A DNA stretch of 48,998 nt from Gemmatimonadota bacterium (GTDB lineage: Bacteria > Gemmatimonadota > Gemmatimonadetes > Gemmatimonadales > Gemmatimonadaceae). The DNA lies in assembly GCA_003136975.1 (NCBI GenBank), contig PLEG01000335.1, positions 1-48,998 on the forward strand, given 5' to 3'. Position numbers and translations under genes: made by a program. Below the pieces are notes generated by a model that ran no database searches, was not told the DNA's origin, and saw only the letters and a program-made list of their open reading frames with translations. Below are positions 1 to 48,998 of this stretch, one piece after another (the stretch's first letter is position 1; each line of letters starts with the position of its first letter).

Positions 1-156
1 CGATTTGCCGCAGTTTCCCCAATCCGCCGGCTTGGCAATGCCAAGCGAGAGGAGTGTGCGCGCCAGCGCCACCGCTGCCCCGTCGCCGCTGACCAACTTG
101 AAGCTGGTTGCAACTCCCTCCAAAGAAGGCTGAACTAAACCACCGGCGGGAGCCAT
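1..156 (-). CDS. N-terminal fragment of an unknown protein (MAPAGGLVQPSLEGVATSFKLVSGDGAAVALARTLLSLGIAKPADW...), truncated by window edge
   Basis: Open minus frame from ATG (154-156) to the window edge; overlaps the stop of the upstream gene; absent from the ORF track because it is incomplete. Confidence 0.5.
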   Translation of the reverse strand, partial: MAPAGGLVQPSLEGVATSFKLVSGDGAAVALARTLLSLGIAKPADWGNCGKS

Positions 157-425
157 CCCCCACGTGGGGTTCGTAGGACGTTGGTAGAGCGGCCTTGGTT
201 GCTGTGATGTTTGGCGATTGCCGCGTTGAGGCACGCGGCGGCGGCGCGAAGTTGCGGGCATGTTAGGAATTCGTTGACGAGAGGATCGTTGCTCGGATTG
301 GTATTGCCGTCATGCGTGTCCAACTCGCGGAGCACGTCCGCGACGGTGGGCGTCGCCGGCTCTACAATCGGGCGTTTCTGCTTTCGATTCATGACGGTAA
401 GTGCGCTCGCGTGAGTACGCGACAC
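135..425 (-). CDS. hypothetical protein (probable start MNRKQKRP...)
   Basis: ORF in the collinear minus array; motif-like CGCGAGCGCAC just upstream of the internal ATG. Confidence 0.5.
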   Translation of the reverse strand: MSRTHASALTVMNRKQKRPIVEPATPTVADVLRELDTHDGNTNPSNDPLVNEFLTCPQLRAAAACLNAAIAKHHSNQGRSTNVLRTPRGGWLPPVV

Positions 426-976
426 TACTGGACTGTAACTCTGACCCCATGGGGCCCCTTACGTCGCTTCACTCGCCCTTCTGCGAATGCTTTGAACAAG
501 ATTTTCCGCTCGTCGCCCCGACCTTGATTGAACGACTCGTCGCATGTACCGACGATCGCGCTGCACAAGTCCCATAGTATCGTCTCGCTCAGTGTCGCGG
601 AGAGCGTTGCGAACGTAGAACCAGAGTCATGCTGATCGACAATGAACAAGCGCGGCCCGAGTCCGCTCATGCTCGCGATTACGGCACGATCCTCACTGGC
701 GTGTGAAGTCTGATACCTGTACAAAGAGAACACACTCGATGACGACCAGCCCGCTCCACGGCCATCAGCAGGAACCCCGCGAACGCCGCAACGAACGCTT
801 CGGAGGTGGATGAGCGACGCAACGGCGAGCTGCTCAGTCCTGGCCTTCACAAGGCAGATATGACCAACGCGCACAGCCGGAAGGGTGTCGGGTAGCGCGA
901 CCGAATCACGGTTGGAGAATACGAGAGTGCTTTCATCATCAGAACGGAAACTGGTGGGCATCTGAATGAGCTTCAT
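425..976 (-). CDS. hypothetical protein, 183 aa
   Basis: ORF in minus array; intergenic motif at 1021-1031 upstream. Confidence 0.6.
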   Translation of the reverse strand: MKLIQMPTSFRSDDESTLVFSNRDSVALPDTLPAVRVGHICLVKARTEQLAVASLIHLRSVRCGVRGVPADGRGAGWSSSSVFSLYRYQTSHASEDRAVIASMSGLGPRLFIVDQHDSGSTFATLSATLSETILWDLCSAIVGTCDESFNQGRGDERKILFKAFAEGRVKRRKGPHGVRVTVQ

Positions 977-1101
977 GGCAGCACCTGGAGCAAAGTGAAA
1001 TGAATCGGGGATGTCTGCTTATGCACTCACGACTGCTGGCGACCAACGCGAAGGAGGCGATACGATAGTCGTTTCGCCTCCTTCGTTCGTCGTTGACATG
1101 C

Positions 1102-1356
1102 TCAGCCTTTCACTCCCACTTGACGAGAGCAAGTAAAGATCATCTTGCCATCCTTCGTCGTTGGTCCTTCGATCGTTGCAGTCGCCAACTCCGGATACGT
1201 TACAGCAAACATCGACTTCACGCGGTCAGGAGAAAGGGATGGATCGGGGTCCGGAAGTATCTGCCCGTTGTAGTGAAACTCGCGCGGCATCGCGGAAACC
1301 TGGAGTCCGCCCGCACCGTTGCCTTTCTTCTCGCTCTTGCTTGCATCGTCCCGCAT
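1102..1356 (-). CDS. PRTRC system protein C-like
   Basis: REFHYNGQILPDPDPSLSPDRVKSMFAVTYPELATATIEGPTTKDGKMIFTCSRQVGVKG closely resembles the PRTRC protein C pattern; CAGGAG RBS before ATG at 1356. Confidence 0.8.
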   Translation of the reverse strand: MRDDASKSEKKGNGAGGLQVSAMPREFHYNGQILPDPDPSLSPDRVKSMFAVTYPELATATIEGPTTKDGKMIFTCSRQVGVKG

Positions 1357-1462
1357 GTCCAGCTCCTGTGGTGTGAGAATGTGTAGTGAATGCGAAACCA
1401 TTTGTCGTCATTTGTCTGGGCGAAGGCCGATTTCGCGTAACGCCACGAGACAGCTTTCTTGA

Positions 1463-2005
1463 TTACTCGCCCGCGTCGTCTCCAGAATCGGCATCAACTT
1501 TCTCGACATCATCTGCGGAGTCATCTGCGGAGTCATCGTTGCTCGGACCCGCAACTGATACCAACCGTGCGCTCGCTTCTGTAGCGAACAGGTCCGCGGT
1601 TTCAGCGGGAGGAGCGACCTTCTTAACCTCCGGGGCGGGCTTCTTGGCCGGAACCGGCTTAGTTGGTGTGCTGACCTTCTTGCCGTTCTTGGCGGCACGG
1701 GCCTTCCGTTCTTCGTCGGCCTTCGTCTGGTCATCCTTCGTAGCCTGTTCGCGCTCGGCTCGAATGCGCTCGGTCTGCTCGTTGAGCGGCGTGTACGTCT
1801 CGACGTAGCTCGAGATTGCTTCCGGGAGTCCCGCGTCGATCTCCTCCGCCGTGCCGACGATCATGAGTGGCGCGGAGAGTGCAGCGTTCTCGTCGTCGTT
1901 CTTCTTGAGCGGCACGATACACACTCGCAGCTTGCCTTCACCTGCATCTGATGCTGTGATCGTCACAGCGCGGTCTTTGAGTAATCCCAAAAGTTGAGTA
2001 AACAC
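1463..2005 (-). CDS. PRTRC system protein E-like (GTG start, MFTQLLGLLKDRAVTITASDAGEGKLRV...)
   Basis: N-terminal FTQLLxLxxxxxxxxITxxxxxxGKLxVxxxP pattern, a Lys/Ala-rich C-terminal tail, and adjacency to protein C. Confidence 0.65.
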   Translation of the reverse strand: MFTQLLGLLKDRAVTITASDAGEGKLRVCIVPLKKNDDENAALSAPLMIVGTAEEIDAGLPEAISSYVETYTPLNEQTERIRAEREQATKDDQTKADEERKARAAKNGKKVSTPTKPVPAKKPAPEVKKVAPPAETADLFATEASARLVSVAGPSNDDSADDSADDVEKVDADSGDDAGE

Positions 2006-2102
2006 TTTGAATGTGCTCCTGCAGGTTGAGAGTGTCGGCCAGGTCGTACTGATGAGGGAGACTGCACCCGCGCGCATCGAGCGCGCGGGCATTGGACGTG
2101 GC

Positions 2103-3254
2103 TCAGGTAGTGGGCGCTCGCTTGATTTTCGCTGGCGCGAGAACCCACTTATCGATGTAGCCAGTCAGCATCGAGTGAGTGTCAACCAGACTGGCATGGT
2201 CACGCGTGGCATAGCCGAGGGCCCACTCTACGATCCGCTTCCAGCGTGGCGACTCGGGGGTGTGTGTCACCTTCTGAGGACCGAAATGCCCTCGTAGGTC
2301 AAGGAATGACACGATGGTACCATCCTGCCAATTCGCAACGCGTTGAGCGGCATTGGCGACCATTGTCGCGATCACTTCACGGAACGCGACAGTCCCATCC
2401 GGGCTGAGCTCGTACGGTTCGTAGTCCACACCGAAGCAACGGCCATTGATTGAGCCGTATCCTGGACGCAGGTACCCGTGGAGCACCATATGTTCGCTGT
2501 CCCCGTGTGCCCTGATCTTGAACCGACCAAAACAGGCGGGACATGTTCCGACATTGAAGTCATCACGAACTCGCTGGTCAGTTGGGACGTACGGCTCAGT
2601 GCCCAGCATTTCGTTTACGCGCTGCATCAAGTCCGAGCATACGCTCGCTTCCTCGATCCATTGAGTCAGAGTGCGATAGCTCTCACTGCGAACAACACTG
2701 TATGCAGTAATCAGACGGAAGGTCCAGCCATCCGGTGAAGTGATGTCGGTGACAGGCACGTTCACCAAGACGCGGAACGAAACGCCGAATTGGGGATCGC
2801 TTCCATCTGGCGCAGCTTCGAATACATCACTTACGTCCGTGACAACGTATTCTGGTGCTCGCGGCTTTGGCCCCTTCGGGCCCACCGAAGCGATGACTGC
2901 TCTGTCTGTAGCGACTCGGAGTAGGACGGCGCGAATCGACTCTGCTTTCTCACGAGCGTACGCGAGCAACGTGGATTGCTCGCCAACTTCATTCTTCGCT
3001 CCCCGGAGGTCCCATATCTCAATCGCGGCATCCACGGCATGCATCGCCGCCCCGAGTCCATCCACGCGCTCAATGATGTTATACTCGGCGCTCGGGACGT
3101 ATGCGCGAAGGGGATTCACTGCCCAGCCTGGGAACAGTACGAAAAGCTCACGGAGTGACTTCACCGTGAATCCTGCAACACGGCCCTTCCGAACTTTCTC
3201 GAGCATCGTTTTCTGAGCGCCAGTTAGTATCTCGGTCACTTGGTCCCCTTGCAT
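2103..3254 (-). CDS. hypothetical protein, ~384 aa, with CPxC pair (CPACFGRFKI)
   Basis: Long ORF; start MQGDQV after the intergenic motif at 3270-3280. Confidence 0.75.
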   Translation of the reverse strand: MQGDQVTEILTGAQKTMLEKVRKGRVAGFTVKSLRELFVLFPGWAVNPLRAYVPSAEYNIIERVDGLGAAMHAVDAAIEIWDLRGAKNEVGEQSTLLAYAREKAESIRAVLLRVATDRAVIASVGPKGPKPRAPEYVVTDVSDVFEAAPDGSDPQFGVSFRVLVNVPVTDITSPDGWTFRLITAYSVVRSESYRTLTQWIEEASVCSDLMQRVNEMLGTEPYVPTDQRVRDDFNVGTCPACFGRFKIRAHGDSEHMVLHGYLRPGYGSINGRCFGVDYEPYELSPDGTVAFREVIATMVANAAQRVANWQDGTIVSFLDLRGHFGPQKVTHTPESPRWKRIVEWALGYATRDHASLVDTHSMLTGYIDKWVLAPAKIKRAPTT

Positions 3255-3290
3255 GAGTGGTACATGGGGATGCACCCGCGCAGTTCCAGT

Positions 3291-3593
3291 CTAGGCATCT
3301 CGAGCCTCAACGAACTCTACAGATAATCCGCGTTCGGTTAGCGCACTCTCGAGGTACGGCGCTTCCACTGCGTCTGCCAGGAGTGCATCCCCATCCCAGA
3401 AGGGAGCATCCACCACAATTGCTCGGAGCCTCGCTGCGATGTCTGGATCCCGCGGCCGGCAAACGACACCAGAGCCGTGGAACGTGAATACCACGTCAGG
3501 CTTATCGGTGAAGGCGCGTACGCAGAAGCTGGCGTTGATCTCTGCTGCCAGAAGCGGTGTGGCCTTTGCGTTGAGCCGAAAGCGTCCAATCAT
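3291..3593 (-). CDS. hypothetical protein (MIGRFRLNAKATPLL...)
   Basis: ORF in minus array. Confidence 0.5.
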   Translation of the reverse strand: MIGRFRLNAKATPLLAAEINASFCVRAFTDKPDVVFTFHGSGVVCRPRDPDIAARLRAIVVDAPFWDGDALLADAVEAPYLESALTERGLSVEFVEARDA

Positions 3594-3672
3594 GAGTGGA
3601 TCCCCGTGAGGGTTGGTGAATGCCGAGTACGGGCGAGCTCGGTTCAGATAAGACAGCCCGGAAACGTGTTGG

Positions 3673-4092
3673 CTACGCGATAAGCGCGAGCTGAATAGGA
3701 AGGCGAGGTTCGACACAAATCGTGTGAGAAATTCTCGCAGCACGCTCAGAACGCACGCGCTCTAAGTCGAAATAGAACGGATCAGCCATTTGCTCCATGC
3801 CAGGCTGCGCCTCAAACCGAGCGAGGAGAATGTCGAGCACCTCCTCGGTGTCCCCGGTCGCAAGCAATCGGTCGAATCCCCGACCATACGCGCCCCGCCG
3901 AATGTGATCTTCGATGCGTCTCGCTATTGCATCCGGGGAAGTGTCATCGACGTAAACGTCAGGCCCTTGGTAGGAGAGTTCGTAAGGGCCGCGTACGCGA
4001 CTCGCATCCAACGAGGAGTAATTCGGCTGGTACGGATATCGCCGCGGCGTCGGCTTGCGTTTCGGCTTGCGATGGTAGGAATGGTTCCACAT
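3673..4092 (-). CDS. hypothetical protein (MWNHSYHRKPKRKP...)
   Basis: ORF in minus array, internal start chosen. Confidence 0.45.
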   Translation of the reverse strand: MWNHSYHRKPKRKPTPRRYPYQPNYSSLDASRVRGPYELSYQGPDVYVDDTSPDAIARRIEDHIRRGAYGRGFDRLLATGDTEEVLDILLARFEAQPGMEQMADPFYFDLERVRSERAARISHTICVEPRLPIQLALIA

Positions 4093-4139
4093 GCCGATCG
4101 GTGCGCCTGCGCGGGAAGCACGCGGCGCACGGTCCAAAT

Positions 4140-4643
4140 TCAATCTTCGGTTGGTAGGTGGAAAGTCGCGGCGCCAGGCACCGAACCAATCGAAGTCTCG
4201 TGCATCACCACATGCACCATGAGGGTATGCTTCCGAACCCTGCCCGTGCCTGTGATGTAGACTATAAACGGGAGGGCACGAGACTCGCCACCGCGGACAA
4301 TCGCGGCAACCGCGCCCCGAGACATCCACATGATGTCATGCACCACGCCGTTCAGATCATTCATCCAGCGCGGGTTGTTGACCGCCCGTTCGATCAGATC
4401 CCAAACGCCGATCGTGCAAACCACGGGACGGCGCCGCGCATCCGTGCCATAGTGCTGATTCGTGACGTCGCTCGCCTGAGCGCGGAGATCGACGAGTATG
4501 CCGTCCTCGACTCCCTCCTCGATCGAGTACGTACTGATGATGTCATCAGCCGAAAATAAGGGCAAGGAGGAATCAGCGACCCTCGGCGCGACAACGGAGG
4601 CGACCGGAACAGGATTGACATGCTGAGAGACGGTTCCGAACAT
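4140..4643 (-). CDS. DUF6573-like protein
   Basis: FSADDIISTYSIEEGVEDGILVDLRAQASDV...PVVCTIGVWDLIERAV resembles the DUF6573 pattern. Confidence 0.55.
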   Translation of the reverse strand: MFGTVSQHVNPVPVASVVAPRVADSSLPLFSADDIISTYSIEEGVEDGILVDLRAQASDVTNQHYGTDARRRPVVCTIGVWDLIERAVNNPRWMNDLNGVVHDIMWMSRGAVAAIVRGGESRALPFIVYITGTGRVRKHTLMVHVVMHETSIGSVPGAATFHLPTED

Positions 4644-4753
4644 TTAGCACTCCAGAGGATTTGAGGATGTGCCAAGTGATGCACCCACGCGTTCCCTCCC
4701 CTGCTATTACCATCTCGAAGACAGTTCGATTATTCCACGCTCGGCCTAGGGAA

Positions 4754-5221
4754 TTATAGATCTACGCGGCGGCGGTACTCATCTACCGACGTCTGCGCCC
4801 AAAGGGCGATCGCGCGATCCCCGTAGAACGTCCTAACCTTTTCACGCGCGATGTCGTCCGTCGCGGCATACAAGATCGGTGTATAGGTGAACGGTTCGTC
4901 GTCGGTTACCGTTGAATCTGGAGGCAGTACGTCCACGAGATAGGACTGCACTGGACCGCCTACGATTGGGAGTACGCAGGTGCCGTTCTCGTTAAACACC
5001 CCCTCTGCATCTGGGTTGAGTGCGACGGTGAGCGGGCCATCAGTGGCAACCACGGCAACCAGGAGGCCACGCGCCACGAGCTCGTAGTCCATGTCGCTCG
5101 GGGCGGCCTTCCCTGCTTTCTTTACTGTGCGAAGGCGAGCACGTTGTGCATGGGTGATTTCGGCGTTCTGAAACACGTTGCGAAGTGTAGTCGGCATTGG
5201 TGTCCTGTGGGTGACAGACAA
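4754..5221 (-). CDS. hypothetical protein, 155 aa
   Basis: ORF; intergenic motif upstream at 5240-5250. Confidence 0.6.
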   Translation of the reverse strand: MSVTHRTPMPTTLRNVFQNAEITHAQRARLRTVKKAGKAAPSDMDYELVARGLLVAVVATDGPLTVALNPDAEGVFNENGTCVLPIVGGPVQSYLVDVLPPDSTVTDDEPFTYTPILYAATDDIAREKVRTFYGDRAIALWAQTSVDEYRRRVDL

Positions 5222-5236
5222 GTTGATATCTGACTC

Positions 5237-5893
5237 TCAATGCACCCGCGTAACGGGGGGTGTTCGACGCGGCTGTACTGCTCGACGGAACAGTTGGAAC
5301 TTGCTCTCGGTGGAAGGCTCTGCGTGAAGCGTGAACCTGGACACGATCTGTGAGAGCCGGGTTTGTTCCGATTCGCTCGAAGTATCGATCTCTGCTTGAT
5401 GTACAACCGTACAGTCTGGTAGCTCAAGACGGTCGAGCTCGATTATCCCGCCAGCACCAACATCAAGAATGATCCTGGTGTTTCGTACCCACCCAACGCG
5501 AGGCAGCCTGTTCACACCGATCCCGGAGAAATAGAGCTGCATCTCTAGCGGTAGATGATGGACCTGGATGGAGGTCGGATGAACCGATCGGAATGCCGTG
5601 GGCAAATCACGCAGCAAATCGACATCAATCTCTCGCATTACACGACGACCGCCATTGTGCGAGACAGGAACCTTCGCCGTCATGATCGCGCTTACATGGC
5701 CGGTGATCCGTATGCGAAGCGTAGCAGACACATCCGCCAGCTTCCAACCGGAATCGTAGTAAATATTCAACTGATTGTCAGTTCTACAGATCCGGCCAGC
5801 ACGCTTGAGACGCGCGAAGTCGTCCGCATCGAGAACGTACTTGGTCTCGACCTCAATGTTGCTCACTGACGTACACCCCAATGCGTTGGCCAT
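5237..5893 (-). CDS. CYTH / triphosphate tunnel metalloenzyme-like protein
   Basis: NIEVETKYVL (ExExK signature), NIYYDS...ATLRIRITG...IMTAKVP...RRVMREID, and C-terminal STESKFQLFRRA. Confidence 0.65.
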   Translation of the reverse strand: MANALGCTSVSNIEVETKYVLDADDFARLKRAGRICRTDNQLNIYYDSGWKLADVSATLRIRITGHVSAIMTAKVPVSHNGGRRVMREIDVDLLRDLPTAFRSVHPTSIQVHHLPLEMQLYFSGIGVNRLPRVGWVRNTRIILDVGAGGIIELDRLELPDCTVVHQAEIDTSSESEQTRLSQIVSRFTLHAEPSTESKFQLFRRAVQPRRTPPVTRVH

Positions 5894-6118
5894 GTCCTAC
5901 GTACGGGATATGGGAGGTTTGGCTTTACATCGTGGGCAGCGATCGTCATGGTGCCCGGCGCTGCACTTCACGCGGCTCCCGAACGATCGGCGATCCAGAG
6001 GAAGTTATAGGTCCGGGCTTATTTGCTTGGAACCAGGCTTGCTTCCAAGGGGAGAGCTGATTGTATTCGCGTCGTGCTTCAGCGAGGGATTCCTCGAGCC
6101 AGTTGTCACGGTCCATAA

Positions 6119-6532
6119 TCACGCGGCTTTCCGCTGGGGCCTGCGCATCTCACGCGCCGGTCGGCTATGGACTCCGGTGCGCTGCCCGCGAAGGGTGCAT
6201 TCTATCGGGAATGCACGGGTCCAGTTTGAGAGGCAAGCATTGAAGACACGCGCCGCATCTGCGTCATCGGTAGCGACGTAACGTCCACGGACATCAGCAT
6301 CGGGATCCGTAGCACTCATCCCCCGAATGCACTGAACAACCGGACGAGGGGGCGTGGTATCCAGCGTTACCATGAGTCCAGTGATCCAGATTCCGAACGC
6401 GGGACCGAAACTAGGTTCGGCCGCGTGAACGCGGATCCCCTGCGTACGAAGTGCCGCGACATGCGCAGCGTCAATTGCCCCGGAACGTGGACACTGCACC
6501 CGCTCCGTGCTCTGTTCAAAGTGCTCGCGCAT
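6119..6532 (-). CDS. hypothetical protein
   Basis: ORF, overlaps next gene by 17 nt. Confidence 0.5.
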   Translation of the reverse strand: MREHFEQSTERVQCPRSGAIDAAHVAALRTQGIRVHAAEPSFGPAFGIWITGLMVTLDTTPPRPVVQCIRGMSATDPDADVRGRYVATDDADAARVFNACLSNWTRAFPIECTLRGQRTGVHSRPAREMRRPQRKAA

Positions 6533-7103
6533 TATTGGATCCCACCGTGGTTAAGAATTCTGAAACAACATCAGCTCCAGTTGCCCACCGGGCCGAAGCT
6601 TCTTCGCACCGGGAACACGACATCGAAACGCCAACCTCCCTCGAATTGGGAGGCATCGACTCGTCAATGCGGTTGACACCGACAACATCAAAAGACTCAG
6701 GGCCAAGGCCACATAGCAGTGTGCCAGACTCCAGGCTGAACCCACCATCTTTCCAGACAGGTTCGAGTGCTCGGATGTGAAGAACCCTCGAGCCTGACTT
6801 GGACGACCGTCGAGCGTGGTGGGATCCCATTCGAATGATGCGAGCTAGATCAAAGCGGAATGGCAGCGGGAACGTTTCCTTCAGCGCCAGCTCGTATAGA
6901 TCCCAGGCACGGTCCCGTGCATGATCGGCCTCTATGGCCGCGCACTCGCGCGCAGTGTGCGTCAGAGCCCACATTGCACGGCGTCGTTCACGGAATGTTT
7001 GCAGCGTCAACCCTTGCAGGGCGGCTTCATGCGCTTCCACTACTTCCACTCGACACCAGGCGTCCGCTACAATCAGTGCGAGTGCATCAGAGAACGGGAT
7101 CAT
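6516..7103 (-). CDS. hypothetical protein, 195 aa
   Basis: ORF in array. Confidence 0.55.
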   Translation of the reverse strand: MIPFSDALALIVADAWCRVEVVEAHEAALQGLTLQTFRERRRAMWALTHTARECAAIEADHARDRAWDLYELALKETFPLPFRFDLARIIRMGSHHARRSSKSGSRVLHIRALEPVWKDGGFSLESGTLLCGLGPESFDVVGVNRIDESMPPNSREVGVSMSCSRCEEASARWATGADVVSEFLTTVGSNNARAL

Positions 7104-7107
7104 TTGA

Positions 7108-7581
7108 TCAGGCAGCCTTTGGTTGAGGCGTTGACGCGCGATAAAGGATCTGTGCGCATAACATCTCCCTGGAGCTCATCTGATAAGGCCGAATCATCCT
7201 GACGCCATCAGCAACGCGCACAAGCAGACGGTCCTTGCCGGTAGAACGCGCCACAATGTCGGCTGCTTTCCGGTACTCTTCCGGAAGCGTCGAATCAGCA
7301 CACGGCATCAGCAGCAGGCTCAAGCATCCCTGCGGCAAAGGAATGTCCACGTCTTTACTACGGGCGCGGTAAGTGTAGATGCGCGCGTTGAGGCGAGGTG
7401 GACGTTCTCCGCGACGACTCCCGTGGCGCATCTCGAACACCCCGGCTATTGGAACGCGGACGTACTCCGCGCCAGTGGGGGTCGTGACGAATACCGTCTC
7501 GGACGGCCGGCAAAATCCTAAGTGATTATGCACGTTCGGCCGCCAGGTCGCGCACCGCGTTGAGCAAGGTGTCCAGGTCAA
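7108..7581 (-). CDS. hypothetical protein (start possibly GTG near 7533)
   Basis: ORF in array; overlaps the 7526-7741 gene. Confidence 0.5.
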   Translation of the reverse strand: MTWTPCSTRCATWRPNVHNHLGFCRPSETVFVTTPTGAEYVRVPIAGVFEMRHGSRRGERPPRLNARIYTYRARSKDVDIPLPQGCLSLLLMPCADSTLPEEYRKAADIVARSTGKDRLLVRVADGVRMIRPYQMSSREMLCAQILYRASTPQPKAA

Positions 7582-7741
7582 CGAGTGTCGATCGTTCCGG
7601 CCCTGAATTCCAGTCGGAATTATTCTCGGGAATCACAATCCGTACTCGGTTGAGGTCTGGGTACAGAGTGAACCGCGGCGCGGAATCGGCCGGTCTTGCA
7701 CCGGGAACGACTGCATTCGGATAGTCATGATCTCGTGCCAT
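7526..7741 (-). CDS. hypothetical protein, 71 aa
   Basis: ORF; intergenic motif upstream at 7806-7816. Confidence 0.5.
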   Translation of the reverse strand: MARDHDYPNAVVPGARPADSAPRFTLYPDLNRVRIVIPENNSDWNSGPERSTLVDLDTLLNAVRDLAAERA

Positions 7742-7844
7742 AAGGAACGCTCAGAAGGAACTCGAGGACTCATATCTCAGTGTGAGAAAGCCTGACAAAC
7801 ACACCATGCACCCGCGCTACTCGTGTAGTTGCCGGTATCCCATA

Positions 7845-7901
7845 CAAAAAAGACAGCCCCGATCTGCTCTGCCGTACAATGACGGGGAACAAATCGGGGC
7901 T
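7845..7901 (-). terminator. rho-independent terminator on minus strand
   Basis: AGCCCCGAT...ATCGGGGCT stem followed (minus strand) by GTCTTTTTT. Confidence 0.8.
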
Positions 7902-7925
7902 ATCCAAGGATTGTGCAGTAGCGAG

Positions 7926-8150
7926 CTACTCCTCGCTGTACGTCCCGTCGTACACATTGGGCTCATACGGCTCAGTCAACTCATACGAGTCAGCCTCGTA
8001 CCCACCGGCGAAGACATCCTCCATCAGCCCCTCGAGTCGGAAGTCTTCCGTATCGAGGAAACGCTGTTTCGCTTGTACGTCGAGATCATGGAGCACGTCC
8101 GAACTTGATTCAGTATTGGGGTTACGGTCGAGCATATGCATACACTCCAC
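7926..8150 (-). CDS. acidic hypothetical protein, 74 aa
   Basis: ORF followed by a terminator, preceded by motif at 8171-8181. Confidence 0.55.
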   Translation of the reverse strand: MECMHMLDRNPNTESSSDVLHDLDVQAKQRFLDTEDFRLEGLMEDVFAGGYEADSYELTEPYEPNVYDGTYSEE

Positions 8151-8176
8151 TGTGAAGGTGATGCTCTGAAATGCAC

Positions 8177-8542
8177 CTACGCCATAGCTGGGAGCCGCTT
8201 CATGACTTCCTCGATCGCTGCCTGACGTTCCACCCAGCGGGAAATTTCACCTTCGCGCTCCCATTCCCTGGCCTTCAGCAACCGCTCTTCGCAAATCTGA
8301 ATCTCGGCGTCGAGCATCTCTTCCGTCATATCCTGGATATCCGCGTTATCGAGCACTCTGGATACCTCCGCGGCAAGAACACAACGCGGCCAAGTATCGC
8401 TGGGGTACGGATCACCCAAGGACTGCCAATACGCGCCGTCATATACCTCAGCCCAGGTATATGCCGCACTCGAATACTTGCTACGTTTGAACCGCACCGC
8501 ACCGCGCTCGACCTGCTTCCCTGCAATCTTGTCGTTCGGCAT
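8177..8542 (-). CDS. hypothetical protein, 121 aa
   Basis: ORF; stop codon lies inside the intergenic motif; motif upstream at 8578-8588. Confidence 0.6.
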   Translation of the reverse strand: MPNDKIAGKQVERGAVRFKRSKYSSAAYTWAEVYDGAYWQSLGDPYPSDTWPRCVLAAEVSRVLDNADIQDMTEEMLDAEIQICEERLLKAREWEREGEISRWVERQAAIEEVMKRLPAMA

Positions 8543-8621
8543 TCGAATTCACTCCGTTATTGCCGTGATTGAGACGGATGCACTCGCGGTGTTTGGTATC
8601 GGTGAAGACTGAAACCACAAA

Positions 8622-8647
8622 GGGACAGCGTAGCCAACCGCTGCCCC
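8622..8647 (-). terminator. terminator-like hairpin followed by TTTGTGGTTT on minus strand
   Basis: GGGGCAGCG/CGCTGTCCC 9-bp stem. Confidence 0.6.
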
Positions 8648-8669
8648 TCCCTGTTCCGGCGCACGCACT

Positions 8670-9467
8670 CTATGCGGTCGATGCTTCCTGGATGGCACTT
8701 TCCGCAGGGAGCTTGCAGTGCTTGAGCTGCTTCGGTCCCATCTTGAATACACGCCCGTCGCTTTCGCGGTTAACAATCCAACTACGATCCTGGGGGCGAG
8801 TAAGTACGTAGACAGTGTCGCCGTACTGGACTCGGCGCGTGGGGATCAGCGCTGCCTTGGAGAGCGGTTCCAATACCTCCGGCACATCCCTCGTCCAGCG
8901 GTTCTCGGTTTGGCCGGGCGGTGTCCACGGTTGCGCGCTGGACTCGTCGACAACGCAGCCGAATTCACCATGACGCTGGTAGGCATCTTCCGGGACAAGG
9001 AATCCTGCCTCCTCGTTTGTTGATAAACGCCACGCTATGACACCCACCGATCCGGTTGGGACATCATCGTGCCAACTACCCCACGCTGCCCTCGCTACAA
9101 AATCCTTCGCAGTACTGGCTACAAATGCGCGCTCCCGCAATGTGAAGGACTCTGCTGGATCAAGTGCCTGTCCCGTCCACTCGGTGTAACGGTCGGGGTA
9201 TAAGTTCTTGAGGTCCCGCATTGCGAGTGCCACTTGATCCGGTGGGAATCGATCTGGGAAGGCAACGACCACGAGGCTGGCGTCGCAATCCTCCTCAAAC
9301 CAATTCCCGGGAATCCGCAGTGCTGCCGGCATCAGTTTGGCAAGCGAGGCTTCAACCTTCATTCCACCATGTGATGAGGTAGAGTAGAACGTAATACCTT
9401 CGCCGTAGGCTTCTGCATCTTGCGACATGCCCCACGGGGTCCGTACCGGGGTGTGTGATCTATACAT
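8670..9467 (-). CDS. DUF7007-like protein
   Basis: TPWGMSQDAEAYGEGITFYSTSSHGGMKVE...GNWFEEDCDASLVVVAFPDRF resembles DUF7007 proteins. Confidence 0.6.
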   Translation of the reverse strand: MYRSHTPVRTPWGMSQDAEAYGEGITFYSTSSHGGMKVEASLAKLMPAALRIPGNWFEEDCDASLVVVAFPDRFPPDQVALAMRDLKNLYPDRYTEWTGQALDPAESFTLRERAFVASTAKDFVARAAWGSWHDDVPTGSVGVIAWRLSTNEEAGFLVPEDAYQRHGEFGCVVDESSAQPWTPPGQTENRWTRDVPEVLEPLSKAALIPTRRVQYGDTVYVLTRPQDRSWIVNRESDGRVFKMGPKQLKHCKLPAESAIQEASTA

Positions 9468-9549
9468 ACCTGATGCTCCATCGAAAGAGTTTCTGTTCTG
9501 TCGATGGATGCGCCTGCGACTCCTCAGCCGGCGCGATCTGTCGGGTTCC

Positions 9550-10134
9550 CTACGCTCCCAGGAGACCGAGAGTTGCGCCGGCCGCCACGATTTGGCGTAC
9601 AGTTGAGAGTGGCAGCGGTGCGCTCTCGACGACGTATCCACCGTCATCCAGCAACCAACGCACAGTGTCGGCTGCTACGTCCACAACGACCGAGCCGGCG
9701 GTCGTGCTGAGATCGTGCACACTTACTCCAGCCGTGTCAAACGCGCGAGAGATCTCGGTCATTTCGGCATAGATGAGATGTCCCGCTTCATCAGCCTCCT
9801 CAAGAGCACTTCTCACAAAGACGTCCTGGCTGGTCGTGCGCACTCGCTTGTCCAGCCAAAGAAGGACCGTCGACGGAATTGAGATCGTGGGCGCTATGCC
9901 AAGTGATTGTTGAACAGCGATCGCCGAATCTGATAGAGCGACTATCAATTGTGCCGTTCTGGCGTCGATCGCGAGCGCCACTGCTCCGATGGATTCGGTG
10001 AGCACATTCGTGCCACCCCGCGCGTTAGCCACCCCGATGAAGCACACCGCGGCGTCATGCGAGAGTGCTTCTATGAACGCGGTCGGTATAACCAAATGCT
10101 GCGATGCCGCTCCGGACGCAGGCTGACCAATCAT
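9550..10134 (-). CDS. hypothetical protein, 194 aa
   Basis: ORF; motif at 10192-10202 upstream. Confidence 0.6.
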   Translation of the reverse strand: MIGQPASGAASQHLVIPTAFIEALSHDAAVCFIGVANARGGTNVLTESIGAVALAIDARTAQLIVALSDSAIAVQQSLGIAPTISIPSTVLLWLDKRVRTTSQDVFVRSALEEADEAGHLIYAEMTEISRAFDTAGVSVHDLSTTAGSVVVDVAADTVRWLLDDGGYVVESAPLPLSTVRQIVAAGATLGLLGA

Positions 10135-10305
10135 GGCATACTCCGAAAAATAAAGAAAATGACAGGAAGAGAGTGTGTGCTATTTGTCGAGATGCGCCTA
10201 CGGCATCCCACACTCTCACATTACCAATTGCTGATCGCGATCAAGAACCCTGGAGTTCACCCGCGACCGTTATAAGTGCCCGCTGCCTGTATGGTCTAGT
10301 GCCTA

Positions 10306-11010
10306 TTACGCCATCGTTGCCGCAAGATCACGCTTCCACTGTGGCATCTCCGCCACGTTCTCAGTCACGTCGGCAATCCGCGCATCCGTCTGCGAGTAAT
10401 CCCTTGGCGGAAGCAGGAAAGACGCGGGTACCGGGAGACCCGGAACAATCTCCGGCACACCAGTAACTGCCTCTTCCATTGCGCGGATGACAGTTGCCCG
10501 TAGCCACGCGGTCCACGTGTCGAACGTCTTGAATTGCCCCGTCACGAGTGACGAAGGGAAAAGCGGCTGAATAGTGTGATGATCGTCCTCGCCATTGTTA
10601 CCACACTCGATTACTCGCACTTCAACGCCGACAGACTTCAATCTCGCCTGTAGCGCGTCGCCTATCATTTTGGCGTTTACGAATGCTGCCGCGTCGGGAA
10701 TTGTGACAACACCGTTCGTCCGGGGTGGGAAGAACAGTTGAACCTCGGGCATGAACCACTTCTTGGAGCGCCAGAGTGCAGTATATCCCGTGGCGATCGA
10801 GACGCCATCAGCGATGTCCAGGTACTCCTCTCTGATCAGCGCGGATTCTAATTCGGTGAGAGGGTAATCTGATGCAGTGTCTAGGCCGAGTGCGTGCAGC
10901 TCTTCGAGCGTTACGTGCTCAACGGGCTCGCATGTGAAATTGGTGAGAAACACAGGGCGATCACTCGCGATTGCTTCGATGGCGAAAGCGGAGGACACAG
11001 GCAACTCCAT
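10306..11010 (-). CDS. hypothetical protein, 235 aa (MELPVSSAFAIE...)
   Basis: ORF; internal start preferred because motif 11032-11042 lies in the 5' extension. Confidence 0.6.
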   Translation of the reverse strand: MELPVSSAFAIEAIASDRPVFLTNFTCEPVEHVTLEELHALGLDTASDYPLTELESALIREEYLDIADGVSIATGYTALWRSKKWFMPEVQLFFPPRTNGVVTIPDAAAFVNAKMIGDALQARLKSVGVEVRVIECGNNGEDDHHTIQPLFPSSLVTGQFKTFDTWTAWLRATVIRAMEEAVTGVPEIVPGLPVPASFLLPPRDYSQTDARIADVTENVAEMPQWKRDLAATMA

Positions 11011-11132
11011 AAGGAAGGGGAATGTATGGAGATGCACTCGCGTGACGGCCAAACTCACAACCGTATTGTGCCCCAGTGTCGCGGCCACCAGGTGACCGCC
11101 TTGCCGCTGCTTCAAGGGCTCGCCGGCGAGCC

Positions 11133-11378
11133 TTACGCTGCGATCGCGGAGGAGCTGCGTAGGTAGCGAAGCTTTGAGTGCATAGTATCGGCGCGACGCT
11201 TCGCCAGCCATCGGGACCACGCGTCATACCGCTCGTCGTAGGACTGGAAGTCCGATCCCGCCGGATCGGAGCATCCTGGGGCGATCATCCCCGTCTCTCG
11301 GGCGAATGCGTCCGTTAGCTGTTCAAACGGGGATTGTAACCCAGCATCAACGGCTGCAACTGCGAAGGAAATGGACAT
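11133..11378 (-). CDS. hypothetical protein, ~82 aa (MSISFAVAAVDAGLQ...)
   Basis: ORF; motif at 11413-11423 upstream. Confidence 0.5.
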   Translation of the reverse strand: MSISFAVAAVDAGLQSPFEQLTDAFARETGMIAPGCSDPAGSDFQSYDERYDAWSRWLAKRRADTMHSKLRYLRSSSAIAA

Positions 11379-11452
11379 ACGAGACCCGGTGTGATGTGGC
11401 CAACACCAGGCCATGCACCTGCGGGCTCAATGTCCACAGGTGGTAGTTGCTT

Positions 11453-12856
11453 TTACGACGCCGTTGGAATACGGACGGGAAGCCGGCGCAGCAGCTTCGT
11501 GGTAATCGAGAGGTACCCATTCTCGAGCCGGGGTGCATGTTGACGGATCCACGCCTGCGCCTCGTCGGAAACGAGGGCAGCGGCAAGCACATCGAGCGGG
11601 ATCCCGGCTTCCGTCGAGCACACTGAGAGGTTGTGATTTATTGGTAAAACCCCCGCCGGCAGCCGTATCACGCGCAGCCGCTGTGCAATCCGTGGGATCA
11701 ATAGGGCTTCGCGATTGAGCGGGAACGGGCCCCAATTCTCGGGCGGTGCCCACCGCGGAGTCTGGCGCGCACGGGGCGGTAACGCCCCGAGTGTGCTATC
11801 AAGGTGCGCAAGCACTGCCGAGTGCGGTTCACTGCCCCGCTGCGTCCGGACGGCGACGCGCGCCGGCGGCCGGAGCGTGTCCTCCTTGGTCACGTCATCG
11901 GTATCAACACACGGTACGAGCTCGTTCAGAGGCAGGTGTGATGCCTCGCTCGCCCGGAGGAAGAAGACGCCCTGGGGACCGAGCCACGGCGCAATCCGGA
12001 CTTCGGCGACCGACCCGAGTGGCACAGTACCGGGTGCCAGCGTCATTGGACCGTCGATCTCGATTGGCTCGCGCGTAAGCGGCCGCGTCCTGCGCGCATC
12101 GCTCCCGAGCAACACGGCAACAGGGTGGATGCGCGGAGGCGTTCCGCGTGTCCGCTGCTTTGGACGGTAGAACGATGAAGCGGGATCCAGTCGAGTCAGC
12201 TCGGCAATACCGAATCTGCGTCCGATCGATTCCCGGAGTTTGCTTGCGTTCTGATTGAAGAGCCAGCGATCGGAGGTGACGCACGCGAGTACTCCATCAT
12301 CTGTAAGAACCTCGGTGCAGCGGTCGAGGAAAGAATGGAGAATGTCGGCACGCGCGTATTCAGGAACCGTCTCAGCGTAGAGAAGTTTGAAACGCTCGGG
12401 AAGATTGGCCCTGCGAAAAAATGGAGGATTCCCGCAGATTACCGAGTAACGTCGCTCGATCGGACCAGGCGCCAGAAAATCGGCCTCAATGATAATTCTG
12501 TCGGCGGCTGACTTAGCAGTCGCGGCACGCCATCCCCTGTTTTCCAAGTGGCGCGCGATTCGAATACGCGCGTCCTGCGCAGCATCAGGATGGATCTCCC
12601 ATCCTTCCACCCGATCAGCTAGAGCATCAACATCGTTGGACGCGAGGGTGAGCCGCGCGATCGCGCGCTCGAGGAAAACGCCGTCGCCGGCGCCAGGATC
12701 GAGAAGGCGACCACGGGCACGTGGCCACCCGGCGAGATCAAGCACCGCATCTACAACAGGATCTGTTGTGTAGCACGCCGTTGCGGCGTGGAGTGCTTCG
12801 ATGTCAGGATTCCGGATCGGGAGGAACAGGTCCGGAGGAGCGATTGAGGTTTGCAT
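11453..12856 (-). CDS. N6-adenine DNA methyltransferase (Eco57I/N6_Mtase-like)
   Basis: LLDPGAGDGVFLERA (motif I) and VICGNPPFFRR (NPPF, motif IV). Confidence 0.85.
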   Translation of the reverse strand: MQTSIAPPDLFLPIRNPDIEALHAATACYTTDPVVDAVLDLAGWPRARGRLLDPGAGDGVFLERAIARLTLASNDVDALADRVEGWEIHPDAAQDARIRIARHLENRGWRAATAKSAADRIIIEADFLAPGPIERRYSVICGNPPFFRRANLPERFKLLYAETVPEYARADILHSFLDRCTEVLTDDGVLACVTSDRWLFNQNASKLRESIGRRFGIAELTRLDPASSFYRPKQRTRGTPPRIHPVAVLLGSDARRTRPLTREPIEIDGPMTLAPGTVPLGSVAEVRIAPWLGPQGVFFLRASEASHLPLNELVPCVDTDDVTKEDTLRPPARVAVRTQRGSEPHSAVLAHLDSTLGALPPRARQTPRWAPPENWGPFPLNREALLIPRIAQRLRVIRLPAGVLPINHNLSVCSTEAGIPLDVLAAALVSDEAQAWIRQHAPRLENGYLSITTKLLRRLPVRIPTAS

Positions 12857-12902
12857 AGAGAGTGGGTTACTCTCACATGCGCCCGCGCGATCGCTAGCGA
12901 AG

Positions 12903-12928
12903 CGACCGCGCCAATCCTGGCGCAGTCG
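12903..12928 (-). terminator. terminator-like hairpin downstream of radC-like gene
   Basis: CGACTGCGCCA-GGAT-TGGCGCGGTCG 11-bp stem just after the 12932 stop. Confidence 0.5.
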
Positions 12929-12931
12929 TGG

Positions 12932-13495
12932 TTACACGAGGATTCCACTCTCCGCGAACGATATATATCGACCATCGCCGATGATCAGGTGATCTAGCAC
13001 TTCGATATCGAGCATCCGTCCCGCTGTCACCAGTTTCTGCGTTACGATGCGATCCTCGGGGCTCGGTGACGGATCCCCACTCGGATGATTGTGACAGAGC
13101 ACAATCGCGTACGCGTGCGCAACGATTGCACCTAGGAAAATTTCCCTCGGATGAACAAGTGCGCTGTTCAAAACCCCCCTCGACACCGCGATGAATCCGC
13201 TCGGGCAAAGCCGATGCTGCGCGTCAAGCGGGAGCATCCAGAGGACTTCGTTCGGTTCCAACGCAGCGACAGGCGCCATAAAGTTGTAAATGTCCTTCGC
13301 CTCGCGAAAGGTCACGCGCTCCGGTCGTCCTTCACAGACCACGCCGGCGCTCATAGTTCCATCGCGGACCAGTCGATAACCGTACTGCACCGCCAGTTGA
13401 CTTGCGGCACGCTGCGCACTGCGACGGCCGACTGATTCGGGCGCGGCAACGGGTGTAAAGAAATCGTCTTGTAAAGCGAGAGAGGTCATGGGCAT
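12932..13495 (-). CDS. radC: RadC-family JAB/MPN domain protein
   Basis: PREIFLGAIVAHAYAIVLCHNHPSGDPSPSPEDRIVTQKLVTAGRMLDIEVLDHLIIGDGRYISFAESG (HxHPSGxxxPSxxD). Confidence 0.9.
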   Translation of the reverse strand: MPMTSLALQDDFFTPVAAPESVGRRSAQRAASQLAVQYGYRLVRDGTMSAGVVCEGRPERVTFREAKDIYNFMAPVAALEPNEVLWMLPLDAQHRLCPSGFIAVSRGVLNSALVHPREIFLGAIVAHAYAIVLCHNHPSGDPSPSPEDRIVTQKLVTAGRMLDIEVLDHLIIGDGRYISFAESGILV

Positions 13496-13624
13496 GATAG
13501 GAGCGGCGAGTAGTGAAAGAAAAGAATGATCGTGCCCATAGATGCACCCCCGGCGCACGTAGCATCCCATTCATTCCGTGCTCGTGATCTTCCTCACATC
13601 ACTCCAGTCCACGACACGACTCGC

Positions 13625-14221
13625 TTAGACCGGCGCCGCCAGGTTAGCCAGAGTCCATGCGCGGGTCCATGCGTCCCATATCGGCAACATGGTTCCAACC
13701 TTCTTGCCGCGAATCAGATCGTGGATTCCCTCATCAAGTGCGGGGACACATGACGCTCCGCGCTCGAAGGCTTTGGCGCCGAGCTCCGCAGCGCGTTGAA
13801 AATCGGCAGATGTCGCGCGCTCCGCGTGTTGGTCAGCGACTTCGTTGCTTGCTTCGACGTGCGCGATATTCGCAGCGTTGAAAGCGGGGACGCCCTTCCC
13901 GACTGAACCGCCCGGCCAGCTTTCCTTCTCGGTGAGATAGAGGTAAGTGACGACGCCGTGACGCCCACCGCCGAGAACAACAGAGAATCCCGTATCGGTG
14001 AACTTGTAGGAACTCGCCTTCCGAAACGTGTGCCAGCTCTCACCTTCCCCAACCATGAGCGTAAACGCGTTGCTCTGAACGCGGCCGACCGTCACGGCGA
14101 GTGGTTGAGGCGCAAGCCTGCTGTGCGTGCGTGTGAGCATCATTCCAGGCTGAAGGAATGCCTTGAGTTGCGAGAGGTTGCGCGGCGATGCTGTTGTCGA
14201 GGGACGCGTTGAATTCTTCAT
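13625..14221 (-). CDS. hypothetical protein, 198 aa
   Basis: ORF in array. Confidence 0.6.
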   Translation of the reverse strand: MKNSTRPSTTASPRNLSQLKAFLQPGMMLTRTHSRLAPQPLAVTVGRVQSNAFTLMVGEGESWHTFRKASSYKFTDTGFSVVLGGGRHGVVTYLYLTEKESWPGGSVGKGVPAFNAANIAHVEASNEVADQHAERATSADFQRAAELGAKAFERGASCVPALDEGIHDLIRGKKVGTMLPIWDAWTRAWTLANLAAPV

Positions 14222-14375
14222 GATGATTCCACCGTTGGGCGTGAAGTGCGAGCTGACTACTGGGAATAGACTGCGGCGAATGCGACGAAGAACAACACGA
14301 ATGCAACTCGGAGAAGTGCCAGGAGGACCGGCGCCGGGAAGTCTCTCGGATTCATGGACAGATAAGGCGCGCGCA

Positions 14376-14735
14376 TTAGAGCCTCGCCCTCACGCCACCC
14401 GTCTCAAATCGGCTTGCGATCGCGTTGCTGCGGCGCTGAATGACTTCCGCGCTTGGAGTGCTTGCCTTCGCCGAGAGCGTCCACTCCCGAGCAACCAACT
14501 CGGCGTCTCTTCGCGTACGGTACGAACCCGAGCTGATCGTATCGCTTGGTCCGTCGCCGCGATCGGCGTAGCACTTCACCCGCCAGAGATCGCTCGGCCG
14601 GTAGAGCATACCGGTGATCGGCGATACGTCCGTGCGCGGTGCGCTCGAGTCATGGTATGGAGTAGTGCGCGGGGCGCGCTTCGTCTTGGGAATGGATGAC
14701 GTAGCGGATGATTCAGAAGCAGTTGCGGTGTGCAT
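14376..14735 (-). CDS. hypothetical protein, 119 aa
   Basis: ORF; motif at 14777-14787 upstream. Confidence 0.55.
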   Translation of the reverse strand: MHTATASESSATSSIPKTKRAPRTTPYHDSSAPRTDVSPITGMLYRPSDLWRVKCYADRGDGPSDTISSGSYRTRRDAELVAREWTLSAKASTPSAEVIQRRSNAIASRFETGGVRARL

Positions 14736-14792
14736 GGAGCGGGGTGGGTTGGAGAGAAACGAACCAGCCCCAAGTCATGCACCCGCGGGATC

Positions 14793-14833
14793 CACCAAAA
14801 GCAAAAGCGCGCGGCAGACCAACACCGCGCGCT
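14793..14833 (-). terminator. rho-independent terminator (minus strand)
   Basis: AGCGCGCGG...CCGCGCGCT followed by TTTGCTTTT, immediately after the 14871 gene. Confidence 0.8.
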
Positions 14834-14870
14834 CTATCGCATTCGACTACAGCGTTCTAACCGTGCCCAA

Positions 14871-15056
14871 TTACGGCCGCGAGATGTTGAGGTCGTGGAC
14901 CTTCTTGAGTGCAGCCTCGCCCTGCGCATGATGAACGGAATCAGCCTTGGCCTGGGCGGTGGCGGAGTCAGCAGCAGCGTTGTGTCCCTTGCTGCACGCA
15001 GCGACTGCAATGAGTGACATCACGATGGCGATGCGGAAGAATGAGAGAGAACGCAT
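14871..15056 (-). CDS. small lipoprotein, 61 aa
   Basis: Signal peptide with lipobox (IAVAAC); own terminator; motif upstream at 15107-15117. Confidence 0.7.
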   Translation of the reverse strand: MRSLSFFRIAIVMSLIAVAACSKGHNAAADSATAQAKADSVHHAQGEAALKKVHDLNISRP

Positions 15057-15199
15057 GGTGGAGGCTCCAAAGGAGTGAGAAGGAAAGGAACTTCGTATAG
15101 GATGTGATGCACCCGCGTGTCAGGTTGAGCCACTACATAATATGCGTGGGGCGGGATGGCGTGAACACATCATCCACCGCCCTGCCTGTAGTTGCCGGG

Positions 15200-15631
15200 C
15201 TACTGGGGTCCTGTGCCGTCCCATTCGATTTCGACTCGGACGCGCGCGGTGAAGTTGAGTTGCCGTCCCTCATCAAGATCGAGCACGATGCGGACGAGCT
15301 CGCAGCCCTGAGACTTGGCTGTACCCTGGCGGAGTAACTCGGTGAGAGCATGTGCGTTCGGTGCTGGTTCCGCGACCCAGAACGGGGCGACCTTCCGACC
15401 GTAGTGAGTGAGCACCAGGAAGCGACCGAGCGACAACAAGCTGACCTCGGCGTAGCCATAATGGCGATTAGCCCCAGCGCAGATGGTGGAATTGGCCCCA
15501 TCCATGTCCACGAGGCGAGTGTCAGGCACCAGATCACCAAGCAGCTTGGCGGCGGCGTGGAAGCGCCGGCGTTGATCACAATCGGTCGAGATCGTGGAGA
15601 AAGGCGAGAATGTTTGGAGAAGGTTGGTCAC
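15200..15631 (-). CDS. hypothetical protein, 143 aa
   Basis: ORF overlapping the upstream zinc-ribbon gene by 4 nt. Confidence 0.55.
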   Translation of the reverse strand: MTNLLQTFSPFSTISTDCDQRRRFHAAAKLLGDLVPDTRLVDMDGANSTICAGANRHYGYAEVSLLSLGRFLVLTHYGRKVAPFWVAEPAPNAHALTELLRQGTAKSQGCELVRIVLDLDEGRQLNFTARVRVEIEWDGTGPQ

Positions 15632-15843
15632 TTGGATCTCCGATTGTCTGGGCTGATTGTCTTATCGAGACAAGGATGTTCTGGCTCGCCGGCGAAACGA
15701 TGCCAATCGCAAAAGCAGCACGTCATCCCGATCAGGGAGCCGTCATCGTCGTACAAGTGGAACTGCCAGCCGTCCTTGCACTCGGGACAGGGTGTAGTCC
15801 CTCCAGGCTCTTGCATTTTGGCTTCAAGGTCCGGCATGTCCAT
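15628..15843 (-). CDS. small zinc-ribbon protein
   Basis: CPECKDGW...CCFCDWH; motif at 15875-15885 upstream. Confidence 0.6.
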   Translation of the reverse strand: MDMPDLEAKMQEPGGTTPCPECKDGWQFHLYDDDGSLIGMTCCFCDWHRFAGEPEHPCLDKTISPDNRRSK

Positions 15844-15936
15844 TCGCGCTCTCGCATTCAGTGGATGACAGTAGGTGCGCCCGCGAAGGGAGCCGGGAAT
15901 CCCGGCGACCGGCCCGACCCCCTTCGTTGTTCGCCG

Positions 15937-16665
15937 CTATGCCGCGTCAGCCACGCCCCACAAGCGGATGTAGTTCCGGATTGCGGCCGCAATCTCGATC
16001 CGGTAGTCCGTCGCGGGGTTGCTCAGAAGAAACTCGGGTGGGGCGAGGGCGCGCGCTTCCGCGCTGTCGTCCAAGAGTCCGACCGCTGCATCCACACCCA
16101 TCCGCTCGATCTGGGCGGTGGCGTCCCACTCGAGGGTAGCGTCGAACTCGATGTGCCGGTCATGCACCCGAGTCACGGGAATGAACTTGGCGATGACGCG
16201 CGGTCCGGTCGTCGGCGCAGGTTCATGGTACGCTCGCTGGCGGCCAGTTGGGAATGTCACAGTCACGACCGTCTTGGTGTCGAGCACGACCTCCCGCTGG
16301 ATGTCCAGATCGTAGACCGCGACCATGAAATCACCCTCTCCCTCGGCGGTGGCGAGGAGTTTCGCGTGGTTCGCGATCCCTTCGAGCCGGGCTTCGGTGA
16401 AAGCCAGGCAGGTCTGGTGATCGCCACCAGCTTGAACGAACACGACGTACCGCTCGAGGGTCTCGGGGGTGATCGGATCGAGCCCGCGATTGGCGTTATC
16501 GCGGCGGCATATCTCCGCATTATCACCGATCGTGATTCCTGCCTTGGGGTCGGCGTCGAAGTCGAAGCTGAACCACGGCACATGGAGGCCAAGGGTGCAG
16601 GCAGCCAGGAAGCGCTGCTTCTGAATGCGATCGACGGGTGAGACGGCGGGAATTGAAGCGAGCAT
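15937..16665 (-). CDS. hypothetical protein, 242 aa
   Basis: ORF; motif at 16704-16714 upstream. Confidence 0.65.
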   Translation of the reverse strand: MLASIPAVSPVDRIQKQRFLAACTLGLHVPWFSFDFDADPKAGITIGDNAEICRRDNANRGLDPITPETLERYVVFVQAGGDHQTCLAFTEARLEGIANHAKLLATAEGEGDFMVAVYDLDIQREVVLDTKTVVTVTFPTGRQRAYHEPAPTTGPRVIAKFIPVTRVHDRHIEFDATLEWDATAQIERMGVDAAVGLLDDSAEARALAPPEFLLSNPATDYRIEIAAAIRNYIRLWGVADAA

Positions 16666-16762
16666 CGGTGTGGCTCCTATATATAGAAGGGGGATGCCGA
16701 TGGATGCACTCGCGGGGCGGAAGGCTTAGGAGCTCTCACCCCGCGGGGAACAGTCACACGTC

Positions 16763-16996
16763 CTACTCGCCCGGCCGTATCAGTGGACGGTCACCTGTGC
16801 CTTCCACAGCCTCCGGCACAAAATCGCTGTAGTCAATGCAGCAGGCACCGCCTGGGACGCGGACCTCGACCATGACGCCGAACGGCGTCCTCGACCACTC
16901 GCACACGGCCGTAATTGTCCCCTCGTACCCGGACGTAGTGCCGTGCATCCCAACATATGGCGCGGGCCTGGTGGCAAATGCGGGGGCGTTAATCAT
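16763..16996 (-). CDS. hypothetical protein (MINAPAFATRPAPYVGMHG...)
   Basis: ORF; motif 17032-17042 upstream; leader homologous to that of the 15937-16665 gene. Confidence 0.55.
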   Translation of the reverse strand: MINAPAFATRPAPYVGMHGTTSGYEGTITAVCEWSRTPFGVMVEVRVPGGACCIDYSDFVPEAVEGTGDRPLIRPGE

Positions 16997-17108
16997 TGTG
17001 GCTCCGATATCAAAGATGGGTATGCCACTGGATACGCTCGCGGGGTGGATAGGCTTGAGAGCCCCACCCACCCCGCTGGCACAGCTACATCCTGCCCGCC
17101 TTGCCGAA

Positions 17109-17591
17109 TCAGTAAATGGTCACCGCGGCGAGCCACTCGCGGCCGGGAATGACGACCTCGCGAGCGACTGTCTCCCCTCGCGCGACGACGCCAATCCATC
17201 GCGGGCCAGTGATACGGGCCGGGTGGACTCTCCGAACAGGTGTGACGATTTCACCGGCCGTTGCACCTGCCCCTGTTCCGCTTTTACTCTCAACGTCGCG
17301 AAGCAGCCGGTAGGGCCTGCCGAGTTGCACATTCGTCAGGTCGAAATCGGGCGATAGCTTCGGGTTCTCGGGTTTGAGTAGATCGACTTCGACGCTTTTC
17401 TCTTCGGGTGTGTGGACTCGGAACACGGTACCGATGCTCGCCGGGTCGCGGAGAATGACCATCGCCTGTAGGGCAGCCTCAACCGGGGTGGGAGAATCGA
17501 GGTCGATCGACCACTCGACGATACGGCTGACACGTTCCGGCTCATCTGCTCGGGTGACTGCACCGTGGGCACGTTCAAGGATTGCGGGCAT
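17109..17591 (-). CDS. hypothetical protein, paralog A
   Basis: VARGETVAREVVIPGREWLAAVTIY aligns with VPRGSVAAEEVIIPSRAWLSAAPLD of the 17671 gene. Confidence 0.6.
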   Translation of the reverse strand: MPAILERAHGAVTRADEPERVSRIVEWSIDLDSPTPVEAALQAMVILRDPASIGTVFRVHTPEEKSVEVDLLKPENPKLSPDFDLTNVQLGRPYRLLRDVESKSGTGAGATAGEIVTPVRRVHPARITGPRWIGVVARGETVAREVVIPGREWLAAVTIY

Positions 17592-17635
17592 AACTGGGTT
17601 GGGTATGGGTGGAGGTCTCAATCAGTTATGCGCTC

Positions 17636-17662
17636 GCGGGGTGGGGAGAGTCCCCACCCCGC
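17636..17662. terminator. perfect 12-bp GC hairpin abutting the intergenic motif
   Basis: GCGGGGTGGGGA-GAG-TCCCCACCCCGC. Confidence 0.6.
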
Positions 17663-17670
17663 GCCCATGG

Positions 17671-18174
17671 TCAATCGAGCGGTGCCGCAGAGAGCCACGC
17701 CCGGCTTGGAATGATGACCTCCTCTGCCGCTACGCTGCCGCGCGGAACGACAGCCACCCATCGCTGGATCGGACTGTCCTTGCAATGGAGCGCCCGGATA
17801 GGAGTCACGAGCTGACCCGCCCTCGCCATGACCCCATTCCCGTCCGCATTCTCGAGATCCCGCGCGAGTCGGTAGGGCTGGCCCACTTGGATTGAGGTGT
17901 AGAGGGGTTCCCGATCGAGCGTGACCGGCCGGTCGGGGTCACGGACGTCGATCTTCATGCTCGATCCGTCGGGCTCGTATACCGTGAACACCGTGGCGAA
18001 GCTAACGGGGTCGCGGTGTGCCTCCAGTGCCTGGATTGCGGCATCGGCCGGTGACGTACTTATGAGGCTGATCGACCAGATGACTGTACGCTCTGCAGTA
18101 CCCTGATCCGGTGTGGCTCCGGACTGATCGGTGATCTTGGTTCGGGAAGCAGGTTCGGCGGCGACAACTGTCAT
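17671..18174 (-). CDS. hypothetical protein, paralog B
   Basis: Tandem paralog of 17109-17591. Confidence 0.6.
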   Translation of the reverse strand: MTVVAAEPASRTKITDQSGATPDQGTAERTVIWSISLISTSPADAAIQALEAHRDPVSFATVFTVYEPDGSSMKIDVRDPDRPVTLDREPLYTSIQVGQPYRLARDLENADGNGVMARAGQLVTPIRALHCKDSPIQRWVAVVPRGSVAAEEVIIPSRAWLSAAPLD

Positions 18175-18291
18175 GGGTAGCCTCAGTATCGATGAATGGA
18201 AGAAGGGGTCTCCATTCTGATGCGCCTGCGGGCTCCCCGGTCTCGCGGCAACAGGGTGATCAGATCCCCGTCGCCGGCGAGTGCCACCCCA

Positions 18292-19803
18292 TCACCCGAA
18301 TAGAGCAAGCTGCGCGCGAGTTGGTACGGGGGAAGCCAGCACGGCTGCCGTCTGCTCCGTGGTCGCAACCTTCCCCGCCTCGCCTATGTGCTCCACAATC
18401 TCACTGGACGCTACCGACCCTGCGCGCCCGGTCGATCGAGCGATCACGTCCGCGAACAGTTCGACGTGGACACCTTGCCCAACGACCTCGCCGGCGGTTG
18501 TCATTGCATCGCCCAGCTCATAAGAGTCCGGCACACCGTTGAACCGGCGCATTTCAGATAGGGTGAGCCAGCGGTACGTATCCGGTCGTGAGGGATGCGG
18601 AACAACGGGTGAGTCACCCTGACCCGCGAGCATTCTCTTTTTGAGGGCGCCTACCGCCTTTGCCTCCAAGTCGATCGTTTGGATTCCGAAGCCATTCCCC
18701 TTGGCGCCCTGCTTCTCGGCATGGTCGAATACCCAAGCCTTGCTCTCACGATCGAACCACTGACTGTCTGTGACCTCTGTGTCGAGGTACTCGCGCACGG
18801 GTCGGGTGGCCTCGCGCTCCTCTGGGAATGGTTCGAACCGGCTGCCATCCTCGGGAGTCTGGGCAACCATGATGGTGCGCTTCCGCTTTGTGGCATATCC
18901 ACAGGTGCTTGCATCCACCACTCGGCAGTCAACCGCGTACCCCATTCGTGAAAGAGCACCCCGAAGCAGGAAGGCAGTCTCACTAGTGGCGAACCCCGGG
19001 GCTTCCTCGATCACGATAGTCCGTGGATTAGTTCTTATGACTATCGCGAAAGCCCATGCCGCCATGTCGCCCAATGGGTGAGCGGTTGCTGGTAAAGTCC
19101 CATCGCGCTTCTGCCCGCCCGACCCTTTCGCCTGACGGGTAGCCATGCTCCATGGTTCGCACGGGATCCCCATCGTGAGTAGCTCGACCTTGGGGAGGTC
19201 GGCGAAGGCTGCCTCGTGTACGCTCATGCAGTACATGGATGCAGTGGGATGGTTCTGCTCATAAATAGCCGCGTAACGCTCGTCCCACTCCACAGCGAAC
19301 CTCGGGGTGAAGCCGGCGAGTCGAGCAGCCTCGGTCAGTAGCCCGCCACCAGAGAACACCGACCCCTCGCTACCATCACGGAGGCGCGAGGCAATACGGC
19401 GATCGAGCTCCGGTCGGGTAATGACTATCCGCCCTTCCTCGACTCTCACATGTATCGCTGCCCCGTCGCCGAATAGCTGGCGAAGGATGGGCGCGTTGAG
19501 ATCGATGACAGGTACACGGTGCGCGGTGTCATCACTCCTCCCAACCGTCTTGGCTGACACCCGATTCCCTGTCGGCATTGAGACCGGTACGATTTCGAGT
19601 GCCGCACTGTCACCATCGCCGGAAGTCGTGAGGCTCAGGTACACCCCCGGCAGAAAGCCAGCTCGTGAGAGGTACCTTCCCTGCGCGTAGTATCGCGGGT
19701 TCCCCTTCGCGCTACCCAGCTTGGCGGCCGTTACCCGGACAGCCATACGCCGGCGAGCGGTCGAGTTGAAGGAGGTTCCTGCTGATGGTGTGGCTACTGA
19801 CAT
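18292..19803 (-). CDS. DNA cytosine-5 methyltransferase
   Basis: EGSVFSGGGLLTEAARLAGFTPRFAVEWD (motif I), GIPCEPWS (motif IV PC), RKRTIMV, and the C-terminal LTLSEMRRFNGVPDSYEL...VGQGVHVELF motif. Confidence 0.85.
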   Translation of the reverse strand: MSVATPSAGTSFNSTARRRMAVRVTAAKLGSAKGNPRYYAQGRYLSRAGFLPGVYLSLTTSGDGDSAALEIVPVSMPTGNRVSAKTVGRSDDTAHRVPVIDLNAPILRQLFGDGAAIHVRVEEGRIVITRPELDRRIASRLRDGSEGSVFSGGGLLTEAARLAGFTPRFAVEWDERYAAIYEQNHPTASMYCMSVHEAAFADLPKVELLTMGIPCEPWSMATRQAKGSGGQKRDGTLPATAHPLGDMAAWAFAIVIRTNPRTIVIEEAPGFATSETAFLLRGALSRMGYAVDCRVVDASTCGYATKRKRTIMVAQTPEDGSRFEPFPEEREATRPVREYLDTEVTDSQWFDRESKAWVFDHAEKQGAKGNGFGIQTIDLEAKAVGALKKRMLAGQGDSPVVPHPSRPDTYRWLTLSEMRRFNGVPDSYELGDAMTTAGEVVGQGVHVELFADVIARSTGRAGSVASSEIVEHIGEAGKVATTEQTAAVLASPVPTRAQLALFG

Positions 19804-20094
19804 AGGGATGGTCCGCGGTAGGGGTGACACCTTCAGATGCACCCGCGCACCCCCACCGTCTCCCGATCAGATATCAACGGACTACTTCGACACCTACTCG
19901 ACCTGTATTAGGAGACCAAGGTGTCCAGGCTCCCGATCGCCGCAGGTTCATGACGCATGGCCACCCCGTAGATAGTCCGTCCGATACACCCCATCCCCAA
20001 CGGGTACCATGCTCTCAATACTTAACCGCCCCGCCTCCGATCGCTGCCGATACCCTCGCAGTACCATGACCCATAACCCAAAGACCACACCTGT

Positions 20095-20384
20095 GGCGCG
20101 GCCACGCGCCGCGAATCTCAATGATTACAGAGGCTACAAGACCGTGTGGTGTTGCGCTCGGGTACGCCGTGGTCAGTGAACAACACGAGTGCCGCGGAAC
20201 GCGGCGCGGTCTCAAGACCCAGCCGGCCCGCCGGCGTGAGACCCTCACTGTTACCGACCCACTCGATCGCGAACCGGTGTCGCGTTCACGCGACGCGGAC
20301 TACAAGAGGGCATCCGGTACTCCGGCGCAGACCGGCCCAATCGCCGACGGGTCAACGACCACACCAGTGTCGCGGCTACGCGAC
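20095..20384. repeat. four hairpin repeats about 90 nt apart, GNCGCG-N3/4-CGCGNC
   Basis: GGCGCG-GCCA-CGCGCC (20095), GCCGCG-GAA-CGCGGC (20191), GTCGCG-TTCA-CGCGAC (20279), GTCGCG-GCTA-CGCGAC (20369). Confidence 0.7.
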
Positions 20385-20520
20385 GCGATTCTCAATAACC
20401 TACGAGAGCCTCGCGATACGCTGAGGTCACCCGGCAGCCGGGAGGCTGCGTTCGACTGGACCTCGGGAAGAGACAGCACCTCGATCCAATGACCGCCACT
20501 CAAGGCAGAAGGCGCCCCCG

Positions 20521-20658
20521 CTGTACCAGCCTCGGATGCGACGAGGCTCTGGCTGTCCGCCCAATCTCAACCGAGCACATCACTCCAACCACCGAACCGG
20601 AACTCCAGGCATGAACCGCCCCTGCTGTACCAGCTACGGATGCGACGAGGCTCTGGCT
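20521..20658. repeat. 34-nt direct repeat, two copies (20521-20554, 20625-20658)
   Basis: CTGTACCAGC[CT/TA]CGGATGCGACGAGGCTCTGGCT, 2 mismatches. Confidence 0.9.
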
Positions 20659-21470
20659 CTCCCAGTTTCAATCCCCCATTACCAATCTGCGAACAGACTT
20701 TCACTCGTGTACCACCTACCAGACTCACGTCAATAGCAACAGCACCGCGACCACAGCACGAAGTGATGATTGAGACTTACATCATCCAAGGTACCCACCA
20801 CACCCTCAGCCTCGTCGGGCCGACCACATATGCACCACTACACACCATATGACCGGGTTTTGCGCAACGATTCGTTTTTGAAGGAGATGATCATTTAACA
20901 TGTTGAAACACAAGCGCTTGCATGAGCATGTTCGATAAGTATCACAGCCATTTGAATATTCAAATCACCGCCACTCGATTAGAAGCAAATCAACCGTTCC
21001 AATGGATACGGTGTTATTTGCACAGTGTGAAATACCAAAGAAGATGAGAATTGCTCAAACTCGATGATCTGCTGGTAATACTCTGGAGTCATAGGCGTTC
21101 ATCATCAGTGTGCGAAGCAATGTACTTGACCATTAGAGTATCGGCGATAACCGAGTTGGGTTGCACGTCTGCGCCATGTGCCCCATGAATGGCCACGAAC
21201 GATGCAGACGTATTGGGTGCGCAAAGCGGATCCACTCCACTGAGACTTTCACTGTGCGTCTCGGTATTTAAGTGTGGCCGGCTGCGGATCGAACTCTATA
21301 TCGATCTGGTCAAACTCGTGAAGCACGAAGAGGTCGTGCTCGTGGAGAGACTCGTAACACGCGGATCCAATTGTGGTCTTGCGGCTGGGGAGCCGACCGG
21401 TAACGCTCACTTAGCTACGGCGAGCCTCTCGGATGGACACGACTGCCTCTCAGTTGAGGTACGCAGCTAT

Positions 21471-21539
21471 TCGCATCAACTTAGGTGTTTTCCGCAGTCA
21501 GTCGCATCAACTTAGGTCATTTTTCTCGCCTACTTAGGT
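21471..21539. repeat. iteron-like direct repeats (TCGCATCA)ACTTAGGT
   Basis: ACTTAGGT cores at 21479, 21510 and 21532; the first two share 16 nt TCGCATCAACTTAGGT. Confidence 0.75.
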
Positions 21540-21611
21540 CTTTTTCGACTAGCAGCGGCACTGCTTGTCCCATCATATTTTAGAAAGCATATCTAAAACA
21601 AAACGAAGAAA

Positions 21612-21642
21612 AGGCCACGGTGATTTCACCATGGCCTTCTGC
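21612..21642 (-). terminator. terminator of the minus operon ending at 21686
   Basis: AAGGCCACGGTGA/TTCACCATGGCCTT stem; minus strand then reads TTCTTCGTTTTGTTTTAG. Confidence 0.7.
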
Positions 21643-21685
21643 TTATTGATCTTTACCCTACGGAGTTTCTTTCGAGATTGCCTAA

Positions 21686-22921
21686 TTAACTTGCCAACGC
21701 CGAACCCTGCTTGGGTGATGCGGCACTCGCGAGCATCGCAATCAACGATGAACGCACCTGTGGATCGAGATGCCCCTCAACCTGTTTGAGTAGTTCACGA
21801 CGACTACGTGACCACCTGAAACCAGAGGCTGATGGGAGGACGTTCACAGTCGAGTCCCCCACCCCTCCGAGCTTCTTCATCACGATCCGTCGTACGTGCT
21901 CTACTCGTTTCGAACTCCGATGATAGCAGATCACTTCGACCGGAGCAACCCGCCGTGCCGTCGTGAGAACACTCGAGAGGTGTTTCATTGATATGGCACC
22001 ACGTCCCACAAGTAGCGCTGGAATCTGGTCCGCCGTTGGCGGAAGGAGCCCCCACACACTCTCTGGATTCTCGAATCGCACGAGTCCGTCTCTGAGCGCT
22101 TCTGTAACCGAACGAGTCCGAGCGCCCAACGATTTGCTTCGGTCCAGCGTCCCGAGACCCCTTATCCAGTCTGCGCCGCGTACAAGCTTCCACCCCGATA
22201 GTACGCGCTCCAGAATCAAATGAACGAGGGCCAATCGCTCCACGAATGCACTCCTCGTTGCGTCGCTCCAGTCACCGGCAACACGGTCGGCGCCAAACGC
22301 TTCGACTGCGAGAGACCATCTCGCATCTGGCACTAGCAGATAGGATCGGCCGAGCAAACGTCCGAGGCGAAGATCACTACTCTTGTCGCGGCGGAGCACA
22401 CCGACCCGCTGAAGTGCTGCGACACGCATCGTGTAATAACGCTGAGACGCACCACCAATACACTCACTCAAAGCAACCGCGGTACGCAGGTCGATCACGC
22501 CGAAGACGCCAAGCAAGTCGACGATCACCTTTGAATGGTGATTGCCCAAATACTTCGCTTCTGGTTCCCTGCTGGTCCGAAGCCTGTGAACGAGGTCGCG
22601 TTTTGGTAATGCAGCGGCACGTTCACTAGCTCCTGCTTCAGCCTTGTTATTGTCAAGAGATCCGTCGGCTGCGGCATCAATAGACGCTCGGATTCTGCCG
22701 GGCGTGTGAACCGATTGCGATATCAACGGCGACGTTCCATGATCTAGCGGGGTTTCTCGCTCGGACTGAATAGGCAAGAGCGTCGGCAGAATCGGATCGA
22801 TCGCTATACTCGCCTCCTCGTTATTAACCACTGGGCGCACCACTGCGGTGGCGCGTCGCTTCGGCCGAGTAGACCGTGCGAGAGTATCACTACTTGATGG
22901 GAGGCTGCTTTGGTTCGGCAT
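21686..22921 (-). CDS. replication-relaxation-like protein with winged-helix region
   Basis: KVIVDLLGVFGVIDLRTAVALSECIGG...YYTMRVAALQRVGVLRR...GRSYLLVPDAR, and genomic position beside a coupling ATPase. Confidence 0.45.
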   Translation of the reverse strand: MPNQSSLPSSSDTLARSTRPKRRATAVVRPVVNNEEASIAIDPILPTLLPIQSERETPLDHGTSPLISQSVHTPGRIRASIDAAADGSLDNNKAEAGASERAAALPKRDLVHRLRTSREPEAKYLGNHHSKVIVDLLGVFGVIDLRTAVALSECIGGASQRYYTMRVAALQRVGVLRRDKSSDLRLGRLLGRSYLLVPDARWSLAVEAFGADRVAGDWSDATRSAFVERLALVHLILERVLSGWKLVRGADWIRGLGTLDRSKSLGARTRSVTEALRDGLVRFENPESVWGLLPPTADQIPALLVGRGAISMKHLSSVLTTARRVAPVEVICYHRSSKRVEHVRRIVMKKLGGVGDSTVNVLPSASGFRWSRSRRELLKQVEGHLDPQVRSSLIAMLASAASPKQGSALAS

Positions 22922-22929
22922 AAAGGATC

Positions 22930-23661
22930 TCAGAAGTGAAGGCAGGGAGCCCCGATAGCTGCAACCACGCGCCGCGCTACGGATGGGCTGGTTGCCACAA
23001 AGTCGACTCGGTTCGCGAGTCCTTCGTACTTGGTTGTGATATTGGTGTCGCGGTAGTTCTCGGAAATTATCTCGGTTGCTCGCCGGCTCCCCGTTGGTTC
23101 GATCGTGATTAGGTCGGCGATGGAACCGAGTAACTCTCCGCGGCGGATCTGTCGTGTGCTTCGAGAAGCCGCGAGGAAGTCGGCCTCTGTCTCGAACGCG
23201 ACGCCGTCTTGGAATTCCCCGTTGGAACTGAGTGCAGCGAGCGCCGCTTCCACGGCGAGCTGGCCGTGCTCAATGGTAGACTCCTTCCAGCGGCGTTCGG
23301 CAATTTGGGTCGTCTTACACCAGATCGTAGCGGGTCGATACGCCCAAGTTGGTACGCTTATGGAGTCGCACATCTTGATGTAGCCGCGCTGGACTCCTAC
23401 GCGTAATGCTTCTCGTGTTGCAGCTCGGCGTTCCCGGTACGTCACTGAGGGAGGGAACCCGGCCATCAAGAACCGACGCTCGATCTGAGTATCAGGCTTC
23501 ACCCACCCCATTAGCGGCGCGAAGACCATTGCGGAGGCACGATGCTTCCGGACTTTGCTCGCATCAAGGGTGAACACAGCATCACGGTGGCTTCGCTCCC
23601 AGATACGTTGGTACGAGCGTAACATGCTCCATTCGTAAGGCACTCCACGTCCCACTCGCAT
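22930..23661 (-). CDS. unknown, possibly replication-relaxation-related C-terminal domain
   Basis: ORF; start MRVGRGVPYEW chosen because the longer version overlaps the 3' end of the coupling protein; SIADLITIEPTGSRRATEIISENY region. Confidence 0.5.
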   Translation of the reverse strand: MRVGRGVPYEWSMLRSYQRIWERSHRDAVFTLDASKVRKHRASAMVFAPLMGWVKPDTQIERRFLMAGFPPSVTYRERRAATREALRVGVQRGYIKMCDSISVPTWAYRPATIWCKTTQIAERRWKESTIEHGQLAVEAALAALSSNGEFQDGVAFETEADFLAASRSTRQIRRGELLGSIADLITIEPTGSRRATEIISENYRDTNITTKYEGLANRVDFVATSPSVARRVVAAIGAPCLHF

Positions 23662-23674
23662 TGTGGTGAGGCGT

Positions 23675-26600
23675 TCATATGTCGAACGGATTGTCGCGAG
23701 GGATACCCACGTCACCGGACGTCGAAGCCGAAGCGACAGGAACTGAGGTATTGTCAGCGGGGGCATCCGACTCCAGAACGCCGCTGACTCCGCTTCCTTG
23801 TATCTCAACTCCGGTAGACCCTGCATCCAGAACCCCAGGGCTTCCGGTTTCGACAGATCCAACTGTGGCGGGTTGGGAAGCGGAATGAGTAACGGCTGAT
23901 TGAGTAATGTCATTGTCCGCTGATGAGGGGAAGTGGATTGGGGCCACCGTTGGCACTGCTACGGCAGGAGTGGTTGCAACCAGTACTACTGGAGCATTCC
24001 CCGGAGCACTGTTCCCTTGGAGGAAAGAAAGAACTGCATCCACTGTTGGAACTGCAGCAGCACCGCGGCGCCGGCCAACCTTCCCCTGTGCGTGTGTGGC
24101 TGCAGGTGCTGGTGTGGTCTGTACTGGTATAGGCGGGCCAATAGGCTGCGCTGGTGCTGGAGGCGTAATCGTCGGCTGCGTGAGCGTAATCGCTTGTGGG
24201 TTTACCATCGTTTGTGGCGGACCCGTAACCGGACCATCGTCGGCCACAGCGTCCGCCCACTCTGCACGAAGATGTTGTGGAAGCGTAGAATCGAAGTTCC
24301 GGAGATATCCATCGACGTCGCGATAGATATCGAGCACCGTTCGCATCGCTTGCGATACCATGAACCACTGGACTCCTCGCACGCTGGCCCTCACTCCGGT
24401 CAAGCTTGGCGACAGGTAGGCATCAACGTCCGGGCTTAGACCTGCCGCAGCAGTTCTAGCTTCAGTAATTCGGGCTGGACTTGGGGGCTGGATTGCTTCT
24501 GCCGCCTGCACAATCGGAAACGGCATGGAGAGGTCGAACCCGAAGGATTGCACCAGCTTCCGCCCGTCCTCCTCGTTAACAAGCACGACTGTCGGCTTGT
24601 TGGGTGTCGAGTACCCAGGCTTCAGGATACCGCTCAATGCACGCTCAATTAGCGCCGAATGCTTTTCAACGTCCTTTGACTCTATGACACACGCGAATGT
24701 CCGCGTGAAGAGAAGTACTCCCCAGATCTCGCCGCACGACCATAATGTGCGCATCGCGAACACATCGTCTCTTGTTGGATCGGATGCCTCTGCGAGCACC
24801 TTGAGCCGATCGACAGCAGTCCAGTCAGTGATATTCCCGGAGAGTACGCACATAGGAATCGGTGGCACATAGTCACGCGCACTTCGATTCACCTTGTCAA
24901 TATCTGCAAGCCAGGGGATGTCCACCGTACGCAAGATCCTGATACGGCGTGCCGGATAGGGATTGCGGCCGTCGCTCACCATGACGATCGCATGCCCCTG
25001 TGGAAGGGACTGAACAATCTCCGGCTTGAAGCGGGGGACGTCACGTATGGATTGCCGAATGGAGCCAGATTGAGTCAGCCCGCCTCCATCACTGCCGGCC
25101 TTGCCTTTCGTCCCCTGTACCCGACCGAGACTTTCGGTAATGCCAAAATCCTCTACCATTGTCTCGACCATACCGTAGGACTTTGACTTAAGCTCTGCCG
25201 ATATGCCGTCGGGGTCGCGGAACGAGATGGTATTCGCGCAGGTGGTCCCGAGAGTCTTACTTGCGGACGTTTCTGTAGCGTCGAACTGAGTGCGAATCTG
25301 ATAGGCGAGGAATGCTCCCATCTGCGCGGATCGGTTCTGGGATAACGCCCGCTCAAGCACCTCAGTCATATACGACGCGGCTTCATCGATGAATATGTAC
25401 GAGTCGCGCATCTCTCCCGACGGTGTCGTTCTTGCGACTTCCATGATGGCAGCTACGTATGCATTCACTAGCATCGTATTGACAGCCCTAGATACGTCTT
25501 GGTACCGCGTCAAGGGCATGTCGATGCCGAGGAGTCCACCCTCTCGAACTACCTCATCCATCGTACCGAATGTCGGGACTTCTGGAGCCATCGTCCGGAC
25601 AAGGTCGCCGGCAGTAAGCTTGCCGCCGAAGTTGAGTATTTGAGCCGTTGTCTCGGTGAACTTTTTAATGTCGAGTTCTGCGAAACGCTGCAACTCACTT
25701 AACTCAACGTGATTCACCAATGGTCCTTCGACACGCTCGTTCTTTCGCTCCGCTTCCGCCTGATCGTTGAATCGGGCCTGCGCGTCCGAGACGAAATTGT
25801 CAAAGGTCTCCTTGGACCGAAGTAGATTGAGTAATGTCAGCCAAGTGATTCTACCCGGCATCAATGCTTTCATAACGCCAACGAGGCAGGCGACTACTGA
25901 CGTCATCTGGCTAGTCCAAAAACGGTCAGTCTCGCCATCAACGATACTGATGGTCGTTGCTATTGTGCTCGCTAGATCGGCGTTAGTTCTCGCCAGATCG
26001 AACATTGCGACTGAGGTACCAAGATCTGGGGATACTAGATAGACTTGTGCTGCCCGCTCGGGGGAATCCGCAGCGGCGCAACGCACCAGGTGATCAACTA
26101 GACTTTTGCCGTCACTTTCCGGCTTCGCATTGATTACAAGGATGGTTGGACGGCGGCTGTGAAGTTCTGCGAGCTGAGCATTACGCGTTATTACTTCCTC
26201 TTCACTGCCGAGGCCGCCGTATGCAGCCGTGAGAACGGGATCGCCGGCCGCGTTGACGAAGTGTTCCCCACCGTGACGTTTGTCCCTCCATCGGCGTAGT
26301 GCTTGAACACTTTTAGAGAACTCACGTGGAGATCTGGTTTCCCAGGCTAGGTACCGTCGACGCTCATGTTCCACGTAAGTGAGGACGCGTTCATGCTCGT
26401 CTGTGTCCCACGATGGTACGGGGAACCATGCACCGGATTCATCTCGAGGGATATCTGGGGGAGATGGATATTTTCGAACTGCCTGAGCAATGAGAGACTC
26501 AATGGCCTTTGACTTACCGGTACCGGGAGCTCCCTCAAGCTTCGTGTTCTGGAATGCGCCCTCTGCACGGATGAATACGTTGAACTCCGGCAGTATATCG

Positions 26601-27118
26601 CTGTCGTCGCGGGTGGCTGGAAAAATATCGCCAGGCTGAAGGCCATCTTCAGTACATCCCTGCCCTAATACGAAATCACGCGAGAAAAATGTGCAAGCTG
26701 GTGGGGTGATCGGCGGTAGTGTAATGTCGATCGGGTCGTGACGATGACGATACTGATGGACAACCCAAACCAAGGTACTGAATACAGCAATCACAAACAC
26801 GCATGCCACAATTACGGAATTAACTGTCCCGAGTGTCGTCCACCAGCCAACAAGAGTTCGTTGAGCCAAGTGCAGGAACGACGGGGAAAGAAAACCCAAT
26901 CGAATGAGTATTATCGGAATTGCAAGGATCGCCGCGAGGAAAAACCCTGCGGCCGCTACGCTACGATCGTTGTCGCGTCGATTGTACTTGGACTCACGTT
27001 TTGTGGAGTACAAGCTTCGAGTACGCGAATCAAGCACAGCTCCGCCTGCAACGCTCGGCTTTTCAGCGGCGGTTGTGGACGCAGGTGCTGTGGGCTTCTT
27101 AGGTGAAGTCACAGGCAT
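23675..27118 (-). CDS. VirD4/TraG/TraD-like type IV coupling ATPase, 1147 aa
   Basis: Two N-terminal TM segments, Walker A GAPGTGKS, Walker B DSYIFIDEAASY, conserved LAYQIRTQF, and a low-complexity Pro/Ser-rich C-terminus. Confidence 0.85.
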   Translation of the reverse strand: MPVTSPKKPTAPASTTAAEKPSVAGGAVLDSRTRSLYSTKRESKYNRRDNDRSVAAAGFFLAAILAIPIILIRLGFLSPSFLHLAQRTLVGWWTTLGTVNSVIVACVFVIAVFSTLVWVVHQYRHRHDPIDITLPPITPPACTFFSRDFVLGQGCTEDGLQPGDIFPATRDDSDILPEFNVFIRAEGAFQNTKLEGAPGTGKSKAIESLIAQAVRKYPSPPDIPRDESGAWFPVPSWDTDEHERVLTYVEHERRRYLAWETRSPREFSKSVQALRRWRDKRHGGEHFVNAAGDPVLTAAYGGLGSEEEVITRNAQLAELHSRRPTILVINAKPESDGKSLVDHLVRCAAADSPERAAQVYLVSPDLGTSVAMFDLARTNADLASTIATTISIVDGETDRFWTSQMTSVVACLVGVMKALMPGRITWLTLLNLLRSKETFDNFVSDAQARFNDQAEAERKNERVEGPLVNHVELSELQRFAELDIKKFTETTAQILNFGGKLTAGDLVRTMAPEVPTFGTMDEVVREGGLLGIDMPLTRYQDVSRAVNTMLVNAYVAAIMEVARTTPSGEMRDSYIFIDEAASYMTEVLERALSQNRSAQMGAFLAYQIRTQFDATETSASKTLGTTCANTISFRDPDGISAELKSKSYGMVETMVEDFGITESLGRVQGTKGKAGSDGGGLTQSGSIRQSIRDVPRFKPEIVQSLPQGHAIVMVSDGRNPYPARRIRILRTVDIPWLADIDKVNRSARDYVPPIPMCVLSGNITDWTAVDRLKVLAEASDPTRDDVFAMRTLWSCGEIWGVLLFTRTFACVIESKDVEKHSALIERALSGILKPGYSTPNKPTVVLVNEEDGRKLVQSFGFDLSMPFPIVQAAEAIQPPSPARITEARTAAAGLSPDVDAYLSPSLTGVRASVRGVQWFMVSQAMRTVLDIYRDVDGYLRNFDSTLPQHLRAEWADAVADDGPVTGPPQTMVNPQAITLTQPTITPPAPAQPIGPPIPVQTTPAPAATHAQGKVGRRRGAAAVPTVDAVLSFLQGNSAPGNAPVVLVATTPAVAVPTVAPIHFPSSADNDITQSAVTHSASQPATVGSVETGSPGVLDAGSTGVEIQGSGVSGVLESDAPADNTSVPVASASTSGDVGIPRDNPFDI

Positions 27119-27125
27119 AGGGTCT

Positions 27126-27145
27126 AGTTGTCAGTCCAACGAATC
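27126..27145 (-). promoter_or_regulatory. 20-nt GGACTGACAACT motif, copy 1
   Basis: GATTCGTTGGACTGACAACT (gene strand) 7 nt upstream of the coupling-protein ATG. Confidence 0.7.
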
Positions 27146-27276
27146 GTGTCTCTCTACTCGACTGCGAGCTGCGAGTAGCGGGATGTATCATAAGATCGGC
27201 ATGTGTTCCGGAAAAGGCAACACTATTGGAACACGAGGCCAACTACCTTAGTACCGCTCATTCTTCAAGGACTCAC

Positions 27277-28545
27277 ATGCGCGAAGTCTCGTTCCTTAAC
27301 CCGCATTCGCCCGTCGTCGCAAAGGCTGTCTCTCTAATGAAAGCCCGTGGGGAGGTTGGCGTCGCGGCCGCGCGGTACTTGGAGGCCCGCGTCGAGAATC
27401 AGGAGTTGGTCACTCGATCCTTTGAGATGTACAATGATGTTTTGGACTTGTTTTCCACCTGGTGTGTGGGGGACAAGGACAAATCGAATCGTCTCACGTT
27501 GCAGGAAGCGGTCACCGATTCCACAATCGCGGGGTTTCTCTCTTCACTCAAGCACAAGAGGGTTAAGCAGCGGCTGGCTCGCCAGGTATTACGACACTTC
27601 GTCGTCTCCATTGGCAGGCACCGTCCGGCATCGCTGCAACTCCCGCTGGCCCAAGTAGAGCACGAGGGTGAGTCGGTTCTTCTCAGCAGGGAGATCTCGC
27701 CCTCGGCCGCGGTTTCGATCGATGGGGAGCAGACACAACCTCGAGAAAACACGAGGTCGCGGATACCCACGGTTGCCCATGTCAGCAAGATCGACGAAGA
27801 GGTAGAGTATATCCTGAACTCAGCTGCAGGGATGCGCGGAGCTCATACAGCAGACACGTATACGATCATGCGGGCGGCTGCTGTCGCGTTCTGTCGTTAT
27901 GGTGGCGCCGTAGCGTCTGACATCGCTGGGATGAAATTCAGAGATGTGTTGATGGGGAAACCCATCGTAGAGATGACGGCGACAGACTTGGAGGATTTCT
28001 GGCTCGCGCTCCGGCCTAGACGTACACATGGTCGAACAGGGCTGGACAGATTCAAAGAAGTTCAAATCCTGTACGGCAGCCGTGCGAAGCTGCCAATCGT
28101 AGCCTGGATTAATCACCGGGTGCTGCTGGCTGAGACTTTGGACGAGGCTGCCCCGCTCTTCATTGTTCCGGAAACGGGTGCGCCACTCAACCGTCGGGTG
28201 GTTTGGCGACTGGTTTCAGGTCTTCCCCTCAAAGAGGGCGATCGGCGCAAAGGTGCCCCGAAGAACGTCCCTCGCTCGCAGCGTGCGAAGGTAAAGGATA
28301 GGGAAAATCCGATATTGATTTCTCCTTCTCTTTTGCGCCACGCCCTGGGGCTCTCCCTGTTAGATACACTCAAGAGCGGTGAGGAATTGAGCACACTCCT
28401 TCAGCAGCAGATGGGGGTCAGCCAACGGGGGATCGCTTCCGAGTATCGGAGCCGAATGCTCAGATTGGTTGATGACTCGGGAGTGGGTTTGGATAAGGCA
28501 CCGAGCAGTAACGAACTAGATACTCCGCTGAGCATGGCTATCTGA
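27277..28545 (+). CDS. tyrosine recombinase/integrase (divergent)
   Basis: TIMRAAAVAFCRYGGAVASDIAGMKFRDV (box I Arg) and SPSLLRHALGLSLLDTLKSGEELSTLLQQQMGVSQRGIASEYRSRM (box II with candidate Tyr). Confidence 0.7.
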   Translation: MREVSFLNPHSPVVAKAVSLMKARGEVGVAAARYLEARVENQELVTRSFEMYNDVLDLFSTWCVGDKDKSNRLTLQEAVTDSTIAGFLSSLKHKRVKQRLARQVLRHFVVSIGRHRPASLQLPLAQVEHEGESVLLSREISPSAAVSIDGEQTQPRENTRSRIPTVAHVSKIDEEVEYILNSAAGMRGAHTADTYTIMRAAAVAFCRYGGAVASDIAGMKFRDVLMGKPIVEMTATDLEDFWLALRPRRTHGRTGLDRFKEVQILYGSRAKLPIVAWINHRVLLAETLDEAAPLFIVPETGAPLNRRVVWRLVSGLPLKEGDRRKGAPKNVPRSQRAKVKDRENPILISPSLLRHALGLSLLDTLKSGEELSTLLQQQMGVSQRGIASEYRSRMLRLVDDSGVGLDKAPSSNELDTPLSMAI

Positions 28546-29257
28546 GTCCCAGCACTGGGCGGAGCGCCGCATCTAGATCGTCGAACATCCTCCTTGCCTC
28601 GATGGCATCCTTGTTGGGAGCCGTGGCGCGCTTCCCTTTGATTGCCTCCATGATGGAGGCCAGAGATTGGCCAGCCATAGGAATTCCTGTGTCCTTAATC
28701 TGCGTGGCGGCTATCGCTTCCCGCAGAGTTCGGTCCACTTTCTCGTGCAACTCTCGCAGGTAGGACCGATACGCGTGGACGAAGGATGAAGGATTATTGT
28801 CCGTCAGGCTGGGATCCGTTATCCAATCCAGGTCAACAAATGAAGCACTTTTGATGGTCGTTCGTCTGACCCGGCGCCGCCGCTTATCGTCCGGCAGAGT
28901 CACGAGTGGTCTGCTGAGCGCCGCAAGGATGTCCTCCCTTGGGCGGTCTTTTACCGGGATGCCCTGCACCACTTTCCATGTGATCCGCGAGGACTTGTAT
29001 CTCGATATTTGCTGCGGCCCCAACGACGACAACGCACGCCCAATTCCAGCAAGCCGAGAAATCACCCCCGAACTCAAGTCGCATTCTCTGGCGAGATCGG
29101 ACTGACTGCAGTGAAGTTCCTCCAGGTGCTTGGCGACTGCAATAGAGCGATCGACGATGTGGCCTCGAGTGATCTCCAAGGCCGCCGCCCGTGTCAACTG
29201 CACCCTTCGCCTACCCCTACGATCTTTTGTCTTGCGAGATTGGCGTTGTCTAGGCAT
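28538..29257 (-). CDS. HTH DNA-binding protein (MPRQRQSRKTKDRR...)
   Basis: HTH SQSDLARECDLSSGVISRLAGIG; operator-like repeats upstream. Confidence 0.65.
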   Translation of the reverse strand: MPRQRQSRKTKDRRGRRRVQLTRAAALEITRGHIVDRSIAVAKHLEELHCSQSDLARECDLSSGVISRLAGIGRALSSLGPQQISRYKSSRITWKVVQGIPVKDRPREDILAALSRPLVTLPDDKRRRRVRRTTIKSASFVDLDWITDPSLTDNNPSSFVHAYRSYLRELHEKVDRTLREAIAATQIKDTGIPMAGQSLASIMEAIKGKRATAPNKDAIEARRMFDDLDAALRPVLGLR

Positions 29258-29307
29258 GATGCTCACTCGTTGCTTCCTGTAGGATAAGCGTGAGATGATT
29301 GACGGTT

Positions 29308-29367
29308 GTCTCAAGTAAGTTGGGACCAGTCCCACATTTAGTGAGACAGTCCCATATTTACTGAGAC
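29308..29367. promoter_or_regulatory. three 19-bp operator-like repeats (one inverted)
   Basis: GTCTCAAGTAAGTTGGGAC (29308), GTCCCACATTTAGTGAGAC (29329), GTCCCATATTTACTGAGAC (29349). Confidence 0.8.
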
Positions 29368-29497
29368 CTGACACTAAGTCGTTTACTCAGAATAACTTAC
29401 GTATCCAAGCCGGACTCGGTACCTTTTCGTGGAAGCTTTACCCGGTAAAGATACAACCTGGGGTGAGCCATGGTCATCATCCTGGATGTCGAATCCA

Positions 29498-29933
29498 GTT
29501 CGGCAGCCGAACCGGCTTCGAGTGAGTGACCCCGTGCCGCCCTGCCCCTCCCAGTCTGAGTCTGATAAGTAGCAGAACCTAAGCGCTGAACAGGCTACTC
29601 TCCACCGACTCAAGCTTCCCTCTTGGGGGCGTTCTTGCTGGAGGGACATCAAGCGTTGAGTTCGGCAGCCGAACCGTTCCATCATAGTCGCTAACTCTCG
29701 CTCACTAACCAGATGGGCAGCTACCACTGAGTTCGGCTGCCGAACCGAGTTGTAGCTGGCGGTTCGGTTCAGTGCCCGCTGTTTAGGCTCCTTTTGGGTT
29801 GGCGTGGAGATAGCTGTGTGTGTCAGTTTGCCAACGATCCGAGCAATGGATCCGGCGAAGTCCTGACGCTGGGAGTCCATAGTGCTCTATTCCAAATCAC
29901 TCGACGAGTCGCGCCTGGGTTCGGCAGCCGAAC
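29498..29933. promoter_or_regulatory. candidate parS array, four palindromes GTTCGGCWGCCGAAC
   Basis: 29498-29512, 29660-29674, 29731-29745, 29919-29933; directly upstream of parAB. Confidence 0.85.
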
Positions 29934-30040
29934 TAGAGTGGCTTTTGGAACCATCCAATGTATATTGATCGACCAGGTTGATGATCGGGAGCTAGCTTGC
30001 ATCGTCTGGGCTACTAGATAGCAGACATAACGGGGTTGGA

Positions 30041-30802
30041 ATGGCAAAAACGGTGACGTTTGTAGGGACCAAAGGCGGTACGATGAAAACCGCTTGCTCG
30101 CTATCGGTGGCTACTGTTCTGGCGCTGCAAGGCAAACGAGTAGCCTTGGTAGACTGTGATCCGCAAGGAAGCTCCACACGGTCGTCGGCAACACTGGAAG
30201 ACGACGGGGAAGGGGGTGTCCGCCCGATCCGCACAGGACGTGTCCCGGATGCGTTGACGGCCCCTCCGCATTTGGTTCCGCTTGCTCCAATCGAGGAGGC
30301 TGGCGGTGAACTCCTGCTGTACCGTGCTTCCATGTCACTCGCTGGTGCCACGACGGATCAGATTCGGGAACACATAGAGCGCGCCAAGCAGAACGTCGAT
30401 TATGTGGTGGTCGATACGATGCCTGTCATGGGTGCGCCGACCTTCGGAACGATATTGGCGGCTGATCTTGTAGTTGTTCCTACCGACACAAGTCACGATT
30501 CGAGAGAGCAGTTACCAGATACTCTCGAAGTTGTGCGCCAAGTCCGTCCCGACATACTCGTCCGAGTCGTGCTTACAAAAGCCGATGGACGTGAGCGGCT
30601 TACGCGCGAGGCGATCGCGGAGCTACAGAATGACTTCGCAAGGGAAGTGTACGGCGTCTCCATTCCAGTGAGCGCCGCGGCGAAAAACGCAGGTGCTGAA
30701 TTCGCACCGTCGGTACTTGTCTGTCAGGGCGAGAAGGTGGCCGATGCATACCATGCACTTGGAGCGTTAATCGCAAAAGATCTCGCGGGAGTTCGGCAAT
30801 GA
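30041..30802 (+). CDS. parA: ParA family partition ATPase
   Basis: KTVTFVGTKGGTMKTACSLSVATVLALQGKRVALVDCDPQGSST (deviant Walker A KGGTMKT). Confidence 0.9.
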   Translation: MAKTVTFVGTKGGTMKTACSLSVATVLALQGKRVALVDCDPQGSSTRSSATLEDDGEGGVRPIRTGRVPDALTAPPHLVPLAPIEEAGGELLLYRASMSLAGATTDQIREHIERAKQNVDYVVVDTMPVMGAPTFGTILAADLVVVPTDTSHDSREQLPDTLEVVRQVRPDILVRVVLTKADGRERLTREAIAELQNDFAREVYGVSIPVSAAAKNAGAEFAPSVLVCQGEKVADAYHALGALIAKDLAGVRQ

Positions 30803-32085
30803 GCAAGAAAGTCAGATTGTTTTCAGGAAGCAGCGTCTCTCTTAAACAATTAGACGCTGATCGTGGGAAGCAACGCCGCTTTGCAGATGTTGATCCGAGT
30901 TATGTCCAGACGGTAATTGGTACGGAACAGCGGACCAAGGAAATTGAGAAACGGGCTACGGAACTCATCGTCCCGACCAACTCGCCAAATGAGCCGCGTT
31001 TGGAATCCGGGATCGCGCGGCGGGATCCATACGTGAACTTCCCTCGTAGTACAGAGGGATTCGGGTTGAGGATGATACCCGTAGCCGAGGTGCGCGACAC
31101 ACCTGCGCAATCGCGCAAGTACTACGATCCGAAGTCGATAAACGAACTCGCCACAACGATCAAGCTTTCAGGTCTACAATTACCTGTGCGGGTTCGTGCC
31201 TTCGGACGGAACGGCACCGCGCCGTACCAGCTCGAGCATGGCGCCCGGCGTTCACGCGCTTTTCGTTTATTGGCCGACGATCCAGACACGCTCGTCAGCG
31301 AGAGGCATACACTTATACCGGCGATTGTTGACGACGCCGACGAAATATCAGATTCGCAAGCCGCGATCGTTACTGCAATGGAGAACGCGCAGCGAGAGGA
31401 TTTACGCCCATGGGAAAAAGCGAGGAATGTCTGCGATGTGCGGGATCGTCTCCGTGAGGACAATCAAGTCGCATACGACGAAATCGTCGGCATCATTTTT
31501 GGCACAGGGAAGGGGACAATTTCGGAGTATCGCCGGATAGGCGAAACTATTACGGAAGAAGTTCTCCGTGCGGCGGGAGCAACAATAGGGGATAGCGTTG
31601 AAATCGACTGGTCTCTAGTGCAGCAGCTCGATAAAGGACCGCTTCTTCGCGCGGCGAAGGCTCGTCCTGACAAGCGCGCAGAGGTATTAGCCAAACACGT
31701 TGAGACCCTACGCGGATCCAAGACCCGTCGCCCACGTGTGGTTATTCCCGGGGATCGTGACAACCCCAACTATACGTATCAGTCACTGCGCGACCCGGAT
31801 TCATTTCGAACGTTTCAGGTGAAGATCACAAAACCCGTCTCGCGCGAATCATACTCTCAGTCGGAAGGCAGGCGCTTTCTCGACATGGTGGAGCCACTCG
31901 TATCAGCTCTTACGGATATAGTGTCACCAGAGGCTGTTGTGTATCGACCGACATCACCAAACATGCCGGGGGCCTACCTCGTCATTAAAAAGGCACTCGC
32001 TGATCTGTCGACAAGTGAGCGACGCGACACGGTCCGCGAGCTGCGAGACCTATTGCGTGCTGTCGAGGCTGCCGGGTCTGCGTAA
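30799..32085 (+). CDS. parB: ParB family partition protein
   Basis: MIPVAEVRDTPAQSRKYYDPKSINELATTIKLSGLQLPVRVR...LEHGARRSRAFRLL...AIVTAMENAQREDLRPWEKA; 4-nt overlap with parA. Confidence 0.9.
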   Translation: MSKKVRLFSGSSVSLKQLDADRGKQRRFADVDPSYVQTVIGTEQRTKEIEKRATELIVPTNSPNEPRLESGIARRDPYVNFPRSTEGFGLRMIPVAEVRDTPAQSRKYYDPKSINELATTIKLSGLQLPVRVRAFGRNGTAPYQLEHGARRSRAFRLLADDPDTLVSERHTLIPAIVDDADEISDSQAAIVTAMENAQREDLRPWEKARNVCDVRDRLREDNQVAYDEIVGIIFGTGKGTISEYRRIGETITEEVLRAAGATIGDSVEIDWSLVQQLDKGPLLRAAKARPDKRAEVLAKHVETLRGSKTRRPRVVIPGDRDNPNYTYQSLRDPDSFRTFQVKITKPVSRESYSQSEGRRFLDMVEPLVSALTDIVSPEAVVYRPTSPNMPGAYLVIKKALADLSTSERRDTVRELRDLLRAVEAAGSA

Positions 32086-32113
32086 ATTCAGCAGTTCTGG
32101 AGGTGGCGATGAA

Positions 32114-32143
32114 AGCGGGGGCGCCGAATCCGGAGCCCCCGCT
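32114..32143. terminator. bidirectional terminator hairpin between parB and primase
   Basis: AGCGGGGGC...GCCCCCGCT between convergent genes. Confidence 0.7.
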
Positions 32144-32147
32144 CCTG

Positions 32148-33464
32148 TTACGCTGCCTGCGACCCGTTTAACATCTCTTCAGGCGTGGTACCATACCAAC
32201 CGGCTGCAGCAGTTGCGCTTGCCTTCCTAACTTTCGGTGAAGATGCGGCGAGTACATAGTCACGAACATCATCAATGGCTCGCATTCTTTCTCGCAACGG
32301 AACACACGCAAGGTCATCACCGGTATGCATAGAGGAGGCGCGGTACACTACCTCGAGTGCATCGACACCGGAGTGTAAGAGCGCCTGGAGTGCAGACCCG
32401 CCATGAGTACGACCGTATGCGTCGGGATCATCCTCGCCCTTCGGAAAGGGTACAATACGAACCGAGAAGCCGGCGATCAACCCAACACGAGCCGCGGCAC
32501 GTGCGAGACGTCCTGCATCCTCGTCATAGGAAATAACCAGTCTGATTTCCGAGCGAGGCTTTTCTCCACGGGCGATAGCCGCAAGCAAAGCGGCCTGGGC
32601 GGGAGTGAACGCGGTACCGGATGATGCCACGACGTTCTTGACGTCAGACACTATGCACCGGAGTACCCCGAACTGGCCTTCGACGAGATAAACTGTGCGC
32701 GTCTTCGCAATCGTCGCCCGTGCTTGCCCGAGGCCGTACAGAGTTCGTCTTTTTTGCCAGAGTAGGGAAGCGCCAGTGTTGAGATACTTCGGTCTCTTGC
32801 CATCGTGGGAATCTTCCTGCATGGCGCGGCCGGTGAACGCGATCGTTGATACATCGCGACTGTCCGTGATGGGGAATAACAGTCGGTCCCGGAATCGGAC
32901 TGTAACAGTGCCGGCCGTACGCCCAGCTACAACCAGCCCGGCATCGATGAGAGCGTCACGCGATACGTACGCTTGCTTCATCGCGTCGAGGAAGCTTCGG
33001 GCATCAGCGGGTGCCAGGCCGATCATCTCAGCCTTTGCGCGATCGAGAGTAAAGCCACGATGGTCCCACCAGGCGCATGCATCTTCGTTGTTGATGAATT
33101 GAGTGTGATACCACTTCCTAGCGACGTCATTTGCGAGAGCGGCAGCACCACATCGCTCGATATAGCGTGACGCTTCATCGGCGGTTAGCGCACGAGATGC
33201 CAACCACGCGCTCGCATCATCCTCGGTGCGCCCATCTCGCGCCATGCAGTATTCGAGAACACCGCCGGCTCCGCCACACTCCTCACATCGGAACTCAACA
33301 TCGGTAGCGAAACAAGAAGCTGACTTGCAGTAAGGGCACTCAGTTTGGACCATGCCAGCCCGGTGCGCGGTTGTTTTCTCGGGCGGTAATAATGGACGCA
33401 GGGCGACCCTGGCGGCCAAATCAACGGTCAATACCGGGTCTAGTTGCGTGGATGCGTCGGTCAT
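32148..33464 (-). CDS. DnaG-like primase (zinc finger + TOPRIM)
   Basis: CPYCKSASCFATDVEFRCEECGGAGGVLEYC, VRFRDRLLFPITDSRDVSTIAFTGRAM...PKYLNTG, YLVEGQFGVLRCIVSDVKNVVASSGTAFTPAQ, ISYDEDAGRLARAAARV. Confidence 0.88.
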   Translation of the reverse strand: MTDASTQLDPVLTVDLAARVALRPLLPPEKTTAHRAGMVQTECPYCKSASCFATDVEFRCEECGGAGGVLEYCMARDGRTEDDASAWLASRALTADEASRYIERCGAAALANDVARKWYHTQFINNEDACAWWDHRGFTLDRAKAEMIGLAPADARSFLDAMKQAYVSRDALIDAGLVVAGRTAGTVTVRFRDRLLFPITDSRDVSTIAFTGRAMQEDSHDGKRPKYLNTGASLLWQKRRTLYGLGQARATIAKTRTVYLVEGQFGVLRCIVSDVKNVVASSGTAFTPAQAALLAAIARGEKPRSEIRLVISYDEDAGRLARAAARVGLIAGFSVRIVPFPKGEDDPDAYGRTHGGSALQALLHSGVDALEVVYRASSMHTGDDLACVPLRERMRAIDDVRDYVLAASSPKVRKASATAAAGWYGTTPEEMLNGSQAA

Positions 33465-33554
33465 GTCAGAGAAATTGCAGGAATCAGAGTTGGCACGAAA
33501 TCGACGCCATGTAAAACATCATTTCATGTGTTAGCCAAATAATCAATTACTGAC

Positions 33555-34715
33555 TCACGGATGCATCGCAAGCGTTTGGTAGTAACGGTTGACCGCGAAA
33601 ATTCCAGCATATTGCGCGTAAACGAGCGCGACGACAAAAATTGATACAAAGAGTAGCATGTAATTCGGCAGAGCTGCAAGCAACTTCGCCAATGCCTTAT
33701 CTGCCTGACGTGTTTCGTGTCGCGCTGCTTTCTCAAGCATGTCTGCCATGAAGCCAGATCGTTCGCCGGCGCCTGCATAAGTGATTACGCGCCCCGGAAA
33801 TAGCTCTGAATCTCGAAGTACCTCTGTAACTGAGAATCCTTCTTGGATTCGCGGGCCAATCTCCTGATACCGCTCCGCCAACTCTTCGATCGGGACTGAT
33901 CGCGCAGCGAGTAGGAATGCCTCGGAGCTAGGCTTTTTGCTTCGCATCAGTCGCCCGGCGTGGCGTAGGAAGCGAGCACGAATGACACTCAGTGTGACAC
34001 GCTTCGTTACTGGTATTGTGAGGAGCATCTTGTTGAGCATCTGCTTGCCCTCGTAACTCTTGATGTAGCGTATCAGGCCTATGGTCAGGACGGCGAAAGC
34101 TGCGGACACGATGATCCAGTGCGCGCGGTATTCCTGGCTCATCCAGAGGAGGACCCTTGTACCAACTGGCATGAGGTCGGGAGCCTTCTCCATCAGGTCG
34201 CTAAATGTTGCCTCTTCCTTGGGAATCACGGCCGTAATCGTTGCGAGCAACGTCGCAAAGAACGCAACGAGCACAAACATTGGATACCTGGCTGCTTTAG
34301 CCACAGACTCCCAGAGCTCCGTGTCCTCGGTGAGATGTGCGGCAACCTCGTTCAGCGCCTCAGCCATTGCACCGCCCTCGGCCCCTACCGCGATCATCGC
34401 TGTGACCTCTGGACTGAACGTCCTGGGGAATCGACCCATCGCATCCGCCAAAGCGACACCATCGCGAATGTCTCGTGCCAATGTAAAGCAAACTTCCCGT
34501 GAGATCGGATCTTCTAAGCTGGCGGCGACAGAATCAAACGCCTCGTCTGGTGAAATACGCGAGGACCCGACCATGCTGGCGGCGGGCTCCAGAATCTCTA
34601 CGAGCCGCGACGGCGGAATATAGGTGAACTCTCCCACCTCAACCTGTTCATCCTGATTTCGGCTTTCCCCGAACGGGAATACACCGATAATTGCCGACTG
34701 GAGGGACATGCCCAC
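33555..34715 (-). CDS. PilC/GspF-type inner-membrane platform protein
   Basis: Repeated T2SSF domain pattern (FPRTFSPEVTAMIAVGAEGGAMAEALNEVA and FPGRVITYAGAGERSGFMADMLEKAA) and TM segments. Confidence 0.85.
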   Translation of the reverse strand: MGMSLQSAIIGVFPFGESRNQDEQVEVGEFTYIPPSRLVEILEPAASMVGSSRISPDEAFDSVAASLEDPISREVCFTLARDIRDGVALADAMGRFPRTFSPEVTAMIAVGAEGGAMAEALNEVAAHLTEDTELWESVAKAARYPMFVLVAFFATLLATITAVIPKEEATFSDLMEKAPDLMPVGTRVLLWMSQEYRAHWIIVSAAFAVLTIGLIRYIKSYEGKQMLNKMLLTIPVTKRVTLSVIRARFLRHAGRLMRSKKPSSEAFLLAARSVPIEELAERYQEIGPRIQEGFSVTEVLRDSELFPGRVITYAGAGERSGFMADMLEKAARHETRQADKALAKLLAALPNYMLLFVSIFVVALVYAQYAGIFAVNRYYQTLAMHP

Positions 34716-34734
34716 GCGGACCTCGATTCTGATT

Positions 34735-34754
34735 AGTTGTCAGTCCTACGAATT
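34735..34754 (-). promoter_or_regulatory. 20-nt GGACTGACAACT motif, copy 2
   Basis: AATTCGTAGGACTGACAACT on gene strand, 20 nt upstream of the pilC-like ORF start. Confidence 0.7.
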
Positions 34755-34922
34755 GTGGAGACGACCGCGTTGTGGCCGGGCGTCCCTTGTACACGGTACA
34801 CGCAATGCACCGCTCACGAAAGCCCCATGATTGCGGTCCCCGTGCCAGGGATGTATCATGGATGCGATCGCGGATAATTAGTCTCGGTAGCTCCCTCCGG
34901 TACATTTACACTTCTGGGTTGT

Positions 34923-35141
34923 GTGGTGTCTGGCTGGGAGTGCCGATACTGTAAAGGCGCGGGAGCATTACGTGCGTTGGCAGGAACCTGCTCAGAGTGC
35001 CGAGCAGTTACGAAACTGAAGGAACAAAAACTCAATAGTTCGCTGCGTCATCAAGACTCCAGGGAAATCCTCTGGCGGGCTATTGGCGCATTCGGCTACA
35101 TCGTGGAGACTGACGGTGAACAGAGCGCCGACATCGAGTAA
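34923..35141 (+). CDS. small CxxC zinc-ribbon protein
   Basis: CRYCKGAG...CSEC; overlaps start of next gene. Confidence 0.4.
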   Translation: MVSGWECRYCKGAGALRALAGTCSECRAVTKLKEQKLNSSLRHQDSREILWRAIGAFGYIVETDGEQSADIE

Positions 35142-36633
35142 GACGTACCCGGTCGTCCTCCGAGAAGTGCTCTCCCGCAACGCGGCGATGCACTGCTGTG
35201 TTGCCGTGTCACTGATGCTCGCCCTAGCCGCTCCGATTGCGATGGCAAACGCGCAGAACGCACCAGTGGCCGTCGTCTTGAACGGAGAAGACGGAAAGTC
35301 GCTAGGCCTCGCTATACTCCAGCCCGCAGACGGAGTATCGCTTATGCTGCCTGCCTCTGCTTCCGTCATTCGCGTGGCTCCTGGGGCAGCGGAGGTCACA
35401 GCCCATGCCGTTCGATGGTCGGCGGGTCAAGTTGTAGGGGTCGATCGCCTCGTCGTCGTGATCCGCATCTCCGGCGCTCACATAGCTGAACAACATGTCG
35501 TGATCTCCAACGGTACTGATGTTCGTAGTGTCGTTCTCTCTGCCGCAGGAATCGCAGAGATGACCCAGAAACGAGTTGCATCACCGCCAGCATTTACTCC
35601 TGCGAGCAAGATTGGAGATCCGCTTCCCGGTGAGGGGTGGCTCTCAGTGGCGGCCTCCAGGTTCGGCGGATCGCCAATACCTCCAAGCGGGTCCTTAATT
35701 GCAGCCCCGGTCCCCATTAAGCACGAGACTCCTCAGTCACCGCCACGTACTCCTTTGCCGCCTCAGCCGGCAACTCCACAAGAGCCGAAGGCGACTGAGC
35801 GAATTCCTGTTTTCAATCTTGCTTCACGTCGCCAGCCAACTCCCGGAGATGGTCGACCAACACCGAACGGTATGGCAACCGTTGGCCACGCAGCCCCAAT
35901 CGCAATAGCTACCCACCCCGCTTCGAGCGACAGGCTGAATGAAACAAATTGGCACTTTGCCAGCTCGCTGGTTCACGATTCAGCGAAGGTAAACTCAGCC
36001 CCGGTGATCGAGCAGGGTACGACTGCGGTTCGCCTATCGTCTGCAACGCATATCCCACAGGTAGCTTCTGAACCAGACCCTCAAGGCAGAGTCTATTCAA
36101 TCGGAGATCTTTTTACCTCGACTGGATTTCCAGCGCCCACGAGGATCACTCGTGTCGCCGATGATAAAACCATCGCAGACGCTTGGACCGAGTCAAGGCA
36201 GCCTGCGGGGCCAGCACCGCTAGGCGTTACCGTAGCTGCTACGCGAGCAACGGGATCGCAGGGAGCGAATGTAACTGGGGGAGAGGTCAGCATTGACCAC
36301 CCGTTGAATGAATCCGCTTCGTTGGGTGTGAGTATTGGTGCGTTGTCGGCTAGCAGTCGTACAAGGGATAACCAGTACGCTACAGCGGGGATTCGTGTCG
36401 CGCCGAACGGGGCGGGACGGTCAGTTCTGTCGCCCTTCCTTTCCGTAGCTCTCGGAGTGACCAAACGATCTGGCTTCACTGGAACCCGATTCGCAGTCGA
36501 TGGCGGGATCCAGATACCCGTTGGCCAGCGCGCGATGATGGAGGTAGGCCTCCAGGATTCCGGTGGTCCTCAGCAAAGATCCACCGCGATGGTGCATGTG
36601 GGCTTGCGGGCGTTGTTTGGGATGCATTCATGA
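35083..36633 (+). CDS. exported protein with C-terminal beta-rich (YadA-anchor/outer-membrane-like) region; true start probably downstream of 35083
   Basis: Signal peptide MHCCVAVSLMLALAAPIAMANAQ, Pro-rich middle, Gly/Ser-rich beta C-terminus; first gene of pilin operon. Confidence 0.65.
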   Translation: MAHSATSWRLTVNRAPTSSKTYPVVLREVLSRNAAMHCCVAVSLMLALAAPIAMANAQNAPVAVVLNGEDGKSLGLAILQPADGVSLMLPASASVIRVAPGAAEVTAHAVRWSAGQVVGVDRLVVVIRISGAHIAEQHVVISNGTDVRSVVLSAAGIAEMTQKRVASPPAFTPASKIGDPLPGEGWLSVAASRFGGSPIPPSGSLIAAPVPIKHETPQSPPRTPLPPQPATPQEPKATERIPVFNLASRRQPTPGDGRPTPNGMATVGHAAPIAIATHPASSDRLNETNWHFASSLVHDSAKVNSAPVIEQGTTAVRLSSATHIPQVASEPDPQGRVYSIGDLFTSTGFPAPTRITRVADDKTIADAWTESRQPAGPAPLGVTVAATRATGSQGANVTGGEVSIDHPLNESASLGVSIGALSASSRTRDNQYATAGIRVAPNGAGRSVLSPFLSVALGVTKRSGFTGTRFAVDGGIQIPVGQRAMMEVGLQDSGGPQQRSTAMVHVGLRALFGMHS

Positions 36634-37151
36634 CGGCCGGCCCTCGTACTCTTGTGGGGGCGTACGCCGACTCGCGTCGGGGCTGTATTCGTCATATGCA
36701 GCAGATCCCATTGTCCAGGTCTTCAACACGGCGCGCACCATTCAATCGTGGACGGCGAGGCGTCGCACTCATCGATACTCTCGCCGCGTGCGTGTTGCTC
36801 CTACTCGTATTCGCGATGGCGTCGGGGCATCTCGCCGAATGGTCAAAGCGCGTAGCTGATGCGCGTTCAGCTCTTGTGCAAATGGAAACCCCGCGTCGCG
36901 TTGTGGCTGCTTTTGCGGAGACATCGAGTGCGAGTTTCTTCCCGACTGGAACTCAAGCAACGACGTTTGACTCGGTTACTGCCACCTACACACGCATTGC
37001 CAACCCGAACACGGCGCGCATACCACGTTACGAAATAATCGTAGCGGACGCTCGACCGGACGCAGCGATACGTCCTGACACATTCCAGATTGACTTCAAT
37101 CCCTATTTGATGTCCGTCACTGGGTTCGACCAAGGGGATACCCGACCATGA
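36630..37151 (+). CDS. prepilin-like protein (RRGVALIDTLAACVLLLLVFAM)
   Basis: Class III-like signal and hydrophobic helix; ATGA overlaps on both sides. Confidence 0.65.
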   Translation: MTAGPRTLVGAYADSRRGCIRHMQQIPLSRSSTRRAPFNRGRRGVALIDTLAACVLLLLVFAMASGHLAEWSKRVADARSALVQMETPRRVVAAFAETSSASFFPTGTQATTFDSVTATYTRIANPNTARIPRYEIIVADARPDAAIRPDTFQIDFNPYLMSVTGFDQGDTRP

Positions 37152-38314
37152 CGCGGACGCGAGTGAACTCAACTTCCGGTCTACGAAACCATTCCGGTTT
37201 TCGCAACCGCCGCGGCTCTGCGATCGTTATCGCGATCCTCATGGCCGCAATCATCGCGCTTCTGACTATCTCAGCAGAAGTGTCCTCTGGTACACCACTT
37301 CGCGCACCAGTGAGTGCAAAACAGGCTGTCAGAGTTGACGCTGCGGCCGCGAGTGCAGTCGGGCTAGCCGTCGATGAATGGCCGGTCGCGTGGAGGCATT
37401 TAGCGATCGGCTCAAGCGATACTCGGACCTACTCGTTCGAGTCGTTAACTGAAGGACCAGTTACCAGTACGGTGACAGCTACTAGGGAGTCGAACACTTC
37501 TTTTCGGTTCACGGCTTCAGCTACTTCGCCAACCGCATCAGCCTCCAGGAGTGTTCATGGGGAGATACCACTGCTTCAATTCCCCTGGGACGCACCAATA
37601 GTAACGGTCGGAAAGGTTGCGCTGTACAACGGATTCAATCTCAATGGGAATGACGTACCATTTTGGGGTTCGACATTTGGATGCCCAGGTGCAGAGCCAA
37701 CTAGCCCAGGCGTTTACGTCGCGAACCGTAGTCAGATCATCCGTGACGACAGCACGACTTGGTACGGCTCACCCACACCGATGGTGGCGGTGAACGCGGC
37801 CTTAACGGCCGCGAATCTCTCGCAGTATGGCGGCGCCAACGTTCAGTCGTTGATTGCGCATGCGAACCTCGTTTACCCACCCGGCACAACAATTACGCCG
37901 GCACCCAATCCGGTCACAGACGGTCCGAATAGTTGTGCAGGATGGGGCGATCAGGCAGGTCAAAACAAGGGATGTCAGGAATACATCCCGGTTATTTATG
38001 CACAGGGGCCACTCACGATCGATGGTGGCTTCGGAGTCGGCATCATTGTAGCAGACGGCTCAGTGACGCTCCAGAACAGTGCGTTCTTCGGTGGCATCAT
38101 CATTGTCCGATCCGGCTCGCTTACTGTGACAGGCGCAAGTCGTGTATACGGGAGTGTGTTCGGCCTCGACCCCAATGGCACCTTCTCCTTTGTCTCCGGG
38201 TGGGCCATTCACTCAAGTTGTGCGGTGAGTCGCATCTCGTATTCCCGACAACTCTCCAGGCCCGTGCTGAGCACTACGCTCGCAGATCTGTTCCAAGGGA
38301 GAGACAATAGATGA
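37148..38314 (+). CDS. PilX-like pilus assembly protein
   Basis: RNRRGSAIVIAILMAAIIALLTISAEV N-terminus; operon context. Confidence 0.6.
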   Translation: MTRTRVNSTSGLRNHSGFRNRRGSAIVIAILMAAIIALLTISAEVSSGTPLRAPVSAKQAVRVDAAAASAVGLAVDEWPVAWRHLAIGSSDTRTYSFESLTEGPVTSTVTATRESNTSFRFTASATSPTASASRSVHGEIPLLQFPWDAPIVTVGKVALYNGFNLNGNDVPFWGSTFGCPGAEPTSPGVYVANRSQIIRDDSTTWYGSPTPMVAVNAALTAANLSQYGGANVQSLIAHANLVYPPGTTITPAPNPVTDGPNSCAGWGDQAGQNKGCQEYIPVIYAQGPLTIDGGFGVGIIVADGSVTLQNSAFFGGIIIVRSGSLTVTGASRVYGSVFGLDPNGTFSFVSGWAIHSSCAVSRISYSRQLSRPVLSTTLADLFQGRDNR

Positions 38315-38736
38315 TGACGATCAAACATCCTCGCGATGGGTTTACGCTCATTGAAGTTCTCATCGTCCTCGTTGTCATGGCAGGCATTGCCGCATTCCTG
38401 ACAACTGGTAATCAGTCCCTCCGCTCTGCCGCTACAGAGCGCGAGGCGATCCACGTCGTTCAATCCGTGGTTACGTCAAGTCAAGTCGTTGCCCGAAAAT
38501 ACACGGCGTCCGTAGTAACTGTGAAACTCCAGCAAGGGCACGCCTGGGTTGAACAGGACGGGACGATGCTCACGCCGTATTACGAAACATTTCCCCCCTC
38601 CATAACAGCGGCCAATGTTTCGGCGCAGGTCTACTCTGATGGAACGTTGGATTCGAATCTTAGCACCACCCTCACAACTCCAGAGGTGACGTATGCACTC
38701 ACAATCGATCGCAGTGGCACTGTCCGTGTTCAGTAA
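38311..38736 (+). CDS. GspH/FimT-type pseudopilin
   Basis: RDGFTLIEVLIVLVVMAGIAAFL canonical type IV prepilin cleavage/methylation signal. Confidence 0.85.
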   Translation: MMTIKHPRDGFTLIEVLIVLVVMAGIAAFLTTGNQSLRSAATEREAIHVVQSVVTSSQVVARKYTASVVTVKLQQGHAWVEQDGTMLTPYYETFPPSITAANVSAQVYSDGTLDSNLSTTLTTPEVTYALTIDRSGTVRVQ

Positions 38737-41464
38737 CCGCCGTCGTCGGACCGGCATGACATTGATCGAAGTTTTGATTGCCGTACTCATCTTGAGTATC
38801 GTCGTTGGAACTGTCGGCAAGGCTACCGGCATGTTTGCAGCAACGGTGGATGCCTCGAAAGAGAGATCGGACCGATCCGTCGCTCGAGCTGCTCTTGATG
38901 CGAGAGTGGGGGAAGTGTCTCGAACTGCACCGCAACTCGGCGACCTCACGGTCGTCGGTGCAACCTCGCTGTCCTTTCGGAAGCGACAGGCACCGTCCGC
39001 TGCAGTTTGCTCGTATAGCTCTCCGACTCTGCAAGTTCGTCTGACAACCGCCGAACTCGCCAATATCCGATCCGGTGACTCTGTTGCTGTGCGGAATAGC
39101 CGCGGAACCCCTGACCCCTCGGACGATACGTGGGACCTGGGTGTAATTGCTAATGCCGCACAATCCGGTGTCTGTGATGGTGCCCCTACTGTCGCTGCTG
39201 GGATCGTATCTCCGCCCAGCAATGGAACCATTATCGCTGGTGCGTCTGTGCGTGTATGGTCCACGAGATCATTCACGATTCAGGCTGCTCCCGCAGCCGA
39301 AGTTGGGCTACTTGCCGGGTCAGTATTGACTGAAACGATCAATGGGGGGAGTCCCACTCGTGCCTACGGCCCGTTTGTTACTGGTCCTGTGTTCACATAC
39401 CTCGACGCCAGTGGCAACACGGCAGGTTCGGCAGCAGCGATCCGTTTGGTGCGCGCGACCTTCGCCCCAATTGCACAACGGCAAAGACAATCTGTAACAC
39501 TTCGTCCAGAGCACTTGGAATGGCCGATCGGATCCGCCGCTATTAACGTCGCGACGACTGCAGGAGACGTTCCGGTCGTAGCTGGACCATCGTCGTCAGC
39601 TCCGCGTTGCAACACACCTGGAGCAAGCAATTTCGGCAGCCTAACCGATGCCTGCGCATACCCTCCTCCAATAGCAGTGGCGAATGCAACGCCGAACCCT
39701 GTCACCACTGGCGTACCGGTCAACTTTGACATGAGTGGCTCATACGACATCGGTGGCAATGCCGTAACGCAGTACGGTTGGGTGATCGGTGGATCGAGCT
39801 ACAGTCAGCCAACTTTGTCTCTTACTTTTGCACCTGGCAACGTCTGCTGGACGGCAAAGGTGACGAATGCTCGTAACCTCACAAGCACCCAGCAGTCCGG
39901 ATGTGTCGCAGTATATGCCGTCCCAACAGCAACCGCGACTGGAACACCGAATCCGGTGACCGTCGGCCAGGCGGTCACTCTTTCTTGCGCTGTCGACGGA
40001 AAGGGTCGTTCAATTGGCAGCTACCAATGGTCAATTGATGGTAGTGGCTCGAGCGGTGCGACCGTGAGCACTACTCCATCAACCGCAGGGAATCACACAT
40101 ACCAATGCCGGGGGCAATCGGATCTCGGTGCTTGGAGTGCGTGGTCGTACCCAGCTACCTACTACGCATACCCGCCGCCTGTCGCAGCTCCTGTCGTGAC
40201 GCCATCTGCTGTGACAACCGGGCAGACAGTCAACCTGGGGATGGGTAGCACTACTGGCAACGGACGCGCGTTACAAACGTGCCAGTGGGGTATCTTCGGA
40301 GCTTACTACTACACGTGCTCTGGTGGATCGGTGACAGCGCCTGGGCCAATGAGCACCTGTTGGCAATTGCAGGTGAGCAATGACCTCGGCGCTTGGAGCA
40401 ACTTGGCCACGGGCTGCATTACCGTTTACGCTGTCCCTACCGCGACAGCAACAGTGAACGTTGGAACTCAGGATGTCGGGCAGTATGTGACATTGAGTGC
40501 GGGTTCAGTCGATGGTAAGGGGCGGTCGATCGCTGCATATTCCTGGTCTGGATCTGCATCGTCGTCATCGTCCAGTGTAGCCGTCTATTGCCCCGCGCCA
40601 GGAAGTTACAGTGCAGCCTTGCAGGTCGAGAATGATCTCGGTGCATGGAGCACACCCTCATCTGTATCATGGACATGCATCTCAACGCCTGTCGCGCGAG
40701 GTTCAGGTCCAGGTGCCGTCGTTGAACGAAACAACGCCACGTTCGATGCGAGCGGTTCGTCAACACCTGGTGGCTCGATTACTACATACAACTGGTATAT
40801 CGAGGGTGTTCAGTACTACGGCAACTATCCGACAGTCACACGTACGCTGAACAACGTCGGAACCGTAAATTGGCAGGTGCAGGTGTTGAATCAGTGGGGT
40901 ACATGGTCGAGTTGGTCGACAGGATCCGTAAGTGTGCAGATCAACCCCTGCCCATACAATGGGTCGATATCTGTATATAGCTCTTCCTGTGTGCCGCCTG
41001 ACCCCCCATGCTCCTATTCCGGAGCGCCCGCAGGGCTCACACAGAGTGACTCTCGTTGTAATCCCTGGCAGAACGCAATTCGGTTTACTGGTGGGACGAG
41101 CGTGTCAGGCTCACTCGGAGATTACGGTGACTTCAATTGCGTGCCGGGTTCGGTAGGTGGGGACCATACACTGAACTTCACGTGCTCGGGAAGTCTCTAT
41201 TCTGGCAGTCAGTCGCAAAACTATACGATTACCTTAACTCCCGGATCGTGGTCACAGACATATTGCAGTAACCCGTTACGGTGCTCCATCAACGGTAGCG
41301 GGGGATACATCAACGCGACTGGCGTAAGCATAGCTTACAGTGGCCCATTTAGCCTTGCGCCTACGCAGACTACCGTTTCCCAATCATACTCGGCGAAGTA
41401 CCGATTTATTACAAGTGGGATCACAGTCACCGCGACTACGTACAAGGACTGGTCAAAACCGTAG
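38693..41464 (+). CDS. giant minor pilin (PilW/GspJ-like N-terminus) fused to tandem PKD/Ig-like repeats, 923 aa
   Basis: RRRRTGMTLIEVLIAVLILSIVVGTVGKATGMFAATVDASK followed by repeats such as VPTATATxTPNPVTVGQxVTLSxxxDGKGRSIxxYxWS...NDLGAWS. Confidence 0.8.
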   Translation: MHSQSIAVALSVFSNRRRRTGMTLIEVLIAVLILSIVVGTVGKATGMFAATVDASKERSDRSVARAALDARVGEVSRTAPQLGDLTVVGATSLSFRKRQAPSAAVCSYSSPTLQVRLTTAELANIRSGDSVAVRNSRGTPDPSDDTWDLGVIANAAQSGVCDGAPTVAAGIVSPPSNGTIIAGASVRVWSTRSFTIQAAPAAEVGLLAGSVLTETINGGSPTRAYGPFVTGPVFTYLDASGNTAGSAAAIRLVRATFAPIAQRQRQSVTLRPEHLEWPIGSAAINVATTAGDVPVVAGPSSSAPRCNTPGASNFGSLTDACAYPPPIAVANATPNPVTTGVPVNFDMSGSYDIGGNAVTQYGWVIGGSSYSQPTLSLTFAPGNVCWTAKVTNARNLTSTQQSGCVAVYAVPTATATGTPNPVTVGQAVTLSCAVDGKGRSIGSYQWSIDGSGSSGATVSTTPSTAGNHTYQCRGQSDLGAWSAWSYPATYYAYPPPVAAPVVTPSAVTTGQTVNLGMGSTTGNGRALQTCQWGIFGAYYYTCSGGSVTAPGPMSTCWQLQVSNDLGAWSNLATGCITVYAVPTATATVNVGTQDVGQYVTLSAGSVDGKGRSIAAYSWSGSASSSSSSVAVYCPAPGSYSAALQVENDLGAWSTPSSVSWTCISTPVARGSGPGAVVERNNATFDASGSSTPGGSITTYNWYIEGVQYYGNYPTVTRTLNNVGTVNWQVQVLNQWGTWSSWSTGSVSVQINPCPYNGSISVYSSSCVPPDPPCSYSGAPAGLTQSDSRCNPWQNAIRFTGGTSVSGSLGDYGDFNCVPGSVGGDHTLNFTCSGSLYSGSQSQNYTITLTPGSWSQTYCSNPLRCSINGSGGYINATGVSIAYSGPFSLAPTQTTVSQSYSAKYRFITSGITVTATTYKDWSKP

Positions 41465-41481
41465 AATTATCCGATGAGACT

Positions 41482-41518
41482 AAAGAAGGGCCCGGGTTAT
41501 GAATCCGGGCCCTTCTTT
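41482..41518. terminator. strong bidirectional terminator
   Basis: AAAGAAGGGCCCGGGTTatgAATCCGGGCCCTTCTTT between convergent genes. Confidence 0.9.
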
Positions 41519-41537
41519 GCGACTGAGCACTTAGAAC

Positions 41538-44192
41538 TCACCGGGTTCTAAACAGAGCTACATCCACTGTCCCAGTATTAAGTGCCGATCCGTTAGTGCC
41601 CGTGATTGCGAAGTAATACGTCCCTCCTGCTTTGACCGTCGTTTCATAGAAACGGGCGTCTGGTTCAGTCAACGTCGCTGTTTGTGTTGAGCCAACTGCA
41701 AGTGAGACATCAGGCACCGGATAAGTCCCTCGGTTCCAGGTCGACCACCACGCACGAAGATCAACAGACGGTTCTGTGAAAAATGGATTTGCACTTGGGA
41801 CGTAACTATCTGCGTACCACGAGAGGAGCCAATCACGCATCGCGTCATGATCAGATGTGACGCTCGCAACCATTCCTGTCCGCGCGGTTCCTGTAGATCG
41901 CCTGTCAATGATGTTGGCCCATGCCGTATATAGCGATTGAATGGATTGACGTGGGTTGAGACGATACGATTGGGCGAAGAGATAACGTGTATATTGACAC
42001 GCAAGTCCGTATGATGACAGTTGATACCACTGCGTCAGTACCGCATGATTGCTGAGTTCACAGAATCCACCTGTCGAACTACCCTCGATCGTCCGGACCG
42101 GAGGCGTGGCAGTGTTGCCCGAAAAAGCTTGACCCGCGGAAACGTCCGGTCCGTATGCCCATAGATACTGCATGAGCACGGCCTGGCCTTCGGCGGACCA
42201 CCAAGTCTCCTTTCGTGGCGTGCCGTTTGTCGGGAAGTAAATGTTCCGTTCGTCTGCGAGGTGCGAGGTCTCATGTACTAGCGTTGAAACAACTTTTGCA
42301 AACCCTGCCTGGAATTTCGCATCGCTCGCGAAGAAATCCGTAAATGTCGGCTGGATGGCTTCGCCGTTGGTGTTGCCTGCCTGTTGACAGTCTACGCGGC
42401 CATACCCGGTTGGGAAGGCATACGCGTTCTGCGCATTCTTTGCTACGAGCACAACTACACGACCATTCCCGTCGCGGTCCTCAACACCAACCGAATTGCG
42501 TTCGATGAATGGAGCTACCGTGGAATCATATGCAGCAGCAAGCTTTTGTAACCTGACATCGGCGCCTTGCATACTGGGCATTGCGTTGACCAGAGCGGTA
42601 TCTGCGAAGACAGCGACCTTTGTACCAATGCCCACTAACGTCCACGACTCAATTGGGGAACCTTGGGTCGGATCTGTAGCGCTTCCTATCGGCGCACCTG
42701 GCTGGGCATACGTGCCGTCAGACAATCGGAAAGTGCCGATCTGAATTGTCGCGCCGAGCGTTAGAGGGATCGCGCAAGCGCCGCCAGAAGTCGGGGGGGT
42801 TAGTGATGCGACTGGACCAGGTATGACACCAACTCGTACCCCCCGCTCCGCCATAACAGCGCGATACCAGTTGGGGTTGATGCGATATGTTGGGATGTGC
42901 AAAGACCGATTTGGGATCGCTAGTACATCGCGTTTGGGTAGATGTTGCACTCGAGCTAATGTTGCCCCCCCCGAACGCAAGGGTGCTGTTGCAAACGAAG
43001 GAACCCCAACAGATCTCGATGGTGCAAGCCGGTTCGCGCTTGTCCCTAGGGTTTGTGTAAAACCATTGAAGGCGACGTTTACTTCAACGTTTGCGACGGA
43101 TGGGGCTGAGGTGCCTTCTCCGAGCATGTCGGATTCATGTTGATCCCAGGTGAACGGCATTACGAGGTAAGTACCTGGCTGGGCAACACTGATCGGGCAA
43201 CCCTTCGAAATTGCATCCGAGACTGTCGATGCGTCCCCAATGCTGATGGCTATTATGGCGGGTGAGAAAAGCGGAAGCGATACTGTACGTGTCGACCCAG
43301 AAGCCGTAATGATGATCGAAGCGGGTGTGCCGAGTGGAACGCAAGACGCAAAAGTCTGAGGATCAGGCGCCGCTGTAATACCACCTGCGCCAGAAGTGGC
43401 GACCTGAGCTCCACGCGCAGCGATCGATACAGATGCGCCAGTAAGTGAGGTCGACGACGTAATGGTTAACGGTGCGCCATCACGGATGACTGTATCGGAT
43501 AAGGCGACGGGCAGATCGCCCGTACCGCCGCTGATTTTCACCCTGAGCGTGTCGGTGTGACTATTCGATGTCGCCGTTATTGTCCCCGTGCCGGCGACGC
43601 CGGCTACAAACGATCCCTGTCCATTCACTGATCCGATGGACGTCGGCGAGACAACAAAACTGACATCGGCTGCTCCGATCTTGTTGCCAGCCTGATCCGT
43701 TATTGTCGGAGCCACCGGGATTCCCTGCGACGGAGAAATTACGATCAGCCGAGCAGGGAAGCGGATCTGTGCGACCCGTGCGGTCGGCGTCGTGACCGTA
43801 ATCAGAGCCTTACTCACGATAGGATTGTGAGGAGACTGCGCCGTCGCGGTTATTGTGTCCGTACCAGGTGCGACTCCTGTAACAAAAGCAGTGCTACCCG
43901 ACACCGACAGAGAAGCGACAGATGGAGTCGAGTGAGTGAGGGCTATAGAAGCATTCCCGACGGCGGCACCATCCTGTAGGAGCGCGGTGGCCGTAAGTGT
44001 GTCTGTGCTCCCAACATCCACGGAAGCCGATGGTGGTGAAATTGTCACCATCGAGATTGATGATGGGTCTCCAGGGCCGCTGGGTCCGTCCACACTGCTA
44101 CTGCACGAGACAGCGATACTGACCCCACCAACAAATGCAGCCCATAAGACGGCTGCATGGCAAAAGCGAAACGAAGCTGACGAGTGCGGCAT
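41538..44192 (-). CDS. secreted lipoprotein with Ig-like (BIG) repeats and a HExxH metalloprotease domain
   Basis: Lipobox-like SIAVSCSSS, BIG-like VTISPPSASVDVGSTDTLTATAL...GTDTITATA, and STLVHETSHLADERN...ETWWSAEGQAVLMQYLWA. Confidence 0.75.
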   Translation of the reverse strand: MPHSSASFRFCHAAVLWAAFVGGVSIAVSCSSSVDGPSGPGDPSSISMVTISPPSASVDVGSTDTLTATALLQDGAAVGNASIALTHSTPSVASLSVSGSTAFVTGVAPGTDTITATAQSPHNPIVSKALITVTTPTARVAQIRFPARLIVISPSQGIPVAPTITDQAGNKIGAADVSFVVSPTSIGSVNGQGSFVAGVAGTGTITATSNSHTDTLRVKISGGTGDLPVALSDTVIRDGAPLTITSSTSLTGASVSIAARGAQVATSGAGGITAAPDPQTFASCVPLGTPASIIITASGSTRTVSLPLFSPAIIAISIGDASTVSDAISKGCPISVAQPGTYLVMPFTWDQHESDMLGEGTSAPSVANVEVNVAFNGFTQTLGTSANRLAPSRSVGVPSFATAPLRSGGATLARVQHLPKRDVLAIPNRSLHIPTYRINPNWYRAVMAERGVRVGVIPGPVASLTPPTSGGACAIPLTLGATIQIGTFRLSDGTYAQPGAPIGSATDPTQGSPIESWTLVGIGTKVAVFADTALVNAMPSMQGADVRLQKLAAAYDSTVAPFIERNSVGVEDRDGNGRVVVLVAKNAQNAYAFPTGYGRVDCQQAGNTNGEAIQPTFTDFFASDAKFQAGFAKVVSTLVHETSHLADERNIYFPTNGTPRKETWWSAEGQAVLMQYLWAYGPDVSAGQAFSGNTATPPVRTIEGSSTGGFCELSNHAVLTQWYQLSSYGLACQYTRYLFAQSYRLNPRQSIQSLYTAWANIIDRRSTGTARTGMVASVTSDHDAMRDWLLSWYADSYVPSANPFFTEPSVDLRAWWSTWNRGTYPVPDVSLAVGSTQTATLTEPDARFYETTVKAGGTYYFAITGTNGSALNTGTVDVALFRTR

Positions 44193-44301
44193 TAAAAGAC
44201 CTCGGAGTCTAGGCGATCCCCGGCAGTGTTGCCGAGCGGTACTGCATGCGCCCGCGCGAGCTCTACACGTTTTGTGTAGCCTCGAAGGACGGTGCAGCTC
44301 G

Positions 44302-44321
44302 AGTTGTCAGTCCTACTGATT
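44302..44321 (-). promoter_or_regulatory. 20-nt GGACTGACAACT motif, copy 3
   Basis: AATCAGTAGGACTGACAACT on gene strand upstream of the metalloprotease. Confidence 0.7.
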
Positions 44322-44542
44322 CTGGTGCCCATCGCCTTGCCAATCAGAAGCAGGGGGATGAGGCCTAAATACTCTCCGACAAGTTATAGCTTGCCAATCG
44401 GATGAAGGGAGCCGACCTTTCGATATACGAGTTCTCGAGGCGTAGCCCTCCTTGGGATAGTATCGGATAGATACTCGTGCTGTCTGTAGTAGGCTCGATG
44501 CCGTGGGGGTTGGTTACGTCGCGGTATCGGTGAACGAATCTG

Positions 44543-44562
44543 AATTCGTGGGACTGACAACT
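44543..44562 (+). promoter_or_regulatory. 20-nt GGACTGACAACT motif, copy 4
   Basis: AATTCGTGGGACTGACAACT upstream of the + strand unknown gene. Confidence 0.7.
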
Positions 44563-44658
44563 CAGGGTCGACACAACTCCACCTGCTGATGTGGCCTGGT
44601 TACGGGCACAGTGGTTGATGGGGTTGAGCGATCTGGAACCGTGTACGGGAGACGGATT

Positions 44659-46254
44659 ATGTCCGGCATACGAGCGCATAACGCTGTCGACGCAACGCCG
44701 ATCGGCATCGATACCACCGAGCATGAATTGCGGTGCATGATTGAGGACCGCTGCTCCCCTGCTGCGGTGGGTCTTTATGCTTTGGCACGACTGGAGGCAC
44801 ATGTCGGGGCCATTGCCCAGGCGCGTCAGACCCTGCTCGATGCCACCCTTGCGGCGCCATCCTGGTCGCCCCTCGCTGATCCCGCGGTACGCTCTGAAGT
44901 GGACAGTTACCTCCGTTCTGCATCCCGGGCGTCTGAAGTCGAACGTGCCGGTCCTGCGCTGGACTGGCATCAGCACGAAACTGAGGTATTCGCCCAGCGG
45001 ATGGAACTCGTATTACAGCAGTACGGGTCGCCAAAAACTGCATCCGTGCTGCGCAATGCGGTTGTAGCCAGCGCCAGCAATATCATGCTCGCTACACTCG
45101 TCCAGCGTTACATACACGCTGGCTGCAACCTGCCGTTGCCGAACCTCGCACCCGAGGATCCCAGGCTTGTTGGAGCAGAAGCGGCCGCAATCGGCGAGGG
45201 ACTCTACAACGCATACGGGCGATCTCTCACATTAGGTGATCGACTCGCGCAGTGGCGTCGTCCGAAGTCGTTGCCATCGATCCGCGCCACGAGCCTACCG
45301 AGCTGCGCAGGTGACGCAGGTGAGTGGGCACGGCAACTCTCCGAGCAGATTGAACGGGTAGAACGCCAAGCGCCTGACTTCGGTGCGCTAATCGAACTCG
45401 AAACCGCGTTACCACAGAAGGCAGCGGTGAGGGATCGCGGCTCAGTTTGTGCCAGGGTCGACGCGTTCCGTGAGTTTGAGGCGCAGTTGCCGGCAGTCGA
45501 GCGAGCGGAGCGTAGCTACATACTCGACGTTACTGCGCCTGAAGGCAGCCTTACTATCTTCCCGCGCCCGCCACTTGTAAACATTGCCCAGCTTGTCACG
45601 TATCGGAGGATCCGTAACCACGGAGATCCGCTCTCTATTATAAAGTCGAATCTGGAGGCAGTTGGTGTAAGTGGTGCGATGCAGATTGCTCGCGCTGGCG
45701 AGATTGCTCTCACTCGGCGATACGATGAACTGCGTTATGATCGACTCCAGGGAGCAGATGGGGATGTGTTCCGACGCCCCGCCGGCTCTGACGTCCATCC
45801 GCGGTATCGTATGCTTGCACAGCGCGCTGTGGAAATCGATGCAGCGCCGGAATTCTTAGAGGAAGTGCTTCCTGCGTTTCGCGATGGAGAGAGAGATCCT
45901 GAGTATCTCCGAATTGATCGATACGTGAGTCGGTTGGTGGAAGCTGAATTGATTCGCGCCGCCATTGGGATCATCCGCCCCCTGACGCGTGGCGAATTGA
46001 TTGGTTCGCCGAAATGGCCCGGACGAATCGCCCCCGTTGCCGACCTACTGTTCGAGGAACAGGAGGGCTTTCGCCCTCTCCTTAACGCAAGCGGTGAAAT
46101 GGTGGATTGGCAGGATCTTGTGCGACGGCACCCCGATGCCAGGCGAGCCGAGACAGGCCCTCGAGATATGGAGCCTTTGGACGCGGAGCAGACATGGATT
46201 CAGCCCGCGGTCGAAGATCGTGAGGCATACGCTTCACCAGCACAGATTGCCTAG
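44659..46254 (+). CDS. hypothetical protein, ~532 aa
   Basis: Long ORF (44611 or 44659 start) behind motif copy 4. Confidence 0.7.
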   Translation: MSGIRAHNAVDATPIGIDTTEHELRCMIEDRCSPAAVGLYALARLEAHVGAIAQARQTLLDATLAAPSWSPLADPAVRSEVDSYLRSASRASEVERAGPALDWHQHETEVFAQRMELVLQQYGSPKTASVLRNAVVASASNIMLATLVQRYIHAGCNLPLPNLAPEDPRLVGAEAAAIGEGLYNAYGRSLTLGDRLAQWRRPKSLPSIRATSLPSCAGDAGEWARQLSEQIERVERQAPDFGALIELETALPQKAAVRDRGSVCARVDAFREFEAQLPAVERAERSYILDVTAPEGSLTIFPRPPLVNIAQLVTYRRIRNHGDPLSIIKSNLEAVGVSGAMQIARAGEIALTRRYDELRYDRLQGADGDVFRRPAGSDVHPRYRMLAQRAVEIDAAPEFLEEVLPAFRDGERDPEYLRIDRYVSRLVEAELIRAAIGIIRPLTRGELIGSPKWPGRIAPVADLLFEEQEGFRPLLNASGEMVDWQDLVRRHPDARRAETGPRDMEPLDAEQTWIQPAVEDREAYASPAQIA

Positions 46255-46401
46255 ATGACTTCCCCCATTCAAGAAGGCGCCTGCGCCTTCGCCGGAAGCC
46301 GGTTGTATTGTCTCACTGTAGGGGTAGCATCCGAGACGCCAGACTTGACGAACTCAAGTCGCCAATCCGATCAGTAGGCTAATGCGACGATGGAGACCCA
46401 C

Positions 46402-47556
46402 ATGACTATGACACCTCAGAGCAACAAACTTTCCTTGAAGGACTTCCGTTCAGCATACGGGATCGCCCCTAAGCTTGCAGACACTCCCCCGGTGGGCGCC
46501 CTGTTGGCGTTAGCCACTTTCTGGGAGGCGTGTCTCAAATCAGAATCTGGCGGACTGAACGGTAACGGTGCCTTTCGTTATCCAGCAGCGTACGAAGCGG
46601 CTTTCGATCACGTGGCCGAAGGTATGAGCGTACCATTCCGCGACTTACCCATCGGTTTGCAACGTCTCATGGGCGGACGCGCCACGGACGTCTGGTACTC
46701 GCACGCTGAAGTACCAGGTATTGTCGAGATCGCGCCGAATGTCCTCTCGCTTATCACCTCGAAATGGATCCGAAGGACCATTCCGGTGCGCGACCTTGCG
46801 GACCATGTGCTAACAACCTGGGCCGTGCACCACTCATGGCCGTGCGGGGCGACTGGGAGTGCCGGCTTTGGGTTGCCTCCAGTTGAGTACACTGGTGGAT
46901 ACGCGCGCTTGATGAACCGTCAGCGCTTTGATGCGCCAGTCATCTTCATGAACGGGGAGATCCACCTACACGCGATAGCGTACGCCGCGGCTTTGCTCAG
47001 GTTCGCGCCGGATGCAATTGTACGTGTCCTGGAAGGCACCACCGTTGAATCCGCGTCGTACGTAGAGCCGTTAGCCCCACGCTGGGACTGGAATTCTGAC
47101 GGAACCTCTCGTTGGGATGAGACTGACCCAACCTCCATCGAAACGGCACCGGACGCAACGGGTGTTATTGATCGGATGATCCTCGGCGGGCATTCCACTA
47201 CGATCGTTTCTACATGGGATGCCTTGGGAATGGGAACCGGAATCCCGCTCGATGTTGCTGTCCCAGCTCTCGAGGAGAGCGCAAGGGTAGCAAGACTCCC
47301 ATACGCGGAGCCCGATGGAATGGAGGTGGCAAATCGACTCGCTTGGCAGCCTAGCGCCGCGCAGGAACGCACGGTTCCAGGTGGAACTGTCTCGTGGATC
47401 TCTCGTATGATTTCCAGTCTCCTTTCGCGCCAGACCGACCGCAACGAAATGAAGGCCGTTTCGGATTGGTCCGATGCCAGATACGAGGCAATTCGGGCCA
47501 AGCTCATGGGCTCACCGCTTAAGGATTTTCTGCCTGAGCTCGCTGTACAATCGTAG
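46402..47556 (+). CDS. hypothetical protein, ~385 aa
   Basis: Long ORF; GGAG RBS 5' of the ATG at 46402. Confidence 0.75.
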   Translation: MTMTPQSNKLSLKDFRSAYGIAPKLADTPPVGALLALATFWEACLKSESGGLNGNGAFRYPAAYEAAFDHVAEGMSVPFRDLPIGLQRLMGGRATDVWYSHAEVPGIVEIAPNVLSLITSKWIRRTIPVRDLADHVLTTWAVHHSWPCGATGSAGFGLPPVEYTGGYARLMNRQRFDAPVIFMNGEIHLHAIAYAAALLRFAPDAIVRVLEGTTVESASYVEPLAPRWDWNSDGTSRWDETDPTSIETAPDATGVIDRMILGGHSTTIVSTWDALGMGTGIPLDVAVPALEESARVARLPYAEPDGMEVANRLAWQPSAAQERTVPGGTVSWISRMISSLLSRQTDRNEMKAVSDWSDARYEAIRAKLMGSPLKDFLPELAVQS

Positions 47557-47720
47557 GAATTCATGTTGCTGCCGATATTTAGGGCAGAGCAGGGCCCGTG
47601 GTCCCGTCGCCAGATTGCGTTCGAGTGGCGAGACTCGGTAGATTGATCCACGTTCCATTCGTAGTGCATAAGGCCAAGCTGTAGGTGTTGGCTGATCGCG
47701 TGCACGAATGAGGGCGCCAA

Positions 47721-47740
47721 AATCTGTAGGACTGACAACT
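47721..47740 (+). promoter_or_regulatory. 20-nt GGACTGACAACT motif, copy 5
   Basis: AATCTGTAGGACTGACAACT upstream of the pilus ATPase. Confidence 0.7.
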
Positions 47741-47901
47741 CGGAGAACACCAGTAGTGGAATTCGCGACCGATCCGGCCGCGCCCTTCCGTATATGGGAG
47801 TGGTGCGTCGGATGATCGGTAGCCGAATGCGCGTAGTGCGCGCGTCGCTATCAGGGTCGGGGGTCTCGCTGCGCAGATCGGGATAAGTCGTGACACCTCG
47901 C

Positions 47902-48998
47902 ATGTCGCTTCGCCGCATGATGGCGCAGGGCGGACAGGAAGTTCGGAACCAGCTACTTGAACGCGCGGCAGCCCAACGGCAAGCGGCGGCGGCCTCGACC
48001 GAGGAGATGTCTGTCGATTCTGACGCGGTCGCACAAGGCAACACCACTGCAGCACTCGTCGCAAACGGGAACGGTGGTTCGTCAGCGGCGCGCACTGGGT
48101 CACTTGTACTGCTTGACGAAGTCCCATTGCAAGACGCTTCCGATGGTTCGAAAGCATCAGTCAGAAGCGTCCGTCCTTCTGCGCCAGAGATTCGAACCGT
48201 ACGCAAATTCGGCGCACCGCGTCCGTCGTTGTATCAAGGGGCTCGCGACGATGAAGAGTCCGACGCTATCGGCGGAGGGTTATCTGGCGCAGAAGTTCAA
48301 GCGTTCGCAGAATCAACACCGAAAGAAGAATTGCACGCCATGGCCGATATGCTCGCCCAACAGTTGGGTGTTGAGTCAGGCTACGGAAGTGGTCCTACGC
48401 TCGGGGATGCGATCGACTCGCCAGAGAGAGGGCACCTCGTCTTCCTTGATGGCACAGATCCCGAGTCAGCCAGTGAAGGCGAAGACTCCGGACGCCTATC
48501 GGCCGACGTTCGCGATGTAGCCCTATTTGCCGCTGCACCGGGAGAGGGGCAGAGCCATCTACTCAACGCCCTGCTTGCTGAAATGGCATTGTGCAAGGCG
48601 TCTGATCTGCATATCGACGAGGGCAAAGCCCCCGCATTCAGAGTCGGCAATTTAGTCCAACGGATTCACCACGATCCGATCACTAAGATGCACGTACTGA
48701 CACTACTAAGCGTCCTGCTCAAACCTGAGCACTACGCAGATATGGAAGCCCGTTCGCGGCGCTTGGAAGCTGAACTGAATGCTGCCGGCACAGACATCAT
48801 GAGTGAAATGGATGTCATGTACGAGGATAAGCGCACGGGAACTAGATACCGCTGCAATATTGCAACAGCGGATGGTGCTTACACCCTGGCTATTCGCGCA
48901 CTTCCGAAAGACATCATCCCGCTTCGCGAGATTGGGTTGCCGAGATGTACCGAGGATGTCCTGGGAATTCCTCATGGTTTGATCGTCTTCGCGGGTGC
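47902..48998 (+). CDS. PilT/GspE/VirB11-type secretion ATPase, N-terminal part (truncated by window edge; GTG at 47890 is an alternative start)
   Basis: Manual translation: LLAEMALCKASDLHIDEGKAPAFRVGNLVQRI...YRCNIATADGAYTLAIRALPKDIIPLREIGLP...VLGIPHGLIVFAG; window ends where Walker A is expected. Not in the ORF track because it is open at the end. Confidence 0.8.
   Translation, partial: MSLRRMMAQGGQEVRNQLLERAAAQRQAAAASTEEMSVDSDAVAQGNTTAALVANGNGGSSAARTGSLVLLDEVPLQDASDGSKASVRSVRPSAPEIRTVRKFGAPRPSLYQGARDDEESDAIGGGLSGAEVQAFAESTPKEELHAMADMLAQQLGVESGYGSGPTLGDAIDSPERGHLVFLDGTDPESASEGEDSGRLSADVRDVALFAAAPGEGQSHLLNALLAEMALCKASDLHIDEGKAPAFRVGNLVQRIHHDPITKMHVLTLLSVLLKPEHYADMEARSRRLEAELNAAGTDIMSEMDVMYEDKRTGTRYRCNIATADGAYTLAIRALPKDIIPLREIGLPRCTEDVLGIPHGLIVFAG

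Follow-up and report, generated by a model that had tools for sequence, protein, structure and literature searches.

Gene-free DNA on a large plasmid-like element of a Gemmatimonadota bacterium from a peat bog contains a tandem repeat, now decayed. Four units of this repeat, A to D, form hairpins with closely similar stems. They are the best-kept portion of a degenerate tandem array, about 700 bp in length, and this array immediately precedes the gene of an orphan C5 cytosine DNA methylase. Our preferred reading, to which we assign a probability of roughly 0.3, is that the + strand of the array folds and acts at conjugative entry, upstream of a putative establishment block. The action as a single strand we infer from the stems, and a role in transfer is speculative and drawn by analogy with known leading-region elements; readings of the array as a relic, as a structured RNA or as a set of double-stranded DNA sites are nearly as likely. 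The first-pass annotation had offered an RNA, an origin or transfer structure, or a protein-binding array; the noncoding, hairpin-forming nature of the region holds, and no evidence is decisive among the three functions. Features are listed below by their positions in the window, that is, the whole stretch of 48,998 nucleotides that was analysed, with hairpins in square brackets.

18292-19842, minus strand: C5 cytosine DNA methylase gene (orphan), its start adjoining the array, reading away from it
19843-21685, no strand assigned: noncoding region containing the array, with A+C skew
20013-20018, + strand: TCTCAA tail of a degenerate unit 5' of unit A, in phase, 103 nt ahead of A's tail
20080-20122, + strand: unit A, ACCACACC-T-[GTGGCGCG GCCA CGCGCCGC]G-AATCTCAAT, hairpin 20093-20112
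20177-20217, + strand: unit B, [GTGCCGCG GAA CGCGGCGC]G-GTCTCAAG, hairpin 20189-20207
20208-20243, + strand: extra stem, unit B only, GGTCTCA (20208-20214)/TGAGACC (20237-20243) around GCCGG-CCCG-CCGGC, from the MFE fold
20264-20306, + strand: unit C, [GTGTCGCG TTCA CGCGACGC]G-GACTACAAG, hairpin 20277-20296
20354-20396, + strand: unit D, ACCACACC-A-[GTGTCGCG GCTA CGCGACGC]G-ATTCTCAAT, hairpin 20367-20386
20492-20695, + strand: 104-nt units E, two copies here and three in the sister plasmid
20565-20570, + strand: TCTCAA tail of unit E1
21027-21590, no strand assigned: decayed mini Tn7-like element, left end about 21027, right border approximate

The array extends over approximately 20000-20700 and comprises about eight phase-locked units with a period of about 88-104 nt. 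It thus exceeds the limits of 20060-20420 first proposed for it, which enclose the four hairpins; the repeat continues beyond them on both sides, with TCTCAA at 20013 and 20565 and the 104-nt units at 20492-20695. TCTCAA tails occur on the + strand at 20013, 20116, 20210, 20390 and 20565, spaced by 103, 94, 180 and 175 nt, or one or two periods. Five of the 16 + strand copies in the window fall within these 552 nt, where none of 2000 shuffled sequences yields even four. The tail had earlier been described as common to all four units; A, B and D match it exactly, but unit C carries ACTACAA at that place. Internal similarity is also clear from the best 30-mer match within the region (26 of 30 positions; never above 22 in 200 shuffles), from the 86% identity of units A and D across 44 nt, and from the 67-nt cores of units E (20492-20558 and 20596-20662), which are 84% alike. 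The stem is not conserved between the E copies, and in the outer units generally the hairpin is missing or different, while between the four hairpins the sequence has diverged past recognition and their eight paired positions have been retained.

A sister plasmid is present in Gemmatimonadetes bacterium fen_1247, on contig PMEM01000004 (196,270 bases), the ends of which do not overlap. It is 99.8-100% identical to the window apart from one additional 104-nt unit, and the second 104-nt unit of the window corresponds to the junction of the second and third units of the sister. The array length therefore changes by recombination, unless a unit was collapsed during assembly. Tandem duplication and unequal recombination may thus have built the array, with four units retaining the 8-bp hairpin. 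The two metagenome-assembled genomes carrying these near-identical plasmids are assigned to separate species within a single genus, which points to recent transfer or misbinning.

The four hairpins, described earlier as lying about 90 nt apart, were recovered at the positions listed above. Their stems follow the formula GTGnCGCG-loop-CGCGn'CGC, giving 8 bp including one constant T-G wobble, and the loops of 3-4 nt (GCCA, GAA, TTCA and GCTA) differ in sequence and length as had been noted. The frame said to be shared by the units is found in them, although most of the GTG and GCG that had been placed beyond the stem belongs to it. The second stem reported for unit B is real and occurs in that unit only, in competition with a local hairpin, GGTC-TCAA-GACC. 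Between 20060 and 20420 there are five perfect stems of at least 6 bp against 0.43 expected, a number reached by none of 2000 shuffles, and when both strands of the 196-kb sister contig were compared, the + strand of the array proved to be its densest 400 bp for hairpins of at least 8 bp. No second array of such hairpins was found in the other searched parts of the contig.

Because of the constant T-G pair, which turns into A-C on the opposite strand, the + strand is the better folder: minus-strand stems of units A to D reach just 6 bp, and this difference supports action as a single strand. Relative to shuffled sequences the + strand folds with z-scores of -2.6 as RNA and -3.3 as DNA (none of 100 shuffles in either case), and the minus strand more weakly, with -1.6 and -2.4, respectively. 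The isolated hairpins A to D, folded as RNA, range from -12.2 to -15.7 kcal/mol.

A compensatory change had been claimed for one base pair of the stem. It is present, with pair 4 reading G-C, C-G, T-A and T-A in units A to D, but it is the only one of eight pairs that varies, the other seven being invariant, and its covariation score is equalled in 39 of 500 shuffles. Pairing is kept in all 32 cells of the four-unit alignment and is abolished when the partner is shifted. We consider the covariation suggestive of pairing, with thin support and little weight by itself. Template-switch repair is able to maintain perfect palindromes without selection. Since the units are four paralogues with a single informative pair, and such correction offers a neutral alternative, the pattern does not amount to proof of pairing.

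The strongest competing explanation is that the array is a satellite-like repeat in decay and currently functionless, in which duplication and template-switch correction keep some palindromes perfect. We regard this as possible, though short of an even chance. It accommodates the one-unit difference between plasmids that are otherwise almost identical, the outer units without a stem, the dead Tn7-like element adjoining the array and the failure to find the array elsewhere in the collections searched; less easily explained are the eight paired positions kept four times over despite the divergence of the intervening sequence, and the TCTCAA tails that stay in phase in five units. Should the array prove to be without function, it would still usefully illustrate how hairpin arrays that resemble covarying RNA can arise by tandem duplication.

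A more tentative possibility is a structured noncoding RNA, transcribed from the + strand divergently from the methylase gene, whose hairpin modules would bind a protein or small RNA as a sponge or regulator. The constant wobble, G-U in RNA, and the better + strand fold are both consistent with such a transcript, as are the noncoding state of the region and the richness of its + strand in A and C over about 1 kb (about 19.8-20.9 kb). Against it, no Rfam family matched at its gathering score, neither a promoter-like site nor a + strand terminator was detected in 19700-21750, and the covariation is confined to units A to D, no homologue having been found in the genomes searched.

The third alternative, which we judge rather unlikely, is an array of protein-binding sites in double-stranded DNA, serving as a methylase operator, a second partition site or replication iterons. 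Palindromes recurring at fairly even intervals in front of a gene would suit this role, and the point at which cumulative GC skew is lowest on the contig, one of several near-equal minima, lies about 3 kb or less from the array. However, a dimer site needs no symmetrical base-pair change, and its spacer would here be 3 or 4 nt long; the symmetrical change and the short loops fit pairing within one strand better, and together with the better + strand fold they speak for a folded single strand rather than a double-stranded site. Moreover, parS-like sites and iteron-like repeats are already present at 29.3-29.9 kb and constitute a better replicon candidate than the GC-skew minimum at the array. 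The former are four copies of a 15-bp palindrome, GTTCGGCnGCCGAAC, at 29498-29933 just upstream of parA/parB, with a fifth at 177546 of the sister contig, and they probably represent the parS cluster of a ParABS system. Adjoining them at 29305-29375 are three iteron-like repeats, GTCTCAAGTAAGTTGGGAC and, in opposite orientation, GTCCCACATTTAGTGAGAC and GTCCCATATTTACTGAGAC, which possibly mark oriV. Like iterons and parS clusters, the array repeats a motif between plasmid genes, but it differs from them in its spacing of about 90 nt and in its hairpin-type symmetry.

Other known classes of element do not account for the array. A protein-coding repeat, already disfavoured in the first-pass annotation, is contradicted by the A-C distance of 184 nt and the 3-nt loop of unit B, which place the units in different frames (C and D are not in the frame of A), by array reading frames no longer than those in shuffles, and by the six differences between A and D, of which, compared by eye in a shared frame, one falls at a third codon position. 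Rfam 15, searched in E-value mode, gave one irrelevant weak match, ARAGORN predicted no tRNA genes and TRF reported nothing for the array. Integron attC arrays are likewise series of imperfect palindromes, but here cassettes are lacking, as is any GTTRRRY box in 19843-20800, and the sole RYYYAAC, at 20020, lies outside any hairpin. The repeats are too diverged for a CRISPR locus, with a period of 88-104 nt, and no cas family was found among the scanned ORFs. REP and other small palindromic repeats also combine a short conserved hairpin with conserved flanks; they are dispersed, whereas this array is confined to a single tandem locus on one plasmid, and in genome G000 the covariance model scored 44-56 bits at A to D alone and at most 23 bits at the next best site.

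The carrier is plasmid-like or otherwise conjugative and, judged by its protein families, looks like a conjugative plasmid. It encodes ParA, ParB, a DnaG-like primase, a TraD/TrwB-type protein, a type IV secretion system (T4SS) coupling protein, TrbI and TrbL, the last with a match slightly under its curated cut-off; searches of the element revealed neither a relaxase family nor an oriT. The array lies between the coupling-protein side and the orphan methylase, which opens a co-oriented block that continues with an N6-methylase, RadC, DUF7007, SSB, ArdC, another DNA methylase and PRTRC-type genes, nearly all in one orientation. The partition genes and parS-like sites, the DnaG-like primase, the T4SS genes and this co-oriented SSB/ArdC/RadC/methylase/PRTRC side together support a transfer setting for the array.

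In leading regions of conjugative plasmids, methylases, SSBs and anti-defence genes are all oriented according to the transferred strand and have single-stranded DNA promoters upstream (PMC11541004), and Frpo precedes the orphan methylase gene of M.EcoGIX (PMC7736820). Noncoding hairpins just before the gene of an orphan DNA methylase and an establishment block in one orientation, with SSB and ArdC, recall Frpo and ssi of F and ColIb-P9. Both gene content and orientation here fit a leading region; neither relaxase nor oriT was located. Frpo and ssi carry the -35 and -10 elements in a hairpin that define these single-strand promoters, whereas the present hairpins are short and GC-rich, lack such elements and form a tandem array; no sigma-70-like promoter (9 of 12 matches) was found in 19700-21750 on either strand. 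With promoter elements absent and relaxase and oriT not found, we do not assign the array to Frpo.

If the leading-region rule of transcription from the transferred strand applies, the + strand of the array would be the strand that is transferred. It would fold on entry directly before the first gene of the establishment block, and the hairpins could be bound by SSB, RNA polymerase, a primase or a plasmid protein and thereby initiate or control transcription at an early stage or synthesis of the complementary strand. This reading is weakened by the invariance of seven of the eight pairs, by the absent or altered hairpin of the outer units, by the alternative of template-switch repair and by the lack of a second array in the searched parts of the contig. 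It is doubtful that the array further represents a new type of hairpin element, acting as a single strand and controlling early expression or strand conversion where the establishment block begins in conjugative plasmids of Gemmatimonadota, with tandem units in place of one promoter-mimicking hairpin. If functional, the array would be a single-strand regulatory element beside an anti-restriction-type methylase on a Gemmatimonadota plasmid; to our knowledge, conjugative plasmids of this phylum have hardly been described.

Searches for further arrays led back to the sister plasmid. A scan for the hairpin-plus-tail pattern yielded 117 stretches in 85,462 species genomes and three in viral contigs, and clustered matches in one of these 120, the sister plasmid; an array that had diverged to different stem sequences would escape the scan, and a looser hairpin pattern is unspecific in GC-rich genomes, where a backwards control matches too. 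The covariance model detected no second array in 180 genomes of the family and elsewhere gave single matches of at most 30 bits. The array DNA matched none of the plasmids and phages searched, no diverged homologue was found in the plasmid, phage, viral and genome collections searched, and the array is absent upstream of a C5 methylase orthologue (52% identity) in genome G015. Relatives of the neighbouring proteins were found in neither viral contigs nor plasmids.

On the far side of the noncoding region a gene for a 411-aa protein (21686-22921, minus strand) adjoins both the array and the TraD-like gene. Neither Pfam nor PDB gave a sequence match for the protein, which lacks clear relatives. 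On visual inspection it resembles a winged-helix DNA-binding protein, and its single-sequence model (pLDDT 38) is too poor for use. Directly after this gene, at 21609-21640 on the minus strand, there is a strong intrinsic-terminator-like hairpin of 14 pairs.

The mini Tn7-like element is dead and is a neighbour of the array, separate from it. It contains a tnsA pseudogene with three stops (about 21240-21497; 72% identity over 86 residues) and three end repeats of the type CAACTTAGGT at 21479-21545, resembling TnsB sites. An intact Tn7-like relative occurs in the congener G003 (L009, 7239-13628), where it encodes TnsA, TnsB, TniB and an 827-aa protein that combines a TniB-type ATPase with a TniQ domain.
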